DNA of 64,000 bases, from contig NZ_CP058648.1 of the NCBI RefSeq assembly GCF_018141405.1, positions 3,002,502-3,066,501 on the forward strand, read 5' to 3'. The notes under the pieces are model-generated. The model saw only the letters and a program-made list of their open reading frames with translations. It searched no databases and was not told where the DNA came from. This DNA comes from Serpentinicella alkaliphila (GTDB lineage: Bacteria > Bacillota > Clostridia > Peptostreptococcales > Natronincolaceae). Below are positions 1 to 64,000 of this stretch, in pieces. Each line of letters opens with the position of its first letter. Within the stretch, counting starts at the first letter, position 1. The position numbers were made by a program, and so were the translations under genes.

Positions 1-108
1 TTCTTTTCTCAGTATTTGCTGCTCATCTTTTTCTGACTCAGATAGATTCCTTGCTTTTGATTCTTTTGCTAAAAAATTAAGTCTATTGAGCTTATCATTT
101 GGTAACAT
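1..108 (-). CDS. DUF896 (YnzC/UPF0291) small protein, 3' end cut by window
   Basis: The first 36 codons of a minus-strand gene are visible, starting at 108 behind an AGGAGT ribosome binding site at 115-120. The start MLPNDKLNRLNFLAKESKAR followed by LSESEKDEQQILRKE matches the helical hairpin of the DUF896/YnzC family (typically 60-80 residues, pattern KLxRINxLAKxxKxxxLTxxEKxEQxxLRxEY). The family is cytosolic, highly charged and of unclear function; in Bacillus it has links to the SOS operon yneA-yneB-ynzC. The rest lies left of the window. Confidence 0.85.
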   Translation of the reverse strand, partial: MLPNDKLNRLNFLAKESKARNLSESEKDEQQILRKE

Positions 109-197
109 TAAAACACTCCTTTAATTCTCACTAATTATATTTATATTTATACTATTATACTATAATATTGTCAAATATTAATATACTATAAATTATT

Positions 198-1013
198 TTA
201 GCTGCTAATTATATTAATAGAGTCATCTTTTTTGTCCTCAGGCTTAGGTTGACTTTCTATTAATTGTTCGTTTTCTTTGGGTTTGTCGTCCATACTAATA
301 CTTGATACAACTTTCATAATGTTAACCATTCTAGATAAGTTTTCTCTTTGTTCTTCGGCTATATAAGGTTTTAACATCTCAATTATATCTATTTCGTTAA
401 TTGTGCCCTTTTCTTCTATAGATTTATATAACTTTAGCATAGATAAGAGCTTTTTACCCTCACTGATTTTAGTAGAAATTTCTTTATCTAAAAACGGCTC
501 AATAACATCAATATATTTTTCAATATGATCCATTGTTAGTCCTGTACCTTGACTATTTATGGTTTGTAAATCTTTTAATTTATTTGTAAATTTTTTAACT
601 TGAACATCCATATCAATGGCCTGATGAATAACATCTCTTTTTTCATCGTCTATAAACTCGCTTAAATCAATTAACATATTTCGTTTTCTATCATCTAAAG
701 TTAGGGAACTGTTTCTAATATTTGCGTTTACAATTTCATCCGTTTGGAATAATAGTTTTGCATTTCCAATAAGCTGAAGTATTATTTCTGCCCTATGAAT
801 AATTTTTTGTTCATCTGTATCCATGTATCCTTTTATTCTATTGAGTAATTTCGCTTTTTTATCAATACTATCCGTATCTATTTCTTTAAAACTCAACTTC
901 TTAGTAATATTTAATTTAGATTTATCTCTTGAAAGAAAAAGATATAAAAAAAATCCTAATACAAGTATATTTAATATATCACTATCATTATTTTTTTCTA
1001 TTTTGTTATACAT
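198..1013 (-). CDS. Hypothetical membrane-anchored helical protein
   Basis: A 271-residue protein with an AGGAGGT ribosome binding site 5 bases before the ATG. Residues about 12-27 form one hydrophobic segment (ILNILVLGFFLYLFL), then a long charged, mostly helical region and a lysine/glutamate/proline-rich tail, suggesting one membrane anchor with a cytoplasmic body. I do not recognise the family. Residues near 215-240 (EMLKPYIAEEQRENLSRMV) resemble the C-terminus of the divergently encoded 94-residue protein at 1172-1456 (KIMPFLNEEQKSKLANVLK), so the two may share a domain. Function unknown. Confidence 0.75.
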   Translation of the reverse strand: MYNKIEKNNDSDILNILVLGFFLYLFLSRDKSKLNITKKLSFKEIDTDSIDKKAKLLNRIKGYMDTDEQKIIHRAEIILQLIGNAKLLFQTDEIVNANIRNSSLTLDDRKRNMLIDLSEFIDDEKRDVIHQAIDMDVQVKKFTNKLKDLQTINSQGTGLTMDHIEKYIDVIEPFLDKEISTKISEGKKLLSMLKLYKSIEEKGTINEIDIIEMLKPYIAEEQRENLSRMVNIMKVVSSISMDDKPKENEQLIESQPKPEDKKDDSINIISS

Positions 1014-1171
1014 TCTTTACCTCCTATTGGACTTATTTATTTATTAATAATATATTCATAGGTTTTCTTTTTATTAAAACTTTAAATTTTAGTAACAAAT
1101 TTTATTACAATTGCATACTTTATATAGAAGTTATTTTTTCATGTCATTTTATAAATTGGGGGGAAAGATTA

Positions 1172-1456
1172 ATGGATTTTAATAAGATTAATGAACTAAT
1201 GAATGCAGCTAAAAGAGGTGACTATTCAAAGTTAGAAGAGGTAAAATCAATGGTTTCTGATGAAGATTATCAAAAAGCAGTTAATATCTTTAATGAATAT
1301 AGTCAAAAATCTGAGGAAGAAATTTTAAAAGAGTTAAGCATGCTCAGGAAATTTGTGAAAAATGAGCAAGAAGTTATCGACAAAATCATGCCGTTTTTAA
1401 ATGAAGAGCAAAAATCTAAGTTAGCGAATGTTTTGAAAGCTTTAGATAATTATTAA
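1172..1456 (+). CDS. Hypothetical 94-residue helical protein
   Basis: The start at 1172 follows the strong purine-rich stretch GGGGGGAAAG; the open frame further upstream lacks a plausible ribosome site, so this start is preferred. The product is soluble, acidic and predicted all-helical (MDFNKINELMNAAKRGDYSK at the N-terminus). Its last 25 residues resemble a segment of the neighbouring divergent protein at 198-1013. It ends in a strong terminator shared with the convergent large gene. Family not recognised. Confidence 0.75.
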   Translation: MDFNKINELMNAAKRGDYSKLEEVKSMVSDEDYQKAVNIFNEYSQKSEEEILKELSMLRKFVKNEQEVIDKIMPFLNEEQKSKLANVLKALDNY

Positions 1457-1503
1457 AAAAAAACAGTGCTTCACACATTTTAATGTGAGCACTGTTTTTA
1501 CTT
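1452..1503. terminator. Bidirectional rho-independent terminator
   Basis: The hairpin arms AACAGTGCTTCACA and TGTGAGCACTGTT (one bulged base), at about 1462-1495, are flanked by A-runs on the left and T-runs on the right. They can therefore end both the 94-residue gene and the large minus-strand gene. Confidence 0.9.
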
Positions 1504-1507
1504 TTAC

Positions 1508-4500
1508 CTATGTCAGCAGGGCTGCTATTACACCACTGGTCAATTTAACTAAGTTATAGGAATTGTAATCAAACTCCCTATATTTAGTGAATGCAGTAAA
1601 ATACATAATTCCCTTAATATTACCATTATGCATTATCGGCATGATTATAATTGATTTCCAATTTGGGCTCCCAGTTAAAACATCGATGCTAGAAGTATCT
1701 TCCCAATCAATCAAATATTCACCCTGCTTCATATCAATAACTTTTTCGATTAATCTATTATTGTATTCTAATCCTTTTATCCAGCCTTCTACTAGTCGTC
1801 TTCGACAGTAACGGTTTGTAATTTGCATATTATCTTCTAGCTCAAAAACTGTTCCTTCTTCTGCCTCTAATATGTCGATTAACCTTCCTAATATCTCATA
1901 CAGCTTATCCTCTAATGTACCCTGACTACTAACCATTTCAATAGCCTTTACTAAGACCAGTGCATTTCTTTGATCCTCTACAACATTCCCTGTAATTACT
2001 CCAGCTAATTTATCTACTCGATTTTTAGCAAAATCCATACCTTCTTTCCATTTTATAGAGCGATTACGACCCTCATCCTTTGCTTTATATAGCGCCTGAT
2101 CTGCTCGTTCTATAATTTTTTCGTGACTGGTACTGTCTTGAGGGAATGATGCTATACCACAGCTAATTGTTAACTGACTTTCCCTACCTAGAAGGTTTTC
2201 CTCTTTAAACTTTTTTCTTATTTTTTCTGCAACTAAAAAAGCATCATCTTTTGTAGTATTTGGAAGTAAAATTATAAATTCTTCTCCTCCATATCTTGCA
2301 GCAAAATCAGTCCTTCGAATATTGCCTTTTATTACACTTCCTACCTCAGCTAAAATTTTGTCACCCTTTTGATGGCCGTAAGTATCATTAACCTTCTTAA
2401 AGTGATCAACATCACACATAATAATTGAAAATGGCTGATTTGATAGAGTAGCCTTGCTCACTTGCTCCTTAAATAATTTTTCGAAAAACTTTCGTTCATA
2501 AACACCTGTTAATTTATCAATTGAAGAATATATCTTTAGATAGTATGTATCTAAAAGCGATGATAGTAATGGTATAAGCTTCTTGCACTCTTCAATACGT
2601 TCAGTAGAGAAGTTATTAAACACTATGTCTGATTCTAAATATAAGAATCCTAGTATAGTATTAATATCAGAGTCCTTTCTACGTTCTATCCCTTCACACT
2701 CACTATTATCCCTACTAAATATAGGTAAACAAACTATAGCTTTAGCATCCCTATATAAAATATTCTTTTGGTTGTTTTCCATACTATCTGTATTGTTGAT
2801 ATATATGGGTTGTCTACTCAATTCTATCTTTTCTAACATATAAGATATTTCATTTAGCTCTATGTCTTTACCGATGGATACAACCTTATCATATTTGTTA
2901 TCTAACTTCATAATAATATGGCTGCTTGTAGCTAATATATTTCTTGATATTAACCCTATTGTTAACTCTAGATTATTTAAAGTATCACTAGATAACTTAG
3001 AAATTAAACCCTCTATTGAATCAATATGTAGTGGAAATTGCTCTTTGTATTGATTCAATGCAAGTTTGTAAAACTCTGGATTTTTAATTAAAGACTTTAA
3101 TGGGGAAACATCGAAATAGTTACTTAAATCATTCCTTCTTTGACTCGTGCTATTATTTTGTGTCTTATCGCTTATTAAACTCTCCATAAACAATAGCTTT
3201 TGTTTAACTAGGGGTTTTCCACCACCTAATAAATAATTATCCTTAAAATCCTCAGGAACGTTACTGTACAATCGGTTAATCGTATCTAAGGCATTTAAGA
3301 AATAATTTGTAGCTTTAAAAAATTCCTTCTTGTGTAAATAGAGATTACCTAGTATGTAGTAGATTAACCACTTAATCTCATCATGTCTAACATTAAAGCT
3401 TTCAGTCTGCAATAATTCAAGATTATCAATCGCCTCTTCATGATTATTAGTTAAAGCACCTAAAAACTTATGTCTTATTCTAAAGAAATCGTTATCAAAA
3501 ACCTTCGACAGCTCAATATCTTCATTATAAATGTTTAAACTTTTCTCAAAATCCCCATTTAAAATAAAGTATAGATTAGCCGTAAAAAGAGCTACCCGTC
3601 TATCTATAACATAAGAAGTTTTTCTATAAGCCTCTATTATGGCTAATAACTCATTATCATAAACAAATAGGCCTAAATTTGCCTTTGCAATAAATCTTAT
3701 TAACCTTACCTTTTGTTTCATCCTAATATCAAGTTGATCAAAATTAAAGCTCTCTAGAATTTCTAGAACTTTCTCATAATTACCCATAGCATTATAAAAT
3801 CTTGCTGAAATCTCTAGAAATTTCTCATTATACTCACTATGTAATAAATAGTTTTTTGATTCTTTTTGAGCCTTAATTAAGCTACTATATGCTTTAGAAT
3901 ATTCCTCTAAATTAATATAACATTCTACCAACTTAACATATGAAATAAACCTAGCTATTTCATCTTCGTATTCTATTGATAAAGAGATATTCTTATTTAA
4001 GACGTTTACAGCTAATTCATACTCTCCATCCATCATATAGGAATCTGTAATATTATTATACGCCCTTACCATATCCTCTACTTTATGATATAACTGAGCG
4101 ATACTTAGAGCCCGCTCGAAATACCTTCTTGCAGTTTTTACATCTTGAAAATGCTCTAAGTAAATAAGTCCAATACTATTAATGGGTCCTGAAGTCTCCT
4201 GAGGTTTTTCACCTTTTTCCAAATATTCAATGCTCTCATTGAAAAACTCTATAGCTTCTAAAGAGTATCCCTTAATATGTTTTGCAATACCTTTTTGACT
4301 TAGGAAAATTCCTACATAGTCAAATCTATTATGCTTATGGGCCAAAGCTAGATATCTAACACTAATACTATCCATATCTAGTATTTGTCTAGTATTAATA
4401 TAAGTTTTACTCAATAGATATGCTGCTCGCAGAAGCCCTTCTAGATAATTTATATATTCCGCATCTTTAATGCATTGTTTAAAATAATCCACAGCCTTAT

Positions 4501-6886
4501 CTAGGTCATTTCTTAAGAAATAAATATATCCTATAATGTTTTTCGCATCAATAGGCCTCTCCTTATCCCCAATAATACTAGATATATTTATTACTTCTTC
4601 AAAGGCTTCAATAGCTTCGTTATTCTTTCCTAGATTTTGATAAGTCTGCCCTATTTTCATAATAATTTCTAGAGCCCGATAATCCTTTTTGTCTTGAACA
4701 AGTTCGTAGGCCCTTTTGTAAAACTCTATAGCTTGAGAGTATATTCGGAGTCTAAACATGTTTTCCCCTGACTCAATACAATAGTCTATTACTTTATCTA
4801 ATTGATTTGACTTTAATAGATGGAAAATCAGTTCATCCTTATTCTCTCTTCCTTCTCTTTTGTATAGCTCTTCAATCAAATCACTAGCCTTTTTGTGTAA
4901 TAATAGGAGCTTCTCATTATCTATAGAATTATAAATATAATTCTTTACTTCAACGCTATGAAATCCGTAGGTATAACCCCAATCCTCTAACTTTTCATTT
5001 AAGATTTTCAATTTGGTTAATTCATAAAATTCCGTAGATAAATCAACGTTTAAATCTAACATCTTACCTATTAAATCAATAGACGTTGATGTATTAAAGA
5101 TCGAAATTATCTCTAGTAGTGAGCGTTTTGTATTACTAAAATTATTTATTAACTGTACAATAGCTTCGTCAATATTATTTTGAAGCTTAAATTCACTGTA
5201 GATTTTTGGATTTATCTTCCATTCGTAAGTTTGGGTTTCATCATTAAAGTTTATATATAATATATTTTGAGAATACAATTGCCTTAATATCTCTTCAATA
5301 AAGCTTGGTATTCCCTCGGTTTCATTATATATTTGGGTTGCGATATCTATCGGATTTCTTAAGTAACCCAAAATATTATTTACCATTTGTCCAGTCTCTT
5401 CTAATGATAGTCTACTTAACCTTAAGTTTAATATATTAATGTATTTGGAACATTTACTAATAAACTCTTGACTTTCTGTTAATTTAATTGAATCCTCGCT
5501 AATAGCAACTATTATTAGTAGAGGGGCTTTTTTGATTTGATTTACATTAACCAAATACTCCAAAAACTTGTAAAAGCTATTATCCGAAAAATGAAAGTCA
5601 TCCAAAGCCAAAGAAATTGGTCTTATTTGGGAAACCTCAATTATAAAATTTGATACCCTATCATATAGCCTTAATAGCTCCTTATCCCTATGTAATTCTT
5701 TAGTAGGCGTAACAGCAATATTTGAACCTATTTCAGGTGTAAGCTTTACTAATTCTTTACTATACTTATCTAAAATGTTTAATGGAGCTATTTTATATAA
5801 TTGTTTTAATATCTTAGGAACTATTTTATAAAAACTAGATTCATCATCACTAATACTAACATAAATACTTTTTATTCTTTTGAGTTGCATTTTATAATGT
5901 ACTTCACTTAAAAGTCTAGTTTTGCCAATGCCTCTATAACCCTGTACGACTACAAGAAAAACATTCTGTTTTTCATCGTAATTGAACGAAGATGAAAGAA
6001 TTTCTTTTAACTCAAGATCTCTACCAACTATTGGTGTTTTGAAATTTAAATTATCTATATATTTTTTATCATCAATTTCACTTTCATAAGAGAATATTTC
6101 CTTGATTTTTATATTAACTTCATGGATTGTCTGAGGCCTTTTTCTATATTCGCTATTAGTCAAATTATATATTAATCTATAAAAACTTAGATCCCACTTT
6201 AGGTTGTCAATTATACATGTTTCTATTTTTTTTGAAAGCTTACTAGGTTTATATTTCTCAAGCGTTTTTAGATAAAATAAAATAATACCTACAGAATAAA
6301 TATCAGTATATTCTCCAATGCCACCCTCACTAACAATTTCAGGGGCTAAATAGTTTAGAGCTATATTGTCATCAAATTGTTTATTTAATGCTTTATGTTG
6401 TAAAGATATTAAATCCACAAGCTTAACACTATATACTCCATCTGTTTTATTAATAATCAATGTATCTAACCCTAGAAATTTGTATATTACTCCATTAAAG
6501 TTTAAGTAATCTAAAACCCTTGCAATTTCAATGTATATTTCAAGTATCTCTTCATTATTAAGTGGCTTGTCCATAGAATCTATTATATTATTTTCATAGT
6601 ATTCTGTTGTATAAAAATATTTTAGTTCATTACACGGTTTATCATCTATATGCTCTACGATTCCAAAGGTATAGATCGAAAGAATATTCGGATGGTTACA
6701 GGGGGATATGTTATAGAAGTTGTTCACACAAAAGTCAATTAATGGTCTAGTAACATCAGAAGCATTAATTATATTAAGGAATACAACTTCATTCCTTTTA
6801 ATTAAATCATTAACAATATATTTACTATAGTTTGAATCACTTTCAATACAATTTAGTATTCTATACCTATTGTTAATCAACTTCAT
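1508..6886 (-). CDS. Giant signalling protein: pseudokinase-AAA ATPase-TPR-GAF-GGDEF-GAF
   Basis: 1792 residues from the ATG at 6886 (AAGGAAG 8 bases upstream; a GTG three codons earlier is less well placed). Approximate order: kinase fold 10-260, AAA/NTPase 285-540 with Walker A GYRGIGKT, TPR array 680-1200, GAF about 1290-1440, GGDEF 1450-1620, GAF 1640-1792. The GGDEF domain has an intact GGEEF signature and an RRTD inhibitory site five residues before it, so it should make cyclic di-GMP and be product-inhibited. The kinase domain looks dead: the VAIK lysine is missing, HRDLKPxN is replaced by YKFLGLDTLI and DFG by VDLIS, although LAPE and the helix-F D-x-YSVG motif remain. This resembles MalT/kinase-ATPase-TPR signal integrators; the ligand is unknown. 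Probably monocistronic. Confidence 0.85.
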   Translation of the reverse strand: MKLINNRYRILNCIESDSNYSKYIVNDLIKRNEVVFLNIINASDVTRPLIDFCVNNFYNISPCNHPNILSIYTFGIVEHIDDKPCNELKYFYTTEYYENNIIDSMDKPLNNEEILEIYIEIARVLDYLNFNGVIYKFLGLDTLIINKTDGVYSVKLVDLISLQHKALNKQFDDNIALNYLAPEIVSEGGIGEYTDIYSVGIILFYLKTLEKYKPSKLSKKIETCIIDNLKWDLSFYRLIYNLTNSEYRKRPQTIHEVNIKIKEIFSYESEIDDKKYIDNLNFKTPIVGRDLELKEILSSSFNYDEKQNVFLVVVQGYRGIGKTRLLSEVHYKMQLKRIKSIYVSISDDESSFYKIVPKILKQLYKIAPLNILDKYSKELVKLTPEIGSNIAVTPTKELHRDKELLRLYDRVSNFIIEVSQIRPISLALDDFHFSDNSFYKFLEYLVNVNQIKKAPLLIIVAISEDSIKLTESQEFISKCSKYINILNLRLSRLSLEETGQMVNNILGYLRNPIDIATQIYNETEGIPSFIEEILRQLYSQNILYINFNDETQTYEWKINPKIYSEFKLQNNIDEAIVQLINNFSNTKRSLLEIISIFNTSTSIDLIGKMLDLNVDLSTEFYELTKLKILNEKLEDWGYTYGFHSVEVKNYIYNSIDNEKLLLLHKKASDLIEELYKREGRENKDELIFHLLKSNQLDKVIDYCIESGENMFRLRIYSQAIEFYKRAYELVQDKKDYRALEIIMKIGQTYQNLGKNNEAIEAFEEVINISSIIGDKERPIDAKNIIGYIYFLRNDLDKAVDYFKQCIKDAEYINYLEGLLRAAYLLSKTYINTRQILDMDSISVRYLALAHKHNRFDYVGIFLSQKGIAKHIKGYSLEAIEFFNESIEYLEKGEKPQETSGPINSIGLIYLEHFQDVKTARRYFERALSIAQLYHKVEDMVRAYNNITDSYMMDGEYELAVNVLNKNISLSIEYEDEIARFISYVKLVECYINLEEYSKAYSSLIKAQKESKNYLLHSEYNEKFLEISARFYNAMGNYEKVLEILESFNFDQLDIRMKQKVRLIRFIAKANLGLFVYDNELLAIIEAYRKTSYVIDRRVALFTANLYFILNGDFEKSLNIYNEDIELSKVFDNDFFRIRHKFLGALTNNHEEAIDNLELLQTESFNVRHDEIKWLIYYILGNLYLHKKEFFKATNYFLNALDTINRLYSNVPEDFKDNYLLGGGKPLVKQKLLFMESLISDKTQNNSTSQRRNDLSNYFDVSPLKSLIKNPEFYKLALNQYKEQFPLHIDSIEGLISKLSSDTLNNLELTIGLISRNILATSSHIIMKLDNKYDKVVSIGKDIELNEISYMLEKIELSRQPIYINNTDSMENNQKNILYRDAKAIVCLPIFSRDNSECEGIERRKDSDINTILGFLYLESDIVFNNFSTERIEECKKLIPLLSSLLDTYYLKIYSSIDKLTGVYERKFFEKLFKEQVSKATLSNQPFSIIMCDVDHFKKVNDTYGHQKGDKILAEVGSVIKGNIRRTDFAARYGGEEFIILLPNTTKDDAFLVAEKIRKKFKEENLLGRESQLTISCGIASFPQDSTSHEKIIERADQALYKAKDEGRNRSIKWKEGMDFAKNRVDKLAGVITGNVVEDQRNALVLVKAIEMVSSQGTLEDKLYEILGRLIDILEAEEGTVFELEDNMQITNRYCRRRLVEGWIKGLEYNNRLIEKVIDMKQGEYLIDWEDTSSIDVLTGSPNWKSIIIMPIMHNGNIKGIMYFTAFTKYREFDYNSYNLVKLTSGVIAALLT

Positions 6887-7059
6887 CTGTGTCACTTCCT
6901 TTATAATTTATTAGAATAACAATAACTTCTAAATAAATCTCATAAGTATTCTATCATAGTTGTCAGATTAATTTAAATATATTTTAAATCATAAAAAGGT
7001 TTTTTTTTATTTTAGTAGAATATATATAACGTGATGTTTTTATTAGGAGGAACAAATTA

Positions 7060-7983
7060 ATGGAAATCTATAAGAAAATAATAGATAATATAAAAAGAAA
7101 TAAAAAATACACATTTATGATAATACCAAACACAACAGACAAAATTATACAATTTACATTCTCATACAGGTCTTTAATTACGGTTGCATCATCATCTATA
7201 ATTGCGCTAATATGTCTAATTACTTTTAGTAGTAGTTTTTTTTATGTCAATCAGTCCCTTTCTATAACAAAGCGTAATCTTTCTGTTCTTCAGAATGAGA
7301 ATTCCATGCAACAAGAAAGAATAAATACCCTCGTAAAAAAATCTGAGGAAGTCCATAGTAAATTAGAGAACCTAGTGCAATTAGAAAGTCAAGTAATGGA
7401 CTTAGTAGGACTTGAAGGTGATCTGATTATGGAAAGTGATCAATTTATTGTATCAAGGTCTGACTTTCGTACATTTGTACTAGACGAAAATTATGAAGAT
7501 AGTATAGACATTCTACACGAGTTAGTAGAAGATCAAACTACTCATATGAAGCAGCTTATTAAAGACGTAGAAAAACAATTGGCACATTTAGAGTCTATTC
7601 CAGACCGTCGTCCTGCTAATGGAAGAATCACCTCAGGCTTTGGTTTTAGGATTTCACCAATTAATAGAAGACGGGAATTTCATAATGGTATAGATATAGC
7701 AAATAAAACCAATACAGATATTTATGCATCAGCAAGTGGTATAGTTACTTTTTCAGGGTATAACGGAAGCTACGGGAGAATGATAATGATTTCGCACGGT
7801 AATGGATACACCACTATATATGCTCATAACTCTAAAAATCTAGTGAACGTAGGAGATAGAGTTATTAAAGGAGATGTTATAGCAAAACTTGGTAGCACTG
7901 GCCGTAGTACAGGCCCACACGTACACTTTGAGATTAGAAAAAATGGAAAGCCGATTAATCCAAACACTATGTTAGTAAATTAA
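7060..7983 (+). CDS. Membrane-anchored M23 (LytM-type) peptidoglycan endopeptidase
   Basis: 307 residues behind AGGAGG. There is a short cytoplasmic N-terminus, one membrane segment at about 42-66, a coiled coil at about 75-125, and an M23 domain in the last 120 residues. The zinc motifs are present: HNGID (HxxxD) and HVHFE (HxH), in the usual GRITSGFGFRISP framework. The protein is expected to cleave peptide cross-links outside the membrane. The next gene is a bactofilin 16 bases downstream. M23-bactofilin pairs are known in bacteria, where the cytoskeletal polymer localises the hydrolase, so a joint role in cell shape or division is likely. Confidence 0.92.
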   Translation: MEIYKKIIDNIKRNKKYTFMIIPNTTDKIIQFTFSYRSLITVASSSIIALICLITFSSSFFYVNQSLSITKRNLSVLQNENSMQQERINTLVKKSEEVHSKLENLVQLESQVMDLVGLEGDLIMESDQFIVSRSDFRTFVLDENYEDSIDILHELVEDQTTHMKQLIKDVEKQLAHLESIPDRRPANGRITSGFGFRISPINRRREFHNGIDIANKTNTDIYASASGIVTFSGYNGSYGRMIMISHGNGYTTIYAHNSKNLVNVGDRVIKGDVIAKLGSTGRSTGPHVHFEIRKNGKPINPNTMLVN

Positions 7984-7999
7984 TTTGAGGGGGATATAT

Positions 8000-8386
8000 A
8001 TGTTTAGTAAAAACCAAGTAAAAGAAAGCAATGTCGAATTCGATAAATTTGATACGCTTATCGGCAAAAATAGTTCTTTTGAAGGAACTCTAAAAGCTAC
8101 GGGTACAATCAGAATCGATGGGGAGCTGCATGGGGAATTAATTATTAGTGGAGATGTATTTATTGGAGAAAGCTCTAAAATAATAGGTAATATTGCAGCA
8201 ACTAACATTGTCATTTCTGGATTAGTTGAAGGAAATATTAATGCTTCTGATAAAATTAGAATAACATCGAATGGTAGATTAGTCGGAGATGTATCTGTTA
8301 AATCAATTATTGTTGATGAAGACGCATTTTTCGAAGGTAAATGTAAAATGATAGATCTTAAACAAATTAGTGAGAAAATAGACTAA
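8000..8386 (+). CDS. Bactofilin family cytoskeletal protein
   Basis: Starts at ATG 8000 behind GAGGGGGAT; an in-frame ATG upstream at 7985 overlaps the ribosome site. About 128 residues. A short flexible N-terminus precedes a right-handed beta-helix of repeating short strands (GTLKATGTIRIDGELHGELI, then IGESSKIIGNI, VISGLVEGNI), the hallmark of DUF583/bactofilin. Bactofilins polymerise without nucleotide at the inner membrane face and recruit cell-wall enzymes. It is cotranscribed with the M23 peptidase and followed by a strong terminator. Confidence 0.92.
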   Translation: MFSKNQVKESNVEFDKFDTLIGKNSSFEGTLKATGTIRIDGELHGELIISGDVFIGESSKIIGNIAATNIVISGLVEGNINASDKIRITSNGRLVGDVSVKSIIVDEDAFFEGKCKMIDLKQISEKID

Positions 8387-8388
8387 AA

Positions 8389-8419
8389 ATATAGGCGCAA
8401 AAGCGCCTATATTTTTTTA
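8389..8419 (+). terminator. Rho-independent terminator after bactofilin
   Basis: Perfect hairpin ATAGGCGC-AAAA-GCGCCTAT at 8391-8410, followed by a T-run. It ends the M23-bactofilin unit. Confidence 0.93.
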
Positions 8420-8422
8420 TTA

Positions 8423-8614
8423 TTAATTTCTTTTATATTTATCAATTAAACTTTGTAAACTTCTTGCCTGTTGGCCACTCTCTTCTGCGAAGTTTTTAAA
8501 GGCTTTTGAAACTTCCTTATCATTTGTATGTTTAGAAAACATTTCATAGTCTCTAACCATCTCTTGAGCATCTAAAAGTTTTTTAGTAATCATATCTTTA
8601 GTATCAAGATTCAT
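8423..8614 (-). CDS. Small helical protein, ferritin-like hairpin
   Basis: 63 residues from the ATG at 8614, behind AGGAGGTGGG; the longer frame to 8632 contains the ribosome site itself and is rejected. Sequence is charged and helical: a first helix (KDMITKKLLDAQEMVRDYEM) and a second (KAFKNFAEESGQQARSLQSL). This spacing resembles short rubrerythrin/coat-protein-like helical hairpins common in clostridia, but a metal site is not evident. Function unknown. Confidence 0.75.
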   Translation of the reverse strand: MNLDTKDMITKKLLDAQEMVRDYEMFSKHTNDKEVSKAFKNFAEESGQQARSLQSLIDKYKRN

Positions 8615-8828
8615 TCTGACCCACCTCCTCACATTATTTTACTAATAAACTAATACTGTATTGAAAACAATACTTTAATTATAGTTTTGCCTTTAATGTC
8701 ATTATTACTCATTATCTTTAAAGTAATTTTTATTAAAAATAATTTCCTTTAATCCATACTTTTGACTTCTCAAATAATACGATGTAAAATAAATGGGTAA
8801 ATTAAAACTATAAAGGAGGCATTATTTT

Positions 8829-9635
8829 ATGTTTGATTATCATATGCATAGTACATTTTCTCCGGACTCTTCCTTATCTATGAAGGATGCTATAGAACAA
8901 TCTATATCCATTGGGACAAAAGAAATATGTTTCACTGACCATTTAGATTTTGACTTTGATGGAAAAGGTCATGATATAGCTTTTAACTATGATTATTATT
9001 TAAGCGTACTAAATAGTTATATAGAACAATATAAAGATAGAATAACAATAAAAAAAGGTATTGAAGTAGGTCTTCAACCCCATATAATTAAAGAATGTAA
9101 AGATTATGTTGCTAACAAAGACTTGGACTTCATTATAGGGTCAATACATAGTGTTAATAAGGAGGATTTATACTCAGGAAACCTGTTTGATAATATTACA
9201 CAGAAAGAAGCATATTTGAAGTATTTCGAAGAATTACTCTATGTTATCGATAACTACGATAATTACAGTGTCTTTGGACATTTAGACATGATAAAACGTT
9301 ACGGTGGCTATGACATAATCTTACCCTTAGAAGATTATAAAGAGGTTACTATTACAATTTTAAAGAAATTGATAGAAAAGGGAAAAGGTATTGAGCTAAA
9401 CACTTCGGGAATAAGATACAAGCTAGGAGATTACCACCCATCTATAGATATCCTTAAACTTTACCTAGAAATGGGTGGCGAAATAATTACCATAGGTTCT
9501 GATGCACATTCAAAAAAACACGTGGGATTTGAACTTAAAAATGCTGCAAAACATTTAAAAGACATGGGTTTTAAATATATTACAACATTTGATAAAATGA
9601 TTCCTAAGTTTAATTCTATAGACAGTCTATTTTAA
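8829..9635 (+). CDS. PHP-domain phosphoesterase, histidinol-phosphatase (HisJ/HisK) family
   Basis: 268 residues behind AAAGGAGG. The PHP metal-binding motifs are all visible: N-terminal DYHMHS, FTDHLD near residue 38, a conserved Glu after strand 3 (KKGIEVG), SIHSV near 106, GHLDMIKRYG and C-terminal GSDAH. This fits the HisJ family that dephosphorylates L-histidinol phosphate; related PHP enzymes act on other phosphoesters. There are no other his genes nearby, so the substrate is inferred only from family. Its 3' end overlaps the convergent TIM-barrel gene by 9 bases. Confidence 0.85.
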   Translation: MFDYHMHSTFSPDSSLSMKDAIEQSISIGTKEICFTDHLDFDFDGKGHDIAFNYDYYLSVLNSYIEQYKDRITIKKGIEVGLQPHIIKECKDYVANKDLDFIIGSIHSVNKEDLYSGNLFDNITQKEAYLKYFEELLYVIDNYDNYSVFGHLDMIKRYGGYDIILPLEDYKEVTITILKKLIEKGKGIELNTSGIRYKLGDYHPSIDILKLYLEMGGEIITIGSDAHSKKHVGFELKNAAKHLKDMGFKYITTFDKMIPKFNSIDSLF

Positions 9636-10307
9636 TTCTCTATACTTCTTCATAGAAACAGAAAATATCTCAGCTGTTGACGGCGGGGTAAAGGTAATAG
9701 CATTTGCCCCTGCCTCAATTGTTCTAATTATAGATTCATCCGTATCCCCACCTGTTGCAATAATCGGAACACTATCATGTATCTCCCTTATTCTTCTTAC
9801 AATGGCAGGTGTTGAAGCAGCTCCAGAAACATTTAAAATATCTGCCCCTGCCTCTAATCTAGAGATAATATCTTCATCCTCTGAGGTTACAGTAACAACA
9901 ATAGGAATATCTACAGTATTTTTTAATTCTCTAATTATATCATTTGGAGTAGGCTTATTAACTACTACACCTATAGCCCCCTGGAATTCAGCATGCAGGG
10001 CTATGTTAATTACTCTTTTACCAGTAGTATGTCCACCTCCAACACCACAGAAAACAGGGACATCAGAAGCCAACATCAAAGCCTGGGTAATAACTAACTG
10101 GGGTGTAAAGGGATATACGGCTATAACTGCATCTGCATTAGTATTTTTAATTATGGCAACATCCGTACTAAAAAGTACAGATTTTATTCTCTTTCCAAAT
10201 ATTTTTATTCCACTTGCATCAGCAATACATTTAGGTAGTTCAATATAGTTACTTCTATATACTCCCTTAATCTCCGGTACAAATTTCACTTTTTTCTGTT
10301 GATCCAT
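9627..10307 (-). CDS. TIM-barrel protein of unknown substrate
   Basis: Start chosen at ATG 10307, with AGAGGTGA 6 bases upstream; a GTG three codons earlier sits inside that site. 226 residues of alternating strands and helices. The C-terminal phosphate-binding features of the IMPDH/NanE-like class are present: LEAGADILNVSGA, then PIIATGGDTDESI and AGANAITFTPPS. The internal CGVGGGHTTGKRV loop is distinctive. Clostridial relatives carry only the generic name 'hydrolase'. It lies 40 bases downstream of the GGDEF-like gene and is probably cotranscribed with it. Reaction unknown. Confidence 0.75.
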   Translation of the reverse strand: MDQQKKVKFVPEIKGVYRSNYIELPKCIADASGIKIFGKRIKSVLFSTDVAIIKNTNADAVIAVYPFTPQLVITQALMLASDVPVFCGVGGGHTTGKRVINIALHAEFQGAIGVVVNKPTPNDIIRELKNTVDIPIVVTVTSEDEDIISRLEAGADILNVSGAASTPAIVRRIREIHDSVPIIATGGDTDESIIRTIEAGANAITFTPPSTAEIFSVSMKKYRELK

Positions 10308-10347
10308 ATTAATCACCTCTTTTGCTTAATATATCTACATTATATAA

Positions 10348-10977
10348 CTATTTACTATATTTCTCAAATAAATCATCTAATGCCTCTCTTAAAAGAAATG
10401 CCTCGGTTTTTTCAGTCTTCTTTGATAGATCACTTAATCTTTCAAGTTGAGTTTTTGTATAGTAATTGGATTTTAAAATCATATTTTCACTCTCTCCTAA
10501 GCACACTCTATTCTTACCTTCCCGTTTTGCCCTAAATAGAGCACTATCACTTGTTCTATATAGTTCAATAGAATTTTTTGCATGTCTAGGAAAATTCGCA
10601 ACCCCTGCACTGATTTTTATATTAACCTCTTTTTTAGGACTGCCATTTAATTGAAATGTATTTGTATCTAAATACTTTCTAATCTCTTCTACCATTATAA
10701 AGCCCGTTTCAGCGGATGTACTGCTAAATAGAACATTAAATTCATCTTTATTATTATGACAAACAAAATCATTTGCAGATAGATTCTGCTTAAGCACTGA
10801 AGCAATCTTTTCAATCACCTTATCTCCCACTGATTCTCCATAATAATTGTTAACCTTTTCAAAATTATCTATATCTATTATAGCCAATGTAAAAGATTCC
10901 AATGAATTTTGTATTTTGTCTTCCATAATTTCCGTAAATTGTTCTTTTGATAATATTCCATCTATTTTTTCTATCAA
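10348..10977 (-). CDS. Degenerate GGDEF domain fused to a ribbon-helix-helix-like tail
   Basis: TTG start at 10977 with GGGGTG 6 bases upstream; a GTG at 10986 is the alternative. Residues 1-160 have the GGDEF fold (AIIDIDNFEKVNNYYGESVGD, then ISAGVANFPRHA, then DSALFRAKREGKNRV). The catalytic loop reads HNNKDEF instead of GGDEF, so cyclase activity is unlikely. The last 40 residues (TKTQLERLSDLSKKTEKTEA, then FLLREALDDLFEKY) have the strand-helix-helix pattern of CopG/Arc-type DNA-binding domains. Inference: a nucleotide-sensing repressor or scaffold rather than an enzyme. Located 40 bases upstream of the TIM-barrel gene. Confidence 0.8.
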   Translation of the reverse strand: MIEKIDGILSKEQFTEIMEDKIQNSLESFTLAIIDIDNFEKVNNYYGESVGDKVIEKIASVLKQNLSANDFVCHNNKDEFNVLFSSTSAETGFIMVEEIRKYLDTNTFQLNGSPKKEVNIKISAGVANFPRHAKNSIELYRTSDSALFRAKREGKNRVCLGESENMILKSNYYTKTQLERLSDLSKKTEKTEAFLLREALDDLFEKYSK

Positions 10978-11265
10978 AATAAACACCCCATTAAAAAATC
11001 ATATTTATGTTCATATATATGTACCCATATTAATGAATTATTCACATATTTTCAAATGTTTTTTTGATTTATAGTCCTATGTTGTAATAAAGGAAATAGC
11101 AAAAGAATATTTATTATTATCTTGATCACATGAGACTAACTATATGAAGTCAAGAAAAATTTCGTATTTAAAGAAGTCATGAAGAAAATAATTTTAAAGA
11201 CATCTATTACAAAAAAATGCATGACAAACAGAGCAACTCAGTTGCTCTGAAAAAAATAGATTAAA

Positions 11266-12450
11266 TTAGACTTGTGGAACAAATGCAGTATTGTTTTTTA
11301 GGAGGTAGTAAATTACCCTAATTAACTTTTTACCGACATGGCATCTGGCAACATTGAAGTGTTTGCCTTCAGAACGCTTTTTGACCATATAATCACTAAA
11401 GACTTTATCGCGCATAGCAACAAGTCTAGATGCTTGCATAATAGCCCACCTAAGGTATGTAGAGCCTCTCTTAACCAATGGAGTTTTAGATGCATTGTAA
11501 GTCCCAGATTGGTAAGTAGAAGGATCCATACCTGCAAATGCAAGAAGTTTAGTGGGTTGGAGAAACGATCAATATGACCAATTTCGGCTAATATAATGGC
11601 AGCTAGAGTATATCCAATGCCAGGAATAGTAATGAGTGGGGTATTGAGTTCTTGTACGACTAATTTAATTTGATTATCTAATGCATCTATTTCTGTTTGT
11701 ACAGATTGTATGAGGCGAATAGTTTGTTGTAATTCGAAGGTAGAGCGATTGCTTGACCCAATAGATTTGATAGCAAGCTCTTTTAAAGCAATTGCTTTCT
11801 CTTTGCTATATTTACCTTTAGAGGTTTGTTCTTATTAGGTTTGTCAACTTTGTCAGATTGCAGTTGTAAATACTATCGGGGGTTGGTAATTCAATTAATA
11901 ATGCATATTTGGAACTTTGGTGTATAGACCAAAATAAGCTTGGCAATTCAGGAAAAATGATATCTATTAAGCGACTAACTGAAAGTTTAAGTCTAGAACG
12001 GTAACTAACCATTCTATGACGGTGTCTTGTTAGTGACTTTAGCTCCTGAATCTGATATGATACTGGTGAATAGGATTTAGATTCATCAGTAAAGAGCATA
12101 GTTGCAATGACCTTAGCGTCGGTCTTATCTGTTTTAGTTTTCCTAAGGGTTTGAGCCTTACGGAAAAGATTAGTAGCCAATGGATTTAGGATGGTGACCT
12201 GAAAGCCTTTGGAATACAGATAATTTGTGATATTTGTGCTGTAATGACCTGTTGATTCAAGTCCTATTTTTACGTTGTTAATACTCTTGGAGCCAAGAGC
12301 AGAAAGGATAGAAGAATATAGGGTATCAAAACCTTCCTTAGAATTAGAAATACGTAAAGAATTAGTATGAATAACACCATCAGAGTCTAAGATACAGCAA
12401 TCGTGTTTAGCTTTGGCAACATCAATGCCCACAAATAACATAGTAATCAA
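11266..12450 (-). pseudogene. IS110 transposase, two frameshifts
   Basis: About 395 codons, normal length for the family. The N-terminal DEDD (RuvC-like) domain shows GIDVAKAKHD, LESTGHY and KTDKTDAKVIA. The C-terminal Tnp20 domain shows PGIGYTLAAIILAEIG and FAGMDPSTYQSGTY, with its serine region. An extra base near 11823 causes a stop after LTNLIRTN, and a missing base near 11553 restores the original frame. The two indels mean no full-length protein unless recoding occurs. Each frame still reads cleanly, so the damage is recent. Confidence 0.9.
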
Positions 12451-12557
12451 CTCCTTAAATATAGTACGCTATGTTTCCACAAACCCTATGTTAAATGTAT
12501 CCTTGCTATATATAAAACGTCAAAGCGTTATCTAACTAATTAACAAATGAACATAGA

Positions 12558-12633
12558 GCTGTGGTTATAGCCTCAAAAGAAACAGTCGGCTGTATAGGGA
12601 CAGCTGCCGTAGGTGAACAAACTAATCCACAGC
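12558..12633 (-). ncRNA. Candidate IS110 bridge RNA segment
   Basis: In the leader upstream of the transposase start, GCTGTGG (12558-12564) can pair with CCACAGC (12627-12633), enclosing a second hairpin GCTGT-ATAGGG-ACAGC (12589-12604). IS110 elements encode their bridge RNA in the left-end leader as stem-loops with large internal loops, which fits this location. The guide loops were not matched to target and donor, so the assignment is inference. Confidence 0.45.
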
Positions 12634-12717
12634 GCCTATAAAGATTATATAGAAAATAATCTAGAAAGGAAAATGTATAATGACTTCCCCTATGTTTTCA
12701 TTATACAAGGTGATATA

Positions 12718-14265
12718 TTGAAAAAGTCTTCTTCTTTTTTATTTAGTACATTTATTTTAGCAGTTGTTAATTTTATAGTCAGGTGTCTAGGCTTTATTTA
12801 TAGAATAATACTATCCAGACTCATTGGAGCTGAGGCTATAGGTCTATATCAAATGGTCTTTCCCTTTTTAATGGTAGTTATAACTATAACAACTGCAGGC
12901 ATACCAATAGCAGTTTCTAAAATGATTGCAAAAGAAAACTCTGTTAACAATAGAAATGGAGTTTATAAAGTACTAGCCATAGCTTTATTTTTAGGTGGAG
13001 CCATATCAGTATTGTTGTCCATACTTGTTTCCGTTGAGCTAAAATTTATTACAAATAATATACTAAAAAATCCAAAGCTTTATTACCCTCTTGTGTGGTC
13101 CGTACCAGCTATAAGCGTTATTACACTTTCAAGTATTATGAGAGGATTCTTTTATGGACTTAAGGATATTAAACCCGCTGCAAATGCACAAATAATTGAG
13201 CAAGTGTTCAGAATAGTTTTTGTTTTGTCATACCTATATTATGTTAGACCTACAGATCCAGTCTCTGCTGCTAACATTGCTATTATAGGGGTAACTTTAG
13301 GAGAGCTAGGAAGTTTGCTTTTTTTAATATTTAAGTTTAACTTTAAAAAGCTTACATCTAGGTCTACAATTGTGAAATTTTATAAAACCCCGTCTATTCA
13401 TATACTTAATGATTTATTGTTTATATCCGTACCAATAACCTTGAGTAGATTAATTGCTGTAGGGATGCAATCAGCAAATTCAATCCTAATTCCACAGAGA
13501 TTAGAGATATCTGGTATAAGTGCAATAGAATCAGTAGAAATCTTTGGTAAGATATCCGGTATGGCAATGCCCTTATTATTTCTACCCTTTACAGTTACTA
13601 CAGCTTTAGTTTTAAATATTATCCCAAATATATCAGAACAATTGGCTGTAAATAACATTTCAGATGTTAAATATAAATCTGGTCTTGCTATGAAAGTAAC
13701 TATGCTTGTAGCAATACCAACCACAATAGTACTAGTTATGTTTGGGGATCATCTAGGATACCTAATTTATAATAACGGGGATGTTGGAAAATATTTATCT
13801 ATAATTAGCTATGCAACTATATTTATGTGCATTCAACATACTTCCTCTGGCATACTGCACGGAATGGGCAAACAGGTAATTACATCGGTTAATTATTTAT
13901 TAGGAATGTTGATTCAGCTATACTGCACATACTTTTTAATAGCGAATCCCAAGTATGGTATTAATGGATTTTTTATAGGTTTCATAATCTCAACATGTCT
14001 AATCGCTGTACTTAATATGATAACCTTAAGAAAGCATCTCAAATTAAATCTACCAATACTACAAACCTATATCAAACCACTTTTGTGCTCTACAATTATG
14101 ATAGCTTTAATGATTTTAATTTATAAAGCTATGTATTCCGTAACAAATAGAAATAGTTGGAGCACTCTTGTATCCTGTGCCATAGGATGCTTAACATATG
14201 TAATATCCCTAGATTTAACAAACACATTAAAAATTAAACCCTTTGTAGAAAGCTTAAGATCTTAA
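12718..14265 (+). CDS. spoVB: SpoVB-like polysaccharide/lipid flippase (MOP superfamily)
   Basis: The TTG at 12718 with AAGGTGAT upstream gives the family-typical start (MKKSSSFLFSTFIL); the open frame continues upstream into the IS110 leader but that part is not conserved-looking. About 515 residues, some 14 membrane segments, and the characteristic stretch GFIYRIILSRLIGAEAIGLYQM followed by TTAGIPIAVSKMIAKE. The family includes stage V sporulation protein B and MurJ-like lipid flippases. SpoVB acts in spore cortex peptidoglycan synthesis. The nearby transposon insertion may have changed its promoter. A clostridial genome usually holds several paralogues, so the symbol is tentative. Confidence 0.82.
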   Translation: MKKSSSFLFSTFILAVVNFIVRCLGFIYRIILSRLIGAEAIGLYQMVFPFLMVVITITTAGIPIAVSKMIAKENSVNNRNGVYKVLAIALFLGGAISVLLSILVSVELKFITNNILKNPKLYYPLVWSVPAISVITLSSIMRGFFYGLKDIKPAANAQIIEQVFRIVFVLSYLYYVRPTDPVSAANIAIIGVTLGELGSLLFLIFKFNFKKLTSRSTIVKFYKTPSIHILNDLLFISVPITLSRLIAVGMQSANSILIPQRLEISGISAIESVEIFGKISGMAMPLLFLPFTVTTALVLNIIPNISEQLAVNNISDVKYKSGLAMKVTMLVAIPTTIVLVMFGDHLGYLIYNNGDVGKYLSIISYATIFMCIQHTSSGILHGMGKQVITSVNYLLGMLIQLYCTYFLIANPKYGINGFFIGFIISTCLIAVLNMITLRKHLKLNLPILQTYIKPLLCSTIMIALMILIYKAMYSVTNRNSWSTLVSCAIGCLTYVISLDLTNTLKIKPFVESLRS

Positions 14266-14269
14266 GAAT

Positions 14270-14306
14270 ATAAAAATAGCCCCCTGTTACCAGGTGGGCT
14301 ATTTTA
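14270..14306 (+). terminator. Terminator after spoVB
   Basis: AAAATAGCCC and GGGCTATTTT arms enclose a short loop immediately downstream of the spoVB stop, with a U-rich 3' arm. Confidence 0.8.
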
Positions 14307-14321
14307 CCCAGGATGCCGTGT

Positions 14322-14456
14322 CATCGTAAAATTCATACCCGAGATTCAACTAGGTGGGTGATTTCAATTATTCATCTGAGGTCCACTTAAAGAGGCATCT
14401 CTTCCAAATAAAAATACAATCTCCCGGATATAATTTGTCGGTTGAATTTTACGATG
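14322..14456. repeat. 135-bp imperfect palindromic element
   Basis: Perfect 14-bp inverted arms (CATCGTAAAATTCA at 14322-14335; TGAATTTTACGATG at 14443-14456). Inside are nested complementary pieces: GAGATT with AATCTC, and AGGTGG with CCACTT. It lies between the convergent ends of spoVB and ftsH and has no coding capacity. It could be a MITE-like element or a structured RNA; it is not a simple terminator because the arms are more than 100 bases apart. Confidence 0.6.
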
Positions 14457-14503
14457 TTATAACTAACAACCTCGATCATAATAATATTATACATTAAAAT
14501 TAA

Positions 14504-16306
14504 CTAATTACAAAACGAACATTTTTCCTTTTGTTCCTGTTTACAGTAGTTATCAAAAATCTCATTTATGTGTTCTTCGTTTAATGTTTCCTTAATTAAT
14601 AGCTCTTCAGCAATTTCCTTGACTAAGTTGATATTAGCTTCTAATAATGTCTTAGTCTCATCATAGAGTTTTTTCATTTCATCCATTATAAGCTTTCTTA
14701 ATTCTCCATCTACTCCACTATGATGACCTTGTAAAATATCGTAATTTAACATACCTGCTTTTTCATTCATACCAAATTGTTTTATCATAGCTGTTAGAAT
14801 TTCTGTTGCTTTTTGGATATCGTTACTAGCCCCAGTCGTAATATTATCTTCACCAAATACTAGTTCCTCAACTACTCGTCCACCTAAAGAAACTTTTATG
14901 TTGTTTAGCATATCAACTTTAGTATGATACATTCTATCCGGCGGGATATTCATACTAAAGCCCCCAGCCCCTTTAGTGCTTGGAATAATTGTCACTTTAG
15001 TTACTTTATTTTCAGGACATAGTAGCTTAGTAATTGCTGCATGCCCTGCTTCATGGTATGCAGTAATTCTCTTATCTAATTTTTTTATTCCACTTCTATC
15101 TTTTTTTGCTTCCCCGGCTACAACAGTATAAAATGCTCTATCTAAATGGTCTTCAGTTATATATTGTGCATTTTCCTTTGCTGCATATATCGCTGCTTCA
15201 TTTATTAAATTTTCGATTTTTGCACCACTGAAGTAAACAGTCTGTTGAGCTAAGCTATCAATACTAAGATTTGGAGACATTGGCCTATTTTTTACATATA
15301 AACTTAATATATCCTTTCTAGCCTTTAAATCTGGTAATCCCACTTCAATTTGTCTATCAAATCTACCAGGTCTTAACAGGGCTTCATCAAGTATATCAAG
15401 CCTATTTGTAGCTGCCATAATAATAATCCCTTCACTTCCTTTAAACCCAGACATTTCTGTTAGAAGTGCGTTTAATGTCCTATCTGATTCATCACTACCG
15501 CCTAATCCACCACGGTCTCTCTTCTTACCAATAGCATCTATTTCATCTATAAAAATAACGCATTTTCCCTTTTCTCTTGCCTTTTTAAATAGGTTTCTTA
15601 TTCTCCCTGCCCCTAGCCCAGCATAAACCTGCACAAAATCAGATCCTGATACTGCAATGAAATCTACACCAGCTTCACTAGCTAGGGCCTTTGCCATTAA
15701 TGTCTTACCTGTTCCAGGAGGTCCATATAGGATTACTCCTTTGGGCATTCTAGCACCATATCGTTCATATTTTTCAGGTTGCTTTAAAAAGTCTACTAAT
15801 TCAATCATGTTTTCTTTCGCTTCCTCATTACCTGCAATACTACCAAAACTTACTTTAGAATCTTTTTCTGTAGAAAATTCAATTGAAGACATTTTGTCAT
15901 ATTCTTTAGATGTTTGACGCATTCCTTGTTTAGATAAATAATAGCCTATCCCTACAAATGCACCAATTAGTAAAACAAAAGTTAATAGGTTACTTGCGCT
16001 AATTTGCTCATTTACCTCATCAACTACTACATTGTTAACTAATAAGGTTTCCTTAAGGTTATTGAGCCGTGGGTTATCAGTATAAAATATCTGTCCATTA
16101 GCCATTACCCCTTTTAATTTTGGTGTATCAGTTAAATAAACTTTTTCAACTTTTCCATTATTTAAATTTTCTAGAAAAGTTGAATATGATAGCTCTAAGT
16201 TATCAGCCTTATAAACGTAATTCGTTATAAACAAATAACCTACTATACTCATTAAAATCAATGAGTAAATACCAATTAAAATCTTTTTATTTTTAAATTT
16301 ATTCAT
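14504..16306 (-). CDS. ftsH: FtsH-type membrane AAA+ zinc metalloprotease
   Basis: 600 residues. Two N-terminal membrane segments (about 9-28 and 108-124) flank a small external domain. The AAA+ module has Walker A GPPGTGKT, Walker B IFIDEIDAIG and the arginine-finger region LRPGRFDRQ. The peptidase has zinc motif HEAGH and the distal acid region TTGASNDIQKAT. FtsH degrades membrane and regulatory proteins. The C-terminus is short and ends with CSFC, unlike the longer charged tail of housekeeping FtsH, and the gene is not beside tilS/hpt. It may be a second, specialised copy. Confidence 0.93.
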   Translation of the reverse strand: MNKFKNKKILIGIYSLILMSIVGYLFITNYVYKADNLELSYSTFLENLNNGKVEKVYLTDTPKLKGVMANGQIFYTDNPRLNNLKETLLVNNVVVDEVNEQISASNLLTFVLLIGAFVGIGYYLSKQGMRQTSKEYDKMSSIEFSTEKDSKVSFGSIAGNEEAKENMIELVDFLKQPEKYERYGARMPKGVILYGPPGTGKTLMAKALASEAGVDFIAVSGSDFVQVYAGLGAGRIRNLFKKAREKGKCVIFIDEIDAIGKKRDRGGLGGSDESDRTLNALLTEMSGFKGSEGIIIMAATNRLDILDEALLRPGRFDRQIEVGLPDLKARKDILSLYVKNRPMSPNLSIDSLAQQTVYFSGAKIENLINEAAIYAAKENAQYITEDHLDRAFYTVVAGEAKKDRSGIKKLDKRITAYHEAGHAAITKLLCPENKVTKVTIIPSTKGAGGFSMNIPPDRMYHTKVDMLNNIKVSLGGRVVEELVFGEDNITTGASNDIQKATEILTAMIKQFGMNEKAGMLNYDILQGHHSGVDGELRKLIMDEMKKLYDETKTLLEANINLVKEIAEELLIKETLNEEHINEIFDNYCKQEQKEKCSFCN

Positions 16307-16387
16307 TTTATTAACCTCCTAGTATTTAGATTTAAAATTTGGTATGTATTTTAATTTCACCGGAGGTTTACATAATATTTTAACACG

Positions 16388-16424
16388 ATATAAAAAAAAA
16401 ATAAAGCCTAATTTAGACTTTATT
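16388..16424 (-). terminator. Terminator of the small gene at 16460-16642
   Basis: On the minus strand AATAAAGTCTA and TAGGCTTTATT form a hairpin (16400-16424) followed by a long T-run (16392-16400). Confidence 0.85.
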
Positions 16425-16459
16425 CTTCATTTATAATAATACCTATCCGTATATAATAC

Positions 16460-16642
16460 TTAATATCTTTTGTTAACTCTATATTTTACATATTCTTCCT
16501 TTAATTTTATATGACTGTGAAATTCCTCTTCAGTAATTCTACCTGTGTTTTTTAAACTCTTAAGCATCTCTATAAACTGAATACAGAGACCTTCTAACTC
16601 CTTTTCAGTTGTATCCTCAAGTTCATCATTAAAATAGTCCAC
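16460..16642 (-). CDS. Small hypothetical acidic protein (60 residues)
   Basis: Start taken as GTG at 16642, since GAGGGGGA lies 5 bases upstream; a longer frame to 16684 would place the ribosome site inside the gene. The product is soluble and helical (TEKELEGLCIQFIEMLKSL, then RITEEEFHSHIKLKEEYVKY). No recognised domain. Its terminator follows, and the next gene downstream is ftsH, which has its own leader. Confidence 0.65.
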   Translation of the reverse strand: MDYFNDELEDTTEKELEGLCIQFIEMLKSLKNTGRITEEEFHSHIKLKEEYVKYRVNKRY

Positions 16643-16754
16643 TGGAATCCCCCTCAAACCATATTTTAATATAATATTATACATATTTTTCTAATACTAT
16701 ATATGTATATTATTCTATATAAATCAAGAAATTCCTTTAATTTCCTGTTATATT

Positions 16755-17678
16755 CTATAGAATATTTTCTGTGTTTTTCAATATATTTCGAAGATTTTCC
16801 ATATCTTTTGGCATATTAGTATATAATTCTACAATATTTTTAAATCTAGGTTGAAAAAATTCTAAATAATAGGCATGTAGTGCCTGTCTATTAATTAAGT
16901 CATTTTCTTTACCATACAAACTATCTCCAATTAATGGATGTCCTAAGTGGGATAAGTGTACCCTAATTTGATGAGTTCTACCTGTCAATAATTCGATTTC
17001 AAGTAATGTTGCGGTGTTAAATCTCTCTATCACTTTATACTTAGTGATCGACCGTTGCCCCCGAGGGTCAACTACTCTTTTAACCTCATCTTCAGAAGGC
17101 CTATAAATTGGTTCATCAATAGTACCTTCCTCACTGGATACTATACCTTCAACAAATGTTAAATATTTCTTTTTTACAAGATCCCTTTGCATTTGCTCTG
17201 AAATTACATGGTGAGTAAATGCATTTTTTGCAATGATTAATAAGCCTGAAGTATCCATATCTAGTCTATTAACAAACCTTATTCTACACTTAATATTTTT
17301 CTCCTTTAGATAATATGTAAGTGCATTTGCAATTGTATTTGTCGGATGACTTTTTGTAGGGTGTACTACTATGCCTGGTTGTTTATTAATTATAATTACG
17401 TCTATATCTTCATAGACTATATTAAGTGGAATATCCTGTGGCTCAAATTGATTATCCGGCTCATCCATATTTATTTTAATAATATCACCCATATTTACAA
17501 TAGTATGATTCTTGGCATATTTATCATTTAGTAAAACTGACTCCTGTTTTTTCAATTTGGTTAACAATCTACTTGATACATTTAGCTCATTTTTTAATAC
17601 ATACTTTATTTCTTTGCCATGATTTTTTTCATCAACTTTAAAAGTAATTAAATTCTCGTTTTGTTCTTCGTAATTCAT
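16755..17678 (-). CDS. RluA/RluD-family rRNA pseudouridine synthase
   Basis: 307 residues. An N-terminal S4-like RNA-binding domain (SSRLLTKLKKQESVLLNDKYA) precedes the catalytic domain with the signature HPTKSHPTNTIANAL and the catalytic loop VNRLDMDTSGLLI (Asp nucleophile). The C-terminal GRTHQIRVHLSHLGHPLIGD is typical. The enzyme isomerises uridine in 23S rRNA or tRNA; which member (RluD-like or other) cannot be told from sequence alone. It is divergent from the NAD kinase gene. Confidence 0.93.
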   Translation of the reverse strand: MNYEEQNENLITFKVDEKNHGKEIKYVLKNELNVSSRLLTKLKKQESVLLNDKYAKNHTIVNMGDIIKINMDEPDNQFEPQDIPLNIVYEDIDVIIINKQPGIVVHPTKSHPTNTIANALTYYLKEKNIKCRIRFVNRLDMDTSGLLIIAKNAFTHHVISEQMQRDLVKKKYLTFVEGIVSSEEGTIDEPIYRPSEDEVKRVVDPRGQRSITKYKVIERFNTATLLEIELLTGRTHQIRVHLSHLGHPLIGDSLYGKENDLINRQALHAYYLEFFQPRFKNIVELYTNMPKDMENLRNILKNTENIL

Positions 17679-17857
17679 ATTAGCACCTACTTCCTAATCT
17701 ACTACAAATATTATATATTAGTATTATCATAATTTTTATATTATTTTAAATTTTTTACTGTTTTTGATTGACTTTTTTTTTTTTTACATATATGTTTATT
17801 AATAATAGAAATTGACAAAAAATATATATAAGTCTTTGCCCAGGAAGGAGTGTTCTT

Positions 17858-18664
17858 TTGGATACAAGTAGAATTATTAATATTGTATACAGTGACTCTA
17901 ATTTTTCTTTAAATACAGCAAAATACTTAAAGGAACGTCTCATATCACTAGGTTACAAAATATCTGATACCTTTGATCAAAATGCGGAACTCATAATATG
18001 TATCGGTGGAGATGGATCTTTTTTAAGAACTCTACATCATAACAACTTTCCTTCCATACCTATAGTAGGAATTAACACTGGTCATCTCGGATTTTTTACA
18101 GAAATTAATCCAAACGAAATAGATTATTTCCTAGAAAAATATATAACTGGAGATTACTACATAGAGATTATTAATCCTGTTATAGGTGAAATATGCACTA
18201 GAAATGATTGTATAGAAGCCCTAGGGATAAATGAAATCGCAGTAAAAGGGGATAAATCCCGTACCCTACACTTAGATATTTCTGTTGAAGATCATCTTAT
18301 ACAAAGGTTTAGCGGCGATGGAATACTTATTTCTACTTCTACCGGTAGTACAGCCTACAACTACTCTGTTGGTGGTGCTATCGTAGATCCTAGACTTAAT
18401 GCGTTACAGGTAACTCCACTGGCACCAATTAATACAAATGCCTACAGATGCTTTACCTCCAGTGTTATTGTACCTTCGGATGCAACAATTAAAGTTCATC
18501 CCGAATACCACTTTGAAGATTCTATAGTTATCGTAAGTGATGGTTTAGAGCATAGATATTTTGGTATAAGTGAAATTTCATTTAGGATGTCTGATATTAA
18601 ACTGAAATTATTAAAATTAAAAGGTTCGAATTTTTGGACTAAAGCAATTGAAAAATTTTTATAA
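17858..18664 (+). CDS. nadK: NAD kinase (NadK/PpnK)
   Basis: TTG start at 17858, behind AGGAAGGAGTG. 268 residues. It holds the GGDGSFLRT nucleotide-binding motif near residue 50, the NTGHLGF segment, GDGILISTSTGSTAY with the conserved glycine-rich substrate loop, and a C-terminal beta-rich domain. It phosphorylates NAD to NADP in the cytosol. The length is near the usual 270-290. It is followed by a terminator shared with the convergent symporter. Confidence 0.94.
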   Translation: MDTSRIINIVYSDSNFSLNTAKYLKERLISLGYKISDTFDQNAELIICIGGDGSFLRTLHHNNFPSIPIVGINTGHLGFFTEINPNEIDYFLEKYITGDYYIEIINPVIGEICTRNDCIEALGINEIAVKGDKSRTLHLDISVEDHLIQRFSGDGILISTSTGSTAYNYSVGGAIVDPRLNALQVTPLAPINTNAYRCFTSSVIVPSDATIKVHPEYHFEDSIVIVSDGLEHRYFGISEISFRMSDIKLKLLKLKGSNFWTKAIEKFL

Positions 18665-18695
18665 TAAAAAATCCCTCATTGAGGGATTTTTTTAA
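18665..18695. terminator. Bidirectional terminator between nadK and symporter
   Basis: Hairpin AAAAATCCCTC-ATT-GAGGGATTTTT at about 18668-18692 with A and T runs on either side. Confidence 0.93.
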
Positions 18696-19966
18696 GCTAG
18701 TTGTAATTCCTTTGTTGAATTAAATATTTCTTCATCAAACTCACCTTCTGATTTTGCTATAACAGTTGTACATACAGCATCACCAGTAATATTAATCGCC
18801 GTTCTAGACATATCTAATATTCTATCAATACCCATAATAAGGGCAATTCCTTCTACTGGTAGTCCTACCGATTGAAGCACCATTGATAACATAATCAGTC
18901 CAACCCCAGGAACTCCAGCAGTTCCAATTGATGCTAAAGTAGCCGTAATAATCACTGTAGTTATTTCACTAAAACCTAAATTAATCCCATATACCTGTGC
19001 TATAAATATTGTTGCTACACCCTGCATTATAGCTGTACCATCCATATTTATTGTTGCCCCTAAAGGTAAAGTAAAGGATGCAATATCCTTAGATACTCCA
19101 ATATTATCCTCAACCGTTTCAATCGTAACTGGAAGGGTTGCACTACTGCTTGCAGTCGAAAAAGCTACGGAAAAAGCAGGAAAAAATTGCTTAAAAAATC
19201 TAAGTGGGCTTAAACCAGTAAATACTTTTAATAAAGAGCCATAGGTTACAACTCCATGAATTATCAATGCAACAATTACAGTTATCATATATTTAAAAAG
19301 AGGAACCATAATTGCATATCCTTCCGTCGCAAAGGTTGTAGCTATTAAACAAAATACCCCAACAGGTGCTAGCTCCATTACAAAGCTTACGAGTTTCATC
19401 ATTAATTCATTTAACTGTTCAAAAATACTTGAAAGGATTTTTACCTTTTCTCCTAATGCAGAAAGTCCAACTCCAATAAATAAGGCAAATGCAATTATTT
19501 GTAGCATATTACCCGAAGCCATAGCATTAATTGGGTTTCTAGGTATTATATCAACTATAACTTCTGCCAAAGGTACTGCATCTTTAATTGTTGGTTCTTT
19601 AGTAACAATACTTGCCATATCAAGTCCTAAACCTGGATTTACTATACTAGCCAAACCTATAGCTATTGATATTGCAATTGCAGTAGTCGCTAAATAAAAT
19701 ACAAGAGTCTTCATTCCAATTCTACCGATTTTCTTTATGTCCCCCATATTTGAAGCCCCATTTACTATGGATACAAATACTAAGGGTACTACCATCATCA
19801 TTATAGCTCTTAAAAACACCTGTCCTACAATATAGAATACTCCTTTTATAATTACATCATCTTTAATAGTGTGTGAAGGAACATTATACAGTATTACTCC
19901 AGTAATCAATCCTAAGGCTAAGCCCAATAAAATTCTAGTTGTTAATTTATTCTTTTTATTCGCCAA
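18692..19966 (-). CDS. DAACS-family dicarboxylate/amino acid:cation symporter
   Basis: 424 residues with eight membrane segments and two re-entrant hairpins. Diagnostic motifs: AFSTASSSATLP in hairpin 1, LGATINMDGTA in helix 7, GTAGVPG in hairpin 2 and DRILDMSRTAINITGD in helix 8. The Asp residues in the last motif bind the substrate amino group in glutamate/aspartate transporters. Cotransport is normally with sodium or protons. Substrate could be glutamate, aspartate or a neutral amino acid. It is preceded by AGGAGG and a long AT-rich leader. Confidence 0.92.
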   Translation of the reverse strand: MANKKNKLTTRILLGLALGLITGVILYNVPSHTIKDDVIIKGVFYIVGQVFLRAIMMMVVPLVFVSIVNGASNMGDIKKIGRIGMKTLVFYLATTAIAISIAIGLASIVNPGLGLDMASIVTKEPTIKDAVPLAEVIVDIIPRNPINAMASGNMLQIIAFALFIGVGLSALGEKVKILSSIFEQLNELMMKLVSFVMELAPVGVFCLIATTFATEGYAIMVPLFKYMITVIVALIIHGVVTYGSLLKVFTGLSPLRFFKQFFPAFSVAFSTASSSATLPVTIETVEDNIGVSKDIASFTLPLGATINMDGTAIMQGVATIFIAQVYGINLGFSEITTVIITATLASIGTAGVPGVGLIMLSMVLQSVGLPVEGIALIMGIDRILDMSRTAINITGDAVCTTVIAKSEGEFDEEIFNSTKELQLA

Positions 19967-20283
19967 TGTCTTTCCTCCTAGTTGTTATGGTATATTTTTC
20001 TTTTGTAATTGCATTCTCATTTTTAATTAAATTTTTAGTAAATTATTCCATCGTGCTAATAACAGAATTCTTTGTCAACCGCTTTAAAAACATAAAAGTA
20101 TTATACATGTTTTTTGCAATTTTAACAACAAAAAATTTCATTTCAATATATATTTTCACTACTCTCTAGATTTTCCTTTGTTAAATATTTAATTTTCCGA
20201 AAAATCAAGAAATAATACTGGTTTAATAGTATAATATATATAGTGTTATCTTATATAACGTAAGTAGTTCGGAGGGATATTAT
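19967..20283. other. Intergenic region between divergent genes, no gene seen
   Basis: AT-rich stretch holding the ribosome sites of both neighbours and a possible -10 (TATAAT near 20229-20234) for the hydrogenase-like gene. No conserved structure or convincing reading frame was found. Confidence 0.5.
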
Positions 20284-21522
20284 ATGGATCCACTAGTTCA
20301 TTCTATTTCTATAGATCCACAAAAATGTATAGGTTGTACAACTTGTATGAAAAGATGTCCCATCGAGGCCATTAGAGTTAAAGATAGTAAATGTTATATC
20401 ATAGATTCTAGGTGCATTAACTGTGGACACTGTGTGAATGTATGCCCCCATAGGGCTTTATCAGGAATAACAGACGATATTAATTCTATATTTAATTTTC
20501 CATATCGCATAGCTTTAATAGACCCTGTTTTATATAGCCAGTTTGATTTAGTAACAGACCCAGTAAAAATAATTTCTGTATTTAAAGATTTAGGCTTTAA
20601 CGAAGTTTTTGAAACATCCCACGGAGCAGATTTAATCACAAACTTCACAAAAAAGTATATTAAATCAGCTAGCTCTAAACCCGTTATTTCATCATCGTGC
20701 CCAACGATTATTCGATTAATCCAACTAAGATTTCCAGAACTAATCGACAACATACTTCCAATAGATTCACCAGTTGAAATTTCAGCATATATGGCTAGGC
20801 AAAATGCCATTAAATCTACAAAGTTTAGTTGTACCGATATCGGAGTTTTTTATATTTCACCATGCTCTGCAAGAATATATAGTTTTCAACATCCAGTTGG
20901 GATAAAATACACTAATATAACAGGGACTATTTCAATTAGTTCTTTATTTTTAGATATTAGCAAGCTAATGGATAATATCAAAGAAACTGTAGATTTCTAT
21001 TCCTCTGGTAAGGCAATAGGATGGGCAAGGGCAGGGGGACAGAGTCAAGCCCTAGAAATTAGTGAATTTCTTGCAGTTGACGGTATAGAGAATGTAATAA
21101 GTGTACTTGAAGAGATAGAAAATAATAAAATTAATGATTTGCTCTTTCTTGAATGTCAAGCATGTACAAATGGTTGTGTTGGGGGTTGCTTAACTATAGA
21201 AAACTCCTTTGTAGCTCGAAATAGAATAAGGCAGATATCCCAAAAATTTTATAAATATATTCCAGAAGACCTTTTTCAGCCTGAAAAATTCCTATTAGAT
21301 CAGCCAATTGAGCCGCTTAATGTCTTAAAGCTTGATAAAGACTTATCTAAGGCTATTGCAAAAATGAAGTTGATTGAAGAAGTAGTGAAGGATCTTCCTA
21401 ATATAGATTGCGGGGCTTGCGGTTCACCTTCATGTAAAGCACTGGCAGAGGATATAGTTCAAGGCTATTCTAATAAATCTGATTGTATTGTAATGCTAAA
21501 AAATAATTTAAAAATTAAATAG
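20284..21522 (+). CDS. [FeFe]-hydrogenase-like iron-sulfur protein, possible sensor
   Basis: 412 residues. Two N-terminal 4Fe-4S clusters (CIGCTTCMKRCP and CINCGHCVNVCP), an H-cluster domain at about 75-340, and a C-terminal four-cysteine FeS domain (CGACGSPSC with a later C). The four H-cluster ligand cysteines appear conserved (SSCPT, SPCSAR, ACTNGCVGG), but the L1 motif reads SSCP instead of TSCCP, so the proton-transfer cysteine is serine, and the L2 lysine is arginine. The usual GGGQP glycines are altered. This fits the sensory-type (HydS/group C-like) hydrogenases, which signal rather than turn over hydrogen. No kinase or phosphatase partner lies beside it. Confidence 0.85.
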   Translation: MDPLVHSISIDPQKCIGCTTCMKRCPIEAIRVKDSKCYIIDSRCINCGHCVNVCPHRALSGITDDINSIFNFPYRIALIDPVLYSQFDLVTDPVKIISVFKDLGFNEVFETSHGADLITNFTKKYIKSASSKPVISSSCPTIIRLIQLRFPELIDNILPIDSPVEISAYMARQNAIKSTKFSCTDIGVFYISPCSARIYSFQHPVGIKYTNITGTISISSLFLDISKLMDNIKETVDFYSSGKAIGWARAGGQSQALEISEFLAVDGIENVISVLEEIENNKINDLLFLECQACTNGCVGGCLTIENSFVARNRIRQISQKFYKYIPEDLFQPEKFLLDQPIEPLNVLKLDKDLSKAIAKMKLIEEVVKDLPNIDCGACGSPSCKALAEDIVQGYSNKSDCIVMLKNNLKIK

Positions 21523-21537
21523 AATTAAATAAACTTA

Positions 21538-21573
21538 AAAATAATAGGATACTAATGTACCCTATTATTTTTT
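21538..21573. terminator. Terminator between hydrogenase-like gene and lysA
   Basis: AATAATAGG and CCTATTATT arms around an AT loop at about 21540-21569, with a T-run on the plus strand. It can serve both convergent genes. Confidence 0.8.
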
Positions 21574-21576
21574 ATA

Positions 21577-22821
21577 CTATTTATTTACCTTATAATATTT
21601 TACTAAGTCATTAATATCTTCTCGAGGACGAATTTCCTTAATTTCTCCATCTTTTAAAAGATACTCTGCTGGTCTAAAGCTAAAATTATAATTTGAGCTC
21701 ATGGAATAACCATATGCACCGGCATCACATATAACTAATAGATCATCGTGATTAGGAATACTTAAATCCCTATCCTCCGCTAATCTATCCCCTGTTTCAC
21801 ACAGAGGGCCTACAACGTCAACTTTTTCAGTATTATCTCCTTCAAATTGAGGATACATATGATGATATCCATTATACAAGCTAGGTCTTATTAGGGATGC
21901 CATAGACGCATCTGTAACAACGAAAGTTTTATATGGAGTCTCTTTAACATATTCAACCTTACTAACTAGAACACCTGCATTTCCAATTATAAATCTTCCA
22001 AGCTCCAAAATGATTTCAAGGTTAATATTCTTTAGAATTGGTATAACCCTATCCTTATACTCATCAAGAGGGAAACTATTTCCATTTTTTTCATAGTCGA
22101 TACCCCATCCACCACCAATATTAACAAACTCTAGTCCATGTTCTTTCAGACTTAGCATAAACTCGTGAGTTTTCTGGTAGGCATCCTCATATGGACTAAC
22201 AGATAATAGCTGAGACCCAATGTGAAGGTGTAGCCCTTTAATTTTAATATATGGATGTGAGTTATACTTTTCAATTATCCCTTTTGCACTGTCCATATCT
22301 ATACCAAATTTATTTTTCTTCAGGCCAGTTGAAATATATGGATGAGTTACAGGATCAACATCAGGATTAATTCTTATAGCAACAGATACTTCCTTTTGTC
22401 TGGTATTTACTATCTGCTCTAATCTTTCAATTTCTTCCTTAGAATCAATATTTATAGCCTTAGGCTGAAAATCTACTAATTCAGATAGAAACTCTAATGT
22501 TTTTCCATTTCCATTTACTATAACTTCATCATTATGAAATCCAACTAACTTAGCTGCTTCAAATTCTCCTTTTGATACTATATCAACACCTATATTCATG
22601 TTCTTTAATTCTTCTAATAAATATAGATTATTATTTGACTTAGTAGCAAAGGATATATGGTAATTTACTCCCTCAAAAACCTCTTGAACCATTTTAACAT
22701 TTTTCTTAATTTGATCAAAAGAATATAAGTAAAATGGTGTAGCTTTATCTTTAGATAACTGCCCCACGGATATATTATCTAGATGTAACTCTTTATTTTT
22801 ATACTGTATCACATTTATCAT
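21577..22821 (-). CDS. lysA: Diaminopimelate decarboxylase
   Basis: 414 residues. PLP-lysine in HISFATKSNNN near residue 60, HIGSQL, the glycine loop VNIGGGWGID, ELGRFIIGNAGVLV and the C-terminal active-site cysteine loop GPLCETGD followed by DAGAYGYSMSSNYN. It converts meso-diaminopimelate to L-lysine, the last step of the pathway. It is the final gene of the riboswitch-controlled asd-dapA-dapB-dapH-lysA set and lies 20 bases after dapH. Confidence 0.95.
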   Translation of the reverse strand: MINVIQYKNKELHLDNISVGQLSKDKATPFYLYSFDQIKKNVKMVQEVFEGVNYHISFATKSNNNLYLLEELKNMNIGVDIVSKGEFEAAKLVGFHNDEVIVNGNGKTLEFLSELVDFQPKAINIDSKEEIERLEQIVNTRQKEVSVAIRINPDVDPVTHPYISTGLKKNKFGIDMDSAKGIIEKYNSHPYIKIKGLHLHIGSQLLSVSPYEDAYQKTHEFMLSLKEHGLEFVNIGGGWGIDYEKNGNSFPLDEYKDRVIPILKNINLEIILELGRFIIGNAGVLVSKVEYVKETPYKTFVVTDASMASLIRPSLYNGYHHMYPQFEGDNTEKVDVVGPLCETGDRLAEDRDLSIPNHDDLLVICDAGAYGYSMSSNYNFSFRPAEYLLKDGEIKEIRPREDINDLVKYYKVNK

Positions 22822-22840
22822 TCCAATCTGTTTAGATATC

Positions 22841-23554
22841 TTAAGCTCCCATTAAATCTCTAAGTTCTTTAACTATCTCTGTCTTTGACTTAGTTTTATC
22901 GTCTATCTCTTTAATAACCTTTGCTGGCGCACCTGCTACAACTACATTTGCTGGTACATCTTCAGTTACTATAGCTCCCGCTGCTATTACAGAACCAGTA
23001 CCTACTCTTACTCCCTCTAGTACAACTGCATTAGCTCCAATAACTACATCATCCTCGATAATTACTGGAGTAGCTGAAGGTGGCTCTACAACCCCTGCTA
23101 TAACAGATCCTGCCCCAATGTGGCAGTTCTTTCCTATAATCCCTCTACCTCCAACAACTACGTTCATATCAATCATTGTACCTTCCCCAATAATTGCTCC
23201 TATATTAATTGATGCACCCATCATAATAACTGCATTTGCTTGAATCTCTACTTTTTCTCTAATAATTGCCCCTGGTTCAATTCTAGCTGGAATGTCTTTG
23301 ATGTCAAGCATCGGAATAGCTGAGTTTCTTCTATCATTCTCAACAACATAATCCTCTATATGATGGCTATTTTCCTCTAGTAAAGGTGAAACAAATTTCC
23401 ATTCACCAAATATTACACCAGTGTTATCGTTAATAAAGTTTTTACATTCATATTTAGCCCAATCGATTTCGTTTAGATTTCCCTTTAAATACACTTTTAC
23501 AGGTGTTTTTTTCTCACTATCCTTAATATATTGTATAATTTCTCTAGCGTCCAT
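22841..23554 (-). CDS. dapH: Tetrahydrodipicolinate N-acetyltransferase
   Basis: Start taken at ATG 23554 ([20 protein letters not shown]), 9 bases from GAGGAGG; ATG 23560 is also possible. About 237 residues: an N-terminal helical domain, then a left-handed parallel beta helix of hexapeptide repeats ([19 protein letters not shown], then [20 protein letters not shown]) ending in the SPAT tail. It is the acetyl rather than succinyl branch enzyme (DapH family), transferring acetyl from acetyl-CoA to tetrahydrodipicolinate. The matching aminotransferase and deacetylase are not in this operon. Confidence 0.93.
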
Positions 23555-23599
23555 TTTCATAATCCTCCTCATTTGTGTTAAAGATTTTTAATTAATATA

Positions 23600-23627
23600 A
23601 ATCTTCGGGCCCATGGACCCGAAGACT
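23600..23627 (-). promoter_or_regulatory. Intercistronic hairpin between dapB and dapH
   Basis: TCTTCGGG (23602-23609) and CCCGAAGA (23618-23625) form an 8-bp GC-rich stem directly after the dapB stop, followed on the minus strand by a U-rich but interrupted stretch. It may partly terminate transcription or protect the upstream mRNA, giving different levels of dapA/B and dapH/lysA. Confidence 0.6.
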
Positions 23628-24348
23628 ATTGAATACCTAATACATCCTTCATATTATATATGCCCACTTTTTGGTTTAATATGAATTTTGCTGCTACTAA
23701 AGACCCTTCAGCGAATACTGATCTATCATGGGCCTCATGAGTTATTTTTATAGTCTCTAAATCATTAATGAAGTTTGCCTCGTGAAAACCTACAATATTT
23801 CCACCACGGATAGCATGAACTCCTATTTCACCCTTTTCTCTAGGGCATTGACCAACTCTTCCATGGGCATGCTTTTCTACTCTGCCCAAACCTTTTTCTA
23901 TACACTCTATTATAGTAACGGCACTACCTGATGGTGCATCAACTTTTCTATTATGATGTGCCTCAATTACTTCTATGTCAACTTTATCTTTTAGCACTGA
24001 TGCTACTTTTTCTACTAAAGAAAATAATAGATTCATTCCTAAAGACATATTTGTAGCTTGCATTATAGGTATATTACTTGATGCTACTTTTATTTTCTCG
24101 ATATGTTCATTTTCAAAACCCGTTGTTCCAATAACTAAAGGCAATTTATTTTTTTGACAATAGTCTAGTACAGAATCCAAAGCTGTAGGATGAGAAAAAT
24201 CAATAACAACATCCGGTTTATAGTCTATCATATTAATAGTCTTTTCCATATCTACACCTTCAACCGAAGTCCAGAAACTGTCCTTTACAGCTGAATTATA
24301 AATAAGTTGACCCATTCTACCACTCTTACCCCAAATTAATAGCTTCAT
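23626..24348 (-). CDS. dapB: 4-hydroxy-tetrahydrodipicolinate reductase
   Basis: 240 residues. N-terminal nucleotide-binding motif WGKSGRMGQ, DFSHPTALDSVLDYC, GTTGF and the catalytic signature EAHHNRKVDAPSGSA. Length is slightly under the usual 250-270, which is typical of Firmicutes with a short N-terminal lobe. It reduces the DapA product with NAD(P)H. It follows dapA by 12 bases. Confidence 0.95.
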   Translation of the reverse strand: MKLLIWGKSGRMGQLIYNSAVKDSFWTSVEGVDMEKTINMIDYKPDVVIDFSHPTALDSVLDYCQKNKLPLVIGTTGFENEHIEKIKVASSNIPIMQATNMSLGMNLLFSLVEKVASVLKDKVDIEVIEAHHNRKVDAPSGSAVTIIECIEKGLGRVEKHAHGRVGQCPREKGEIGVHAIRGGNIVGFHEANFINDLETIKITHEAHDRSVFAEGSLVAAKFILNQKVGIYNMKDVLGIQ

Positions 24349-24360
24349 CTATTTCCACCC

Positions 24361-25233
24361 CTATATAATTTGTAGTTTCTTCATTTCTTCCACTAATAAT
24401 ATCATATTATTATCTTCTATAGAAGTCAAAGGAAGTCTTAATTCGTTTTCTATAAAACCTAGAGCACTTACTGCAGCTTTAACTGGTATCGGATTTACTT
24501 CAATAAATAATAAATCTACTAGCTTTTTATACTTTAATTGAAGCTCCAATGCCTCTTTCATATTGCCATTCATAAATAGCTCACACATTCGCTGGAATTC
24601 CTTTGGAACAACATTTGCCGCAACAGAAATTACTCCTTGCCCACCACAAGCCAGTATAGGAACGACATTATCATCGTTACCAGAATATATCATAAAATCC
24701 TCAGGTACTAACCTTTTTATTTCAAGTATTTGAGACATATCTCCACAGGCTTCCTTAATTGCAACTATGTTATCTACTTTGGCTAATTCAGCAACAGTTT
24801 TTGGAGCAATATTCACACAAGTTCTTCCTGGTACATTATATAAAATAACTGGTAGTTTTGTTGAATTAGCTATTTCAGTGTAGTGTATAATTAAACCTTT
24901 TTGAGTTGCCTTATTGTAGTATGGCGTTACTACTAAAACCCCATCAGCCCCTAATTCTTCAGCCTGCTTTGTATATTTAATTGAAGTTAATGTGCTATTA
25001 ACTCCGGTACCTATAATAACAGGAATTCTTTTTGCTACATGTTGTACTGCTGTCTTTACTATCAATTCTCTTTCTTTAAAATCTATCGTTGAAGCTTCAC
25101 CTGTTGTGCCTAATACAATTAATGCCTGAGTGTTATTTTTAAGCTGAAAGTCAATTAACGACTTAAACTTCTCAATATCTACCTCTCCATTTGTAAAAGG
25201 TGTTACGATAGCAACTCCCGACCCACTGAACAT
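24361..25233 (-). CDS. dapA: 4-hydroxy-tetrahydrodipicolinate synthase
   Basis: 290 residues, a TIM barrel with GTTGEASTI (pyruvate binding), VTPYYNK with the catalytic tyrosine, YNVPGRT, and the Schiff-base lysine in VAIKEACGD. It condenses pyruvate and aspartate semialdehyde. It lies 13 bases after asd. It is probably lysine-controlled mainly through the upstream riboswitch. Confidence 0.95.
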   Translation of the reverse strand: MFSGSGVAIVTPFTNGEVDIEKFKSLIDFQLKNNTQALIVLGTTGEASTIDFKERELIVKTAVQHVAKRIPVIIGTGVNSTLTSIKYTKQAEELGADGVLVVTPYYNKATQKGLIIHYTEIANSTKLPVILYNVPGRTCVNIAPKTVAELAKVDNIVAIKEACGDMSQILEIKRLVPEDFMIYSGNDDNVVPILACGGQGVISVAANVVPKEFQRMCELFMNGNMKEALELQLKYKKLVDLLFIEVNPIPVKAAVSALGFIENELRLPLTSIEDNNMILLVEEMKKLQII

Positions 25234-25246
25234 AAAGTATCCTCCC

Positions 25247-26242
25247 TTATTTTAAAGTTTCCAAAGCTTCTAATATTTGAACTGCATTTGTAGCAGCCCC
25301 TTTTCTTAAGTTATCCGCAACTACCCACATAGATAAAGCATTAGGATTAAATAAATCCTTTCTAATTCTACCTACATAGGTATCATCTGAATTTGCTACC
25401 TCTAAAGGAGTTGGATATTCATTTTTTTCTGGATTATCTAAAACTATAACTCCAGGAGCTTCACTTAAGATTTGTTTAACTTCTGATACCTCGGGAGTTT
25501 CTTTAAATTCAACATATACTGATTCACTGTGTGAAAAGAAAACAGGAATTCTTACTGTAGTTGAGTTTACTTTTATTTTATTATCTTCAAGTATTTTTTG
25601 TGTTTCGTATACCATTTTCAATTCTTCTTTTGTAAAGCCATTATCGTTAAATACATCTATGTGTGGAATGCAGTTTGTTGCAATCCTTTTAGGATAAACA
25701 TTATTAGGATAGTTAGCATCCTTCATTTGATTTTCTAACTCAACAATAGCCTTGTGTCCACTTCCAGAAACAGCTTGATAAGTTGAAACTACGACTTTGT
25801 CAATTCCATATCTTTTGTGTAATGGGGCTAGTGCAACAACCATTTGTATAGTTGAGCAGTTTGGGTTTGCAATTATACCTTTATACCCCTTAAGCACATG
25901 GGCATTTACTTCAGGTACAACTAGAGGTATACCTTCCGTCATTCTCCACTGTGATGAATTATCAATTACCGTATTTCCTGCTTCCGCTGCTATCGGAGCA
26001 TACTGGGCAGATACGCTTCCACCTGCCGAAAACAATAGGTAATCAAATTTATCTTTCATAACTTCTTCAGTAAGTAATTCAACAGTCACAACTTGATCTT
26101 TAAAATTTATCTTCTCTCCAGCAGATCTTGCAGAAGCAAATACTCTTAATTTTTCAATATCAATATTTCTTTCTTCAAGAACCTCTAACATTTTTCTTCC
26201 AACTGCACCCGTAGCACCTACAACCCCAACTATTAATCCCAT
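25247..26242 (-). CDS. asd: Aspartate-semialdehyde dehydrogenase
   Basis: Start at ATG 26242 with GGAGGG upstream; the longer frame to 26257 covers that site. 331 residues. NADP-binding GVVGATGAVGR, catalytic cysteine in NPNCSTIQ, QAVSGSGHKA, and the active-site histidine region VFFSHSESVYVE. It reduces aspartyl phosphate to aspartate semialdehyde. First gene of the lysine operon, directly after the riboswitch terminator. Confidence 0.95.
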   Translation of the reverse strand: MGLIVGVVGATGAVGRKMLEVLEERNIDIEKLRVFASARSAGEKINFKDQVVTVELLTEEVMKDKFDYLLFSAGGSVSAQYAPIAAEAGNTVIDNSSQWRMTEGIPLVVPEVNAHVLKGYKGIIANPNCSTIQMVVALAPLHKRYGIDKVVVSTYQAVSGSGHKAIVELENQMKDANYPNNVYPKRIATNCIPHIDVFNDNGFTKEELKMVYETQKILEDNKIKVNSTTVRIPVFFSHSESVYVEFKETPEVSEVKQILSEAPGVIVLDNPEKNEYPTPLEVANSDDTYVGRIRKDLFNPNALSMWVVADNLRKGAATNAVQILEALETLK

Positions 26243-26327
26243 AACATTTCCCTCCATTAATTTTATATATGTATACCTATTTTAAATAAATATACTTATT
26301 ACATACGTACTTTTAATTTTTTGAAAA

Positions 26328-26360
26328 TAAAAAAACTCCTAGAATAATATGCCAGGAGTA
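26328..26360 (-). terminator. Riboswitch expression-platform terminator
   Basis: On the minus strand ACTCCT (26354-26359) and AGGAGT (26335-26340) form a stem, followed by a T-run, between the lysine aptamer and asd. This is the expected off-switch when lysine is bound. Confidence 0.88.
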
Positions 26361-26416
26361 ATAATTGTTATGCGACGACAAGGGTATGACAAATTAAACG
26401 TTGGTTTTATCGCGCC

Positions 26417-26597
26417 TTAACAAATAGTGCTCCATGGAATACCATGACAGTGGCGTTGTTATTCACAAAACCCCCAGCTATTGAATCGATAACTATTCAA
26501 CAACTTCGGCACATCAGCCTTTTTATAATAGTTTTGAGGGTTTCCCTCTTAGCACCTATTATATACTCATCTTCAGCGCACCTCTATTTATCAATCT
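26417..26597 (-). ncRNA. Lysine riboswitch (L box)
   Basis: Read on the minus strand it has the L-box core in order: AGAGGTGC with following AGTA, GAAAC region, GTGCCGAAG, CTGTCA and TGGAGCACTATT. P1 forms from AAATAG near the 5' end and CTATTT at the 3' end. A terminator follows before asd, so lysine should switch off the whole asd-dapA-dapB-dapH-lysA operon. Confidence 0.92.
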
Positions 26598-26671
26598 TAT
26601 CTATATTTAGTTTCAACTTATATTTAACAAATATTATCACATTTTAATTAGACTGTCAACTTTAACCTTAA

Positions 26672-27541
26672 TTAATAATAGAAATCATGGTCACCTATTG
26701 TCATAAAATATCTTCTATTGTGGACAATCCAAAAGTTTGTTGCCTTCCTTGGATTAAGAAAATATAAGGCAGTTCCTACAGGTCTATACCCATCTAATGC
26801 ATCAATAGCTGCTCTTCTACTCTCCTCATTAGGAGTATTATTTATACTACCGTCTAAAACAGGAGAAAACTGAACATATCCATATTGTTTATCGTAGATT
26901 ACGCCACGTATAGTATTTGGAAAATCCCTATGAGCAACCCTATTTAATACAACGTTACCAACAGCTACTTTTCCTTCGTATGGCTCACCCTGTGCTTCCG
27001 CATGAATAATTCTGCTTAGCCAGTAAATATCATCTTCTCTTGACGAAGGGCTACTACTATTATCGCTATTATTGTTTTCATTACCGTTCGATATTGTATG
27101 CAAAACCTGACCTTCATATATGGTATCTACTTGAGCCAAGTTATTAATAGATTTTAGTTCTTCTACAGTCATACTAGATCTACTTGCAATTAAGTATAAA
27201 GTATCTCCTCTACTTACTATATACCTTTCTGAATTAATTGGTGCTAAATTATTTTTAGTACTAGATTCATTAGGTCTTTTAACCTCTTCGTATGTACTAG
27301 TATCCAGCAAGACTACGTCCACACCTTCTTGCCCATATGTTTCGATTAGCTTAATATCATATTCCCCTTCTATAAGCATATCTTTATAGTCAAAACTATA
27401 TAAATTCTCTCCATTATCTATTAATTCATTAACCGTAACTGTTTTTATGTCCTGCAATATAAGTATAGCTGACAATACAAAAACTAGAACTACAGAAACG
27501 AATAAATATATATTTTTTTTACTATAAAATAGGTGATTCAT
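26672..27541 (-). CDS. SleB/CwlJ-type cell wall hydrolase with LysM
   Basis: 289 residues. One N-terminal membrane segment (about 11-29), a linker, a LysM domain at about 107-150 (YIVSRGDTLYLIASRS, then YEGQVL), a low-complexity Asn/Ser linker, and a Hydrolase_2 domain (WLSRIIHAEAQGEPYEGKVA, then VGNVVLNRV, and QFSPV). The catalytic Glu lies in HAEAQGE. SleB-type enzymes cut spore cortex peptidoglycan during germination; vegetative homologues exist. Independent of the lys operon, which is also on the minus strand and is preceded by its own riboswitch. Confidence 0.92.
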   Translation of the reverse strand: MNHLFYSKKNIYLFVSVVLVFVLSAILILQDIKTVTVNELIDNGENLYSFDYKDMLIEGEYDIKLIETYGQEGVDVVLLDTSTYEEVKRPNESSTKNNLAPINSERYIVSRGDTLYLIASRSSMTVEELKSINNLAQVDTIYEGQVLHTISNGNENNNSDNSSSPSSREDDIYWLSRIIHAEAQGEPYEGKVAVGNVVLNRVAHRDFPNTIRGVIYDKQYGYVQFSPVLDGSINNTPNEESRRAAIDALDGYRPVGTALYFLNPRKATNFWIVHNRRYFMTIGDHDFYY

Positions 27542-27636
27542 ATATACACGTCCTCTCGTTAGTTTGCATAATCATACTACCATATAAACTATTTCGTGTA
27601 TATGTGTATACCCTTTGTAAGTTTTGGAATTCGTTC

Positions 27637-28461
27637 TTAACTATTTATACTATATACAGACTCTCTTCTATTTTTTAATAAAGGCAGTTCATTCCTAACC
27701 TTTTCAATATATTTCAAATCAATTTCACTACATATTATTTGTTCCCTTTCTTCCGCCCAAGCTATAAATTCTCCCCAAGGATTTACAATTGCTGAATGAC
27801 CATAAGCAATATAATTTGCTTTCTCATTTCTGGCTGGAGATGCTGCAATGAAATAAACTTGATTATCTATAGCTCTAACTTTTATTAAGGCATCCCAATG
27901 AGCAGGACCAGTAATCATATTAAATGCTCCAGGCACTACAATAATTTCAGCACCACTTAAAACCATGGATCTCATTAACTCTGGAAATCTAATATCGAAA
28001 CATATGGCTACTCCAATTTTACAATACTTTGTTTCTACTACTGTTACTTCATTACCTGGACATAATACATCAGATTCTTTAAATCTTATTCCATTTTCTA
28101 TATCTACGTCAAACAGATGCACTTTTCGATGCCTTCCAATAATTGCTCCCTCATTATCAAATATTAAAGAAGTATTATATAGTTTATTTTCACTTTTCTC
28201 CGGAATAGATCCTCCAATAATATATACGTCTAACTCCTTAGCTAAAGCTGCTAGTACTTGTGATGTTTCACCATCATACTCCTCTGCATACTCACTCATC
28301 ACCTTTGTATCATAGGGACAATTAAACATTTCCGGCAAAACAATAATATCTGCCTTTTTTTCTTTTACTGCTTCACATACCATTTTTCTCGCATTTTCAA
28401 GATTCTTCCGCTTACTATCTGTTACATTCATTTGACAAATAGCTATATTAAACTTACTCAT
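27637..28461 (-). CDS. Carbon-nitrogen hydrolase, nitrilase superfamily (omega-amidase-like)
   Basis: ATG 28461 is used; a GTG one codon earlier belongs to the GGTGGAGTG ribosome site. About 274 residues. The catalytic triad is seen: Glu in VLPEMFN, Lys in RHRKVHLFDVD, Cys in GVAICFDIRFPEL. The sequence around the cysteine matches omega-amidase/Nit2 better than true nitrilases, suggesting release of ammonia from 2-oxoglutaramate or related amides. No partner gene nearby. Confidence 0.88.
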   Translation of the reverse strand: MSKFNIAICQMNVTDSKRKNLENARKMVCEAVKEKKADIIVLPEMFNCPYDTKVMSEYAEEYDGETSQVLAALAKELDVYIIGGSIPEKSENKLYNTSLIFDNEGAIIGRHRKVHLFDVDIENGIRFKESDVLCPGNEVTVVETKYCKIGVAICFDIRFPELMRSMVLSGAEIIVVPGAFNMITGPAHWDALIKVRAIDNQVYFIAASPARNEKANYIAYGHSAIVNPWGEFIAWAEEREQIICSEIDLKYIEKVRNELPLLKNRRESVYSINS

Positions 28462-28617
28462 CACTCCACCAACTTTCTAAAAAATACTATACTTATACAA
28501 ATTCTATACTATTCTGATATTTCCTACTCATATATATATACAATCATAGCTTTAATTTCTATTATTTTTATGGTAGTATAAAAGCAACTAAAATTGAATT
28601 TTCAGGAGGAACAATAG

Positions 28618-29328
28618 ATGCGTACAATATATTTTTATGTCTACTTAAGTCTACATCTTCTATATTCTTGTATTTATATCCCAAGAGTAAAATACTATAT
28701 TAAACATAATATGTTAAAGGAAAAACGCAGCCTTACATATAAAATTTCTAACCGTTGGGCTAAGAGTTTAGTTAGAATTACTGGTAGTTCAGTAGATATT
28801 TCTGGACTAGAAAACATACCAGTTGATACTCCTGTGCTTTTTGCGAGTAATCATCAAAGTAATTTTGATATTCCTATTTTACTCGGTTATCTTCCAAAAC
28901 CAATTGGTTTTGTTGCTAAAGTCGAGTTAGCAAAGGTACCACTACTAAGTACATGGCTTAAATTTGGAGACTGTGTATTTATTGATAGAAAGGATATCAG
29001 ACAATCATTAAAGGCTATTAATGCTGCCAGTGATATTTTAAAATCTGGTCATTCAATGGTTATCTTTCCTGAAGGTACTAGAAGCAAAAGTAATGAATTA
29101 GGTGTCTTTAAACCAGGGAGCTTAAAGCTAGCTGAGAAAGCTGGTGTTCCAATAATTCCCATAACCATTCATAATTCTTACGAAATCTACGAAGGTAATA
29201 ACAATCGTGTCAAACCTGCAAATGTTAGAATTACTGTTGGAAAACCTATCTACTCGAATACTGATAATACAGAAAAATCGACAGTTGTACGGGTATATGA
29301 AACAATAAAAAATGAATTAGAAAAATAA
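28618..29328 (+). CDS. plsC: 1-acyl-sn-glycerol-3-phosphate acyltransferase (PlsC family)
   Basis: 236 residues with AGGAGG upstream. N-terminal hydrophobic segment, motif I NHQSNFDIP (NHx4D), motif II FIDRKD, motif III FPEGTRSKS and motif IV GVPIIPITI. It acylates lysophosphatidic acid to phosphatidic acid at the inner membrane. It ends at a terminator shared with the convergent small gene. Confidence 0.92.
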   Translation: MRTIYFYVYLSLHLLYSCIYIPRVKYYIKHNMLKEKRSLTYKISNRWAKSLVRITGSSVDISGLENIPVDTPVLFASNHQSNFDIPILLGYLPKPIGFVAKVELAKVPLLSTWLKFGDCVFIDRKDIRQSLKAINAASDILKSGHSMVIFPEGTRSKSNELGVFKPGSLKLAEKAGVPIIPITIHNSYEIYEGNNNRVKPANVRITVGKPIYSNTDNTEKSTVVRVYETIKNELEK

Positions 29329-29337
29329 TAATATTAA

Positions 29338-29368
29338 TAATGCCCCTTATATTAAGGGGCATTATATT
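29338..29368. terminator. Terminator between plsC and the SOS-linked small gene
   Basis: Hairpin AATGCCCCTTA-TAT-TAAGGGGCATT, followed by T-rich DNA on the plus strand. Confidence 0.9.
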
Positions 29369-29625
29369 TTAAACAAAATCCATTTGCACTTGTCTAACTC
29401 ATATTTTAATTCGTATCTTTTTTCAACCCCATTAATAACACTTTGACATTTATACACAAAAGCTTGAATACCTGCAATATTTGTTTTTCCTCTTTCAATA
29501 ACATGATCTATTTTTATAATATTTGAAATATCATCCTGCTCTTTAATTTTGAATTTTAGTGGTCTAGGTATTCCTTCCTCCGAAAACCACGCTACCATTT
29601 CAATGGGTTTAGCTACAATTTTCAT
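29362..29625 (-). CDS. Hypothetical 87-residue protein in an SOS-type operon
   Basis: Start ATG 29625 (MKIVAKPIEMVAWFSEEGIP); a TTG four codons earlier would overlap the TAGGA ribosome site. The sequence alternates short strands, with two cysteines (VYKCQS and DKCKW), and looks like a small beta-rich cytosolic protein. It begins 14 bases after the 24-residue frame at 29640-29714, and both lie downstream of a promoter with a LexA box. I recall similar unnamed proteins in clostridia, but no function. Context suggests a DNA-damage role. Confidence 0.72.
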   Translation of the reverse strand: MKIVAKPIEMVAWFSEEGIPRPLKFKIKEQDDISNIIKIDHVIERGKTNIAGIQAFVYKCQSVINGVEKRYELKYELDKCKWILFKI

Positions 29626-29639
29626 AATAAAAATCAATC

Positions 29640-29714
29640 CTATCTAATTGTTGATAAGTTTTTTAAATAGTCTCTTAAATCTTTAACTTTACCGGAAAAA
29701 AAGAAAATCTTCAT
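29640..29714 (-). CDS. 24-residue SOS-type micro-ORF, MciZ-like pattern
   Basis: ATG 29714 follows a near-perfect ribosome site (AGGAGGAG) and lies about 40 bases downstream of a LexA-boxed promoter. The peptide begins MKIFFFSGKVKDLRDYLKNL and has four more residues. Its GKxxDLRxxLK pattern resembles the GKAWEIRAKLK part of Bacillus MciZ (40 residues), an FtsZ-blocking peptide. That likeness is short and could be chance. It could equally be a leader peptide for the 87-residue gene. Confidence 0.6.
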   Translation of the reverse strand: MKIFFFSGKVKDLRDYLKNLSTIR

Positions 29715-29754
29715 GTTTCTCCTCCTCGTAATAATAAAATTTATTCATGCTTTA

Positions 29755-29783
29755 ATTTTAACAGAACACATGTTCTGTGTAAA
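29755..29783 (-). promoter_or_regulatory. LexA-controlled promoter (SOS box)
   Basis: On the minus strand TTTACA (-35, 29778-29783) and TAAAAT (-10, 29755-29760) are separated by exactly 17 bases. That spacer contains GAACATGTGTTC (29764-29775), a perfect palindrome of the GAAC-N4-GTTC LexA box. LexA bound there would block the polymerase. The first genes downstream are the 24- and 87-residue frames. Confidence 0.85.
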
Positions 29784-29876
29784 GAGTAATATATAAAAAT
29801 TATTTTTTATATTATTACCCATTTAGGACAAGCTTTAATAAATTATATTCGGTTTGTACTTATTTTATTCCATATC

Positions 29877-29960
29877 TTATATATATTTTTCAATAGCATC
29901 CTTCGATATATTCCCTGTACTACAAGCAAAGTAGCCATCACTTCAAAATGTTTTCTTCAT
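29877..29960 (-). pseudogene. IS200 TnpA C-terminal remnant
   Basis: The minus-strand frame reads KKTF, a stop, then SDGYFACSTGNISKDAIEKYI, matching the end of IS200/IS605 Y1 transposases (normally KTFWSDGYF). The tryptophan codon has become TGA. The catalytic tyrosine and HUH parts are absent. Confidence 0.7.
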
Positions 29961-30313
29961 TTCTTTTTCTGTTGTCAAATCTGGGTTTTCTATATCTCAG
30001 CCTTTGTCTTCTAATCCGTCTATATTGTAATTTTTCAGTAATTCTATTACTAATACCTTCTAGTAACTTAACTTCGCCATATATTAATTCTTTTTTTTCT
30101 GTCGTTGCACTAAAACCAATATTCAAGTACCTAGAATCAATACCAAGGGTTATATCTTGCTTGGTTTCACCTGTAGCAATAAGCAACTGAATAGTAAAGG
30201 GCTTAACTGTTATTACTTTTGCTTTGCCATCTTTGAGTAATTTCCTAGCTTTTTGTGCAATAGTCCTCCTTTCAGAGTAGGTTTACTTCGCCAATGTTAT
30301 CTAAGGTTTGCAT
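29938..30313 (-). pseudogene. IscB-type (RRXRR) OMEGA nuclease, N-terminal fragment
   Basis: Readable parts: KARKLLKDGKAKVI and PFTIQL (PLMP-like N-terminal domain), TLGIDSRYLNIGFSA (RuvC-I with the catalytic Asp), and the arginine bridge helix RRIRRQRLRYRKPRFDNR. An indel near 30285 separates the N-terminal MQTLDNIGEVNL from the rest. The HNH and later RuvC motifs are gone, and the fragment runs directly into a TnpA C-terminal remnant. It is an IS200/IS605-group relic, not functional. Confidence 0.8.
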
Positions 30314-30397
30314 ACAACACATCTCCTAACCATCAGAGATCTTTAATCATATACCGTAGTGTTCAAGACTAGTGAAGCATCTTCAAGTACCTGTTGA

Positions 30398-31138
30398 CTA
30401 CATATTTTTTTCAATTAAATTTACCCAATATCTTTTAGGCATATTCTGTTGTTGAAGCTTCAAATTTTTTCTTTCTTTAATCGAAATACTATGAAAATAG
30501 TTTTGCCAGAGGGATTGAAATAACTTTTCTTTATTACTAATTTCAATTTCATTTTCAAGCTTTAATTCTGTTATATACCATTCTCCATCAGTATAAATAG
30601 ATGCCTTATTTCTGTTTTCATCATGAATAACCCAGTTTTCACTAGCTAATCTTTTTTCAAAATGAGGGGATACTAAACTTAATATATTATACTTTGGTTG
30701 AATTTTAGCATAAAGTAAACCTTTATCTAATTCCATAAATCGTATTAATCCTAACATAGCATGTCTCTCTTTTTGTACTTTCCTACTGAAATCATTAATA
30801 ATTAGAACATTATTATTAGATAAATATCCATCAATACTTTTTCCGATTTTAAAACCTAACCTTAAATAATTATATATTGCAATTTCACAGTCTTTCTGCT
30901 CAGATAAAAAGGCGTAGTAAATATTTTGTAAAGAATGATATGAAATTTTATCTTTAATAGCATTATATACTTTATTAAACTTTACTTCATCCGTAGTAAT
31001 ATTAATATATGTGGTCAAAAAATCCTTTTGTTCCTCTTGCATATAAGTTATACGAGTAGGTATCTCTTTCCTATAGAAACTATCATATATTGATGTTAAT
31101 AAGCCCTCGAAGGTCCCATCATATACATACACAATCAT
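30398..31138 (-). CDS. TIGR03915-type radical-SAM-linked putative DNA repair protein
   Basis: 246 residues, starting MIVYVYDGTFEGLLTSIYDS, the characteristic beginning of the family paired with the radical-SAM DNA repair protein. Internal DFSRKVQKERHAMLGLIRF and the C-terminal PKRYWVNLIEKNM are typical. Its start codon overlaps the stop of the radical-SAM gene, so the two are translationally coupled. The partner's LexA box implies joint DNA-damage induction. The biochemical reaction is not established. Confidence 0.88.
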   Translation of the reverse strand: MIVYVYDGTFEGLLTSIYDSFYRKEIPTRITYMQEEQKDFLTTYINITTDEVKFNKVYNAIKDKISYHSLQNIYYAFLSEQKDCEIAIYNYLRLGFKIGKSIDGYLSNNNVLIINDFSRKVQKERHAMLGLIRFMELDKGLLYAKIQPKYNILSLVSPHFEKRLASENWVIHDENRNKASIYTDGEWYITELKLENEIEISNKEKLFQSLWQNYFHSISIKERKNLKLQQQNMPKRYWVNLIEKNM

Positions 31139-32430
31139 TAAAACTCCCCCGTTATATTACTAGATGCTTCTTTTCGTACTAATGAATCAGGAAACATATC
31201 AAATATAGATAATTGTGTTGAGTAGCTTTCAGGTCTATCTAATAACACTTGCTTAATTGAAATTGGATTTATAGAAATCCCTCCATAATACTTACCCTTA
31301 CAAGTTATAAAGTATTTAGCCCTTTTTAATACAACCCCTAGCTTTTTTAAATCCTCATAATCTAGCTTTGACATTCGTCTTGCTGTAACAATTTTCATAG
31401 CTGACCTTATACCAATACCTGGTACCCTTATTAGCTCTGTATAATCTGCTTTATTAACCTCTAGCGGAAATATATGAATGTTCTCTAGGGCCCAAAAACA
31501 TTTCGGATCAAGCTCTAAATCAAAGTTTGGATTGTTGCTATTTAAAAGCTCATCTGCATTAAACCCATAAAACCTTAATAACCAATCTGCCTGGTATAGT
31601 CTATGCTCTCTTAACAAAGGGGGCTTAGTTTGAATACTAGGTAGAGTACTACTTTCAAATACAGGTATATACGCTGAATAATAAACCCTTTTCATCGTAA
31701 ACCGCTTATATAATCCCTCAGATAGCTTTAAAATATTTAAATCCGGCTCTGGACTCGCACCTACAATCAACTGAGTAGTTTGTCCCGCTGGTAAAAAGGA
31801 AGGGGTTTTTCTATAATTCATTTTTTCCTCTTTGTTTTGTATTATCCCATTTTTAATCAAGGACATAGGCTTAATAATGCTCTCTTTTTTCTTTTGCGGA
31901 GCCAAAGCTTGCAAGCTTGCTTCCGAAGGTAGTTCAATGTTAACACTCATTCTATCTACATATAGTCCAGCCCTATTAATAAGTGTATTGTCTGCACCAG
32001 GTATACCCTTTAAATGAATATAACCATTAAATTTGTTTTCTCTAAGCATTTGTACTGTCTTTATTAATAGCTCCATTGTGTAATCCGGACTTTTGTATAC
32101 AGCAGAGCTTAGAAATAAGCCTTCAATATAATTTCTTTTATAAAAATTCATTGTTAGTGACACTACTTCCTCAGGAGTAAAAGTTGCCCTTCTAACATCA
32201 TTTGTAATTTTACTGGAACAATAGGCACAGTTATATATACATTCATTTGAAAAAAGTATTTTAAAAAGCGAGATACACCTACCATCTTCAGACCAAGAGT
32301 GACATATTCCACTAACAGCAGCATTACCCAATCCGCCCTTACTATTTTTTCTTGTGCTACCACTAGACGAACAGGATACATCATATTTTGCAGCATCGGA
32401 CAAAATTTGTAATTTAGTCAAAATTTCCAT
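31138..32430 (-). CDS. Putative DNA modification/repair radical SAM protein (TIGR03916 type)
   Basis: 430 residues. The radical-SAM cluster motif is CIYNCAYC (CxxxCxxC) near residue 70. The C-terminal part contains a helix-hairpin-helix DNA-binding motif (TELIRVPGIGIRSAMKIVTA). The N-terminus KLQILSDAAKYDVSCSSSGS is typical of the family. Overlaps the start of the TIGR03915 gene. A LexA box and promoter lie 60-75 bases upstream of the start. The predicted role is repair of a DNA lesion; the substrate is unknown. Confidence 0.9.
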   Translation of the reverse strand: MEILTKLQILSDAAKYDVSCSSSGSTRKNSKGGLGNAAVSGICHSWSEDGRCISLFKILFSNECIYNCAYCSSKITNDVRRATFTPEEVVSLTMNFYKRNYIEGLFLSSAVYKSPDYTMELLIKTVQMLRENKFNGYIHLKGIPGADNTLINRAGLYVDRMSVNIELPSEASLQALAPQKKKESIIKPMSLIKNGIIQNKEEKMNYRKTPSFLPAGQTTQLIVGASPEPDLNILKLSEGLYKRFTMKRVYYSAYIPVFESSTLPSIQTKPPLLREHRLYQADWLLRFYGFNADELLNSNNPNFDLELDPKCFWALENIHIFPLEVNKADYTELIRVPGIGIRSAMKIVTARRMSKLDYEDLKKLGVVLKRAKYFITCKGKYYGGISINPISIKQVLLDRPESYSTQLSIFDMFPDSLVRKEASSNITGEF

Positions 32431-32469
32431 GGCTACTAACCTCTTTCTTAGTCTTTTAAAGTATTATAT

Positions 32470-32503
32470 CACATAAACGTGCTTTTTATCAAACATATGT
32501 TCG
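32470..32503 (-). promoter_or_regulatory. LexA box and promoter of the radical-SAM repair operon
   Basis: Minus strand CGAACATATGTTTG (32490-32503) fits the Gram-positive SOS consensus CGAACRNRYGTTYG exactly. It overlaps a possible -35 TTGATA, and TATAAT lies 18 bases further downstream, just left of 32470. Confidence 0.85.
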
Positions 32504-32534
32504 TGGTTATATGTTTTTTTAGATACTTCTCTTA

Positions 32535-32563
32535 TTGCATAAAAAAATTATAACGACTATAAT
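32535..32563 (+). promoter_or_regulatory. Sigma-A-type promoter of the DUF368 gene
   Basis: TTGCAT (32535-32540), 17-base spacer, TATAAT (32558-32563), about 50 bases before the DUF368 ATG. It lies clear of the LexA box, so the box should serve only the divergent repair operon. Confidence 0.75.
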
Positions 32564-32615
32564 GTTGTTAGTTAAAAATTTTAATTCAACAAAATTCTCT
32601 CTAAGGAGCTTTTAT

Positions 32616-33362
32616 ATGAATCAAGTAGTATTTGGCTTTATTTTAGGCTTTATTCTTGTATTACCAGGAATGAGCGGCGGAACAGTTTTGCTTATATTTG
32701 GTATTTACGAAAAAATCGTAAAAGATTTGTCGAAATTTAATTTCAAGCCCCATATCCCTTTATTGCTAGGTGCAATTGGTGGAATTTTTATAAGCGGAAA
32801 AGTATTTACTATGTTTTTTTCAGCACATCGAGATGCAACAGTAGCATTATTGTTAGGTTGCCTACTGGCTTCAATTAAATCAATACTTAACAATTGTCCG
32901 AAAATAAATAGGAATAGCTTTTTAATCCTTTTATGTGGATTTTTCTTAGGGTTGTTAACTGTACAGGAAAACCTAGGTATAGGAACTAACTACAATGATA
33001 TATCGTATGTAATTTTATTTTTAGGAGGGGCTCTCGCTAGTGCTGCAATGATAATACCCGGTGTACCAGGGAGTTCAGTTTTAATACTATTGGATATTTA
33101 TGACTCAATTCTCTTTTATATAAGTGAATTGAGAGTTTTGAGACTTCTATGTTTTGGAATAGGTGGAGCATTAGGTATAATTTTTTTAGTAAAGTTTTTA
33201 GCAAAAATTTATGACGATCACAGAAGTACAGTTTCATATTTGTTCTCTGGAATTGTGTTGGGATCAAGCCGCTCCCTATTTCCTCACGAAATATCAATAC
33301 CAATTACAATGCTATTTCTAATCGGTTTTTCTATCGTATGGGTATGGAGTGATAGCGTATAA
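32616..33362 (+). CDS. DUF368 polytopic membrane protein (PopT-type undecaprenyl phosphate translocase family)
   Basis: ATG 32616 follows TAAGGAGCT; frame upstream is the promoter. 248 residues, seven or eight membrane segments. The two half-repeats each start with a PG-S/P-G motif: LVLPGMSGGTVLLIFGIYEK and MIIPGVPGSSVLILLDIYD. DUF368 proteins have been shown in other bacteria to recycle undecaprenyl phosphate to the inner face of the membrane. Second repeat is slightly degenerate (PGVPGSS instead of PGISGS). Followed by a terminator. Confidence 0.88.
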   Translation: MNQVVFGFILGFILVLPGMSGGTVLLIFGIYEKIVKDLSKFNFKPHIPLLLGAIGGIFISGKVFTMFFSAHRDATVALLLGCLLASIKSILNNCPKINRNSFLILLCGFFLGLLTVQENLGIGTNYNDISYVILFLGGALASAAMIIPGVPGSSVLILLDIYDSILFYISELRVLRLLCFGIGGALGIIFLVKFLAKIYDDHRSTVSYLFSGIVLGSSRSLFPHEISIPITMLFLIGFSIVWVWSDSV

Positions 33363-33378
33363 CAAGAGTTTTAAAATA

Positions 33379-33418
33379 TAAAAAAGGATTTCTTCTTATG
33401 AGAAATCCTTTTTTATAT
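33379..33418 (+). terminator. Terminator after DUF368 gene
   Basis: AAAAAGGATTTCT and AGAAATCCTTTTT arms around a 7-base loop at 33381-33415, then T-rich DNA. Confidence 0.9.
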
Positions 33419-33594
33419 TTAACCTTAATTATTCATGACGCTTATCCAAACAGACCTCAATCAAAGTATTTACAGTGGTTTTGCATTATTATTTCTTTCA
33501 CTCAAAAAGTGAACCTAAAACAATAGAAAAAGAGTTCCAACTTTGTTAAAATTTAAGTGACCAAACCAAAACAATAACAGAGGAGGAACCCTTT

Positions 33595-34155
33595 ATGTCT
33601 AGTTTAAGTGCACTTAGATTAGAAAGCAATAGAAAAATTAAAATTAATTTTGATGGTAGATTTATCCTCTGATTCTGGGCTACTTTAATTAAAGAATTTG
33701 CTCATAAACTTGGATTTCATAAACTAATTAAAAATATATTCAAAACAAAAGATAAAGCTACACGTTTTCATAAGGATGATGAAAACCTTAGTCAAATGAT
33801 TTATCAAATCTTGGCAGGTTATTTTAATGATAATGACGCAGACGAATTATCTAATGAACCGGTATTCAAAAGCATTTTAGATAAAGAGAGTCTTGCTTCA
33901 CAGCCTACTTTGTCACGTTTTTTTAACCGTATGGACTCAGATACCAATCTTTTTAATTTGTTTAGACGGCTGCTACTTCCTAAGCATATGAGAAAAATGC
34001 AGATAAATACCATACGTTTAAAACTTATTAAGATAGCTTCGAAAATCGTTAAATCATCAAGATACCTTACATTTAAACTGTGTAGTAGCTGCCCGTATCA
34101 AAAGGAGTTTAATGAGATATTTGATAACATAATGAAAATCCCTAAGCTAGAGTAA
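33595..34155 (+). pseudogene. IS1380-family transposase remnant
   Basis: Starts with MSSLSALRLESNRKIKINFD behind AGAGGAGG. Codon 26 is TGA; the conserved LSSDSGLL stretch is readable in the next frame, so frameshifts rather than a point mutation are likely. Continues as FAHKLGFHKLI, then QPTLSRFFNRMDSDTNLF, and jumps to the family C-terminus TIRLKLIKIASKIVKSSRY. About 185 codons remain of the usual 430-450, and the DDE core is deleted. It probably survives as a non-autonomous scar. Confidence 0.85.
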
Positions 34156-34323
34156 TAAAAAATAAAGTTCTTTGACAACTTCAAAAATCATAATTGACTA
34201 TTCGGGGATAAGTCTGCCCATTTTTAAGTCTCTTATAAATGTAGAGACCTTTTACATTAACAAACAAGTCATTTTTGAATTAGAAGTTGTATTAAATTTT
34301 TCTCATGAATAATTCAGGTTTAA

Positions 34324-34407
34324 TTACTTTTGATTATCTTTCCATTTCATTATTATAAACAATCCAAGAAATCCACCTATGATCGCGCTATAACTAATAA
34401 TATTCAA
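34324..34407 (-). CDS. Possible 27-residue single-span membrane peptide
   Basis: TTG 34407, 8 bases after AGGTGG. The peptide holds one hydrophobic segment (SYSAIIGGFLGLFIIMKWK) ending in a positively charged tail, as in tiny membrane proteins. No homologue recalled. The region lies just after the IS1380 scar. Weak evidence overall: a small size, one good ribosome site. Confidence 0.4.
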   Translation of the reverse strand: MNIISYSAIIGGFLGLFIIMKWKDNQK

Positions 34408-34467
34408 CCTCAACACCACCTAAACACATTCATTCTATATGTAAAAAAGTTAAAACACTTAACAATA

Positions 34468-34872
34468 TTATTTAATCATTTTAATTAATTCCTTATCTTC
34501 ATCTGTTTCTGGTTCATCCAAAGTTATATTATGAGGTATTTTATTCTCATTTTCATCAACAGAAACAAATCTCACAATCCCCTCTAACACTTTATCACCA
34601 TTCATATTTAAAACCTTAGCGTAAACAAACATACTAGTTGCACCAACTTTAATTACTTTAGAAGCAAAAGTAATTATTTCACCACTATGAACTGGTAAAA
34701 GGTATCTTATGTCGTGAATTTGTGCACATACTAAGTTAGCTTCACCTTTTATTTTAGCAGCACCAAAAAATGAACTTTCAACAAACCACTCTGCCATTCT
34801 GCCTGCAAATAAAGTACCATGATGATTTAAATCCTCACTTTTTATTAATCTAGAAGACTCTACATAATTCAT
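34468..34872 (-). CDS. Acyl-CoA thioesterase, hotdog fold
   Basis: ATG 34872 with GGAGGG 6 bases upstream; an in-frame extension to 34929 lacks a site. 134 residues with HHGTLFAGRMAEWFVESSFF, the hotdog helix with the catalytic-acid region (N-H-x-G-T-L-F-x-G motif of YciA/BACH-type enzymes), and VCAQIHDIRYLLPVHSGEII. It hydrolyses acyl-CoA; chain preference is not visible. Monocistronic. Confidence 0.87.
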   Translation of the reverse strand: MNYVESSRLIKSEDLNHHGTLFAGRMAEWFVESSFFGAAKIKGEANLVCAQIHDIRYLLPVHSGEIITFASKVIKVGATSMFVYAKVLNMNGDKVLEGIVRFVSVDENENKIPHNITLDEPETDEDKELIKMIK

Positions 34873-34929
34873 TTTTATCCCTCCAAGTTTTGTAAAAAAT
34901 TTGTGCATATAAGTATTATAGCATAGCAA

Positions 34930-35199
34930 TTTATCTCTTTAGATAAAAATTTTATTTCATACATATATCTTTACCATTTATTGATGTCTTAATAATATAT
35001 TGCTTTTGATATAAAATTTATATGTATTATTTTTGATAGTCCAGCTAAGAAATGTCAATAGTTAAATTCTAAAAATATTTGATATTTCTTCAACTCTTTC
35101 AACTTAAAAAAGGGTAAAATTAATAGCCTTTTGAGACTATCTCAAAAAGCGGAAGGAAGGCTATGGATTTACTTTATGCAGCTTTATCGCATTTAGCTT
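34930..35199. other. Intergenic region left of the second IS110 remnant
   Basis: No gene seen. It includes a short hairpin CTTTTGAGA-CTA-TCTCAAAAG at about 35130-35150, just beyond the transposase stop. That hairpin may belong to the element's right end or act as a weak terminator. Confidence 0.4.
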
Positions 35200-36479
35200 T
35201 TAAGTAACTCTTTTGATGTTCATCTGGTGTGATGATTTTAATTCTTTTTCATCACGAAGTATTGCAAATACAATGTTACAGACTTTGTGCATAACTGCAC
35301 CAAGGGCGACCTTTTTAGGCTTCGACTGACATTTCTTTAAATAGTAATCACGTAACACTGGATTTTTTGCTGAACCATCTCGGTTCTTACTGATACTAAT
35401 TAAGGCCATTGTATGAAGTACCCTTCTGGCAATACGGGAACCTCGTTTTGACATAGTGATTTTAGAGCCTTCAAACTTTCCGGATTGTTTTACAGCAGGA
35501 TCCAAGCCAAAGCAAGCAAAAAGTTGCTTAGGTGAGCGAAAAGCGGAGAAATCTCCAATTTCGCCCATCAAGCTTACAGCAGATAGAAAACCAGCTCCTT
35601 TGTAAGACTCAATCAGATGGATTTGCTTTACAAAATCAGTAGTTTCATTAGCATCAACCAATTCATGCATATCAGAAAGAATGGATGATATTTCATCATC
35701 ATAGTTTCTGATGATGCGAATATATAAGCGAATGCGTGTAAAGTTACTGCTTAGGGAATAACCAAAGGAATTGGCATCGTTTGCGGCCTTAATTATGTCA
35801 TTATACTTATTAGTATCATATGTAAGCCCAAACCTAGCTGTAGAACGTATGGAATTAATAATCTCATCTTTAGAGGCATTTAGAAATGCGTCAGGAGATG
35901 TATAGTTTTCCAATAAGGTTAGAGATGTATTTGTAGTTATTTTAGAAAATATTTTTAAATACTGTGGAAATACCATTCGCAGTTCACCGTTTAACTTATT
36001 CACATAAGCAGAGCGGTTATCCATCAGGTCATAATACTCTCTTGAAAGATTCCTTAAATTGAGGGCTAGGTCAGATGGCATAAGAGATACCTTTAAATCA
36101 GGCTTTAGACCAACTAAGGCAGCCTTTTTTAAATCAAAACGGTCATTATGCACTTTTCTAATGTTAATGTTTGTGCTATTCTTAGTGATGATAGGATTGA
36201 TAACTGAGCAGTTAAAACCTTATCACGAAGATAGCAGAAGAGTGGGTAATGATAAATTCCCGTGGATTCCAGAAAGATGCGACTTTCTAAGGAATACAGC
36301 TCTTCTGCTTCTTTTATTTTAGAAACAGCTAGGCTTAAGGAATTGAGGTCAGAATGTAGGATCTTAAAATGTTTTGCTACAAAGGTTTGATTAGGAAGTG
36401 CGATAGACATAAAGCTGAAGTCTGCACCAACATTAATACCAACCGAAATAAATAAGTTTTCAAATAAAATATTTGACAT
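35200..36479 (-). pseudogene. Second IS110-family transposase, one frameshift
   Basis: About 426 codons from ATG 36479 (AAGGAGC upstream). N-terminal part: FISVGINVGADFSFMSIALP and FLESTGIYHYPL. Next, RDK then GFNCSVINPIITKNSTNINI only in another frame: a single base is missing in the G-run near 36219. The rest, VHNDRFDLKKAALVGLKPD and FACFGLDPAVKQSGKF, is intact. The first catalytic acid position reads GIN rather than GID. This is a different lineage from the copy at 11-12 kb. Confidence 0.88.
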
Positions 36480-36839
36480 GAGTAAAAGCTCCTTTCCGAT
36501 AGGAATCCATTTCCATCTAATGAGTACACAGCCTTGCGAGTTATACGGGTATAGCCTGAGGCTCCCAACCAGCCGAATCATAAAACCTCATTGAATGGAC
36601 TAATTGACTAAATCATAGGTATGGGTCAGTAGAAACTGACTTCCCAAGGAGGAATCCTATCCTTGAAGATTATACCTTATGAAACAACTGGTGGTCTATC
36701 TGGAAACCGTCAGACATGATAACTAATAAGTAACTTCTGATGAAGGAGGAATACCTTCTTCAGTTACTTGAATATATTGAAAAGATTAACTATGTATAGC
36801 CATAATAGCTATATCATTATTATACAAGGAGGAATTTAA
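36480..36839 (-). ncRNA. IS110 leader with candidate bridge-RNA hairpin
   Basis: This non-coding stretch upstream of the transposase holds a strong hairpin at 36728-36769, AAGTAACT paired with AGTTACTT and an inner GAAGG/CCTTC stem. It also has GAGG-rich and internal-loop sequence between 36600 and 36720. The position matches the IS110 bridge RNA. Exact ends and guide loops are not resolved. The last ~30 bases include the AAGGAGGA site of the next gene. Confidence 0.4.
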
Positions 36840-37328
36840 TTGAATAATGAGAAATTAATCGAAGAAAAGCTTAGAATCGAAGACACACTAAAGAATGGTG
36901 CAGGATGGTTTTATTGGATTGCAGGATTATCTTTAATAAATAGTCTTCTAATGCTTTTCAGTAGTGATTGGAGTTTCGTAGCTGGGCTAAGTATTACTCA
37001 AATAATAGATTATATTGCATATGACCTATCGCTGGAATTAGGTGGTGCAGTAACTATTATCGGCCTTATAATAAATCTAATAATTATTGGATTATATGTT
37101 CTTCTAGGGGTATTTGCTAATAAAGGTCGAAACTGGAGCTTTATAGTAGGGTTTATCCTATACGGCTTAGATACTTTATTATTAGTTTTTATAATGGATT
37201 ATGTAAGTATTATTTTCCACGTAATGGCTCTGTACTCAATATTTAAAGGGTATAAAGCTAATAAACAGCTTAAAGAACTTACGGGGAATCTAGAGGAGTT
37301 AAGTAGTACACATCTGCAGGAAGCATAG
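36840..37328 (+). CDS. Hypothetical integral membrane protein
   Basis: TTG start with AAGGAGG upstream. 162 residues, about four or five membrane segments (WFYWIAGLSLINSLLMLF, then VTIIGLIINLIIIGLYVLLG, and WSFIVGFILYGLDTLLLVFI), with short charged ends. No catalytic motif. It is divergent from the IS110 remnant, and the leader of that element may have displaced its original promoter. Confidence 0.7.
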   Translation: MNNEKLIEEKLRIEDTLKNGAGWFYWIAGLSLINSLLMLFSSDWSFVAGLSITQIIDYIAYDLSLELGGAVTIIGLIINLIIIGLYVLLGVFANKGRNWSFIVGFILYGLDTLLLVFIMDYVSIIFHVMALYSIFKGYKANKQLKELTGNLEELSSTHLQEA

Positions 37329-37361
37329 GATTTCAGCCCACTAATAGTGGGCTTTATTAAT

Positions 37362-37874
37362 TCAGATAATGCTATTATTATACATAGTATTTAATTTAGT
37401 AAGTAATTCAGTTGCCTCACTTTCAGAAAAATCTCTTTTAGGAATAATATATCCAGCTGTATCACTTGTAAAAATGTATATACTATTTACATCCTGTGTA
37501 ATGGTTTTTACATTATCCCACGGAACAAATACTTCTTTTTTTATCTTAATTTCTCTTATACCCTCAGAGGAAATCTCCATGTCATATTTTCCCAGTAAGC
37601 TAAGCCCGGTTTTAAGCAACTTATTTAATTGTCTTTTAGGATAAGTGACATACCAATATATCAATACTAACTCTGTAAAAATAAATAAAAATATTAACTT
37701 GTATACATCAGTAATTAAATTTGCAATGAATATTAATCCTAATAATAAGGGTGGGGTCAAAATAGTAAATATAAAATTAAAAATATAACTTCTTCTCATA
37801 ACTGGATGGTGTTTTAAAATATATTTTAAATAGTACCATTGGTCCTCTTCATTAAGTGTATAGGAGATTTTCAT
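37362..37874 (-). CDS. YcxB-like domain membrane protein
   Basis: 170 residues from the second ATG (37874). N-terminal soluble strand (KISYTLNEEDQWYYLKYIL), two adjacent membrane segments at about 30-75, then a PH-like domain with FVPWDNVKTITQDVNSIYIF, followed by IIPKRDFSE. This matches the YcxB-like family (membrane anchor plus a small beta domain). Function unknown. Confidence 0.75.
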   Translation of the reverse strand: MKISYTLNEEDQWYYLKYILKHHPVMRRSYIFNFIFTILTPPLLLGLIFIANLITDVYKLIFLFIFTELVLIYWYVTYPKRQLNKLLKTGLSLLGKYDMEISSEGIREIKIKKEVFVPWDNVKTITQDVNSIYIFTSDTAGYIIPKRDFSESEATELLTKLNTMYNNSII

Positions 37875-37942
37875 CAATATCCCTCATTTCTCAGTTTAAT
37901 AATATTATGTCACAATAAATAGTTATAGAAACAGATAATTTA

Positions 37943-37974
37943 TAAAAAAGTGGTTCTTAAACAAGAACCACTAA
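37943..37974 (-). terminator. Terminator of tandem copy 1
   Basis: AGTGGTTCTT-loop-AAGAACCACT followed on the minus strand by a T-run; each of the three tandem genes ends in such a hairpin. Confidence 0.9.
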
Positions 37975-37989
37975 ATTAATCCTAACTTA

Positions 37990-38238
37990 CTATAGTACTT
38001 CAACAGTACCTCCTGCTTTTTGAACGGAATTAACTATATCTGCAACTTTAAAACTCCCACATAAAAATGGTAGCCTAATAATTAGACATATACCACTTGG
38101 TGATGTAAGTTCAATTAAATTTAATAAATTAATTACAGCTCCAGCTGGAATAAATATACGAAGAACCGTTCCTGGTAGCTGTGGACATGGTTTAGGGCAA
38201 TGACTTGGTGGTAATGGTGATCCTACTGGTACTCTCAT
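37990..38238 (-). CDS. Tandem small protein, copy 1 (82 residues)
   Basis: Proline- and cysteine-rich start (MRVPVGSPLPPSHCPKPCPQ), then the invariant hydrophobic block IFIPAGAVINLLNLIELTS and PSGICLIIRLP, and a C-terminus predicted as helix plus strand (ADIVNSVQKAGGTVEVL). No signal peptide. Three adjacent copies share this plan; copy 1 is the most diverged. Upstream lies the box TTTTGCACTACATACTATG (38257-38275). Family not recognised; the context (spore former, own units, next to a glycosyltransferase) suggests a spore-surface protein, by inference only. Confidence 0.82.
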   Translation of the reverse strand: MRVPVGSPLPPSHCPKPCPQLPGTVLRIFIPAGAVINLLNLIELTSPSGICLIIRLPFLCGSFKVADIVNSVQKAGGTVEVL

Positions 38239-38256
38239 TTTTTCTCCCCCTTTCTC

Positions 38257-38275
38257 TTTTGCACTACATACTATG
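38257..38275 (-). promoter_or_regulatory. Conserved promoter-like box, copy 1
   Basis: CATAGTATGTAGTGCAAAA on the minus strand, about 18 bases before the start. It is identical before all three copies, while sequence further upstream is unrelated. CATAnnnT resembles the -10 of mother-cell sporulation sigma factors (E/K). Confidence 0.6.
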
Positions 38276-38360
38276 TTGACTTAATCTAAAGGTTACATAT
38301 GAAGAAAGTAGCTTTTTTCTTAAATTTTCAATTATAAAAATTAATCTAAAACCCTATTAG

Positions 38361-38392
38361 CATTTAAAGGTGGTTCGTATGAACCACCTTTG
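38361..38392 (-). terminator. Terminator of tandem copy 2
   Basis: AAAGGTGGTTC-GTAT-GAACCACCTTT, a perfect 11-bp stem, at about 38366-38391. Confidence 0.9.
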
Positions 38393-38393
38393 A

Positions 38394-38645
38394 TTATTCT
38401 TGAACTACTTCTACACTACCCCCAGCCTGCTGCACTGAGTTTAGAATGCTTGCAAAATTGAAATTTCCGCCACCTAGTAATGGTAGTCTTATAATTAAGC
38501 ATATTCCACTAGGTGATGTTAGCTCTATAAGGTTTAACAGATTAATTACTGCTCCCGCTGGAATGAAAATTCTTAATATTGTTCCTGGCAACTGTGGGCA
38601 TGGACTTACAGGTTTTGGTGGTATATAACCTTTTTGAACTCTCAT
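38394..38645 (-). CDS. Tandem small protein, copy 2 (83 residues)
   Basis: Begins MRVQKGYIPPKPVSPCPQLP, then the shared ILRIFIPAGAVINLLNLIE block and GICLIIRLPLLGGGNFNFAS; ends ILNSVQQAGGSVEVVQE. Near-identical at DNA level to copy 3 and more diverged from copy 1, so 2 and 3 arose by recent duplication. Own box at 38663-38681 and own terminator. The ribosome site is GGGGGAG. The unusual feature is a long, uncharged, aliphatic central segment with no membrane topology signal, as in self-assembling coat proteins; that is an inference. Confidence 0.85.
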   Translation of the reverse strand: MRVQKGYIPPKPVSPCPQLPGTILRIFIPAGAVINLLNLIELTSPSGICLIIRLPLLGGGNFNFASILNSVQQAGGSVEVVQE

Positions 38646-38662
38646 TTTTCTCCCCCTTTCTC

Positions 38663-38681
38663 TTTTGCACTACATACTATG
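38663..38681 (-). promoter_or_regulatory. Conserved promoter-like box, copy 2
   Basis: The same 19-base CATAGTATGTAGTGCAAAA box, minus strand, 17-18 bases before the start. Confidence 0.6.
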
Positions 38682-38740
38682 CTGTCCCAATATAAGAGTG
38701 ACAAATAGAACACCAAAATCATTATATTAATGCCAAAAAT

Positions 38741-38769
38741 AAATAGGTGGCTTCTCGAGCCACCTATGT
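38741..38769 (-). terminator. Terminator of tandem copy 3
   Basis: ATAGGTGGCTT-CTCG-AGCCACCTAT at 38743-38767, weak T-run. Confidence 0.8.
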
Positions 38770-39024
38770 TTATTCTTGAACTACTTCTACACTACCCTCA
38801 GCCTGCTACACTGAGTTTAGAATGCTTGCAAAATTGAAATTTCCGCCACCTAGTAATGGTAGTCTTATAATTAAGCATATTCCACTAGGTGATGTTAGCA
38901 CTATAAGGTTTAAAAGATTAATTACTGCTCCCGCTGGAATGAAAATTCTTAATACAATTCCTGGCAACTGTGGACATGGACTTACAGGTGGTTTTGGTGG
39001 TATATGACCTCTTTGTACGTTCAT
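38770..39024 (-). pseudogene. Tandem small protein, copy 3, premature stop
   Basis: 85 codons align with copy 2 (starts MNVQRGHIPPKPPVSPCPQL), but TAG at 38806-38808 replaces a CAG after ILNSV, giving 72 residues. The codons beyond the stop still encode QAEGSVEVVQE, almost identical to copy 2, so the stop is recent. The short form could still be functional, because the hydrophobic core is complete; it lacks only the C-terminal strand. Box at 39042-39060. Confidence 0.8.
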
Positions 39025-39041
39025 TTATCTCCCCTTTATCT

Positions 39042-39060
39042 TTTTGCACTACATACTATG
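39042..39060 (-). promoter_or_regulatory. Conserved promoter-like box, copy 3
   Basis: CATAGTATGTAGTGCAAAA on the minus strand; see copies 1 and 2. Confidence 0.6.
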
Positions 39061-39109
39061 CTTAATTATTTATTATGTGCTTCTTACAGGATACGCAAAA
39101 CTTTACTAA

Positions 39110-40909
39110 TCACTTAATTATGGATATATACTCTTTTAATATATCATCAGCAATATTTTTTATATCAAACTTTTCTGCAACCCATTTACGACTGGATTCT
39201 CCTATAAATAATAAGTTTTCCTTTGATGATATAATTAATTTCAGGCATTTAAGTAATCTATTTGTATTGTAATCATCACAGGAATTATGATCACCAAAAT
39301 AATTTAACCAGGCTTCGTTAAAAACCTTAGGCTCTACTAATCCAAAATAACCATGGTTCCCCATGGCTACTACAGGTTTACCACAGAACATAGCTTCTAA
39401 TGCAACTCTACCCGCTCCGACTACACAATCACTACCAGTATAACAATTTCTTAAATCTAATCTCTCACCTAACAGGTGTATAAATTTTCTATTAGAACTA
39501 AAACAAATTTGCTTAGACAGATTTTCTACAGTATTCATATTTTGACCTGTACCGACAACAACCAAATGTACGTCTCGTTTAGTGATTTTTCTTAGCTCGT
39601 TACATACATGCATGAGTTTTTTACATGCAATCAATTTTCCCCATGCTAAGCGACTTACATATAAAATAACAAAAGCATCTAAGGGTATATTTAATTCATT
39701 CCTTAATGTACTATTACTTTCAGGATAGAATTCCATTGTATCAATGCCATTAGGTATTAGAGTAGAATTGACATTGTGGTTTAATAAATATTTCTTTACA
39801 GGTTCACTAACACTAATTACCTTTGAACATTTTTTTAAATGTGGCATTAAATGCTTATAGTAAAGACCATGTATAGTAAAAATACTTGGAATTTTAATTT
39901 TACCTAATAAATTTAAAGTTGCTAAACCTGAAGTTGGATGATGCAAATGCACTATATTGATGTTCTTGCTTTCTATAATACTCCTAATTTGTTTTTCAAA
40001 AGATTCCCTCTCTTTTTTTAGTAGATATATGGGACATCCAATTTTTTTAAAATCCCCATAAAGATTACCATTTCTCCCAGCTATAACTACATTTGCACCC
40101 ATTTTGACTAAGTATTTTGATAAGGTTAATACATATGTTTCTGTACCACCCACATCCATACCATCTAATATCATCAATACTCGTATATCCTTATGTTGAT
40201 AATTTTTTAGTTTTTTTTTACTATAAAATTTTTTAGAACGTTGTTTTGGATGTGCTCTATAGTAGTATAATACCTCTTGAATATTATCAACACCCTCACC
40301 TATAAATTTAGAAATAACCTCATAATCCTCAGCCCCTACAAGCCTTCTTGTCGGGCCACCTAACTTGTCAAAAATTTCAGCACGAAATAAAATAGTACCA
40401 TGACATACACAATGATTACCTCTACTATAGCTTTCCTTTATATTATTGAGTCCATATTTAAGCCATAGATTTTTCGTTTGCTTATTAAAATTCCCATCCT
40501 CAAATGCTACATAATTAGTTCCTACAACAGCAATATTCTTATTTTTACTTAGAAAATTAACTTGCTTTTCAATACGTTTTTCGTGTGAAATATCATCAGC
40601 ATCCTGTACTGCAATAAACTCACCTTTTGCCATAAAAAAACCAAGATTTAACGCACCTGCAAATCCAATATTTCTAGGCAACTTAATATAATATAGTATA
40701 TCTTTCCTATGAAACCTACTTAAATTTTCCTTTTCCCATTTTTTAATAATATGTTCAGAAGAGTCTGTTGATCCATCATCAATCACTATAATTTCAATCT
40801 CTTTATATGTTTGATTTAAAATGCTATTTAAACATTCCTCAATATATCTTCCGTTATTATAATTTGTTATAACAATGCTAACTAAATTTTTTATTCTTGT
40901 AATAGTCAA
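39110..40909 (-). CDS. Two-domain glycosyltransferase (GT2 + GT4 fusion)
   Basis: 599 residues. TTG start 40909 behind GGCAGGTG. Residues 1-240: GT2/GT-A fold with SIVITNYNNGRYIEECLNSI, VIDDGSTDSS, VQDADD (DxD) and GAEDYEV. Residues 245-599: GT4/GT-B fold with LDGMDVGGTETYVLTLSKYL, FTIHGLY, LIPNGID and RVALEAMFCGKPVVAMG. The two modules could add two different sugars in succession. No signal peptide, so it acts in the cytosol. It is the gene upstream of the tandem array on the same strand; glycosylation of those proteins is only a proposal. Confidence 0.9.
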   Translation of the reverse strand: MTITRIKNLVSIVITNYNNGRYIEECLNSILNQTYKEIEIIVIDDGSTDSSEHIIKKWEKENLSRFHRKDILYYIKLPRNIGFAGALNLGFFMAKGEFIAVQDADDISHEKRIEKQVNFLSKNKNIAVVGTNYVAFEDGNFNKQTKNLWLKYGLNNIKESYSRGNHCVCHGTILFRAEIFDKLGGPTRRLVGAEDYEVISKFIGEGVDNIQEVLYYYRAHPKQRSKKFYSKKKLKNYQHKDIRVLMILDGMDVGGTETYVLTLSKYLVKMGANVVIAGRNGNLYGDFKKIGCPIYLLKKERESFEKQIRSIIESKNINIVHLHHPTSGLATLNLLGKIKIPSIFTIHGLYYKHLMPHLKKCSKVISVSEPVKKYLLNHNVNSTLIPNGIDTMEFYPESNSTLRNELNIPLDAFVILYVSRLAWGKLIACKKLMHVCNELRKITKRDVHLVVVGTGQNMNTVENLSKQICFSSNRKFIHLLGERLDLRNCYTGSDCVVGAGRVALEAMFCGKPVVAMGNHGYFGLVEPKVFNEAWLNYFGDHNSCDDYNTNRLLKCLKLIISSKENLLFIGESSRKWVAEKFDIKNIADDILKEYISIIK

Positions 40910-40999
40910 CTTTTACACCTGCCTACTATATTAAGTGTTGTATTTTTTTGTTTTCCTATATTGTCAGTATATTTTATGTGTATCTATTTTTTCGGTGAT

Positions 41000-41046
41000 A
41001 TAAAATAAAAAAGCAACTTTACTACTTATCGTAGAAAATTGCTTCC
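41000..41046 (-). terminator. Terminator downstream of the abfD cluster
   Basis: On the minus strand AAGCAA...CTAC-GATA-AGTAG...TTGCTT is followed by a T-rich run, about 65 bases after the last cluster gene. Confidence 0.7.
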
Positions 41047-41108
41047 AAAGGGAAGTTACTTAAAAAATTATATACTAATACTTACATGGGGGATATAAGT
41101 ATTATATG

Positions 41109-41366
41109 TCATTTAAAACCATTGAAAAATAACTGTATATCAAATTCCGTGGAAATAATATACCTATAACCGCGATCTTTGATTTCTTCTACATTTACAC
41201 ACTGCCGTTTACATCCTGATATTATCCAAATATAATCAAAACCATTATTTGAATTAGCAGAATGAAAGGTATATATATTACTATACTTAACTTTAACTGC
41301 TTCATACAAAGCATTTCTATCATACATTGGATTACAGCCACCACAATATTTAATGCCAATTTTCAA
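41109..41366 (-). CDS. Small CGGCNP-motif cysteine protein linked to abfD
   Basis: 85 residues: MKIGIKYCGGCNPMYDRNAL with a CxxC in a CGGCNPxYDR motif, later GCKRQC, and no other known domain. The CxxC pairs suggest metal, Fe-S or thiol chemistry. The motif is seen in small clostridial proteins near fermentation genes. It lies 10 bases after the NifU-like gene, in the abfD set, so an accessory role in the dehydratase cluster or its repair is possible. Confidence 0.75.
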   Translation of the reverse strand: MKIGIKYCGGCNPMYDRNALYEAVKVKYSNIYTFHSANSNNGFDYIWIISGCKRQCVNVEEIKDRGYRYIISTEFDIQLFFNGFK

Positions 41367-41376
41367 GAGAAATCTC

Positions 41377-41655
41377 CTATCTATTTTTTCTTATAATATT
41401 TAGTACTTCTTCTATCAATTCATCACTCACTGAGTTATCTAAAACTACTTCTTTAACTTCTGGGATACTATCTTTAAGTGTTGATTCAACTAAGTCTTCC
41501 ATTGTAAATACGGCAGAAGGACAATGACTACAACTTCCAAGTAATTTAACTGTAACCACGCCATCATTTACATCTACCAATTCAATATCACCATAGTGTT
41601 TCATTAATTCCGGTCTAATTTTAGTTTCCAGAACACTTTTAACCATCTCTAACAC
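41377..41655 (-). CDS. NifU-type C-terminal domain Fe-S scaffold protein
   Basis: 92 residues. The NifU-C motif is VKLLGSCSHCPSAVFTMEDL (CxxC), with the following helix. Such single-domain proteins assemble and transfer 4Fe-4S clusters. It sits 12 bases after abfD, whose product needs a 4Fe-4S cluster, suggesting a dedicated maturation factor. Confidence 0.88.
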   Translation of the reverse strand: MLEMVKSVLETKIRPELMKHYGDIELVDVNDGVVTVKLLGSCSHCPSAVFTMEDLVESTLKDSIPEVKEVVLDNSVSDELIEEVLNIIRKNR

Positions 41656-41667
41656 GACGGAACCTCC

Positions 41668-43116
41668 TTAGTTAATGCCTGCAATTTTTTTAGCTAACTG
41701 TTTTTTATGTTTTAAATTACCTTGTCTTGCTATCATTACTCTCTGAGCCTGAGGTGAGCCTGCCCCATGTAATGATTCAGTTCTATATCCAACAGCCGCT
41801 GAACCAAGAGTAATGTTTTCTATTAATCTTAATATTCTTAGACGATGCTCAGTTGGCGTACCATCAACACCTCTAAAGTATTTATCTATATATTTACCCA
41901 ATGTAGGATCTTTAAAATCAGCCTCTGACGGCATAGTTACCATTAAACCTCCAGCAATATCTTCTGCAATTCTAGCTATTTCATATGGAAACCTAGTTAC
42001 ATTTTGTTTGCAAACATTAGCTAATAATAGGTCTATTTGATAATTACCTGCTTTTGTTTCATGACCTTCGGAAGAACAAGCAATTCCACAGCAATAGAGA
42101 GTTTCATTTAAATGTGTCATCTCAATTAATTTATCTTTTATATGAGAGGCTTTATCTGCCCCGTTATACTCAGCAGCAACAGCCGCAGCACCTATTAAAA
42201 CATCTCCTACTCCAACTTTACATCCACCATAGCTCTGTCTATGATACCCAGCGAATCTTTCAACCAAAATTCCAGATAGATCTGTTTCCCCATTTAAAAA
42301 GATTCTATCATTAGGAACAAAGACATCATCAAATACAACTAAAGCTTCGTGTCCACCAAATGTCTTATTACCTACATCTATATCTCCACCCTCTAGCTTT
42401 CTAGTATCGCAAGATTGTCTTCCGTATATCATAAATATGCCTTCCGAATTAGTTGGAACTGCAAAGGAAACAGCCCAATCCTTATCTTCCGGTCCCATAG
42501 CTATGGTTGGCATAACTAGAACTTCATGGGAATTAACAATTCCAGTTTGATGTGCCTTAGCACCCCTAACTACAATCCCATCCTCTCGTCTTTCAACAAC
42601 CCTTAAAAACAAATCTGGATCTGCCTGTTTGCTTGGGGCTAAACCTCTATTTCCTTTAGGGTCTGTCATTGCTCCATCAACTGTTAAATCATTTTCCTGA
42701 ACATATTGTAAGAAATTTTTAAAGTTTTCATGATATCTAGTATTATATACTTCATCAACCTCATATGTCGTGCTGAACACTGCATTAAAAGCATCCATAC
42801 CAACACAACGTTGGAAACAGGCTGCTGTTTTTTGTCCTAATAGCCTAAGCATCTTAATCTTTTTCACTAGGTCATCAGCACTTTGATGTACATGAGTAAA
42901 TCTATTAATTTTCTCCCCATTCAAACTAGATTTTACGGTCATTAAATCTTCGTACATAGGGTCTAGGGCTAGTTCATAGGTCATAGCAACTGAATTTAGT
43001 GAAGGTCTAATAATTGGATCATCTACAGGATTTTCAACTAATTTACCAAACATATAAACTTTAAGCTTTAGCTTTCTAATACTTTCAATATACTGCTCTT
43101 TAGTCATTAATGGCAT
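41668..43116 (-). CDS. abfD: 4-hydroxybutyryl-CoA dehydratase / vinylacetyl-CoA isomerase
   Basis: 482 residues, close to the 490 of the clostridial enzyme. The 4Fe-4S ligands are present: CFQRC (CxxxC) near residue 100 and HRQSYGGC (HxxxxxxC) near residue 295, as in Clostridium aminobutyricum AbfD. FAD-binding and substrate segments KAHQTGIVNSHEV and YGRQSCDTR also fit. It converts 4-hydroxybutyryl-CoA to crotonyl-CoA, a radical dehydration of GABA/4-hydroxybutyrate or succinate fermentation. The rest of that pathway is not in this window. Transcribed from a sigma-54-type promoter. Confidence 0.93.
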   Translation of the reverse strand: MPLMTKEQYIESIRKLKLKVYMFGKLVENPVDDPIIRPSLNSVAMTYELALDPMYEDLMTVKSSLNGEKINRFTHVHQSADDLVKKIKMLRLLGQKTAACFQRCVGMDAFNAVFSTTYEVDEVYNTRYHENFKNFLQYVQENDLTVDGAMTDPKGNRGLAPSKQADPDLFLRVVERREDGIVVRGAKAHQTGIVNSHEVLVMPTIAMGPEDKDWAVSFAVPTNSEGIFMIYGRQSCDTRKLEGGDIDVGNKTFGGHEALVVFDDVFVPNDRIFLNGETDLSGILVERFAGYHRQSYGGCKVGVGDVLIGAAAVAAEYNGADKASHIKDKLIEMTHLNETLYCCGIACSSEGHETKAGNYQIDLLLANVCKQNVTRFPYEIARIAEDIAGGLMVTMPSEADFKDPTLGKYIDKYFRGVDGTPTEHRLRILRLIENITLGSAAVGYRTESLHGAGSPQAQRVMIARQGNLKHKKQLAKKIAGIN

Positions 43117-43197
43117 TTAAATCATTCCTTTCAATATTTATATTTATTATTAAATATTTAGTTTTTATGAAAATACAACTATTTTCTTATACCTTAA

Positions 43198-43220
43198 TTA
43201 AAGCAAGTACTATGCCAACT
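43198..43220 (-). promoter_or_regulatory. Sigma-54 (-24/-12) promoter of abfD
   Basis: On the minus strand TTGGCATAGTACTTGCTT: the GG at -24 and GC at -12 are exactly 12 apart, close to TGGCACG-N4-TTGCW. About 85 bases before the abfD start. Confidence 0.8.
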
Positions 43221-43391
43221 AATTTTAAATTCTGAATAAAACTTAAACGTTGAAGATTAAATAATATTAATGCACTGAACTTTTATTACACTTTTATAAC
43301 CAAAAAGACCCGCCGCATATTTGCAACGAATCTTTTTTTATATTTAATATTTTCAACTTGTACATTGTGTTTTAACGGTTTAGTCAGGTTG

Positions 43392-43423
43392 TTGTAAAAA
43401 TGCAACTAATTGTATTTATGCAA
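43392..43423. promoter_or_regulatory. Tandem upstream activator sites
   Basis: TTGTAAAAATGCAA (43392-43405) and TTGTATTTATGCAA (43410-43423) are similar 14-bp near-palindromes, 18 bases apart. They lie about 180-210 bases upstream of the sigma-54 promoter, where an enhancer-binding protein would bind. They overlap the 3' end of the activator gene. Confidence 0.65.
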
Positions 43424-45148
43424 CGACGTGTTTTTTTGATACTTCTTTCTTTTTCTTACATATGTTGAAGCGTCAATCCCTAATGCCTTTGCTGCATCTC
43501 TAACATTCCCAAACTTTTCGAAAGCCCTTTCTATTAGCTTTTTTTCAATTTTCCCTACAATATCTTTTAATGGAACTATTTCATCATGAATATCGACATC
43601 AACATAACCACTGGATATAGAAATCTTTTCTGGCAAGTCACTGCCTTGTATTTCATCTGTTGAGGTTATTACAGCTGTTCTCTCTACAATATTTCGAAGT
43701 TCTCTCACATTCCCTGGCCAATCATAATTTATAAGCTTATGAAATGCTTCTGATGAGAATCTTTTATGTAAATTATATTTTTTATTTATTTTATCAGTAA
43801 AAAAATAAATTAACGGTACAATATCTTTCTTTCGTTGCCTTAGTGGTGGGATATGTAGGGGTATTACATTTAACCTATAATATAGGTCCTCTCTAAAGAG
43901 ATTTTCTTTAACCATTTTTTCTAAATTTCTATTAGTGGCGGCCAAAATTCTTACATTTATTTTGATAGGTTTAACTCCACCTATTCTAACTATCTCTTGT
44001 TCTTGCAATGCTCTAAGTAGTTTAACTTGTAGATCTAATGGCAATTCACCTATTTCATCTAATAAAAGAGTGCCACCCTCCGCTAATTCAAACAAACCTC
44101 TTTTACCCTCTTTATTTGCACCTGTAAATGCTCCCTTTTCATACCCGAACAACTCAGATTCAATTAATGTCTCTGGTATTGCCCCACAGTTAACCTTTAT
44201 AAGCTGCTTATCTCTTCTCTTGCTATTTTGATGTATAAATCTAGCTACCTCTTCCTTACCTACTCCAGTTTCACCTAATAATAGAACTGTAATATCTACC
44301 TGAGAAACCCGTTTAGCAATTTCAAGTAATTCTAAAATCTTTTCATCCTCTGCAATCATATGATCAGTCTTCGTAATCTGTTTCTTCATTTCTTCAATAG
44401 TTGAGTAATATTTTTCAGTTAACTCTCTATTAATTTCTAATTGACTCCTAAGCTCTACCAATTCTGTTACATCTCTTATATTAGTTACCACCATTAAAAT
44501 ATTGCCTTCTTCATCAAAAATTGGGGTACCAGTTGCAAGAACTTTTTTTCTAGTACTAAATTCCTGCTCTATCGTTGTTACTGCCTGTCTTTTTAAGACT
44601 AGTAGGGTAACAGATTGTGAAATATATCCCTTTTTTACTAACTCTTTCATATTTTTGCCTAACATTTCTTTTCTATTAATACCGGTTATTCTTTCATATG
44701 CTTTATTTACCTTTAATGTATTCGCTTGTCCATCAGTTATATATATACCATCATAGGATGATTCTATGACTGCATCTAGTTCAAAAGAAAGGATTTTCAT
44801 CTGTTTCACCCTATTTACTTCATCCTTCTTTACTATTCCTATAGGCTTTCCCTTATTGTCTATAACAGCTATGTACTCTTTCTCTATTTTGTTGATTTTC
44901 CTAATATTAGTGTTTTCATTCACTTTCTCATAATCATTGTAATTTACATTTAATAACAGAGTTTTATTCGAGCAGCCCTTTAGTATAAAGCTTATTAAAT
45001 CTTTTTTCGTAACATAATTAAAACTATTATCACTATTAATAAAAATTACATCTATATCCTCTTTAGCAAACAGTTTCATTGCATCTTCTATTGTATTGCT
45101 ATCTTTAAGGTACATAACTTTACTGCTCATTATTTCCTTAATCTGCAT
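43406..45148 (-). CDS. Sigma-54-dependent activator: CBS-PAS-AAA+-Fis
   Basis: 580 residues. Two CBS motifs at about 1-115 ([20 protein letters not shown]), PAS at about 122-240, AAA+ domain at about 255-500 with GETGVGKEE, the sigma-54 contact loop [17 protein letters not shown], and a C-terminal Fis helix-turn-helix ([20 protein letters not shown]). CBS domains could sense adenine nucleotides and PAS a small ligand or redox state. Being directly upstream of abfD with its promoter and sites in between strongly suggests it controls that operon. Confidence 0.92.
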
Positions 45149-45190
45149 TTGATCACCTCGCCAGAAACGAATTTTTAATCTTTGATATTT

Positions 45191-45221
45191 TAAAAAACCA
45201 CCAGTACAACTGGTGGTCTAT
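45191..45221 (-). terminator. Terminator of the MarR gene
   Basis: ACCACCAGT-ACA-ACTGGTGGT followed on the minus strand by a T-run; it overlaps the last codons of the MarR gene. Confidence 0.9.
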
Positions 45222-45655
45222 TTTGATGTTCCAAAATTATTATTTAATTTTTTTAAAAGCCTTAAGAAGGTTTCTTTTTCTTCTGGAGTAAAGCCTTTAT
45301 ATGCAGTGGCAGAAACGTCCGCCGATATCTGCTCGAATTTGCCTTGAATTTCTCTACCTTTTTTAGAAAGGGTAATATAGGAAATACGTCTATCTTCTTG
45401 ACATTCATCTTTTCTAATATATCCTAACTTAATTAATTTATTAACCAGAGCAGTAACAGTAGATTTATCTTTACCAACTAACTGACCAATCTCTTTCATA
45501 TTCAGTTTCCCATTATTCTCATATAAGGCTCTTAAAATATTACCATAGGATGGAACCATATCATGAATTTCATACTCATACAATTTTTCTTCTATATACT
45601 TTGTCATCTTTTTCTTCGTTTTACTTATAAAATAAACTATATATTTATCTTTCAT
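45218..45655 (-). CDS. MarR-family transcriptional regulator
   Basis: 145 residues. Winged-helix core: GNILRALYENNGKLNMKEIG, GKDKSTVTALVNKLIKLGYI and the wing basic loop DECQEDRRISYITLSKKG. It is a dimeric repressor or activator responding to a small ligand, probably phenolic or an oxidant, which cannot be told here. Transcribed in the same direction as the sigma-54 activator, but a terminator separates them. Confidence 0.9.
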   Translation of the reverse strand: MKDKYIVYFISKTKKKMTKYIEEKLYEYEIHDMVPSYGNILRALYENNGKLNMKEIGQLVGKDKSTVTALVNKLIKLGYIRKDECQEDRRISYITLSKKGREIQGKFEQISADVSATAYKGFTPEEKETFLRLLKKLNNNFGTSK

Positions 45656-46112
45656 TTAATGTCCCCAACTTTTCATGTTAAATTTTCACTATATTTTATT
45701 ATAACCTTCAAACCCTTTAATTTCAATAGAGATCCGTGAGTTTATTTACTATTCTAAAAATTTTAAAAATTCCTAATCCAATTAATAGGAAATATGTACT
45801 ATAATTTTATCAAAATAACTAACAAAAAGACAAGTTTTTTATTTTGTGAATAAGATTATTACGTATTAATTTGATACAAAACTATTTGTTGACTATATTA
45901 GTTTGTTATCAAATTTAGTTTTTATTCAAAAATACTAAATATTGATTCTTTACTGATAGATACCCTAATGTTTATTTATAATTTTTTTATTTTACAGAAT
46001 GAATAAATTAAAAATGTTTATACTATTAAATACCAAACATAAATTCATATTTAAAGTTTTTGAAAAGTAGTTGCTACCCCCCAATAGCAACTACTTTTCT
46101 TTATAGTTAACA
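45656..46112. other. Gene-free region between MarR and GGDEF-EAL genes
   Basis: About 450 bp of AT-rich DNA without an open frame. It contains a near-palindrome TTTGATACAAAACTA with TAGTTTGTTATCAAA (45870-45916), a possible MarR-type operator but about 215 bases from the marR start. A 15-bp perfect hairpin GAAAAGTAGTTGCTA/TAGCAACTACTTTTC (46062-46099), just after the GGDEF-EAL stop, is probably its terminator. Confidence 0.5.
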
Positions 46113-48539
46113 CTATCTTGAATAATTAATTTTTTCTAAAAGGTTATCATAATATATTTTTTCAACTGCTTCGACTTCTAATGGCCTACTAAATAAATAA
46201 CCTTGAATATAATTACATTTGCTTATTTGTAACTGATTATATTGCTCTAAATCTTCTATTCCTTCTGCTACTACCTCTAAATCTAGGCTATGAGCTAAAG
46301 AAATTACTCCTTCAATTACTTTAGAATTATTTAGTTCTAGGTATCTATCGCTTAAAGTTTTATCAATTTTAAGTTTATCTACAGGTAAAAATGTAAGATA
46401 ACTTAAAGATGAATAGCCAGTACCAAAATCATCCAATGCGATCTTAACCCCTAGAGACCTTAGTTGTTTTAAAAATTCTATTGTCTTATCTTTTCTTTCC
46501 ATAAATAGACTTTCAGTTATTTCAATTTCAATGTATTTAGCTTCTATACGGTTTTCTTCTAGCTTATTCTTTAAAAATATGAAATAATCTTCATCATCTA
46601 ATTGTACCGCTGAGAAATTTATTGCTATAGGTTTAATATCTAGACCTTTAATTTTCCAAGAATTAATTTGATTTATTACCTCTTCGGTTATCCACCTTCC
46701 AATCTCAATAATCATTCGAGTTTCTTCTGCTACTGGAATAAACTGCCCAGGGGATACATTTTCATCTTTAATTCTTAGTAGTGCTTCAAATCCAACTATA
46801 TTTCCTGTAAATGTGCATACTTGGGGTTGATATAAAAGCTTAAACCCATTGTCTTTCAATGCCTTTCGAAGGATATTTTCAACTGTAATTTTTTGATTTA
46901 CTTTATCTACCATCTCTTCACTAAAGAACATGTAGTTATTTTTACCGGTACTTTTTACGCTATATAAGGCCATATCAGCGTTCATAATCAACTGATCAAC
47001 ATTATTACTATTTATAGGATATAAAGTAACCCCTAGACTACAGGTTAAGTAAATATCGTGACCTTCTATTTCTAGCTTAGTACTTACGGCAGCCATAATT
47101 CTTATAACATAATTTTCTATTTTAGTAATATCATCTTCACCGGTTAAAAGGATTAAAAATTCATCACCACCAAATTTAGATAAATAGATATTTTCTTCTT
47201 TTATTTCCAAAAGATTATCCGCTACCTTTTGTAAAACCTTATCACCGAAAATATGACCCAAAGTATCATTAATCCCTTTAAAATTATCAATATCTAATAT
47301 CATTACCGCACCACTTCTATTACTGTTTAACTCACTTTCCAGTTTTTCTGTAAACAGCCTTCTATTAGGTAGGTTTGTTAGTGGGTCGTGATAGGCTATA
47401 TGACTTATATATTCTTCCTTCTCCTTTAATTGGTGAAAAGACTTATTAACCCTATAAATTAAATTATTAATTGTTGAGAATAGACCAATAAAAGTATCTC
47501 GTTCTGGTAATGGCAATATATAGTCTAGATTGTTTTCTATATCTATTTGCTTAATATTCTCGTCTAATTGTCTTATAGGTTGTATTACATTTCTTTTTTG
47601 AATCCAATAAAAAAACAATACCATTATAACTGTAATAATTGTAAAGCTTAATATGATAAAATATATGGAAGAATAAACATTTTCCATAGATAAACCTATA
47701 CCTAAAATACCAATAATATCATTTCCCCTATAAATAGGAGCAGCAATTTCTAATACATTTTGACCTATTCTATCATAATGCCATATTACCCCTGAAAGTT
47801 TGCCATCAAGTGCATTTATGTATTCCTCATCATTTTCATATATAAGTCCTATATCCTCATAATCAGAGTCAGCTATAGCTTTTAAATTTTTGTCTAATAT
47901 AAGGGCATAAAGAACCGTATCTTCATTAGCTAAGCTATCTACTATTTGCTGATAGCTAAATGAATTTGTGAGCTCCTGAATTTTACTAGCTATAATCCCT
48001 ACCTGAGCAAATGCTCCTTCACTATCTTTAAAGTATCCATATTTAAAATGATTTCCTATTATAGTACAGGCTCTTATTTCTTCAACTAATTCTAAATCAT
48101 CACTACTTTTAAAATATTGTACATTATGATCTGCTGGGGGAGTCCAACCGATGTGTTCTTTTAAGTTTGAGTATACTACACTCCCCTGAGGGCTATACCA
48201 ATTTATTTCATCTATGTTAAAATCCTCAGCAATCTTTATTAAGAGCTCATTACTTAAATTTTCTCTATTTTTTAGAACAGTTTTTCCTGATAATTTAATT
48301 TTATCATCTATTAAATTATTAATTATTTCAACTGATAAAATACCACTACTTATTTTCTTAGTGGTTATCTTAGCCATATTTATACCATCTTGTTCTAATT
48401 GCTTAATTAGTAGGTTTTTGCTTATAAAATAACTGGCTAAACTTACAGTTAAAATAGCTATAACCCCTATCAGTAATGGCCAATATATTAATTTATTCTT
48501 ATTTACGGTGCTGTTTTTTAGGTTATTAACTTTTGACAT
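46113..48539 (-). CDS. Sensor GGDEF-EAL protein (cyclic-di-GMP synthesis/hydrolysis)
   Basis: 808 residues. Two membrane segments (about 19-40 and 290-312) enclose a periplasmic-side sensor (Cache-like) domain, followed by a HAMP-like linker. GGDEF domain at about 380-550 with intact KFGGDEF and substrate loop; EAL domain at about 560-800 with GFEALLRI, EITES and LDDFGTGYSSL, all intact. The enzyme could make or break c-di-GMP, depending on the signal. A c-di-GMP riboswitch lies directly upstream, so the product or substrate likely feeds back on expression. Confidence 0.93.
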   Translation of the reverse strand: MSKVNNLKNSTVNKNKLIYWPLLIGVIAILTVSLASYFISKNLLIKQLEQDGINMAKITTKKISSGILSVEIINNLIDDKIKLSGKTVLKNRENLSNELLIKIAEDFNIDEINWYSPQGSVVYSNLKEHIGWTPPADHNVQYFKSSDDLELVEEIRACTIIGNHFKYGYFKDSEGAFAQVGIIASKIQELTNSFSYQQIVDSLANEDTVLYALILDKNLKAIADSDYEDIGLIYENDEEYINALDGKLSGVIWHYDRIGQNVLEIAAPIYRGNDIIGILGIGLSMENVYSSIYFIILSFTIITVIMVLFFYWIQKRNVIQPIRQLDENIKQIDIENNLDYILPLPERDTFIGLFSTINNLIYRVNKSFHQLKEKEEYISHIAYHDPLTNLPNRRLFTEKLESELNSNRSGAVMILDIDNFKGINDTLGHIFGDKVLQKVADNLLEIKEENIYLSKFGGDEFLILLTGEDDITKIENYVIRIMAAVSTKLEIEGHDIYLTCSLGVTLYPINSNNVDQLIMNADMALYSVKSTGKNNYMFFSEEMVDKVNQKITVENILRKALKDNGFKLLYQPQVCTFTGNIVGFEALLRIKDENVSPGQFIPVAEETRMIIEIGRWITEEVINQINSWKIKGLDIKPIAINFSAVQLDDEDYFIFLKNKLEENRIEAKYIEIEITESLFMERKDKTIEFLKQLRSLGVKIALDDFGTGYSSLSYLTFLPVDKLKIDKTLSDRYLELNNSKVIEGVISLAHSLDLEVVAEGIEDLEQYNQLQISKCNYIQGYLFSRPLEVEAVEKIYYDNLLEKINYSR

Positions 48540-48587
48540 AGCTCTTTCCCCTTATTAGTAGAGTTGTACAATCAAATTTAAGTTAAC

Positions 48588-48616
48588 TATAAAAAGAAGC
48601 ACTGTAATCAGTGCCA
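48588..48616 (-). terminator. Riboswitch expression-platform terminator
   Basis: GCACTG-ATTA-CAGTGC (48599-48614) followed by T-rich sequence on the minus strand, between the c-di-GMP aptamer and the start codon. Confidence 0.85.
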
Positions 48617-48658
48617 AATATCAAAACAAATTTTATATTAAATAAAGTTTTGTTTACG

Positions 48659-48745
48659 TTTTGGCAACCTGGCAATCATAGGCTAATATAACCCTTAGAC
48701 CCAAGGCTTTGCGTCCCTATCTTTCAATAAGTTTGCTATTTTCAT
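48659..48745 (-). ncRNA. Cyclic-di-GMP-I riboswitch (GEMM)
   Basis: On the minus strand: GCAAACTTATTGAAAGATAG, then GGGACGCAAAGCC and TTGGGTCTAA, ending AGGTTGCCAAAACG. This is the GEMM-I core with a GAAA tetraloop and the GACGCAAAGCC ligand-binding stretch. A second AT-rich stem and a terminator follow before the GGDEF-EAL gene, so c-di-GMP likely controls readthrough. Confidence 0.93.
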
Positions 48746-48866
48746 CGTGTACTTTAAGTATATTAAATATTAACTAGTTTAGCAACATTTTACATCAAAA
48801 TAGTTAAGAAATCTGTCGTATTTTGTCGATACAAATCGGTATATATTGGTATATTTGTATATAATT

Positions 48867-50550
48867 CATGAGTTATGCAGTTCGTGTAAATAAATGTAAA
48901 TAAGACTGATGTATCGTATATTATAATATACTAAAAAATATTTTTGTTTTATATGTCTTGAAATAGCAAAAAAGACTTGACTTTTTAAACCCGCCCCAAT
49001 AATCAAAGTGAATGGTATTAATAGCCATTACTCTTGATGAATGGGTGATAAATATGACTCTTGGGAAACCGAAATATAGAAATTTACAACAAGGAAATGG
49101 GGGCGGAACGCCAGTTTTAAAAGCAATTTGGGATAAATTTGATTTTTCACTTCTGCTTACGCAATCGGGTATTGTAAAACGTAATGGTGTACCCACTTGG
49201 CTTATTGCTTTTGCTTATGTGGTAGGACTTATTGCTAATAAAAATTCTGTCTCACGTATTTCTGATTATGCTACTAAGGATAGCTTATTACAACCGATGT
49301 TTCGGAATCTTAAAATGGCTCAATATACCTTTAGCCGCTTTTTTACAACTGATTATAATTGGGGTTTATTTAGTTTTAAAAGAGTACAAAGACTACAACA
49401 AGAAGAAGAAACTGCATTTACTGAAGGAGATGTTATTGTACTTGATGATACAAAGGTGGCTCATGCCCATGGAAAGAAAATCCCTTTCCTTTGTTGGTTA
49501 TATGATAGCTCCATTAAAATAAATATCTGGTGTATGAATATAGTTGCTACAACTGTTGTATTAAAGAACGGACTTAAATATCCATTGTTTTGGCGTATTT
49601 GGCGTAAGGTAGAAAATAGCGATGAAAAACAGACAAAAATAGATCTTTCAAAAGAAATGCTAATGGATATTCGCCGGATTTACACAGGGGTACTATGGGT
49701 TGCCATGGACCGCTGGTTTTTATGCAAAGACTTTTTTAATTGGCTCACAGATCATCAATATGATTGGGTTACTAAGGCAAAACGTAATACAGCACTTTAT
49801 CGAAAAGAAATTGAGAATATTACAGGCCGAGAACGCTTTATCCCTGTAAAGCCTTCAATGCTTATTAAAGAAGTTTTTTTCAAACTTCTTATTAGTGGTG
49901 CCAAAGATAAAGTAAGTGCTATATCCATACCTAATATTTATATCAAGTTACCCTACCGTTTAGTTGGAAAGCAGGGTAAAGTAGTAACTAAGTATCGTTA
50001 TACGCCTATTGCAGCAGTTGTAGCTACAAGACTCAAAGAAGATACTGAAATGATGAAGGATGAATTTGAGAAAAACAAAGAGGTTGCAGCTACATATCGT
50101 GGGGCTTACCTTTTGATTAGTAATAGGGTCGATAATCCTGAAGAAGCTTTAGATGCATATATTAAGCGTTGGAGCATTGAGGTTTTTTTTAGAACTGCAA
50201 AACAAGAACTGGGGTTGAATTCTTGCCACTCAACGTCGGAAAGTCATCATTACGCCCATATTGAGCTCATTTTTACAGCAGAAACTTTACTTGTCTATGC
50301 AAGATGGGAACTCAATAATAAAGGCGCTGAAGAAGGCTTCACCCACGGCGAAATGGTCCGAAACTTTTTCAACGCCACATACCGTATCGTTATAAAAGCA
50401 CAGCAATGCTTTCAAACTATACAAGTACATTTTGACACAGAAGTTAGGCAATTTGCAAGACTTATTGATAAATTTTGGCCGAAGAATTTATTGTTAGGTT
50501 GGTTTACTGTGCAAAATTCCCAGTATATGGAGTCAACTGCATAACTCATG
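48867..50550 (+). mobile_element. Complete IS4-family insertion sequence
   Basis: Perfect 16-bp inverted repeats CATGAGTTATGCAGTT (48867-48882) and AACTGCATAACTCATG (50535-50550) bound the transposase. Flanking 7-bp direct repeats TATAATT lie at 48860-48866 and 50551-50557. It is inserted between the riboswitch leader's upstream DNA and the tRNA. All hallmarks of a recent, probably active insertion. Confidence 0.92.
49054..50544 (+). CDS. IS4-family DDE transposase
   Basis: ATG 49054 follows GGGTGAT; an in-frame ATG at 49012 lacks a site. 496 residues. DDE motifs: VIVLDDTKVAHAHG, WVAMDRWF, and the diagnostic IS4 signature Y-x2-R-x3-E-x6-K in AYIKRWSIEVFFRTAKQELG. No frameshift or stop. The C-terminal end reaches into the right inverted repeat. 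It binds the ends and cuts and pastes the element. Confidence 0.93.
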   Translation: MTLGKPKYRNLQQGNGGGTPVLKAIWDKFDFSLLLTQSGIVKRNGVPTWLIAFAYVVGLIANKNSVSRISDYATKDSLLQPMFRNLKMAQYTFSRFFTTDYNWGLFSFKRVQRLQQEEETAFTEGDVIVLDDTKVAHAHGKKIPFLCWLYDSSIKINIWCMNIVATTVVLKNGLKYPLFWRIWRKVENSDEKQTKIDLSKEMLMDIRRIYTGVLWVAMDRWFLCKDFFNWLTDHQYDWVTKAKRNTALYRKEIENITGRERFIPVKPSMLIKEVFFKLLISGAKDKVSAISIPNIYIKLPYRLVGKQGKVVTKYRYTPIAAVVATRLKEDTEMMKDEFEKNKEVAATYRGAYLLISNRVDNPEEALDAYIKRWSIEVFFRTAKQELGLNSCHSTSESHHYAHIELIFTAETLLVYARWELNNKGAEEGFTHGEMVRNFFNATYRIVIKAQQCFQTIQVHFDTEVRQFARLIDKFWPKNLLLGWFTVQNSQYMESTA

Positions 50551-50642
50551 TATAATTAAATTAACGTATGATTAGTAAGCAAAAAATAGCAAATGCACCC
50601 CATGATACTCTTCATCAAAAGGCGCATTTTAGAGAATTTTAT

Positions 50643-50719
50643 TGGAGCTGATGATGGGACTTGAACCCACGAACCTCTTCCTTACCAAGGAAGTGCTCTA
50701 CCGCCTGAGCTACATCAGC
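50643..50719 (-). tRNA. tRNA-Thr (anticodon GGT)
   Basis: The minus strand reads GCTGATGTAGCTCAG and folds as a cloverleaf. The anticodon stem is CTTCC/GGAAG with loop TTGGTAA, giving GGT; the acceptor stem GCTGATG pairs with CATCAGC and ends in encoded TCCA. The variable loop looks one base longer than usual. Confidence 0.95.
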
Positions 50720-50825
50720 ACATATATTTATGGGACAAATCAAATCCCATAAATGAAATTATATAATAATTTTTTTTGTATGTAAATACTTTTTGACAAT
50801 ATAGTATTTGTGAATTATTCACATA

Positions 50826-51308
50826 TTATTCATTTATAACTATGCATTCTTCCTTTTGTATGCTATTCTCTTCATCCTCTATTTTTCTTTTAGCCAATAC
50901 ATAAGTTAATAAAATTGCTGAAATAAGTCTGACCCCTAATAAAAAATAGCCGTTAGCACCCACTGCAACGAAAATTAGAGTATCCTCTATAACAGCATGA
51001 CAAGTAATTAGAAATACAGATATTAAAAATAAATCTCTATAGGATATATCTCCTTCTTTAGAACTTTGAATAATAACTCCTGCTCCATAGGAAATACCAA
51101 AAATGACCCCAACTAATAGTGGAAATACTGCATCTACAGAAATATTAAATAGCTTTGTCACAAATCTAAACATATTTGCTATTTTATCTAAAACCTTAAA
51201 ATCCTTCAATATTTGGAGTCCTATCATAATTGGAAATACAATCATTGCTATAGAGTAAACTGAGTTAAAGCTTCCTATAATACCTTCTTTTAAAATTTCA
51301 ATAATCAT
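50826..51308 (-). CDS. Gate-domain (nucleoside recognition-like) membrane protein
   Basis: 160 residues with four or five membrane segments. Contains the Gate-domain features: VFPIMIGLQILKDF, LLVGVIFGISYGAGVIIQSS and ISVFLITCHAVIEDTLIFVA. Overlaps the next gene's start by 4 bases, as usual for translationally coupled Gate pairs such as SpmA/SpmB. Substrate unknown. Confidence 0.8.
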   Translation of the reverse strand: MIIEILKEGIIGSFNSVYSIAMIVFPIMIGLQILKDFKVLDKIANMFRFVTKLFNISVDAVFPLLVGVIFGISYGAGVIIQSSKEGDISYRDLFLISVFLITCHAVIEDTLIFVAVGANGYFLLGVRLISAILLTYVLAKRKIEDEENSIQKEECIVINE

Positions 51309-51733
51309 AATAGTCCTCCTAATTGACCTACAACTATCCCTGATATCACGGCTAGCCCAACTCTTATTAAAACAACCTTTTTTACCCCTATACCTAATTT
51401 TTTAGTAACTGCCGTCTCGATTAATAGTGAATGTGAGAAAGAAAGCATTATTGAGATTACAGTCACTTCCATGGTACTTAGATTAATTGCACTTATTGCA
51501 CCTATAGCTGCATAAATATTTAAAACATTCCCTAGGACCAGAATTATAGCTGCCTCACCTGGTAAATTGAATAGGGTCATAAGTGGTGTAAACAGAATAG
51601 TAATCCAATCAATTACAGGTGTATATTTCAATATTGTAACTATTAAGTATACAGGGACTACCACTTTTCCTAACATCCAAGTAGTTTCTATCCCTTTTAT
51701 AAATCCTGTTTTTATTGATTTTATTAATATCAT
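51305..51733 (-). CDS. Gate-domain membrane protein, partner
   Basis: 142 residues, four membrane segments. Contains VVPVYLIVTILKYTPVIDWI, GNVLNIYAAIGAISAINLST, and SFSHSLLIETAV. First of a two-gene unit with the gene above. The pair likely forms one transporter or a heteromeric core. The Gate family includes nucleoside transporters and spore maturation proteins. Confidence 0.8.
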   Translation of the reverse strand: MILIKSIKTGFIKGIETTWMLGKVVVPVYLIVTILKYTPVIDWITILFTPLMTLFNLPGEAAIILVLGNVLNIYAAIGAISAINLSTMEVTVISIMLSFSHSLLIETAVTKKLGIGVKKVVLIRVGLAVISGIVVGQLGGLL

Positions 51734-51801
51734 TAAATGAGCTTCCTCCTTAAGCTAGACGTTATCTTTAATAAATTATAATAATTATAGCAGTTTAAAC
51801 A

Positions 51802-53022
51802 TTATATTTCACCTTGAATAATTATAGAAAGCTTTTTAGCGCTATAACGAATAAGTAGAATGCTAATAGTAATTATTAATAGGGAATATGCTATTACCTC
51901 AAAATAAGCCCCGATTCTAGTAAGTTTAATAATGTATAAAAATAGACCTTGAGGAGTAAATAGAGCTATGTACTGAAATGGACGGGAAAGAAGTTCTACT
52001 GGCCAAAAACATCCTCCAACAATTGATGTTAGAATAACTACTATTGAATAATAACTATTTAAACTCTCTGTAATATTCATCCTAATTGCTATAGTCATTA
52101 CTATAGACGAAATATAGATGCTATATAAAAGCATTATAATAAAAAAGGAGTAAATCGGAATACCATAGAAGATATTAAATACCTTACTAAAAATTAAATG
52201 TAAAATTAAAATTTGAACAATTAAAAAGAACATCATTGATAATAGATAGCCTAGTATAATTTCCATTTCACTTAGGGATAAATATAGTCTTATTAAAGTT
52301 CCCTCTCTTTTTTCTGTTACTATTGTTGTAAATATATACCCTAATGATAATACTAGGAAAGTTATAATTATACCAATATATCCTGAGCCTAATCCCATAT
52401 TCCCTAGACTATCCCCACCAATTTCAACAGCACCATTAATTTGCCTATGTTTAAGTTTCATTAGTTGTTCCGGATACCAATAAGACTCAGAAGTATCAAA
52501 AACATTTTGCCACAGTACATCTTTACTAAGATATGTTATACCTCTCCATTCATATTCACTTACAACTATATTAGCTGCTCTAGCATTACTCAATAATCTA
52601 ACAACACCACTAGCAATTATTTCACTAATTGTATCTGCACCTATGGCAGCTCCTGACTTTAGCACTGTTATTTTAGGATATTTATCTCCTTTAATTAGTT
52701 CTTCAAACCCATGTTCAATAATATATGCTCCCTCAATTTTATTTTTTCTTATTAGTTCTCTAGCATTTTCTTCATTTGTTTCCAAAACAGAAATAACATC
52801 ATTTTCTTTAATAAGAGAAATCAAAATTTTAGAATATCCACTAATATCCTTATCAACAACTGCTATCGGAACTGTGCTTACAGTATTAGGGCTATAAATA
52901 TATGAAATTAAATATATCAATATTAAAGGAAAAAGAAATAGAGAGACTATATTTCTAGGTGATTTTAGTATTAGCTTAATTCTTAGTTTCGCAATAAGTA
53001 GAGCTTTCAACTTTTTCCACAC
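51802..53022 (-). CDS. ABC-2 type permease
   Basis: 406 residues. N-terminal membrane segment, a large external domain (about 45-195), then five segments, including YIGIIITFLVLSLGYIFTTI and VTEKREGTLIRLYLS (the usual EKxxGTLxRL motif), of the ABC2_membrane_3 type. Its start overlaps the other permease gene by 16 bases. The two probably form a heterodimer for export of drugs or lipids. No ATPase gene is beside them. Confidence 0.88.
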   Translation of the reverse strand: MWKKLKALLIAKLRIKLILKSPRNIVSLFLFPLILIYLISYIYSPNTVSTVPIAVVDKDISGYSKILISLIKENDVISVLETNEENARELIRKNKIEGAYIIEHGFEELIKGDKYPKITVLKSGAAIGADTISEIIASGVVRLLSNARAANIVVSEYEWRGITYLSKDVLWQNVFDTSESYWYPEQLMKLKHRQINGAVEIGGDSLGNMGLGSGYIGIIITFLVLSLGYIFTTIVTEKREGTLIRLYLSLSEMEIILGYLLSMMFFLIVQILILHLIFSKVFNIFYGIPIYSFFIIMLLYSIYISSIVMTIAIRMNITESLNSYYSIVVILTSIVGGCFWPVELLSRPFQYIALFTPQGLFLYIIKLTRIGAYFEVIAYSLLIITISILLIRYSAKKLSIIIQGEI

Positions 53023-54239
53023 CTTTCCTTATATGTCAATGTCGTAATAGAAGCAATGAAGAACATAATAGTTACTAATGCTAGTACCATTAAAGATGTA
53101 TGAACATCCTTCTGATTATTTGTAAATATCCCTATAAACCCATTCAAAGCCCAATAATTAGGTGTATATCTAGATAGTATTGTTATATTATCAGGTAAAT
53201 ATATTGTAGGTATGAAGCTACCACCTATAATTGCCATAATTAAAATAAATGAATTACCCATAGTAACATATTTATCTTCAGAGCCTATATACAATGATGC
53301 AAATAAACCTAAGGAAATAACTGAACAGTTTACTAGAACAAATAACAAAATTAATAATAGAAATTCTTTGTTAATATTTGTATTTAATATAAACAATGTA
53401 ATTATTAAAATAAAGGAAGATTGGATCAATATTTTACAAAATAAATATATATATTTTCCTAATAAATATTTGAATCCACTAACACCACCTAAGCGTAATC
53501 TCTTAAAAACTAAATTATTCCGTTCATAGATTACCTCTTTTCCACCTGTTATTGCAATAAACATTGTTAAAAGTACTAAAACAGAAAAAAGATAAAATTC
53601 CATAGATGATATATTATTAATACTCAATATAGTTTCCTTATTCAATACATTACTTCTGGCTAAATAGACTCTAAATGTAATATCATTTATTACTGAGTCA
53701 ATTTTTTTAGATTTCTCTTCATATGACATGTCTGTCATTCCATAGTAATCCCACACTGCATTTACAGCACTTTGACCAGCTGATACACTTTTCATATAAC
53801 TATTAAGTAAGGATTCAATTACTTTTGACTGAACCGGACTTGCACTATTAGTTATCAGCTGTACAGGATAATTCCTTCCAACCTCTAAACTATTTATAAA
53901 GCCCTTGGGTATAATTATTGCTGCCATCGCATTATTATTTTCCACAGTTTTTTCAGCTTCTTCAACATTCTGAAGAACTAATATATCTAAAATGTTTTTT
54001 ATATTTTGATCCTCAGATACTTGATGCAGTAAAAGGTTTGATAGAGGATGTGCATCTTCATTTACTACAACCACATTAGCTTTATTTATAAATAATCCCT
54101 CTTTAAAAAGGAAACTAAGACCATTTGAAATAGAAACTATTGTGATTAGACTTGCAAAAGTAACTAACAAAAGCTTTTTATATGCCCTTAACCCGTCTCT
54201 TTTCATATCTTTCATTGCAATTAATAAAATTTGATGCAT
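53007..54239 (-). CDS. ABC-2 type permease, partner
   Basis: 410 residues with the same layout as its downstream neighbour: one N-terminal segment, external domain, and five C-terminal segments (VIYERNNLVFKRLRLGGVSG has the cytoplasmic coupling motif). It is the first gene of the pair. The missing ATPase must come from elsewhere in the genome or the complex is inactive. Confidence 0.88.
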   Translation of the reverse strand: MHQILLIAMKDMKRDGLRAYKKLLLVTFASLITIVSISNGLSFLFKEGLFINKANVVVVNEDAHPLSNLLLHQVSEDQNIKNILDILVLQNVEEAEKTVENNNAMAAIIIPKGFINSLEVGRNYPVQLITNSASPVQSKVIESLLNSYMKSVSAGQSAVNAVWDYYGMTDMSYEEKSKKIDSVINDITFRVYLARSNVLNKETILSINNISSMEFYLFSVLVLLTMFIAITGGKEVIYERNNLVFKRLRLGGVSGFKYLLGKYIYLFCKILIQSSFILIITLFILNTNINKEFLLLILLFVLVNCSVISLGLFASLYIGSEDKYVTMGNSFILIMAIIGGSFIPTIYLPDNITILSRYTPNYWALNGFIGIFTNNQKDVHTSLMVLALVTIMFFIASITTLTYKERCGKS

Positions 54240-54267
54240 TTACCCACCTCATAAATAGATTTACTAT

Positions 54268-54298
54268 AAAAAAAAGACTGGCGTTAACCAGTCCCTAT
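54268..54298 (-). terminator. Terminator of the lipoprotein gene
   Basis: GACTGG-CGTTAA-CCAGTC (54278-54295), followed on the minus strand by a long T-run. Confidence 0.9.
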
Positions 54299-54309
54299 AT
54301 AAATTTAGT

Positions 54310-55407
54310 CTAGTAGTATACATTTCCTAAGTACATAAAAAGCAACTCATAAAAATCTACACTATTTGTTTCATTTAATTCTGGTATTTCTATAGTTAAA
54401 GGTTGATTTATATTCCATGCGTCAGTTTCAACAAATAAATCAAATAAAACAGATGTTTCATTGTCCCTAAAATTTAATGAAATATCAGAAACCGCTTTAA
54501 CAATATTCGATTTATCATTAATATATAAACTCATCTTTATAGAAGTGTTATCGAAATCGATAACTTCTTTGATTTGTTCAAATACTTTATCGAAATCACC
54601 GTCAAAATTTTGGTCTATTTCTCTTCTCAATGAGTTTAAGTCATTATCAAACTCAGCTCTTGTCATATATGGATTTGAAATAGTTACTAGTTCAAATAAA
54701 AGGTCAGCAAATTCAGGATCATTTATCATTGTATATGCATTTGTGAAAATATCTTTTAATTCGGTTTCTCCAATATTAATATCAATTTCAGTTGCATTAG
54801 TATTTGAATTTGCAATAGTTATTTCTTTTTTTCCATTATTTTTAAACATACTTTCTTCAAGTAAATCTAAATACATTTCAACTATTTTTGTTGCAAGCTT
54901 AACCATTTCCTCATCATTTCCGAATAAATCCACCTGTTCTTGACCAAGCTCTTCCATTAATTTATCAGAGTCTATAACAACATATCCTGTCGCTAATCTA
55001 GGATCATTCATCATCATACCAAGAATTGGAACATTTAGAGCAATAACTCTATCATTAATAAACATTTTACCTTCAAATGACATTCCACCAATGTTTACAT
55101 TTGCATTAATTTCAGCTTTTTTCGCAGCAGTATCAGTTTTACCATTTAGTACAATTCTTGAGTTATTAAGCATATTTGAAATAAAGTCAAACTGAGGATC
55201 ATTAACATTTGTACCACTTAAACTCATTGACATATCTACTTTGAATTCTTGTGTTTTAACATCTAAATCATTCATAAAAGCATCATATACCATCTCTTTT
55301 GGAGTTTTCACGACACCGCTAGTGCTTTTGCTCCCACACCCAACTAATACAGTTGTTATCATTAGTAAAGCAACAAATAATGATAACATTTTTCTCTTGT
55401 TAAACAT
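54310..55407 (-). CDS. Lipoprotein of unknown function
   Basis: 365 residues from ATG 55407 behind GGGGGG; the longer frame to 55422 contains the ribosome site. N-terminal lysines, hydrophobic core (MLSLFVALLMITTVLVGC) and lipobox LVGC: the cysteine would be lipidated. Mature part is a two-lobed beta-rich protein (KEMVYDAFMNDLDVKTQEFK, then NVNIGGMSFEGKMFINDRVI), resembling the clostridial LppX/LolA-type lipoprotein group, but identity is not certain. A terminator separates it from the two permeases. Confidence 0.8.
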   Translation of the reverse strand: MFNKRKMLSLFVALLMITTVLVGCGSKSTSGVVKTPKEMVYDAFMNDLDVKTQEFKVDMSMSLSGTNVNDPQFDFISNMLNNSRIVLNGKTDTAAKKAEINANVNIGGMSFEGKMFINDRVIALNVPILGMMMNDPRLATGYVVIDSDKLMEELGQEQVDLFGNDEEMVKLATKIVEMYLDLLEESMFKNNGKKEITIANSNTNATEIDINIGETELKDIFTNAYTMINDPEFADLLFELVTISNPYMTRAEFDNDLNSLRREIDQNFDGDFDKVFEQIKEVIDFDNTSIKMSLYINDKSNIVKAVSDISLNFRDNETSVLFDLFVETDAWNINQPLTIEIPELNETNSVDFYELLFMYLGNVYY

Positions 55408-55672
55408 TATATTCCCCCCCATTTTTTAAATCCGTTACTATAATAACACATATGTAAAATTTTGTCTATTGGCATGCAGCACTATTACTTTTATGTCATA
55501 TTTTTAGAATAAAAATAATTGACTGTTTTTTACTAATGTAGCCATAAAAAAGTTTTCTTTTGAATATGTATTAATGTAGTTACCTCTGTTACATTGTTTG
55601 CTAAATTATTCTTTCAAAATAATTAATCTTAGCCCTTTAAATAACTATTTATTACCTGAAAGGAGGCTTTAT

Positions 55673-56047
55673 ATGGTAGACGCTCTAGGTTGGCTAAATT
55701 CAGTACTAATTATTTTTATGGTACTTATATATCCACTTAAAAGAATGTATCTAAAAAAACGAAAACCAGAGTTATTAGCCCTTTATAAAAGTGCTCGAAA
55801 TTATCATCCTCTTCTAGGCTTTACTATTGTACTAATAGGACTAATTCATGGTTTTATGGCATTAGGAACTATACGACTACATACGGGCACTTTAGTACTC
55901 TTTACGGTAATTTTTATGGGATGCATTACTACTTTCGGAAGAAAAAAAATACTTTTTAGTAAAACTTGGTTGAAACTACATAAGACTTTAATTCCTTTAC
56001 TTTTCGTATTTATAATAATTCACATTTTCTTTAGAAATATTATTTAG
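55673..56047 (+). CDS. Small cytochrome-like membrane protein
   Basis: ATG 55673 behind GAAAGGAGG. 124 residues, four membrane segments. Histidines sit on neighbouring helices: YHPLLGF, IGLIHGFMALG, LHKTLIP and IIHIFFRN. This arrangement is that of a ferric-reductase/cytochrome b561-like bundle that can bind one or two haems. Whether haem is bound is not proven. No redox partner nearby other than the thioredoxin. Confidence 0.65.
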   Translation: MVDALGWLNSVLIIFMVLIYPLKRMYLKKRKPELLALYKSARNYHPLLGFTIVLIGLIHGFMALGTIRLHTGTLVLFTVIFMGCITTFGRKKILFSKTWLKLHKTLIPLLFVFIIIHIFFRNII

Positions 56048-56059
56048 CTAAATAAGTCC

Positions 56060-56099
56060 TAACTAACCGATTTGTTCTTTAAAATCGGTTAGTTTTTTC
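56060..56099. terminator. Terminator between cytochrome-like and thioredoxin genes
   Basis: CTAACCGAT-loop-ATCGGTTAG (56063-56092) with a T-run; acts for both convergent genes. Confidence 0.9.
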
Positions 56100-56100
56100 T

Positions 56101-56604
56101 TTATACTATTATACTTAATACTTCCTCAATAGTATCTATTGAGTATCCCCCTTTATTATACTTCCGCTTAGCTATAATAACTTGTAGTTCATTACCTGTA
56201 TTAATTACCCTCTTTAGTGTTTTAGGTGTTTCTATAAAGGCACCTAACTCATTAAATTCCTCATCTAACACCACAAAAGTTGGTATTCTTATCTTACCTT
56301 CATATTTATATTTTTCCATCACTTCTTCATTCCCTTCTCTAGGGACAATTCTCATCTGTATATTAGAATTAATTTCTGTTAACTTAAAAAGGCAGGGTAC
56401 GTTTATCTTGCAATCAGGACACCATATTTCAGCAAAACTTAATACATTTATTCTTTTCTTAATAAGCTTAATAGAATTAATTAATGTACCATCTATAATA
56501 ATATTATTATATGTGTTAAGGATTAAGTCCCTGTTAATATCCCCATCAAGATTAATAAATGTTTGGAAATCTACACCCTTTTCGAAAAGTTCTTTCAAAA
56601 TCAT
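56101..56604 (-). CDS. Thioredoxin-fold protein
   Basis: 167 residues. After a helical N-terminal extension, the thioredoxin fold has active-site motif WCPDC at about residue 80 and cis-proline in IRIPTFVVLD. Likely a cytosolic thiol-disulfide oxidoreductase of the thioredoxin_9-like group. GGGGAGGA lies before the start. Substrate unknown. Confidence 0.85.
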   Translation of the reverse strand: MILKELFEKGVDFQTFINLDGDINRDLILNTYNNIIIDGTLINSIKLIKKRINVLSFAEIWCPDCKINVPCLFKLTEINSNIQMRIVPREGNEEVMEKYKYEGKIRIPTFVVLDEEFNELGAFIETPKTLKRVINTGNELQVIIAKRKYNKGGYSIDTIEEVLSIIV

Positions 56605-56788
56605 ATATTATTCCTCCCCTTTAACATTTAACATATTTATATTATATCATTATTTGTTTAATACTTAGTAATTAGATATAATTATTACTGTAATAAAATT
56701 TATTAAAATTCTAACAATACTATTAAAAATTGAAGGATTTATTATTTTTTTATCGAATACTGTAAAAGTTGTATTTTAAGGAGGACAT

Positions 56789-57631
56789 ATGAAAGTTATA
56801 TTAGCTGAGCATTCGGGATTTTGTTTTGGAGTTGAAAAGGCAATTAACACTGTTTTTTCTAAAATGAATGAAGAAAATATAGATAAGAGATTATATACCT
56901 TAGGACCATTAATTCATAATACCCATGTAGTAAATGAGTTAGAAAAAAAAGGCATTAAAGCGGTTGATGACTTAGATGATATTAGTAATGGTATTATTAT
57001 CATTCGCTCCCATGGTGTTCCTGAGGAAGTTTATGAAAAAGCCAAATTAAAAGGCTTAGAAATCGTAGATACTACATGCCCTTATGTTAAAAGAATTCAA
57101 AATATAGTAAAAGATTATTATTTAATAGGTTATACTATAATTATAGTTGGAAGTCCAGATCATCCTGAAGTTATTGGTATTAATGGATGGTGCAATAACG
57201 AGGCAATTATAATAAACTCTATTGACCAGACAAAAAATATTTCATTTATAGATAAGATATGTTTAGTATCCCAAACTACAATGCCAATTGAACTGTTTTG
57301 TGAGATAAGTAAAGACTTAGAAAATAAAACTAATGATATTAAAAAGTTCGATACTATCTGCACAGCAACAAAGCGTAGACAAGATTCTACGAGAAACTTA
57401 GCTAAAGAAGTAGATGCAATGGTAGTAATTGGAGATAATCATAGCTCTAACACTAAGAAGTTATTGGAAATTTGTCATAGTATTAATCCAGACGCTGCCT
57501 TTCTTATTCAGTCAAAGGATGAACTTCCAATAGATCAGTTAAAAAAATATAATGTTATTGGTGTAACAGCTGGTGCCTCTGCACCTAGCTGGATAATAAA
57601 AGATATTGTTGAAATATTAAAAGAAATATAG
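56789..57631 (+). CDS. ispH: 4-hydroxy-3-methylbut-2-enyl diphosphate reductase
   Basis: 280 residues. Three cluster cysteines: SGFCFGVEKAI, TTCPYVKR and DTICTATKRRQ; plus conserved HxG motifs (IRSHGVPEEVY) and GVTAGASAPSW. It makes IPP and DMAPP in the last step of the MEP pathway. The S1-protein gene is 64 bases downstream; ispH-rpsA is a well-known clostridial gene pair. It suggests that this organism uses the MEP route. Confidence 0.96.
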   Translation: MKVILAEHSGFCFGVEKAINTVFSKMNEENIDKRLYTLGPLIHNTHVVNELEKKGIKAVDDLDDISNGIIIIRSHGVPEEVYEKAKLKGLEIVDTTCPYVKRIQNIVKDYYLIGYTIIIVGSPDHPEVIGINGWCNNEAIIINSIDQTKNISFIDKICLVSQTTMPIELFCEISKDLENKTNDIKKFDTICTATKRRQDSTRNLAKEVDAMVVIGDNHSSNTKKLLEICHSINPDAAFLIQSKDELPIDQLKKYNVIGVTAGASAPSWIIKDIVEILKEI

Positions 57632-57695
57632 TAAATTTATAAGTATGTTAATTTATGTGTAAGTTACATATTTATTATAATAAGGAGGCAATCTC

Positions 57696-58829
57696 ATGAT
57701 TAACGAAATGGAAAGCTTTATGGAGGAAATAGAAAAATCTATGCGTGTTCCTCGTCGTGGAGAAATAATAACAGGAAAGGTTATTAACGTAACTGCTAAT
57801 GAAATAGCTGTAAATATAGGTTATAAATCTGACGGTGTTATTCCAAGGGATGAAATTTCAAATGACGATTCTGTAGACCCAAGAGAATTAGTTAAACCAG
57901 GTGATGAAATAAGAGTTTATGTAATTAAAAGTGATGATGGGGAAGGAAACATCTTACTTTCTAAAAAAAGAGTGGATGCAGAAAAAGGATGGGAAGACCT
58001 TCAAAAAATACAAGAATCTCAATCTATAGTTGAAGCAAAAGTAACTGAAGCTGTAAGAGGTGGAGTTATTGCTATAGCAAGAAATGTAAGATGTTTTATC
58101 CCAGCAAGTCAATTATCTGATAGATATGTTTCAAATCTTGATGAATTTGTAGGAAAAACTTTTAACACAAAAGTAACTGAGATAGATAGAAAGAAAAATA
58201 AAGTAGTTTTAACAAGAAAAGCAGTATTAGAAGAAGAAAACAAAAAGAATAAAAAAGAAATTTATAGTACTTTAGAAAAAGGCAAGGTTTTATTAGGTAC
58301 TGTTAGACAAATAACTAACTTTGGTGCTTTTATTGATTTAGGCGGACTTGACGGTTTAGTTCATATCTCTGAATTATCTTGGGGAAGAGTTAAACATCCA
58401 TCTGAAATTTTAAAAATTGGTGACCAAGTTAAAGTTGAAGTACTAGATTTTGATAAAGAAAAAGATAAAATTTCTTTAAGTATTAAAAGCACGCTAGTAG
58501 CACCATGGGACAATATCCAAAATGAACTTAACGTAGGCGATATTGTAACAGGTAAAGTTGTTAGACTAGCAGACTTCGGTGCATTTATTGAACTTAAGCC
58601 TGGATTAGATGGACTAGTTCATATTTCTCAAATTAGTACAGACCATATTGCTAAGCCATCAGATAGATTAAAAGTTGGTGAATCAGTTAAAGTAAAGGTA
58701 CTAGACATTAATACAACAGATAAACGTATAAGCTTAAGTATTACTGCAGCTAACGAACCTGTTGAAGAAAAAATTGAATATAATAATGATGATACATCAG
58801 TTACTATAGGTGATGTTATAAAGAAATAA
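57696..58829 (+). CDS. S1 RNA-binding-domain protein (ribosomal protein S1-like)
   Basis: 377 residues. Four S1 domains at about 18-88, 105-170, 190-258 and 275-345, each with a GxVxxxxxxGAFVDL-like core (TNFGAFIDLGGLDGLVHISE). C-terminal acidic tail. AAGGAGG upstream. Smaller than proteobacterial S1; Firmicute relatives bind mRNA or ribosomes. It is downstream of ispH. Confidence 0.92.
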   Translation: MINEMESFMEEIEKSMRVPRRGEIITGKVINVTANEIAVNIGYKSDGVIPRDEISNDDSVDPRELVKPGDEIRVYVIKSDDGEGNILLSKKRVDAEKGWEDLQKIQESQSIVEAKVTEAVRGGVIAIARNVRCFIPASQLSDRYVSNLDEFVGKTFNTKVTEIDRKKNKVVLTRKAVLEEENKKNKKEIYSTLEKGKVLLGTVRQITNFGAFIDLGGLDGLVHISELSWGRVKHPSEILKIGDQVKVEVLDFDKEKDKISLSIKSTLVAPWDNIQNELNVGDIVTGKVVRLADFGAFIELKPGLDGLVHISQISTDHIAKPSDRLKVGESVKVKVLDINTTDKRISLSITAANEPVEEKIEYNNDDTSVTIGDVIKK

Positions 58830-58856
58830 AGAGTCCTAGACTCTTTATTTTTTTAT
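58826..58856 (+). terminator. Terminator after the S1-protein gene
   Basis: AAAGAGT-CCTA-GACTCTTT followed by a T-run at 58829-58855. Confidence 0.9.
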
Positions 58857-58904
58857 GCTATAATTGATTTATACAATAAAACCATGTTCAAAAGGGGAGA
58901 TTTT

Positions 58905-59672
58905 ATGGACGGATATGAAATTTTTAAACAGAAGGTATACAAAAAAACGGGGATTGATTTATCTTCCTATAAAGAACGTCAAATGAAAAGAAGAATTGAG
59001 TCTCTAATGCAAAGAAATGGATTTAATGATTTCGATAACTATTTTAATGCATTTACTAATTCAAAGATATTTGATGAGTTTATAAATTACCTTACTATAA
59101 ACGTATCTGAGTTTTATCGTAATCCTCAACAGTGGGATGTTCTAGAAGCTGAAGTATTCCCGATTCTATTAAAAAATAAATCAAATATTAAAATATGGAG
59201 TGCAGCCTGCTCAACTGGAGAAGAGCCTTATTCTTTAGTTATGCTATTAACAAAATTTCTACCTTTGAATCAAATTAATATTATAGCTACGGATATTGAT
59301 TTAGGTGCAATAAATAAGGCAAAAGTAGGCCTCTATACTGCAAAGAGTGTTGCGAACCTACCCAAAGTACATATTGATAAATACTTTACTCAAGTAAGCG
59401 ATAGCTATAAAATAAGTGAAAGTATTAAGAGTAGAGTTACATTTGAGCAGCACAATTTATTAAAGGATACGTACCCAAAAAATTGTGATTTAATAATTTG
59501 TAGAAATGTTATGATTTATTTTACTGAAGAAGCTAAGCATGAAATTTATCATAAATTCCATGATTCCTTAGTAAAGGATGGCATTCTTTTTGTTGGAAGT
59601 ACAGAACAAATCATATTACCTAATAGATACAATCTAGCCCCTATAAAGACATTTTTCTATAAAAAAATGTAA
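58905..59672 (+). CDS. cheR: CheR-type protein-glutamate methyltransferase
   Basis: ATG 58905, 5 bases after GGGGAGA. 255 residues. Helical N-domain (YEIFKQKVYKKTGIDLSSYK), SAM-binding motif WSAACSTGEEPYSLVM, ATDIDLGAI, and CRNVMIYF. It methylates chemoreceptor glutamates. No other che gene is nearby; stand-alone cheR occurs in clostridia. Confidence 0.92.
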   Translation: MDGYEIFKQKVYKKTGIDLSSYKERQMKRRIESLMQRNGFNDFDNYFNAFTNSKIFDEFINYLTINVSEFYRNPQQWDVLEAEVFPILLKNKSNIKIWSAACSTGEEPYSLVMLLTKFLPLNQINIIATDIDLGAINKAKVGLYTAKSVANLPKVHIDKYFTQVSDSYKISESIKSRVTFEQHNLLKDTYPKNCDLIICRNVMIYFTEEAKHEIYHKFHDSLVKDGILFVGSTEQIILPNRYNLAPIKTFFYKKM

Positions 59673-59689
59673 TTATTCTATAATAAATG

Positions 59690-59728
59690 TTAAAAAACAT
59701 GTTTCCTATTTAGGTAACATGTTTTTAT
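59690..59728. terminator. Terminator between cheR and aminotransferase
   Basis: AACATGTTTCCT-ATTT-AGGTAACATGTT at 59696-59723, flanked by A and T runs on the two sides. Confidence 0.85.
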
Positions 59729-60914
59729 TATTTAAATACTGAATCAAACCCTTGTTGAGTATTTCCATAGCACTAATTAAGTCTTCTTCCTTTAATATAT
59801 ATGCAATTCTAACCTCATCATTCCCTAATCCTGGTGTTGAGTAGAAGCCTTTGGCTGGTGCCAGCATTACTGTTTCATTGTTAATACTAAAGTCCTTTAA
59901 AAGAAAAATTGAAAAGTCTTCTGCATCTTCTATAGGTAGCTTTGCTATTACATAAAATGCACCTGTAGGTTTTCTGCATATTACATTAGGTATATTATTC
60001 AAAGATTGATAAATAATATCTCTTCTCTTTTCATATTCCTTATTTACTGATTTAAAATAGTTCTCTTGTGTATTGTAAAGTTGTATAGCTCCTATTTGCA
60101 TAAGTGTTGGTGCACACAAACGACTTTGACAAAGCTTTAATATTTGTGCTATTAGTTGCTTATTTTTACTGGCTATACACCCTATTCTAGCCCCACATGC
60201 ACTAAATCTTTTAGAAATACTATCAATTATAACTACTCTATCTTCTGTTTCCTTCACATTTGCAAAACTGAAGAATTCTAAACCATCATAAACAAATTCC
60301 CTGTAAACTTCATCAGAAATAATAAAAAGATTATGCTCTATAGCTATTTCACACAATAATTTTACTTCTTCCTTAGTATATACTACCCCCGTTGGATTTC
60401 CAGGGTGTGATACCATTATAGCCTTCGTTTTGGGAGTTATGAAACCTTCTATATAGCTTTTTAGTGGCAAATGAAATCCTTCCTCAGCTCTACAGGTAAC
60501 CGGCACTATATTAACGTCTACTGCAGAACAGAAGCTATTATAATTGGCATAGAAAGGTTCAGGAACTAAAATCTCATCACCAGCATCTGCTATGGCGATA
60601 ATAGAAAATTGTAGTGCTTCAGATCCCCCATTTGTAATTAATATTTCGTCTTCTTCGAAATCGATTTCGTATCCTTTGTAGTATTGAATAATTGATTGGA
60701 TTAGCTCCGGTATTCCTTCCGATGGCGAATACGCAAGTACTTTTTCACTGTAGTTTGTTACAGTTTCCATAAAGGCGGGCGGTGTTAGTATGTCTGGCTG
60801 TCCAATATTTAAATGATAAATCTTTTTTCCACTTTTTTTAGCAGCAACAGCATATGGTGCTAGCTTTCTTATTGGTGATTCCTGCATAGATATAATCCTG
60901 CTAGATAAGTTCAT
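59706..60914 (-). CDS. Aminotransferase class I (PLP)
   Basis: 402 residues. HLNIGQPDILTPPAFMETV, PLP lysine in DSISKRFSACGARIGC, HPGNPTGVVY, DEVYREFVY and a C-terminal RIAYIL arginine motif. Fold type I; close to aspartate aminotransferases or the LL-DAP/N-acetyl-DAP aminotransferase group. It might supply the missing aminotransferase of the DapH branch, but that is only a guess. Confidence 0.9.
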   Translation of the reverse strand: MNLSSRIISMQESPIRKLAPYAVAAKKSGKKIYHLNIGQPDILTPPAFMETVTNYSEKVLAYSPSEGIPELIQSIIQYYKGYEIDFEEDEILITNGGSEALQFSIIAIADAGDEILVPEPFYANYNSFCSAVDVNIVPVTCRAEEGFHLPLKSYIEGFITPKTKAIMVSHPGNPTGVVYTKEEVKLLCEIAIEHNLFIISDEVYREFVYDGLEFFSFANVKETEDRVVIIDSISKRFSACGARIGCIASKNKQLIAQILKLCQSRLCAPTLMQIGAIQLYNTQENYFKSVNKEYEKRRDIIYQSLNNIPNVICRKPTGAFYVIAKLPIEDAEDFSIFLLKDFSINNETVMLAPAKGFYSTPGLGNDEVRIAYILKEEDLISAMEILNKGLIQYLNNKNMLPK

Positions 60915-61113
60915 AAAATAAAGTCCCCTGTCCTATAATAATTATAATAGTTTTAAACCTAATTATAATATATTCTAAGACTTTTACCGTATTATTTCAA
61001 CAATTTTTTTAATATTCTTATTAGTATTAATTATTAAATTTTCTATTGATATGTATCTTAATGAAATATATGTCAATAATAGAAATATATTTTAATTTTT
61101 AGGAGGATAAGTA

Positions 61114-61758
61114 ATGCGAATACCTAATCACATCGGCATTATACCTGATGGCAATAGAAGATGGGCCGAAAACCAAGGTCTAACAAAAGAAAAAGGCTAT
61201 GATTTAGGACTAGACCCTGGTATGGACATGTTTCGTATATGTAAAGAATTGGGTGTTAAAGAAATTACATACTATGGCTTTACTGTAGATAATACAAAGC
61301 GTCCAACAGTTCAGCGACTGGCATTTACTAACGCATGCATTAAGGCAGTTCAAATGTTAGCAAAAGAGGATGCTGCTTTATTAGTTTTAGGAAACTCAGA
61401 CTCCCCTATGTTTCCTAAGGAACTGCTACCTTTTAGGGAGCGTAAAACCTTTGGTAAAGGGAGTATTAAAGTCAACTTCCTAGTTAACTACGGTTGGCAA
61501 TGGGACTTAGCTAAGCTTAATGAAGAAACAAATAACTCCAAGCTAAACTGTTATAAATATATTAATTCTAATGATATTTCAAGAATTGATTTAATTATTA
61601 GATGGGGTGGTAGAAGACGTCTTAGTGGATTTCTACCCGTTCAATCTGTATATGCGGATTTCTTCGTAGTAGATGAATATTGGCCTGACTTTAAAGAACA
61701 ACATGTGCATGATGCTTTAAAATGGTATAGCGAACAAGATATAACCTTAGGTGGTTAA
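61114..61758 (+). CDS. Divergent cis-prenyltransferase (UppS family)
   Basis: 214 residues behind AGGAGG. Catalytic Asp in the PDGNRRWA motif (canonical MDGNGRWA), and WPDF near the end. But the C-terminal signature reads RWGGRRRLSGFLPVQSVYAD instead of RTSGEQRLSNFLLWQSAYAE, and FSTENW reads FTVDNT. It lacks the pairing with cdsA/ispC seen for housekeeping UppS. It probably makes a polyprenyl or other product, or is non-catalytic. Confidence 0.8.
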   Translation: MRIPNHIGIIPDGNRRWAENQGLTKEKGYDLGLDPGMDMFRICKELGVKEITYYGFTVDNTKRPTVQRLAFTNACIKAVQMLAKEDAALLVLGNSDSPMFPKELLPFRERKTFGKGSIKVNFLVNYGWQWDLAKLNEETNNSKLNCYKYINSNDISRIDLIIRWGGRRRLSGFLPVQSVYADFFVVDEYWPDFKEQHVHDALKWYSEQDITLGG

Positions 61759-61794
61759 CGAGAAGTCTTGCAATAATGCAGGACTTCTTTTTTA
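61758..61794 (+). terminator. Terminator after the cis-prenyltransferase gene
   Basis: AGAAGTCTTGCA-ATAA-TGCAGGACTTCT at about 61761-61788, then a T-run. Confidence 0.9.
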
Positions 61795-62567
61795 TTTATT
61801 TTAAGAAAATAAATTCATTTTCTTTTAAACAATTAAGTGTGATATAGCTAAAATAAGAAAATATTGTTACTATATATAGTCTGAAAAGTTAGATATAATT
61901 ACTCTGTTAATATAGTCGATTAACTATAATTAAGTTACTATATTAATTTCAATTCTTATAATTACTATACTTTCAATTTCATTTGTGATAGTGAATCCAC
62001 CACTCAACTCTAATGATATATCTTATGAGTGGAATTGGTAACGTGTCAATTTATGAGTTGCGAAATCCCTGCAAAAGTAGAGCTAGGGTGGTAAGTAGAA
62101 GTTTTCATATGGTAGCAGGTGCAGGTATTGATGAAGATTCTGATATTACTTTTCATAATATCGATGCATACAGAATTAAACAAGAACCTAATAGAGAAAA
62201 AAGAGAGCAGTTTATAAGAATGTGAGAAAGAAATACAATATCTCACTATGATTTAAAAGTTTCACATCACAACACAGTAGAATCCATTACTATAAAATAA
62301 GGTGTTCTGGGATTCCTCTTAAGTTTTCTCAAATTACTACACCTTCAACTTATTAAAAGTCTATTTATAAGTGTGCAACTACAATAAGTGTGATCAATTG
62401 CGCATCTGGATAAGAATGTGCATAAATCACTAATTGAATTGGTAATTGCCGTTCAAAACACTCTCTACTAATATTATACCATTATTTACATATTATTTCG
62501 AGACTACTTTTCTTATAATTTCTACACTATAATGTTATACATAAACTAAAATAAGAGGTGGATCAAT
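61795..62567. other. Long gene-free region before arr
   Basis: About 770 bp. One open frame (62013-62225, 70 codons) has no ribosome site and an unrecognised product (IYELRNPCKSRARVVSR); it may be a gene relic. Short inverted repeats are present: CCACTC/GAGTGG at about 61998-62037 and AAGGTGT/ACACCTT at about 62300-62346. I see no known RNA or element. Such a region next to a resistance gene could be the relic of its arrival. Confidence 0.5.
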
Positions 62568-62984
62568 ATGCATAACAAACAGGATGTGTTAGATAATGGA
62601 CCTTTCTTTCATGGTACTAAAGCAGAACTAAAAATTGGAGATCTATTAGTACCACAACACTTATCAAATTACCAAGATAAAAAGTCCAACTATATATACT
62701 TTACTGCAACATTAGATGCGGCTAAATGGGGTGCTGAATTAGCAACATCTGACTTAAAGGAAAGGATTTATATTGTCGAACCGTTAGAAGATTTCGAAAA
62801 TGATCCGAACTTAACTGACAAAAGATTTCCTGGTAATCCTACACGATCATATAGGTCTAAATCTCCTTTAAAAATAGTAGCTGAATTAGGTTCATGGGAA
62901 AGACATTCCGATGAAGAGATAAACAATATGCTTACAACTTTAAAAAAACTAAGGGAACAAGGGAAAGCTATAATATACGATTAA
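62568..62984 (+). CDS. arr: Rifamycin ADP-ribosyltransferase (Arr family)
   Basis: 138 residues, the usual size. Diagnostic stretches: GPFFHGTKAELKIGDLLVP (catalytic-site His), YIYFTATLDAAKWGAELA (Tyr), YIVEPLEDFENDPNLTDKRF (Asp), and PGNPTRSYRS. Arr uses NAD to ADP-ribosylate the C23 hydroxyl of rifampicin, inactivating it. The ribosome site is AGAGGTGG. The gene has AT-rich composition like its surroundings, so it may be long resident. There is no mobile marker directly at its ends. Confidence 0.93.
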   Translation: MHNKQDVLDNGPFFHGTKAELKIGDLLVPQHLSNYQDKKSNYIYFTATLDAAKWGAELATSDLKERIYIVEPLEDFENDPNLTDKRFPGNPTRSYRSKSPLKIVAELGSWERHSDEEINNMLTTLKKLREQGKAIIYD

Positions 62985-63107
62985 TACTTGAGAATCTTCA
63001 AACCTGCGGGAGTTCATAATAAGAGAAATATCCTATATGATTCTTAGCGTTAAATATAATTAAATCTGTATATACTATGTTCATATGTAAATAAAGAGGT
63101 GTTTTGT

Positions 63108-64000
63108 ATGAAAATAGGCTATGCTTGTATTTCTCTTGGTGTTAATTATAAAACTAATAGAAGATTTATTTTAAAAAATTTTACAGTTGATAAGTTTTTA
63201 GAAACTAGTAGGTCGAATCTTTTGGACTTAAATAAAATATTAAAATACAACATAGACAATAGAATTTACCTATTTAGAATAAGTTCTGATATTATTCCCT
63301 TTGGGAGCCATGAAATTAATACTATAAATTGGACAAAGGCTTTTAAGGATGAGCTGCTTGAAATTGAAAAATTCATTAAAAATAATAGCATTAGAGTATC
63401 CATGCATCCTGGCCAGTACACTGTATTAAACTCTCCGGACCAGCAAACTGTTATAAAATCAATTAAGGACATAGAATACCACTGTACTTTTCTAGACTCA
63501 TTGAACGTAGACTACAGCTGTAAAATAATAATACACGTTGGAGGAGTATATAATAACAAACAAGAGTCCCTTATGCGATTTAAACAAAACTTTAAATTGT
63601 TATCGAGCTCCTCAAAAAAAAGATTGGTTATTGAAAACGATGAGCGGTCCTATAATATTTCTGATGTTTTACAATTAAGTGATAGCATAGGTATACCAGT
63701 TATTTTTGATAATCTCCACCACAACTTAAACCCATCTTTATCTACGAACCTAACTGAAATTTTACATAAAGTTAGTAAAACCTGGAGTAATTTAGATGGA
63801 TCCATGAAACTACACTATTCGGATATGGCGCAAAACAAAAAAGTCGGTGCTCACTCCGACTTCGTTGATACATCTAACTTTATTAAGTTTTATAATGAAG
63901 TACTATCCTTTTCTCCAGACATCATGCTAGAAGTTAAAGATAAGGATCTATCAGCAATTAAATGTATTAATTGTGTAAATTCAAATTTCGTAGATATAAA
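63108..64000 (+). CDS. uvsE: UV DNA damage endonuclease, 3' end cut by window
   Basis: ATG 63108 behind AAAGAGGTG; open to the end of the window (297 codons). Begins MKIGYACISLGV, with the metal-binding TIM-barrel motifs SMHPGQYTVLNSP, IIHVGGVYNNK, LVIENDERSYNI, FDNLHHNLNP and LHYSDMAQ. It nicks DNA 5' of UV photoproducts and other distortions, an excision-repair alternative. In spore formers it complements spore photoproduct lyase. It may be complete within a few codons past the end. Confidence 0.95.
   Translation, partial: MKIGYACISLGVNYKTNRRFILKNFTVDKFLETSRSNLLDLNKILKYNIDNRIYLFRISSDIIPFGSHEINTINWTKAFKDELLEIEKFIKNNSIRVSMHPGQYTVLNSPDQQTVIKSIKDIEYHCTFLDSLNVDYSCKIIIHVGGVYNNKQESLMRFKQNFKLLSSSSKKRLVIENDERSYNISDVLQLSDSIGIPVIFDNLHHNLNPSLSTNLTEILHKVSKTWSNLDGSMKLHYSDMAQNKKVGAHSDFVDTSNFIKFYNEVLSFSPDIMLEVKDKDLSAIKCINCVNSNFVDI

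Follow-up and report, generated by a model that had tools for sequence, protein, structure and literature searches.

A frame of 24 codons, located within the stretch of 64,000 nucleotides analysed here (the window), is a real gene and belongs to a new, conserved family of microproteins of 22 to 39 residues that has been missed by annotation. Judged by its homology to MciZ, the product is quite probably an SOS-controlled, MciZ-related microprotein that pauses division through FtsZ. It is probably the means by which these bacteria stop dividing during DNA repair.

The features of the locus are compiled in Table 1. The initial annotation had described a TTTACA-17-TAAAAT promoter with CAGAACATGTGTTCTG filling the spacer, and on the minus strand this arrangement is exact in every base. 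The ribosome site, the 24-codon frame and the 87-codon gene, which follows after a gap of 14 nt, were likewise all found again where it had placed them. With its core GAACATGTGTTC at 29775-29764, the palindrome is the sole exact match to GAACNNNNGTTC in the window. Just upstream of the operon a remnant of an IscB/RRXRR-type nuclease gene is located (29941-30186, minus strand).

Table 1. Promoter elements, predicted operator and genes of the microprotein operon in the window.
Feature	Positions	Strand	Basis
-35 hexamer TTTACA	29778..29783	(-)	read from sequence; TTTACA-17-TATAAT layout common to 28 homologous genes
Promoter spacer, 17 nt	29777-29761	(-)	read from sequence
Predicted LexA operator CAGAACATGTGTTCTG, palindrome in the 17-bp spacer	29762..29777	(-)	position conserved in homologues
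-10 hexamer TAAAAT	29755..29760	(-)	read from sequence
Ribosome binding site GAGGAGGAG	29719..29727	(-)	read from sequence
24-codon gene of the putative SOS microprotein (MciZ-type), product MKIFFFSGKVKDLRDYLKNLSTIR	29640..29714	(-)	homologues, selection, relation to MciZ
87-codon gene, second in the operon	29362..29625 (ATG at 29625)	(-)	sequence; homologues

Conservation among relatives had been named in the initial annotation as a point on which its reading could fail. In tblastn searches with the 24-mer, most family genomes gave a match that begins at residue 1, and the better matches share 55-76% identity with it. With a profile (A1), members are detected in 19 of the 20 genomes of the family as well as in at least two more families of the order (f6, f7); a class-wide search with this first profile gave no convincing member beyond the order. 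The sequences follow the rough consensus MK.F.F.G[KT]VK[DE]LR.YLK.W, and start codon and ribosome binding site are kept among them. Arg14 is nearly invariant, and the copy in the window carries Leu where other members have a near-invariant Trp20. Changes between close pairs fall mainly on third positions (pS 0.26-0.72, pN 0.00-0.09), and pN is lower than pS in 665 of 666 pairs. No bias of that sort is seen in the other two reading frames. The frame is under strong purifying selection and is a real gene. For one short member an AlphaFold model shows a helix alone, comprising residues 10-23, at modest confidence; Pfam and NCBIfam scans of single proteins of the window gave nothing useful. Most homologues occur at loci other than the type found in the window. 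Beyond what the initial annotation had seen, it is the micro-ORF that is conserved as a unit, in most cases apart from the 87-codon gene.

The second point on which the initial annotation could have failed was the presence of a LexA box in front of the orthologous genes. Of 38 copies, 28 have such a box between TTTACA/TATAAT-type promoter hexamers, within a spacer of 17 bp, compared to a background of 3.1% of random 160-nt stretches. A second operator lies downstream in 15 of the 38, and all 19 family genomes that have the microprotein contain at least one boxed copy. Ten copies have no box: six of these are mostly of the prophage type, and the four chromosomal ones follow a DUF368-type gene, with a boxed paralogue present in the same genomes. 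In the genome of the window the bare 12-mer occurs at 25 sites, compared to 21 for the reversed pattern, and is not enriched. Since the box by itself could be due to chance, the case has to rest on conservation; the placement of the box is not a chance result. The same genome encodes lexA and shows boxes of the same type before lexA, recA, uvrB, ruvC and a Y-family polymerase gene, as well as before a mutS2-like gene (named from its sequence only). Operator motifs in use for clostridia are GAACnnnnGTTC and GAACnnnnGTTT (PMC4234289). On both points the initial annotation stands. Taken together, the operators support SOS control of the microprotein, from which we infer binding by LexA and induction by DNA damage.

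Further LexA-like boxes were observed in this genome. One of them, GAACATATGTTT at 32491-32502, lies upstream of a putative DNA-repair pair (TIGR03916/TIGR03915, 30398-32430, minus strand) and suggests that this pair is probably SOS-controlled as well; a DUF368-type gene starts at 32535 on the other side of the box. Outside the window, GAACTCTTGTTC at G000:C1:216654 is found 59 bp upstream of the gene of a 60-aa Spo0E-like protein (L198, G000:C1:215600-217800; PF09388, E 2.7e-11). According to this arrangement, DNA damage could block sporulation. In B. subtilis DNA damage blocks sporulation by another route, which involves Sda.

The resemblance of the GKxxDLRxxLK pattern to MciZ, which had first been noticed in the single peptide, holds as homology in profile-profile comparison and in reciprocal genome scans. 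When 19 members were scanned without bias against the whole of Pfam, six of them matched MciZ (PF13072; best E 0.022), which makes it one of the two models with the most member matches, the other having an equal count. Comparison of the microprotein profile with that of MciZ by hhalign gave 94% probability (E 1.1e-7) and a score of 32.8, whereas none of 300 column-shuffled controls scored above 14.7; without the two most similar MciZ sequences, which might act as a bridge, the score was 29.7. The MciZ relatives used were gathered by the Pfam model alone. When about 3000 background short ORFs were ranked together with the family by the MciZ profile, nearly all microproteins came out on top, and the highest-ranked background frames turned out to be further members of the family. 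A clostridial MciZ profile built from six sequences recovers the B. subtilis MciZ of 2MRW (E 5e-8) and 4U39 (E 2e-7), and its sole match in a scan of the whole genome of the window is the 24-codon frame (E 1.7e-4). In the opposite direction, the microprotein profile recovers full-length MciZ genes in the phylum with E between 1.7e-7 and 1.7e-5. The matches in both scan directions support the relation both ways and, with it, a common ancestry of the two families. When the PDB was searched with the microprotein profile, MciZ was not recovered, and the matches were only short motifs in unrelated proteins, e.g. KVKDLRDYL; because of this result, the shuffled controls and the reciprocal whole-genome scans were applied.

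The microproteins conserve a strand-G-[KT]-helix segment, which can be aligned to MciZ and contains the G, R and L residues; the C-terminal segment of the approximately 40-aa MciZ is absent (alignments A2, A3). Arg14 aligns with Arg20 of MciZ, presumably a residue whose change abolishes MciZ activity. In addition to tiny size and matches in both directions, the two families (MciZ: PF13072; PDB 4U39/2MRW) share a strand, a G-K/T step and a helix with [DE][LI]RxxL. They differ in length and in control: most microproteins have a LexA/sigma-A promoter and not the mother-cell (sigma-E) expression of MciZ. The sequence CATAnnnTA is found within 80 nt upstream of nine of 15 MciZ relatives, where it looks like a sporulation promoter, in contrast to one of 38 microproteins and a background of 2.1%. 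For B. subtilis MciZ, control by sigma-E has been reported (PMC7430163), and the protein caps or sequesters FtsZ at the FtsZ C-terminal face (PMC7430163, PMC11938149). No family genome passes the Pfam cut-off for MciZ (22.2 bits), and PF13072 used alone there gives noise. With scores below the cut-off, the missing C-terminal part and the different control, the family is not a member of Pfam MciZ. The data support a reading that goes further than the initial annotation, namely a shortened MciZ that has SOS in place of sporulation control and is also phage-borne. One genome harbours a full-length MciZ relative (L170, G002:C1:237068-237184) as well as a LexA-boxed microprotein, and the two forms can hence coexist.

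The 87-aa protein encoded by the second gene matched no Pfam or NCBIfam family. Its predicted structure is all-beta (pLDDT 87), and comparison of the model with the PDB revealed no significant match. Most often its relatives come immediately after a Y-family polymerase gene, recognised by a product ending in GGVxxDYPMMSSIL, or after a LexA box of their own. Tied to these polymerase genes across the order, the 87-aa family looks like an unnamed translesion accessory protein. It partners the microprotein gene in two genera; in the second of these (L126) a frameshifted copy of the 87-aa gene comes after that of the microprotein, with a WYL-like gene behind it. At two further loci (L056, L128) the next gene encodes an 81-aa protein consisting of the LexA DNA-binding domain only (E 8e-10 and 1.5e-7), with a YolD/WYL-like protein also downstream. 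These 81-aa proteins are possibly regulators that compete for SOS operators. In most genomes the homologue stands alone or before genes other than the 87-codon one. Overall, the loci seem to be SOS operons that vary in content and have the microprotein in common.

Phage or prophage-like copies were found at five loci (L167, L168, L165, L125 and L132), several of them near recT/exonuclease genes; at L167, recT and an exonuclease gene follow downstream of the copy at a distance of a few genes. No protein match of any credibility came from collections of phages and plasmids, and PHROGs contains no family for the phage-type copies.

This distribution also bears on alternative readings of the frame. 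Its shortness, its strong ribosome binding site and its position 14 nt ahead of the 87-codon gene would suit a leader peptide, the translation of which couples or attenuates expression of that gene. We consider this very improbable, as most genomes have the homologue without the 87-codon gene behind it and the conservation is at the amino-acid level. Even less credit, close to none, can be given to a chance frame behind a true LexA promoter that serves the 87-codon gene alone. The lack of enrichment of the bare 12-mer could be taken in its favour, but conservation, selection and the profile matches contradict it. Both readings were rejected because of the conservation. In size and LexA control the microprotein is similar to TisB, which raises the possibility that it is a membrane toxin induced by SOS, of the same kind as TisB and DinQ. 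The sequences, however, are charged and amphipathic without a hydrophobic stretch of membrane length, and a toxin of this kind is about as improbable as a leader peptide.

Alternatively, the microprotein might be conserved, SOS-controlled and of MciZ ancestry but have acquired a new target, e.g. a sporulation kinase, DnaA or the translesion polymerase, and pause another step of the cell cycle. The missing C-terminal part of MciZ would be compatible with such a change, as would the role of the operon partners in translesion repair, and the boxed Spo0E-like gene in the same genome indicates that SOS may brake sporulation too. On the other hand, what has been conserved is just the segment that aligns with MciZ. 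A new target is unlikely on balance, yet clearly more probable than the toxin or the leader peptide.

For the preferred reading, an inhibitor of division that acts on FtsZ, the following course of events can be proposed. The family would descend from MciZ or share a common ancestor with it, and LexA bound in the promoter spacer would keep the gene off. Upon DNA damage, active RecA would trigger self-cleavage of LexA, and the microprotein would be made together with its translesion-associated partner. By homology to MciZ, the N-terminal strand and the GKxx[DE]LRxxLK helix are expected to attach to FtsZ at its C-terminal polymerisation face (plus end). Capped or sequestered FtsZ subunits would then lead to disassembly of the Z ring, and division would be paused until repair is completed.

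Small LexA-controlled inhibitors that stop division in the SOS response are SulA of E. coli, YneA of B. subtilis and SosA of S. aureus. To our knowledge, none of the inhibitors of these types carries the microprotein motif. In contrast to the microprotein, SulA is a folded domain of more than 100 aa, and YneA and SosA are membrane proteins. No yneA-like gene was seen beside lexA in the genome of the window; the neighbours of lexA are tyrosine-recombinase-like and transposase-like genes, as judged from their sequences, and the microprotein gene does not occupy the YneA/SosA-type position beside lexA. Tiny phage-borne inhibitors of FtsZ are represented by T7 Gp0.4 and Kil. The kil gene of phage lambda lies in an early region comparable to the setting of the phage microproteins, whose copies are found in the early/recombination region; the likeness is one of gene setting. 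As for the proteins themselves, SulA acts on the C-terminal face of FtsZ (PMC11938149) and lambda Kil is a phage inhibitor of FtsZ (PMC3961180). With some caution we favour the wider proposal that a large group of clostridia inhibits division in the SOS response by means of this microprotein. MciZ, a sporulation regulator of FtsZ, would have been cut to its FtsZ-binding core, brought under the control of LexA with frequently two operators, duplicated into two subtypes and exchanged with phages, which would use it as a Kil-like early protein.

In the literature searched, the way in which clostridia halt division under DNA damage is not established, and the LexA regulon that has been published for C. 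difficile from in silico work contains no mention of division. A link between MciZ and LexA was not apparent in the titles and abstracts covered by this search. The family of 22-39 residue proteins missed by annotation would give a directly testable answer to the question of how clostridia stop dividing. If the proposal is true, one FtsZ-capping element would be wired to sporulation, SOS and phages, and the microprotein would provide a minimal peptide for the design of FtsZ-directed inhibitors.

Follow-up and report, generated by a model that had tools for sequence, protein, structure and literature searches.

The window analysed here is a stretch of 64 000 nucleotides from Serpentinicella alkaliphila (contig NZ_CP058648.1, positions 3 002 502–3 066 501 of the forward strand). 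It contains three neighbouring paralogous open reading frames (ORFs), all on its minus strand, whose products carry the motif CPQLPG, as a first-pass annotation of this DNA had recognized, and a glycosyltransferase gene lies next to them.

37990–38238, minus strand: copy 1, an 82-amino-acid family protein (family profile match, E = 2.4e-36)
38394–38645, minus strand: copy 2, an 83-amino-acid family protein (family profile match, E = 2.7e-38)
38806–39024, minus strand: copy 3, 72 amino acids, ended early by an in-frame TAG; homologous codons continue to about 38773
39110–40909, minus strand: two-domain glycosyltransferase (Glycos_transf_2, family 2, 8.5e-41; Glyco_transf_4, family 4, 8.8e-22), just upstream of the three genes

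Farther out, a NifU-like gene (41377–41655) lies downstream of an ORF (41668–43116) that we take to resemble 4-hydroxybutyryl-CoA dehydratase, and two overlapping ORFs at 35200–36581 presumably resemble a frameshifted IS110-type transposase.

Sequence identity between copies 2 and 3 is 94% over 242 nt, and copy 1 matches either of them at 77% over 134 nt. The substitution rates between copies 1 and 2 (dN of 0.18, saturated dS, dN/dS of about 0.06) show strong purifying selection. The comparison of copies 2 and 3 gives a dN of 0.044, a dS of 0.069 and a dN/dS of about 0.64; the in-frame TAG of copy 3, which is CAG in copy 2, removes the last 11 residues, and copy 3 is also altered at T22 and E41, two positions with at least 90% conservation across the family. 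The elevated ratio, the premature stop and the changes at two nearly invariant residues lead us to regard copy 3 as probably a recent duplicate that is losing its function. Its promoter is intact despite the premature TAG. Readthrough of this codon with pyrrolysine was considered and rejected, since no PylS scored above the cut-off. The first-pass annotation had the three genes and their shared box right, but missed this truncation, the −35 element of the promoter and a fourth promoter at the glycosyltransferase gene, both of which are described below.

That shared box, the 19-base sequence CATAGTATGTAGTGCAAAA, was said to be identical at each gene, and it is: three occurrences without a mismatch are found in the window, where 0.02 would be expected by chance at up to three mismatches, and in the 3.26-Mb genome they are the sole matches with fewer than three mismatches. 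A −35-like AC dinucleotide precedes each of them, such that AC-N16-CATAGTAT stands in front of all three copies.

38257–38275, minus strand: box of copy 1, comprising the −10 element CATAGTAT and the bases after it
38292–38293, minus strand: −35 AC of copy 1, 16 bases ahead of the −10 element
38663–38681, minus strand: box of copy 2, comprising the −10 element CATAGTAT and the bases after it
38698–38699, minus strand: −35 AC of copy 2, spacer of 16
39042–39060, minus strand: box of copy 3, comprising the −10 element CATAGTAT and the bases after it
39077–39078, minus strand: −35 AC of copy 3, spacer of 16

Because the AC and −10 elements recur ahead of family members from other genera, we read the box as part of a promoter: on this sequence evidence it is the −10 element of a sigma-K-type promoter together with the bases that follow, and not a stand-alone operator. 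A promoter rather than a special operator thus accounts for what had looked like a mysterious repeated box. The bases after the −10 element (RTAnTG, then an A-rich stretch) are partly conserved across the family; they may belong to the start region that sigma-K promoters of these organisms ordinarily have, or be a special feature. It is very unlikely that the box is a separate binding site for a repressor or activator, or a functionless remnant of recent duplication. Shared descent does explain part of its identity, given the 94% identity of copies 2 and 3 and the near-identical leaders of copies 1 and 2, but the box keeps a fixed position relative to the AC and to the start codon, its elements recur before family genes of other genera, and it is unchanged between copies 1 and 2 even though these are saturated at silent sites.

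The DNA outside the boxes and genes had been described as unrelated. For the 60 bases upstream this is true of copies 1 and 3, whose alignment against shuffled sequences revealed no similarity, but copies 1 and 2 align better than 500 of 500 shuffles, with a near-identical stretch from box to ATG, and the −35 AC is equally spaced in all three copies; for copies 2 and 3, 2.8% of shuffles align as well. The suggestion that each gene has its own terminator can likewise be kept only in part. A hairpin is found 3′ of all three genes, but only at copies 1 and 3 does it lead into a clear U-run on the gene's strand.

37949–37972, minus strand: terminator hairpin of copy 1, with a T-run after the hairpin
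38364–38393, minus strand: hairpin after copy 2, with a T-run that is weak on the gene's strand (the terminator listing gives this hairpin on the plus strand only)
38743–38767, minus strand: terminator hairpin after copy 3, with a clear U-run on the gene's strand

A search of the region 37000–41200 for RNA elements gave no Rfam match.

The −10 element had been likened to those recognized by sigma E or sigma K. According to the Clostridioides difficile study (PMC3789822), the −10 elements of the two factors are very similar and the −35 element distinguishes them, sigma K using AC and sigma E using ATA. We collected 54 distinct upstream sequences from 76 family ORFs (window copies included, two ORFs without a start codon omitted). 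The exact pattern AC-N15..17-CATANNNT is present in 37 of these, whereas a control set of 292 other genes from those loci has it in 11 (Fisher p = 7e-27), and it occurs in 131 of 5400 shuffles; the 17 upstream sequences that lack the exact motif include the Desulfosporosinus set. When the upstream sequences were anchored on the −10 element, requiring at least five of the six positions of CATANNAT, 43 of the 54 qualified, with AC at a spacing of 16 in 27 and of 17 in ten (37/43 in total) and the sigma-E-type ATA at the −35 position in none. Among upstream sequences from further genomes, which had not been used to define the pattern, the full motif was found in 13 of 30 against five of 336 controls; these 30 are what is left of 36 after six loci shared with the first set had been removed, the tally before removal being 19/36.

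The genome encodes SigK (360.7 bits, against an NCBIfam cut-off of 298.65) and SpoIVA. The promoter evidence thus argues strongly that the three genes stand behind sigma-K-type promoters, which are conserved before family genes across the class and the phylum. The earlier sigma E/K guess is borne out and is narrowed to sigma K, since the −35 element is AC at 16–17 bases and not ATA. Control by sigma E in the early mother cell would be compatible with the closely similar −10 elements (PMC3789822), but the complete lack of ATA among the 43 anchored sequences and the prevalence of AC at the sigma-K spacing make it very improbable. The manganese catalase (cotJC-like) locus of this genome has no exact AC-N15..17-CATANNNT on its strand, and YabG, tried for promoter calibration, belongs to a family that was not found here.

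A more specific form of the promoter pattern, AC-N16-CATANNATRTANTG, has four sites genome-wide, which are those of the three copies and one at the adjacent glycosyltransferase gene.

40965–40996, minus strand: fourth match to AC-N16-CATANNATRTANTG, in front of the glycosyltransferase gene

This site lies about 55 bases ahead of the glycosyltransferase start on the correct strand. Base composition gives a rough estimate of about one chance match per genome of this size, but its placement in front of this gene is hardly due to chance. Co-regulation of the glycosyltransferase with the three genes, and with it a role in glycosylation of the spore surface, is a possibility suggested by the shared pattern. 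Clustering of the neighbouring genes at 43 loci and in the window revealed no gene family, other than the family itself, that recurs near it in many lineages, and no conserved neighbours that link it to coat genes. Most of the clusters with members from four or five loci represent Desulfosporosinus synteny, and the window glycosyltransferase has two relatives among the neighbours, both weak.

Protein and profile searches found relatives in Alkaliphilus, Natronincola, Anaerosolibacter, Petroclostridium, Pseudobacteroides, Clostridium, Desulfosporosinus, Desulforamulus and Heliobacterium, as well as in many metagenome-derived genomes. Of 393 genomes sampled from the class, 23 contain the family by profile, as do 19 of 398 from the phylum (5–6%); there are one to three copies per genome, and tandem pairs are recurrent in relatives (G002, G012, G014 and G015). 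SpoIVA is found in 21 of the 23 carriers, compared with 286 of the 393 class genomes overall (Fisher p = 0.05; most of the class has SpoIVA), and in 20 of 21 when only strong family matches are counted (Fisher p = 0.02); of the two carriers that lack it, one has a weak family match and the other is a 92%-complete genome. The association has the direction expected of a sporulation family and by itself is weak. One contig titled Calditrichales (L036) carries a clostridial-type family gene behind a sigma-K-type promoter, and this bin may be mislabelled or contaminated.

The proteins consist of a variable N-terminal arm, often rich in proline and lysine, and a conserved domain, about 65 residues long, in which the core CPQLPGTxLRIxIPAGAVINLLNLIExTSPSGICLIxRLPxLGG is followed by a predicted helix and then AGGTVEF. 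Two cysteines are conserved, one in the N-terminal CPQLPG and a nearly invariant one in SPSGICL, and no signal peptide is evident by eye. A divergent branch (L120, L121 and L122) has a coat-protein-like, tyrosine-rich C-terminal tail. The earlier impression that these proteins lack a known family is borne out by sequence searches of Pfam, NCBIfam and the PDB, in which single proteins and sets of 51 or 81 members gave scattered weak matches only and no family that covers the protein. The best PDB match, to Exonuclease 3′-5′ domain-containing protein 2 (E of about 0.001–0.005 over 23–27 residues), involves a short hydrophobic stretch and was judged to be due to chance. The peptide IPAGAVINLL had no literal match in any paper of the open library searched.

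A structure model of the full protein reached a pLDDT of 53. The core alone was modelled from an alignment of 81 of 95 core sequences; the 14 omitted rows were fragments, the truncated copy 3, one antisense frame, near-duplicates and a doubtful weak match (L093). This core model has moderate confidence (pLDDT of 72, pTM of 0.50) and consists of four short strands, two helices and a last strand. Foldseek gave no match for it at E ≤ 0.001 in the PDB or among viral models, and the structural candidates 1t95 and 3ced were set aside with a best Z of 3.3, too low to be meaningful. F-ENA folds were absent among the structural matches listed, an absence that excludes nothing. Small spore proteins under sigma-K control are a well-known kind. 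We found no name or description of the present family in Pfam, NCBIfam or the literature searched, and its sequences and promoters suggest a new family of this kind.

We propose that the family comprises coat or exosporium proteins made late in sporulation under sigma-K control, and place the probability of this reading at roughly 0.7; localization and assembly are its inferred parts. Once engulfment is complete, RNA polymerase carrying sigma K would transcribe the copies as separate units in the mother cell, and the proteins would then be deposited in the coat or exosporium. There the β-rich domain could pack against copies of itself or against partner proteins, cross-links may form through the two conserved cysteines, and the putatively co-regulated glycosyltransferase may modify these proteins or others of the surface. 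That the proteins end up in the outer layers of the spore is suggested by analogy, from the small size, the low-complexity arm, the two conserved cysteines, the scatter of the family as single genes and its spread among spore formers. A structural role at the spore surface, as proposed in the first-pass annotation, would also fit late mother-cell expression and the putative co-regulation of the glycosyltransferase.

The proteins might instead be late sigma-K products that act within the mother cell, in assembly, processing or germination, and are not structural parts of the spore surface. The sigma-K regulon does include enzymes and assembly factors, such as sleC and dpaAB in the C. difficile study (PMC3789822), and the glycosyltransferase with the same promoter could be taken to favour a non-structural role. 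We nevertheless consider this unlikely, as no enzyme family or fold is matched, and the small size, the variable low-complexity arm, the lack of an evident signal peptide and the one to three copies per genome look more structural. A role unrelated to sporulation, for example as a phage-derived or toxin-like small protein, is scarcely credible: 44 of 81 members weakly match phrog_36527 (best E of 3.3e-4), such that a phage-borne relative may exist, but no phage or plasmid record matches beyond chance level, none was found in viral contigs, and both the promoter class and the spread among genomes point to sporulation.

The proposal of a coat or exosporium protein can be taken further, to the subunit of a self-assembling spore layer or fibre, so far undescribed, in Clostridia and their relatives. 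The conserved domain would polymerize, the CPQLPG cysteine of one subunit would pair with the ICL cysteine of its neighbour, and each species would owe its surface properties to the variable arm and the glycosyltransferase. We offer this extension as speculation, with long odds. To our knowledge, the protein make-up of coat and exosporium is largely unknown for anaerobic spore formers, a few pathogens excepted. The family is a lead for finding a new component of the spore surface, and a family defined by sequence and accompanied by a conserved promoter is a usable marker of the late mother-cell programme in many genera.

Among known systems, the phage family phrog_36527, which has no known function, has a weak profile similarity over about 38 residues with an E value near the threshold. 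The S-ENA proteins (Ena1/Ena2), as portrayed in PMC11952670, also have an N-terminal arm with a cysteine before a β domain, but the family core has only about 65 residues and there is no match in sequence or fold. The F-ENA subunits (DUF4183, PF13799) are similar in size (about 10 kDa), in being β-rich with an N-terminal arm and in their occurrence in spore formers of Bacilli and Clostridia (PMC11952670). They are described there as having strands A–E, whereas in the family model a helix precedes the last strand; their hook, M-P-hydrophobic-hydrophobic-polar-P-hydrophobic, is by eye not common to the variable arms of the family, and none of 81 family members matches PF13799 at E ≤ 1.

The genome has a DUF4183 locus of its own about 42 kb past the window end (G000:C1:3108864-3112391, L142), in which a DUF4183 gene is accompanied by one for a 1004-residue anchor-like protein that DUF4183 matches three times and DUF11 twice. 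This is close to the combination of F-ENA-3 and its anchor (F-Anchor) described in Clostridium aceticum (PMC11952670). A YheC/D ATP-grasp gene follows these two. The locus has the promoter type of the family at some of its genes. A relaxed promoter pattern occurs at eight sites of the 10-kb DUF4183 stretch, both strands taken together, three of which lie directly before a start codon (those of the anchor, an 85-residue protein and a 64-residue ORF); the −10 element is followed by the box-like TAGTGCA at the 85-residue protein and TAGTGAA at the 64-residue ORF, and one of the three promoters reads AATAATATATAGTGCA. The DUF4183 subunit gene has no CATA at the corresponding upstream position.

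The coat and exosporium genes of C. difficile under sigma-K control (cotA, cotE and bclA1-3) encode proteins for which comparison via Pfam and NCBIfam gave no family in common with ours. What they share, according to PMC3789822, is the AC/CATANNNT promoter and late timing in the mother cell.
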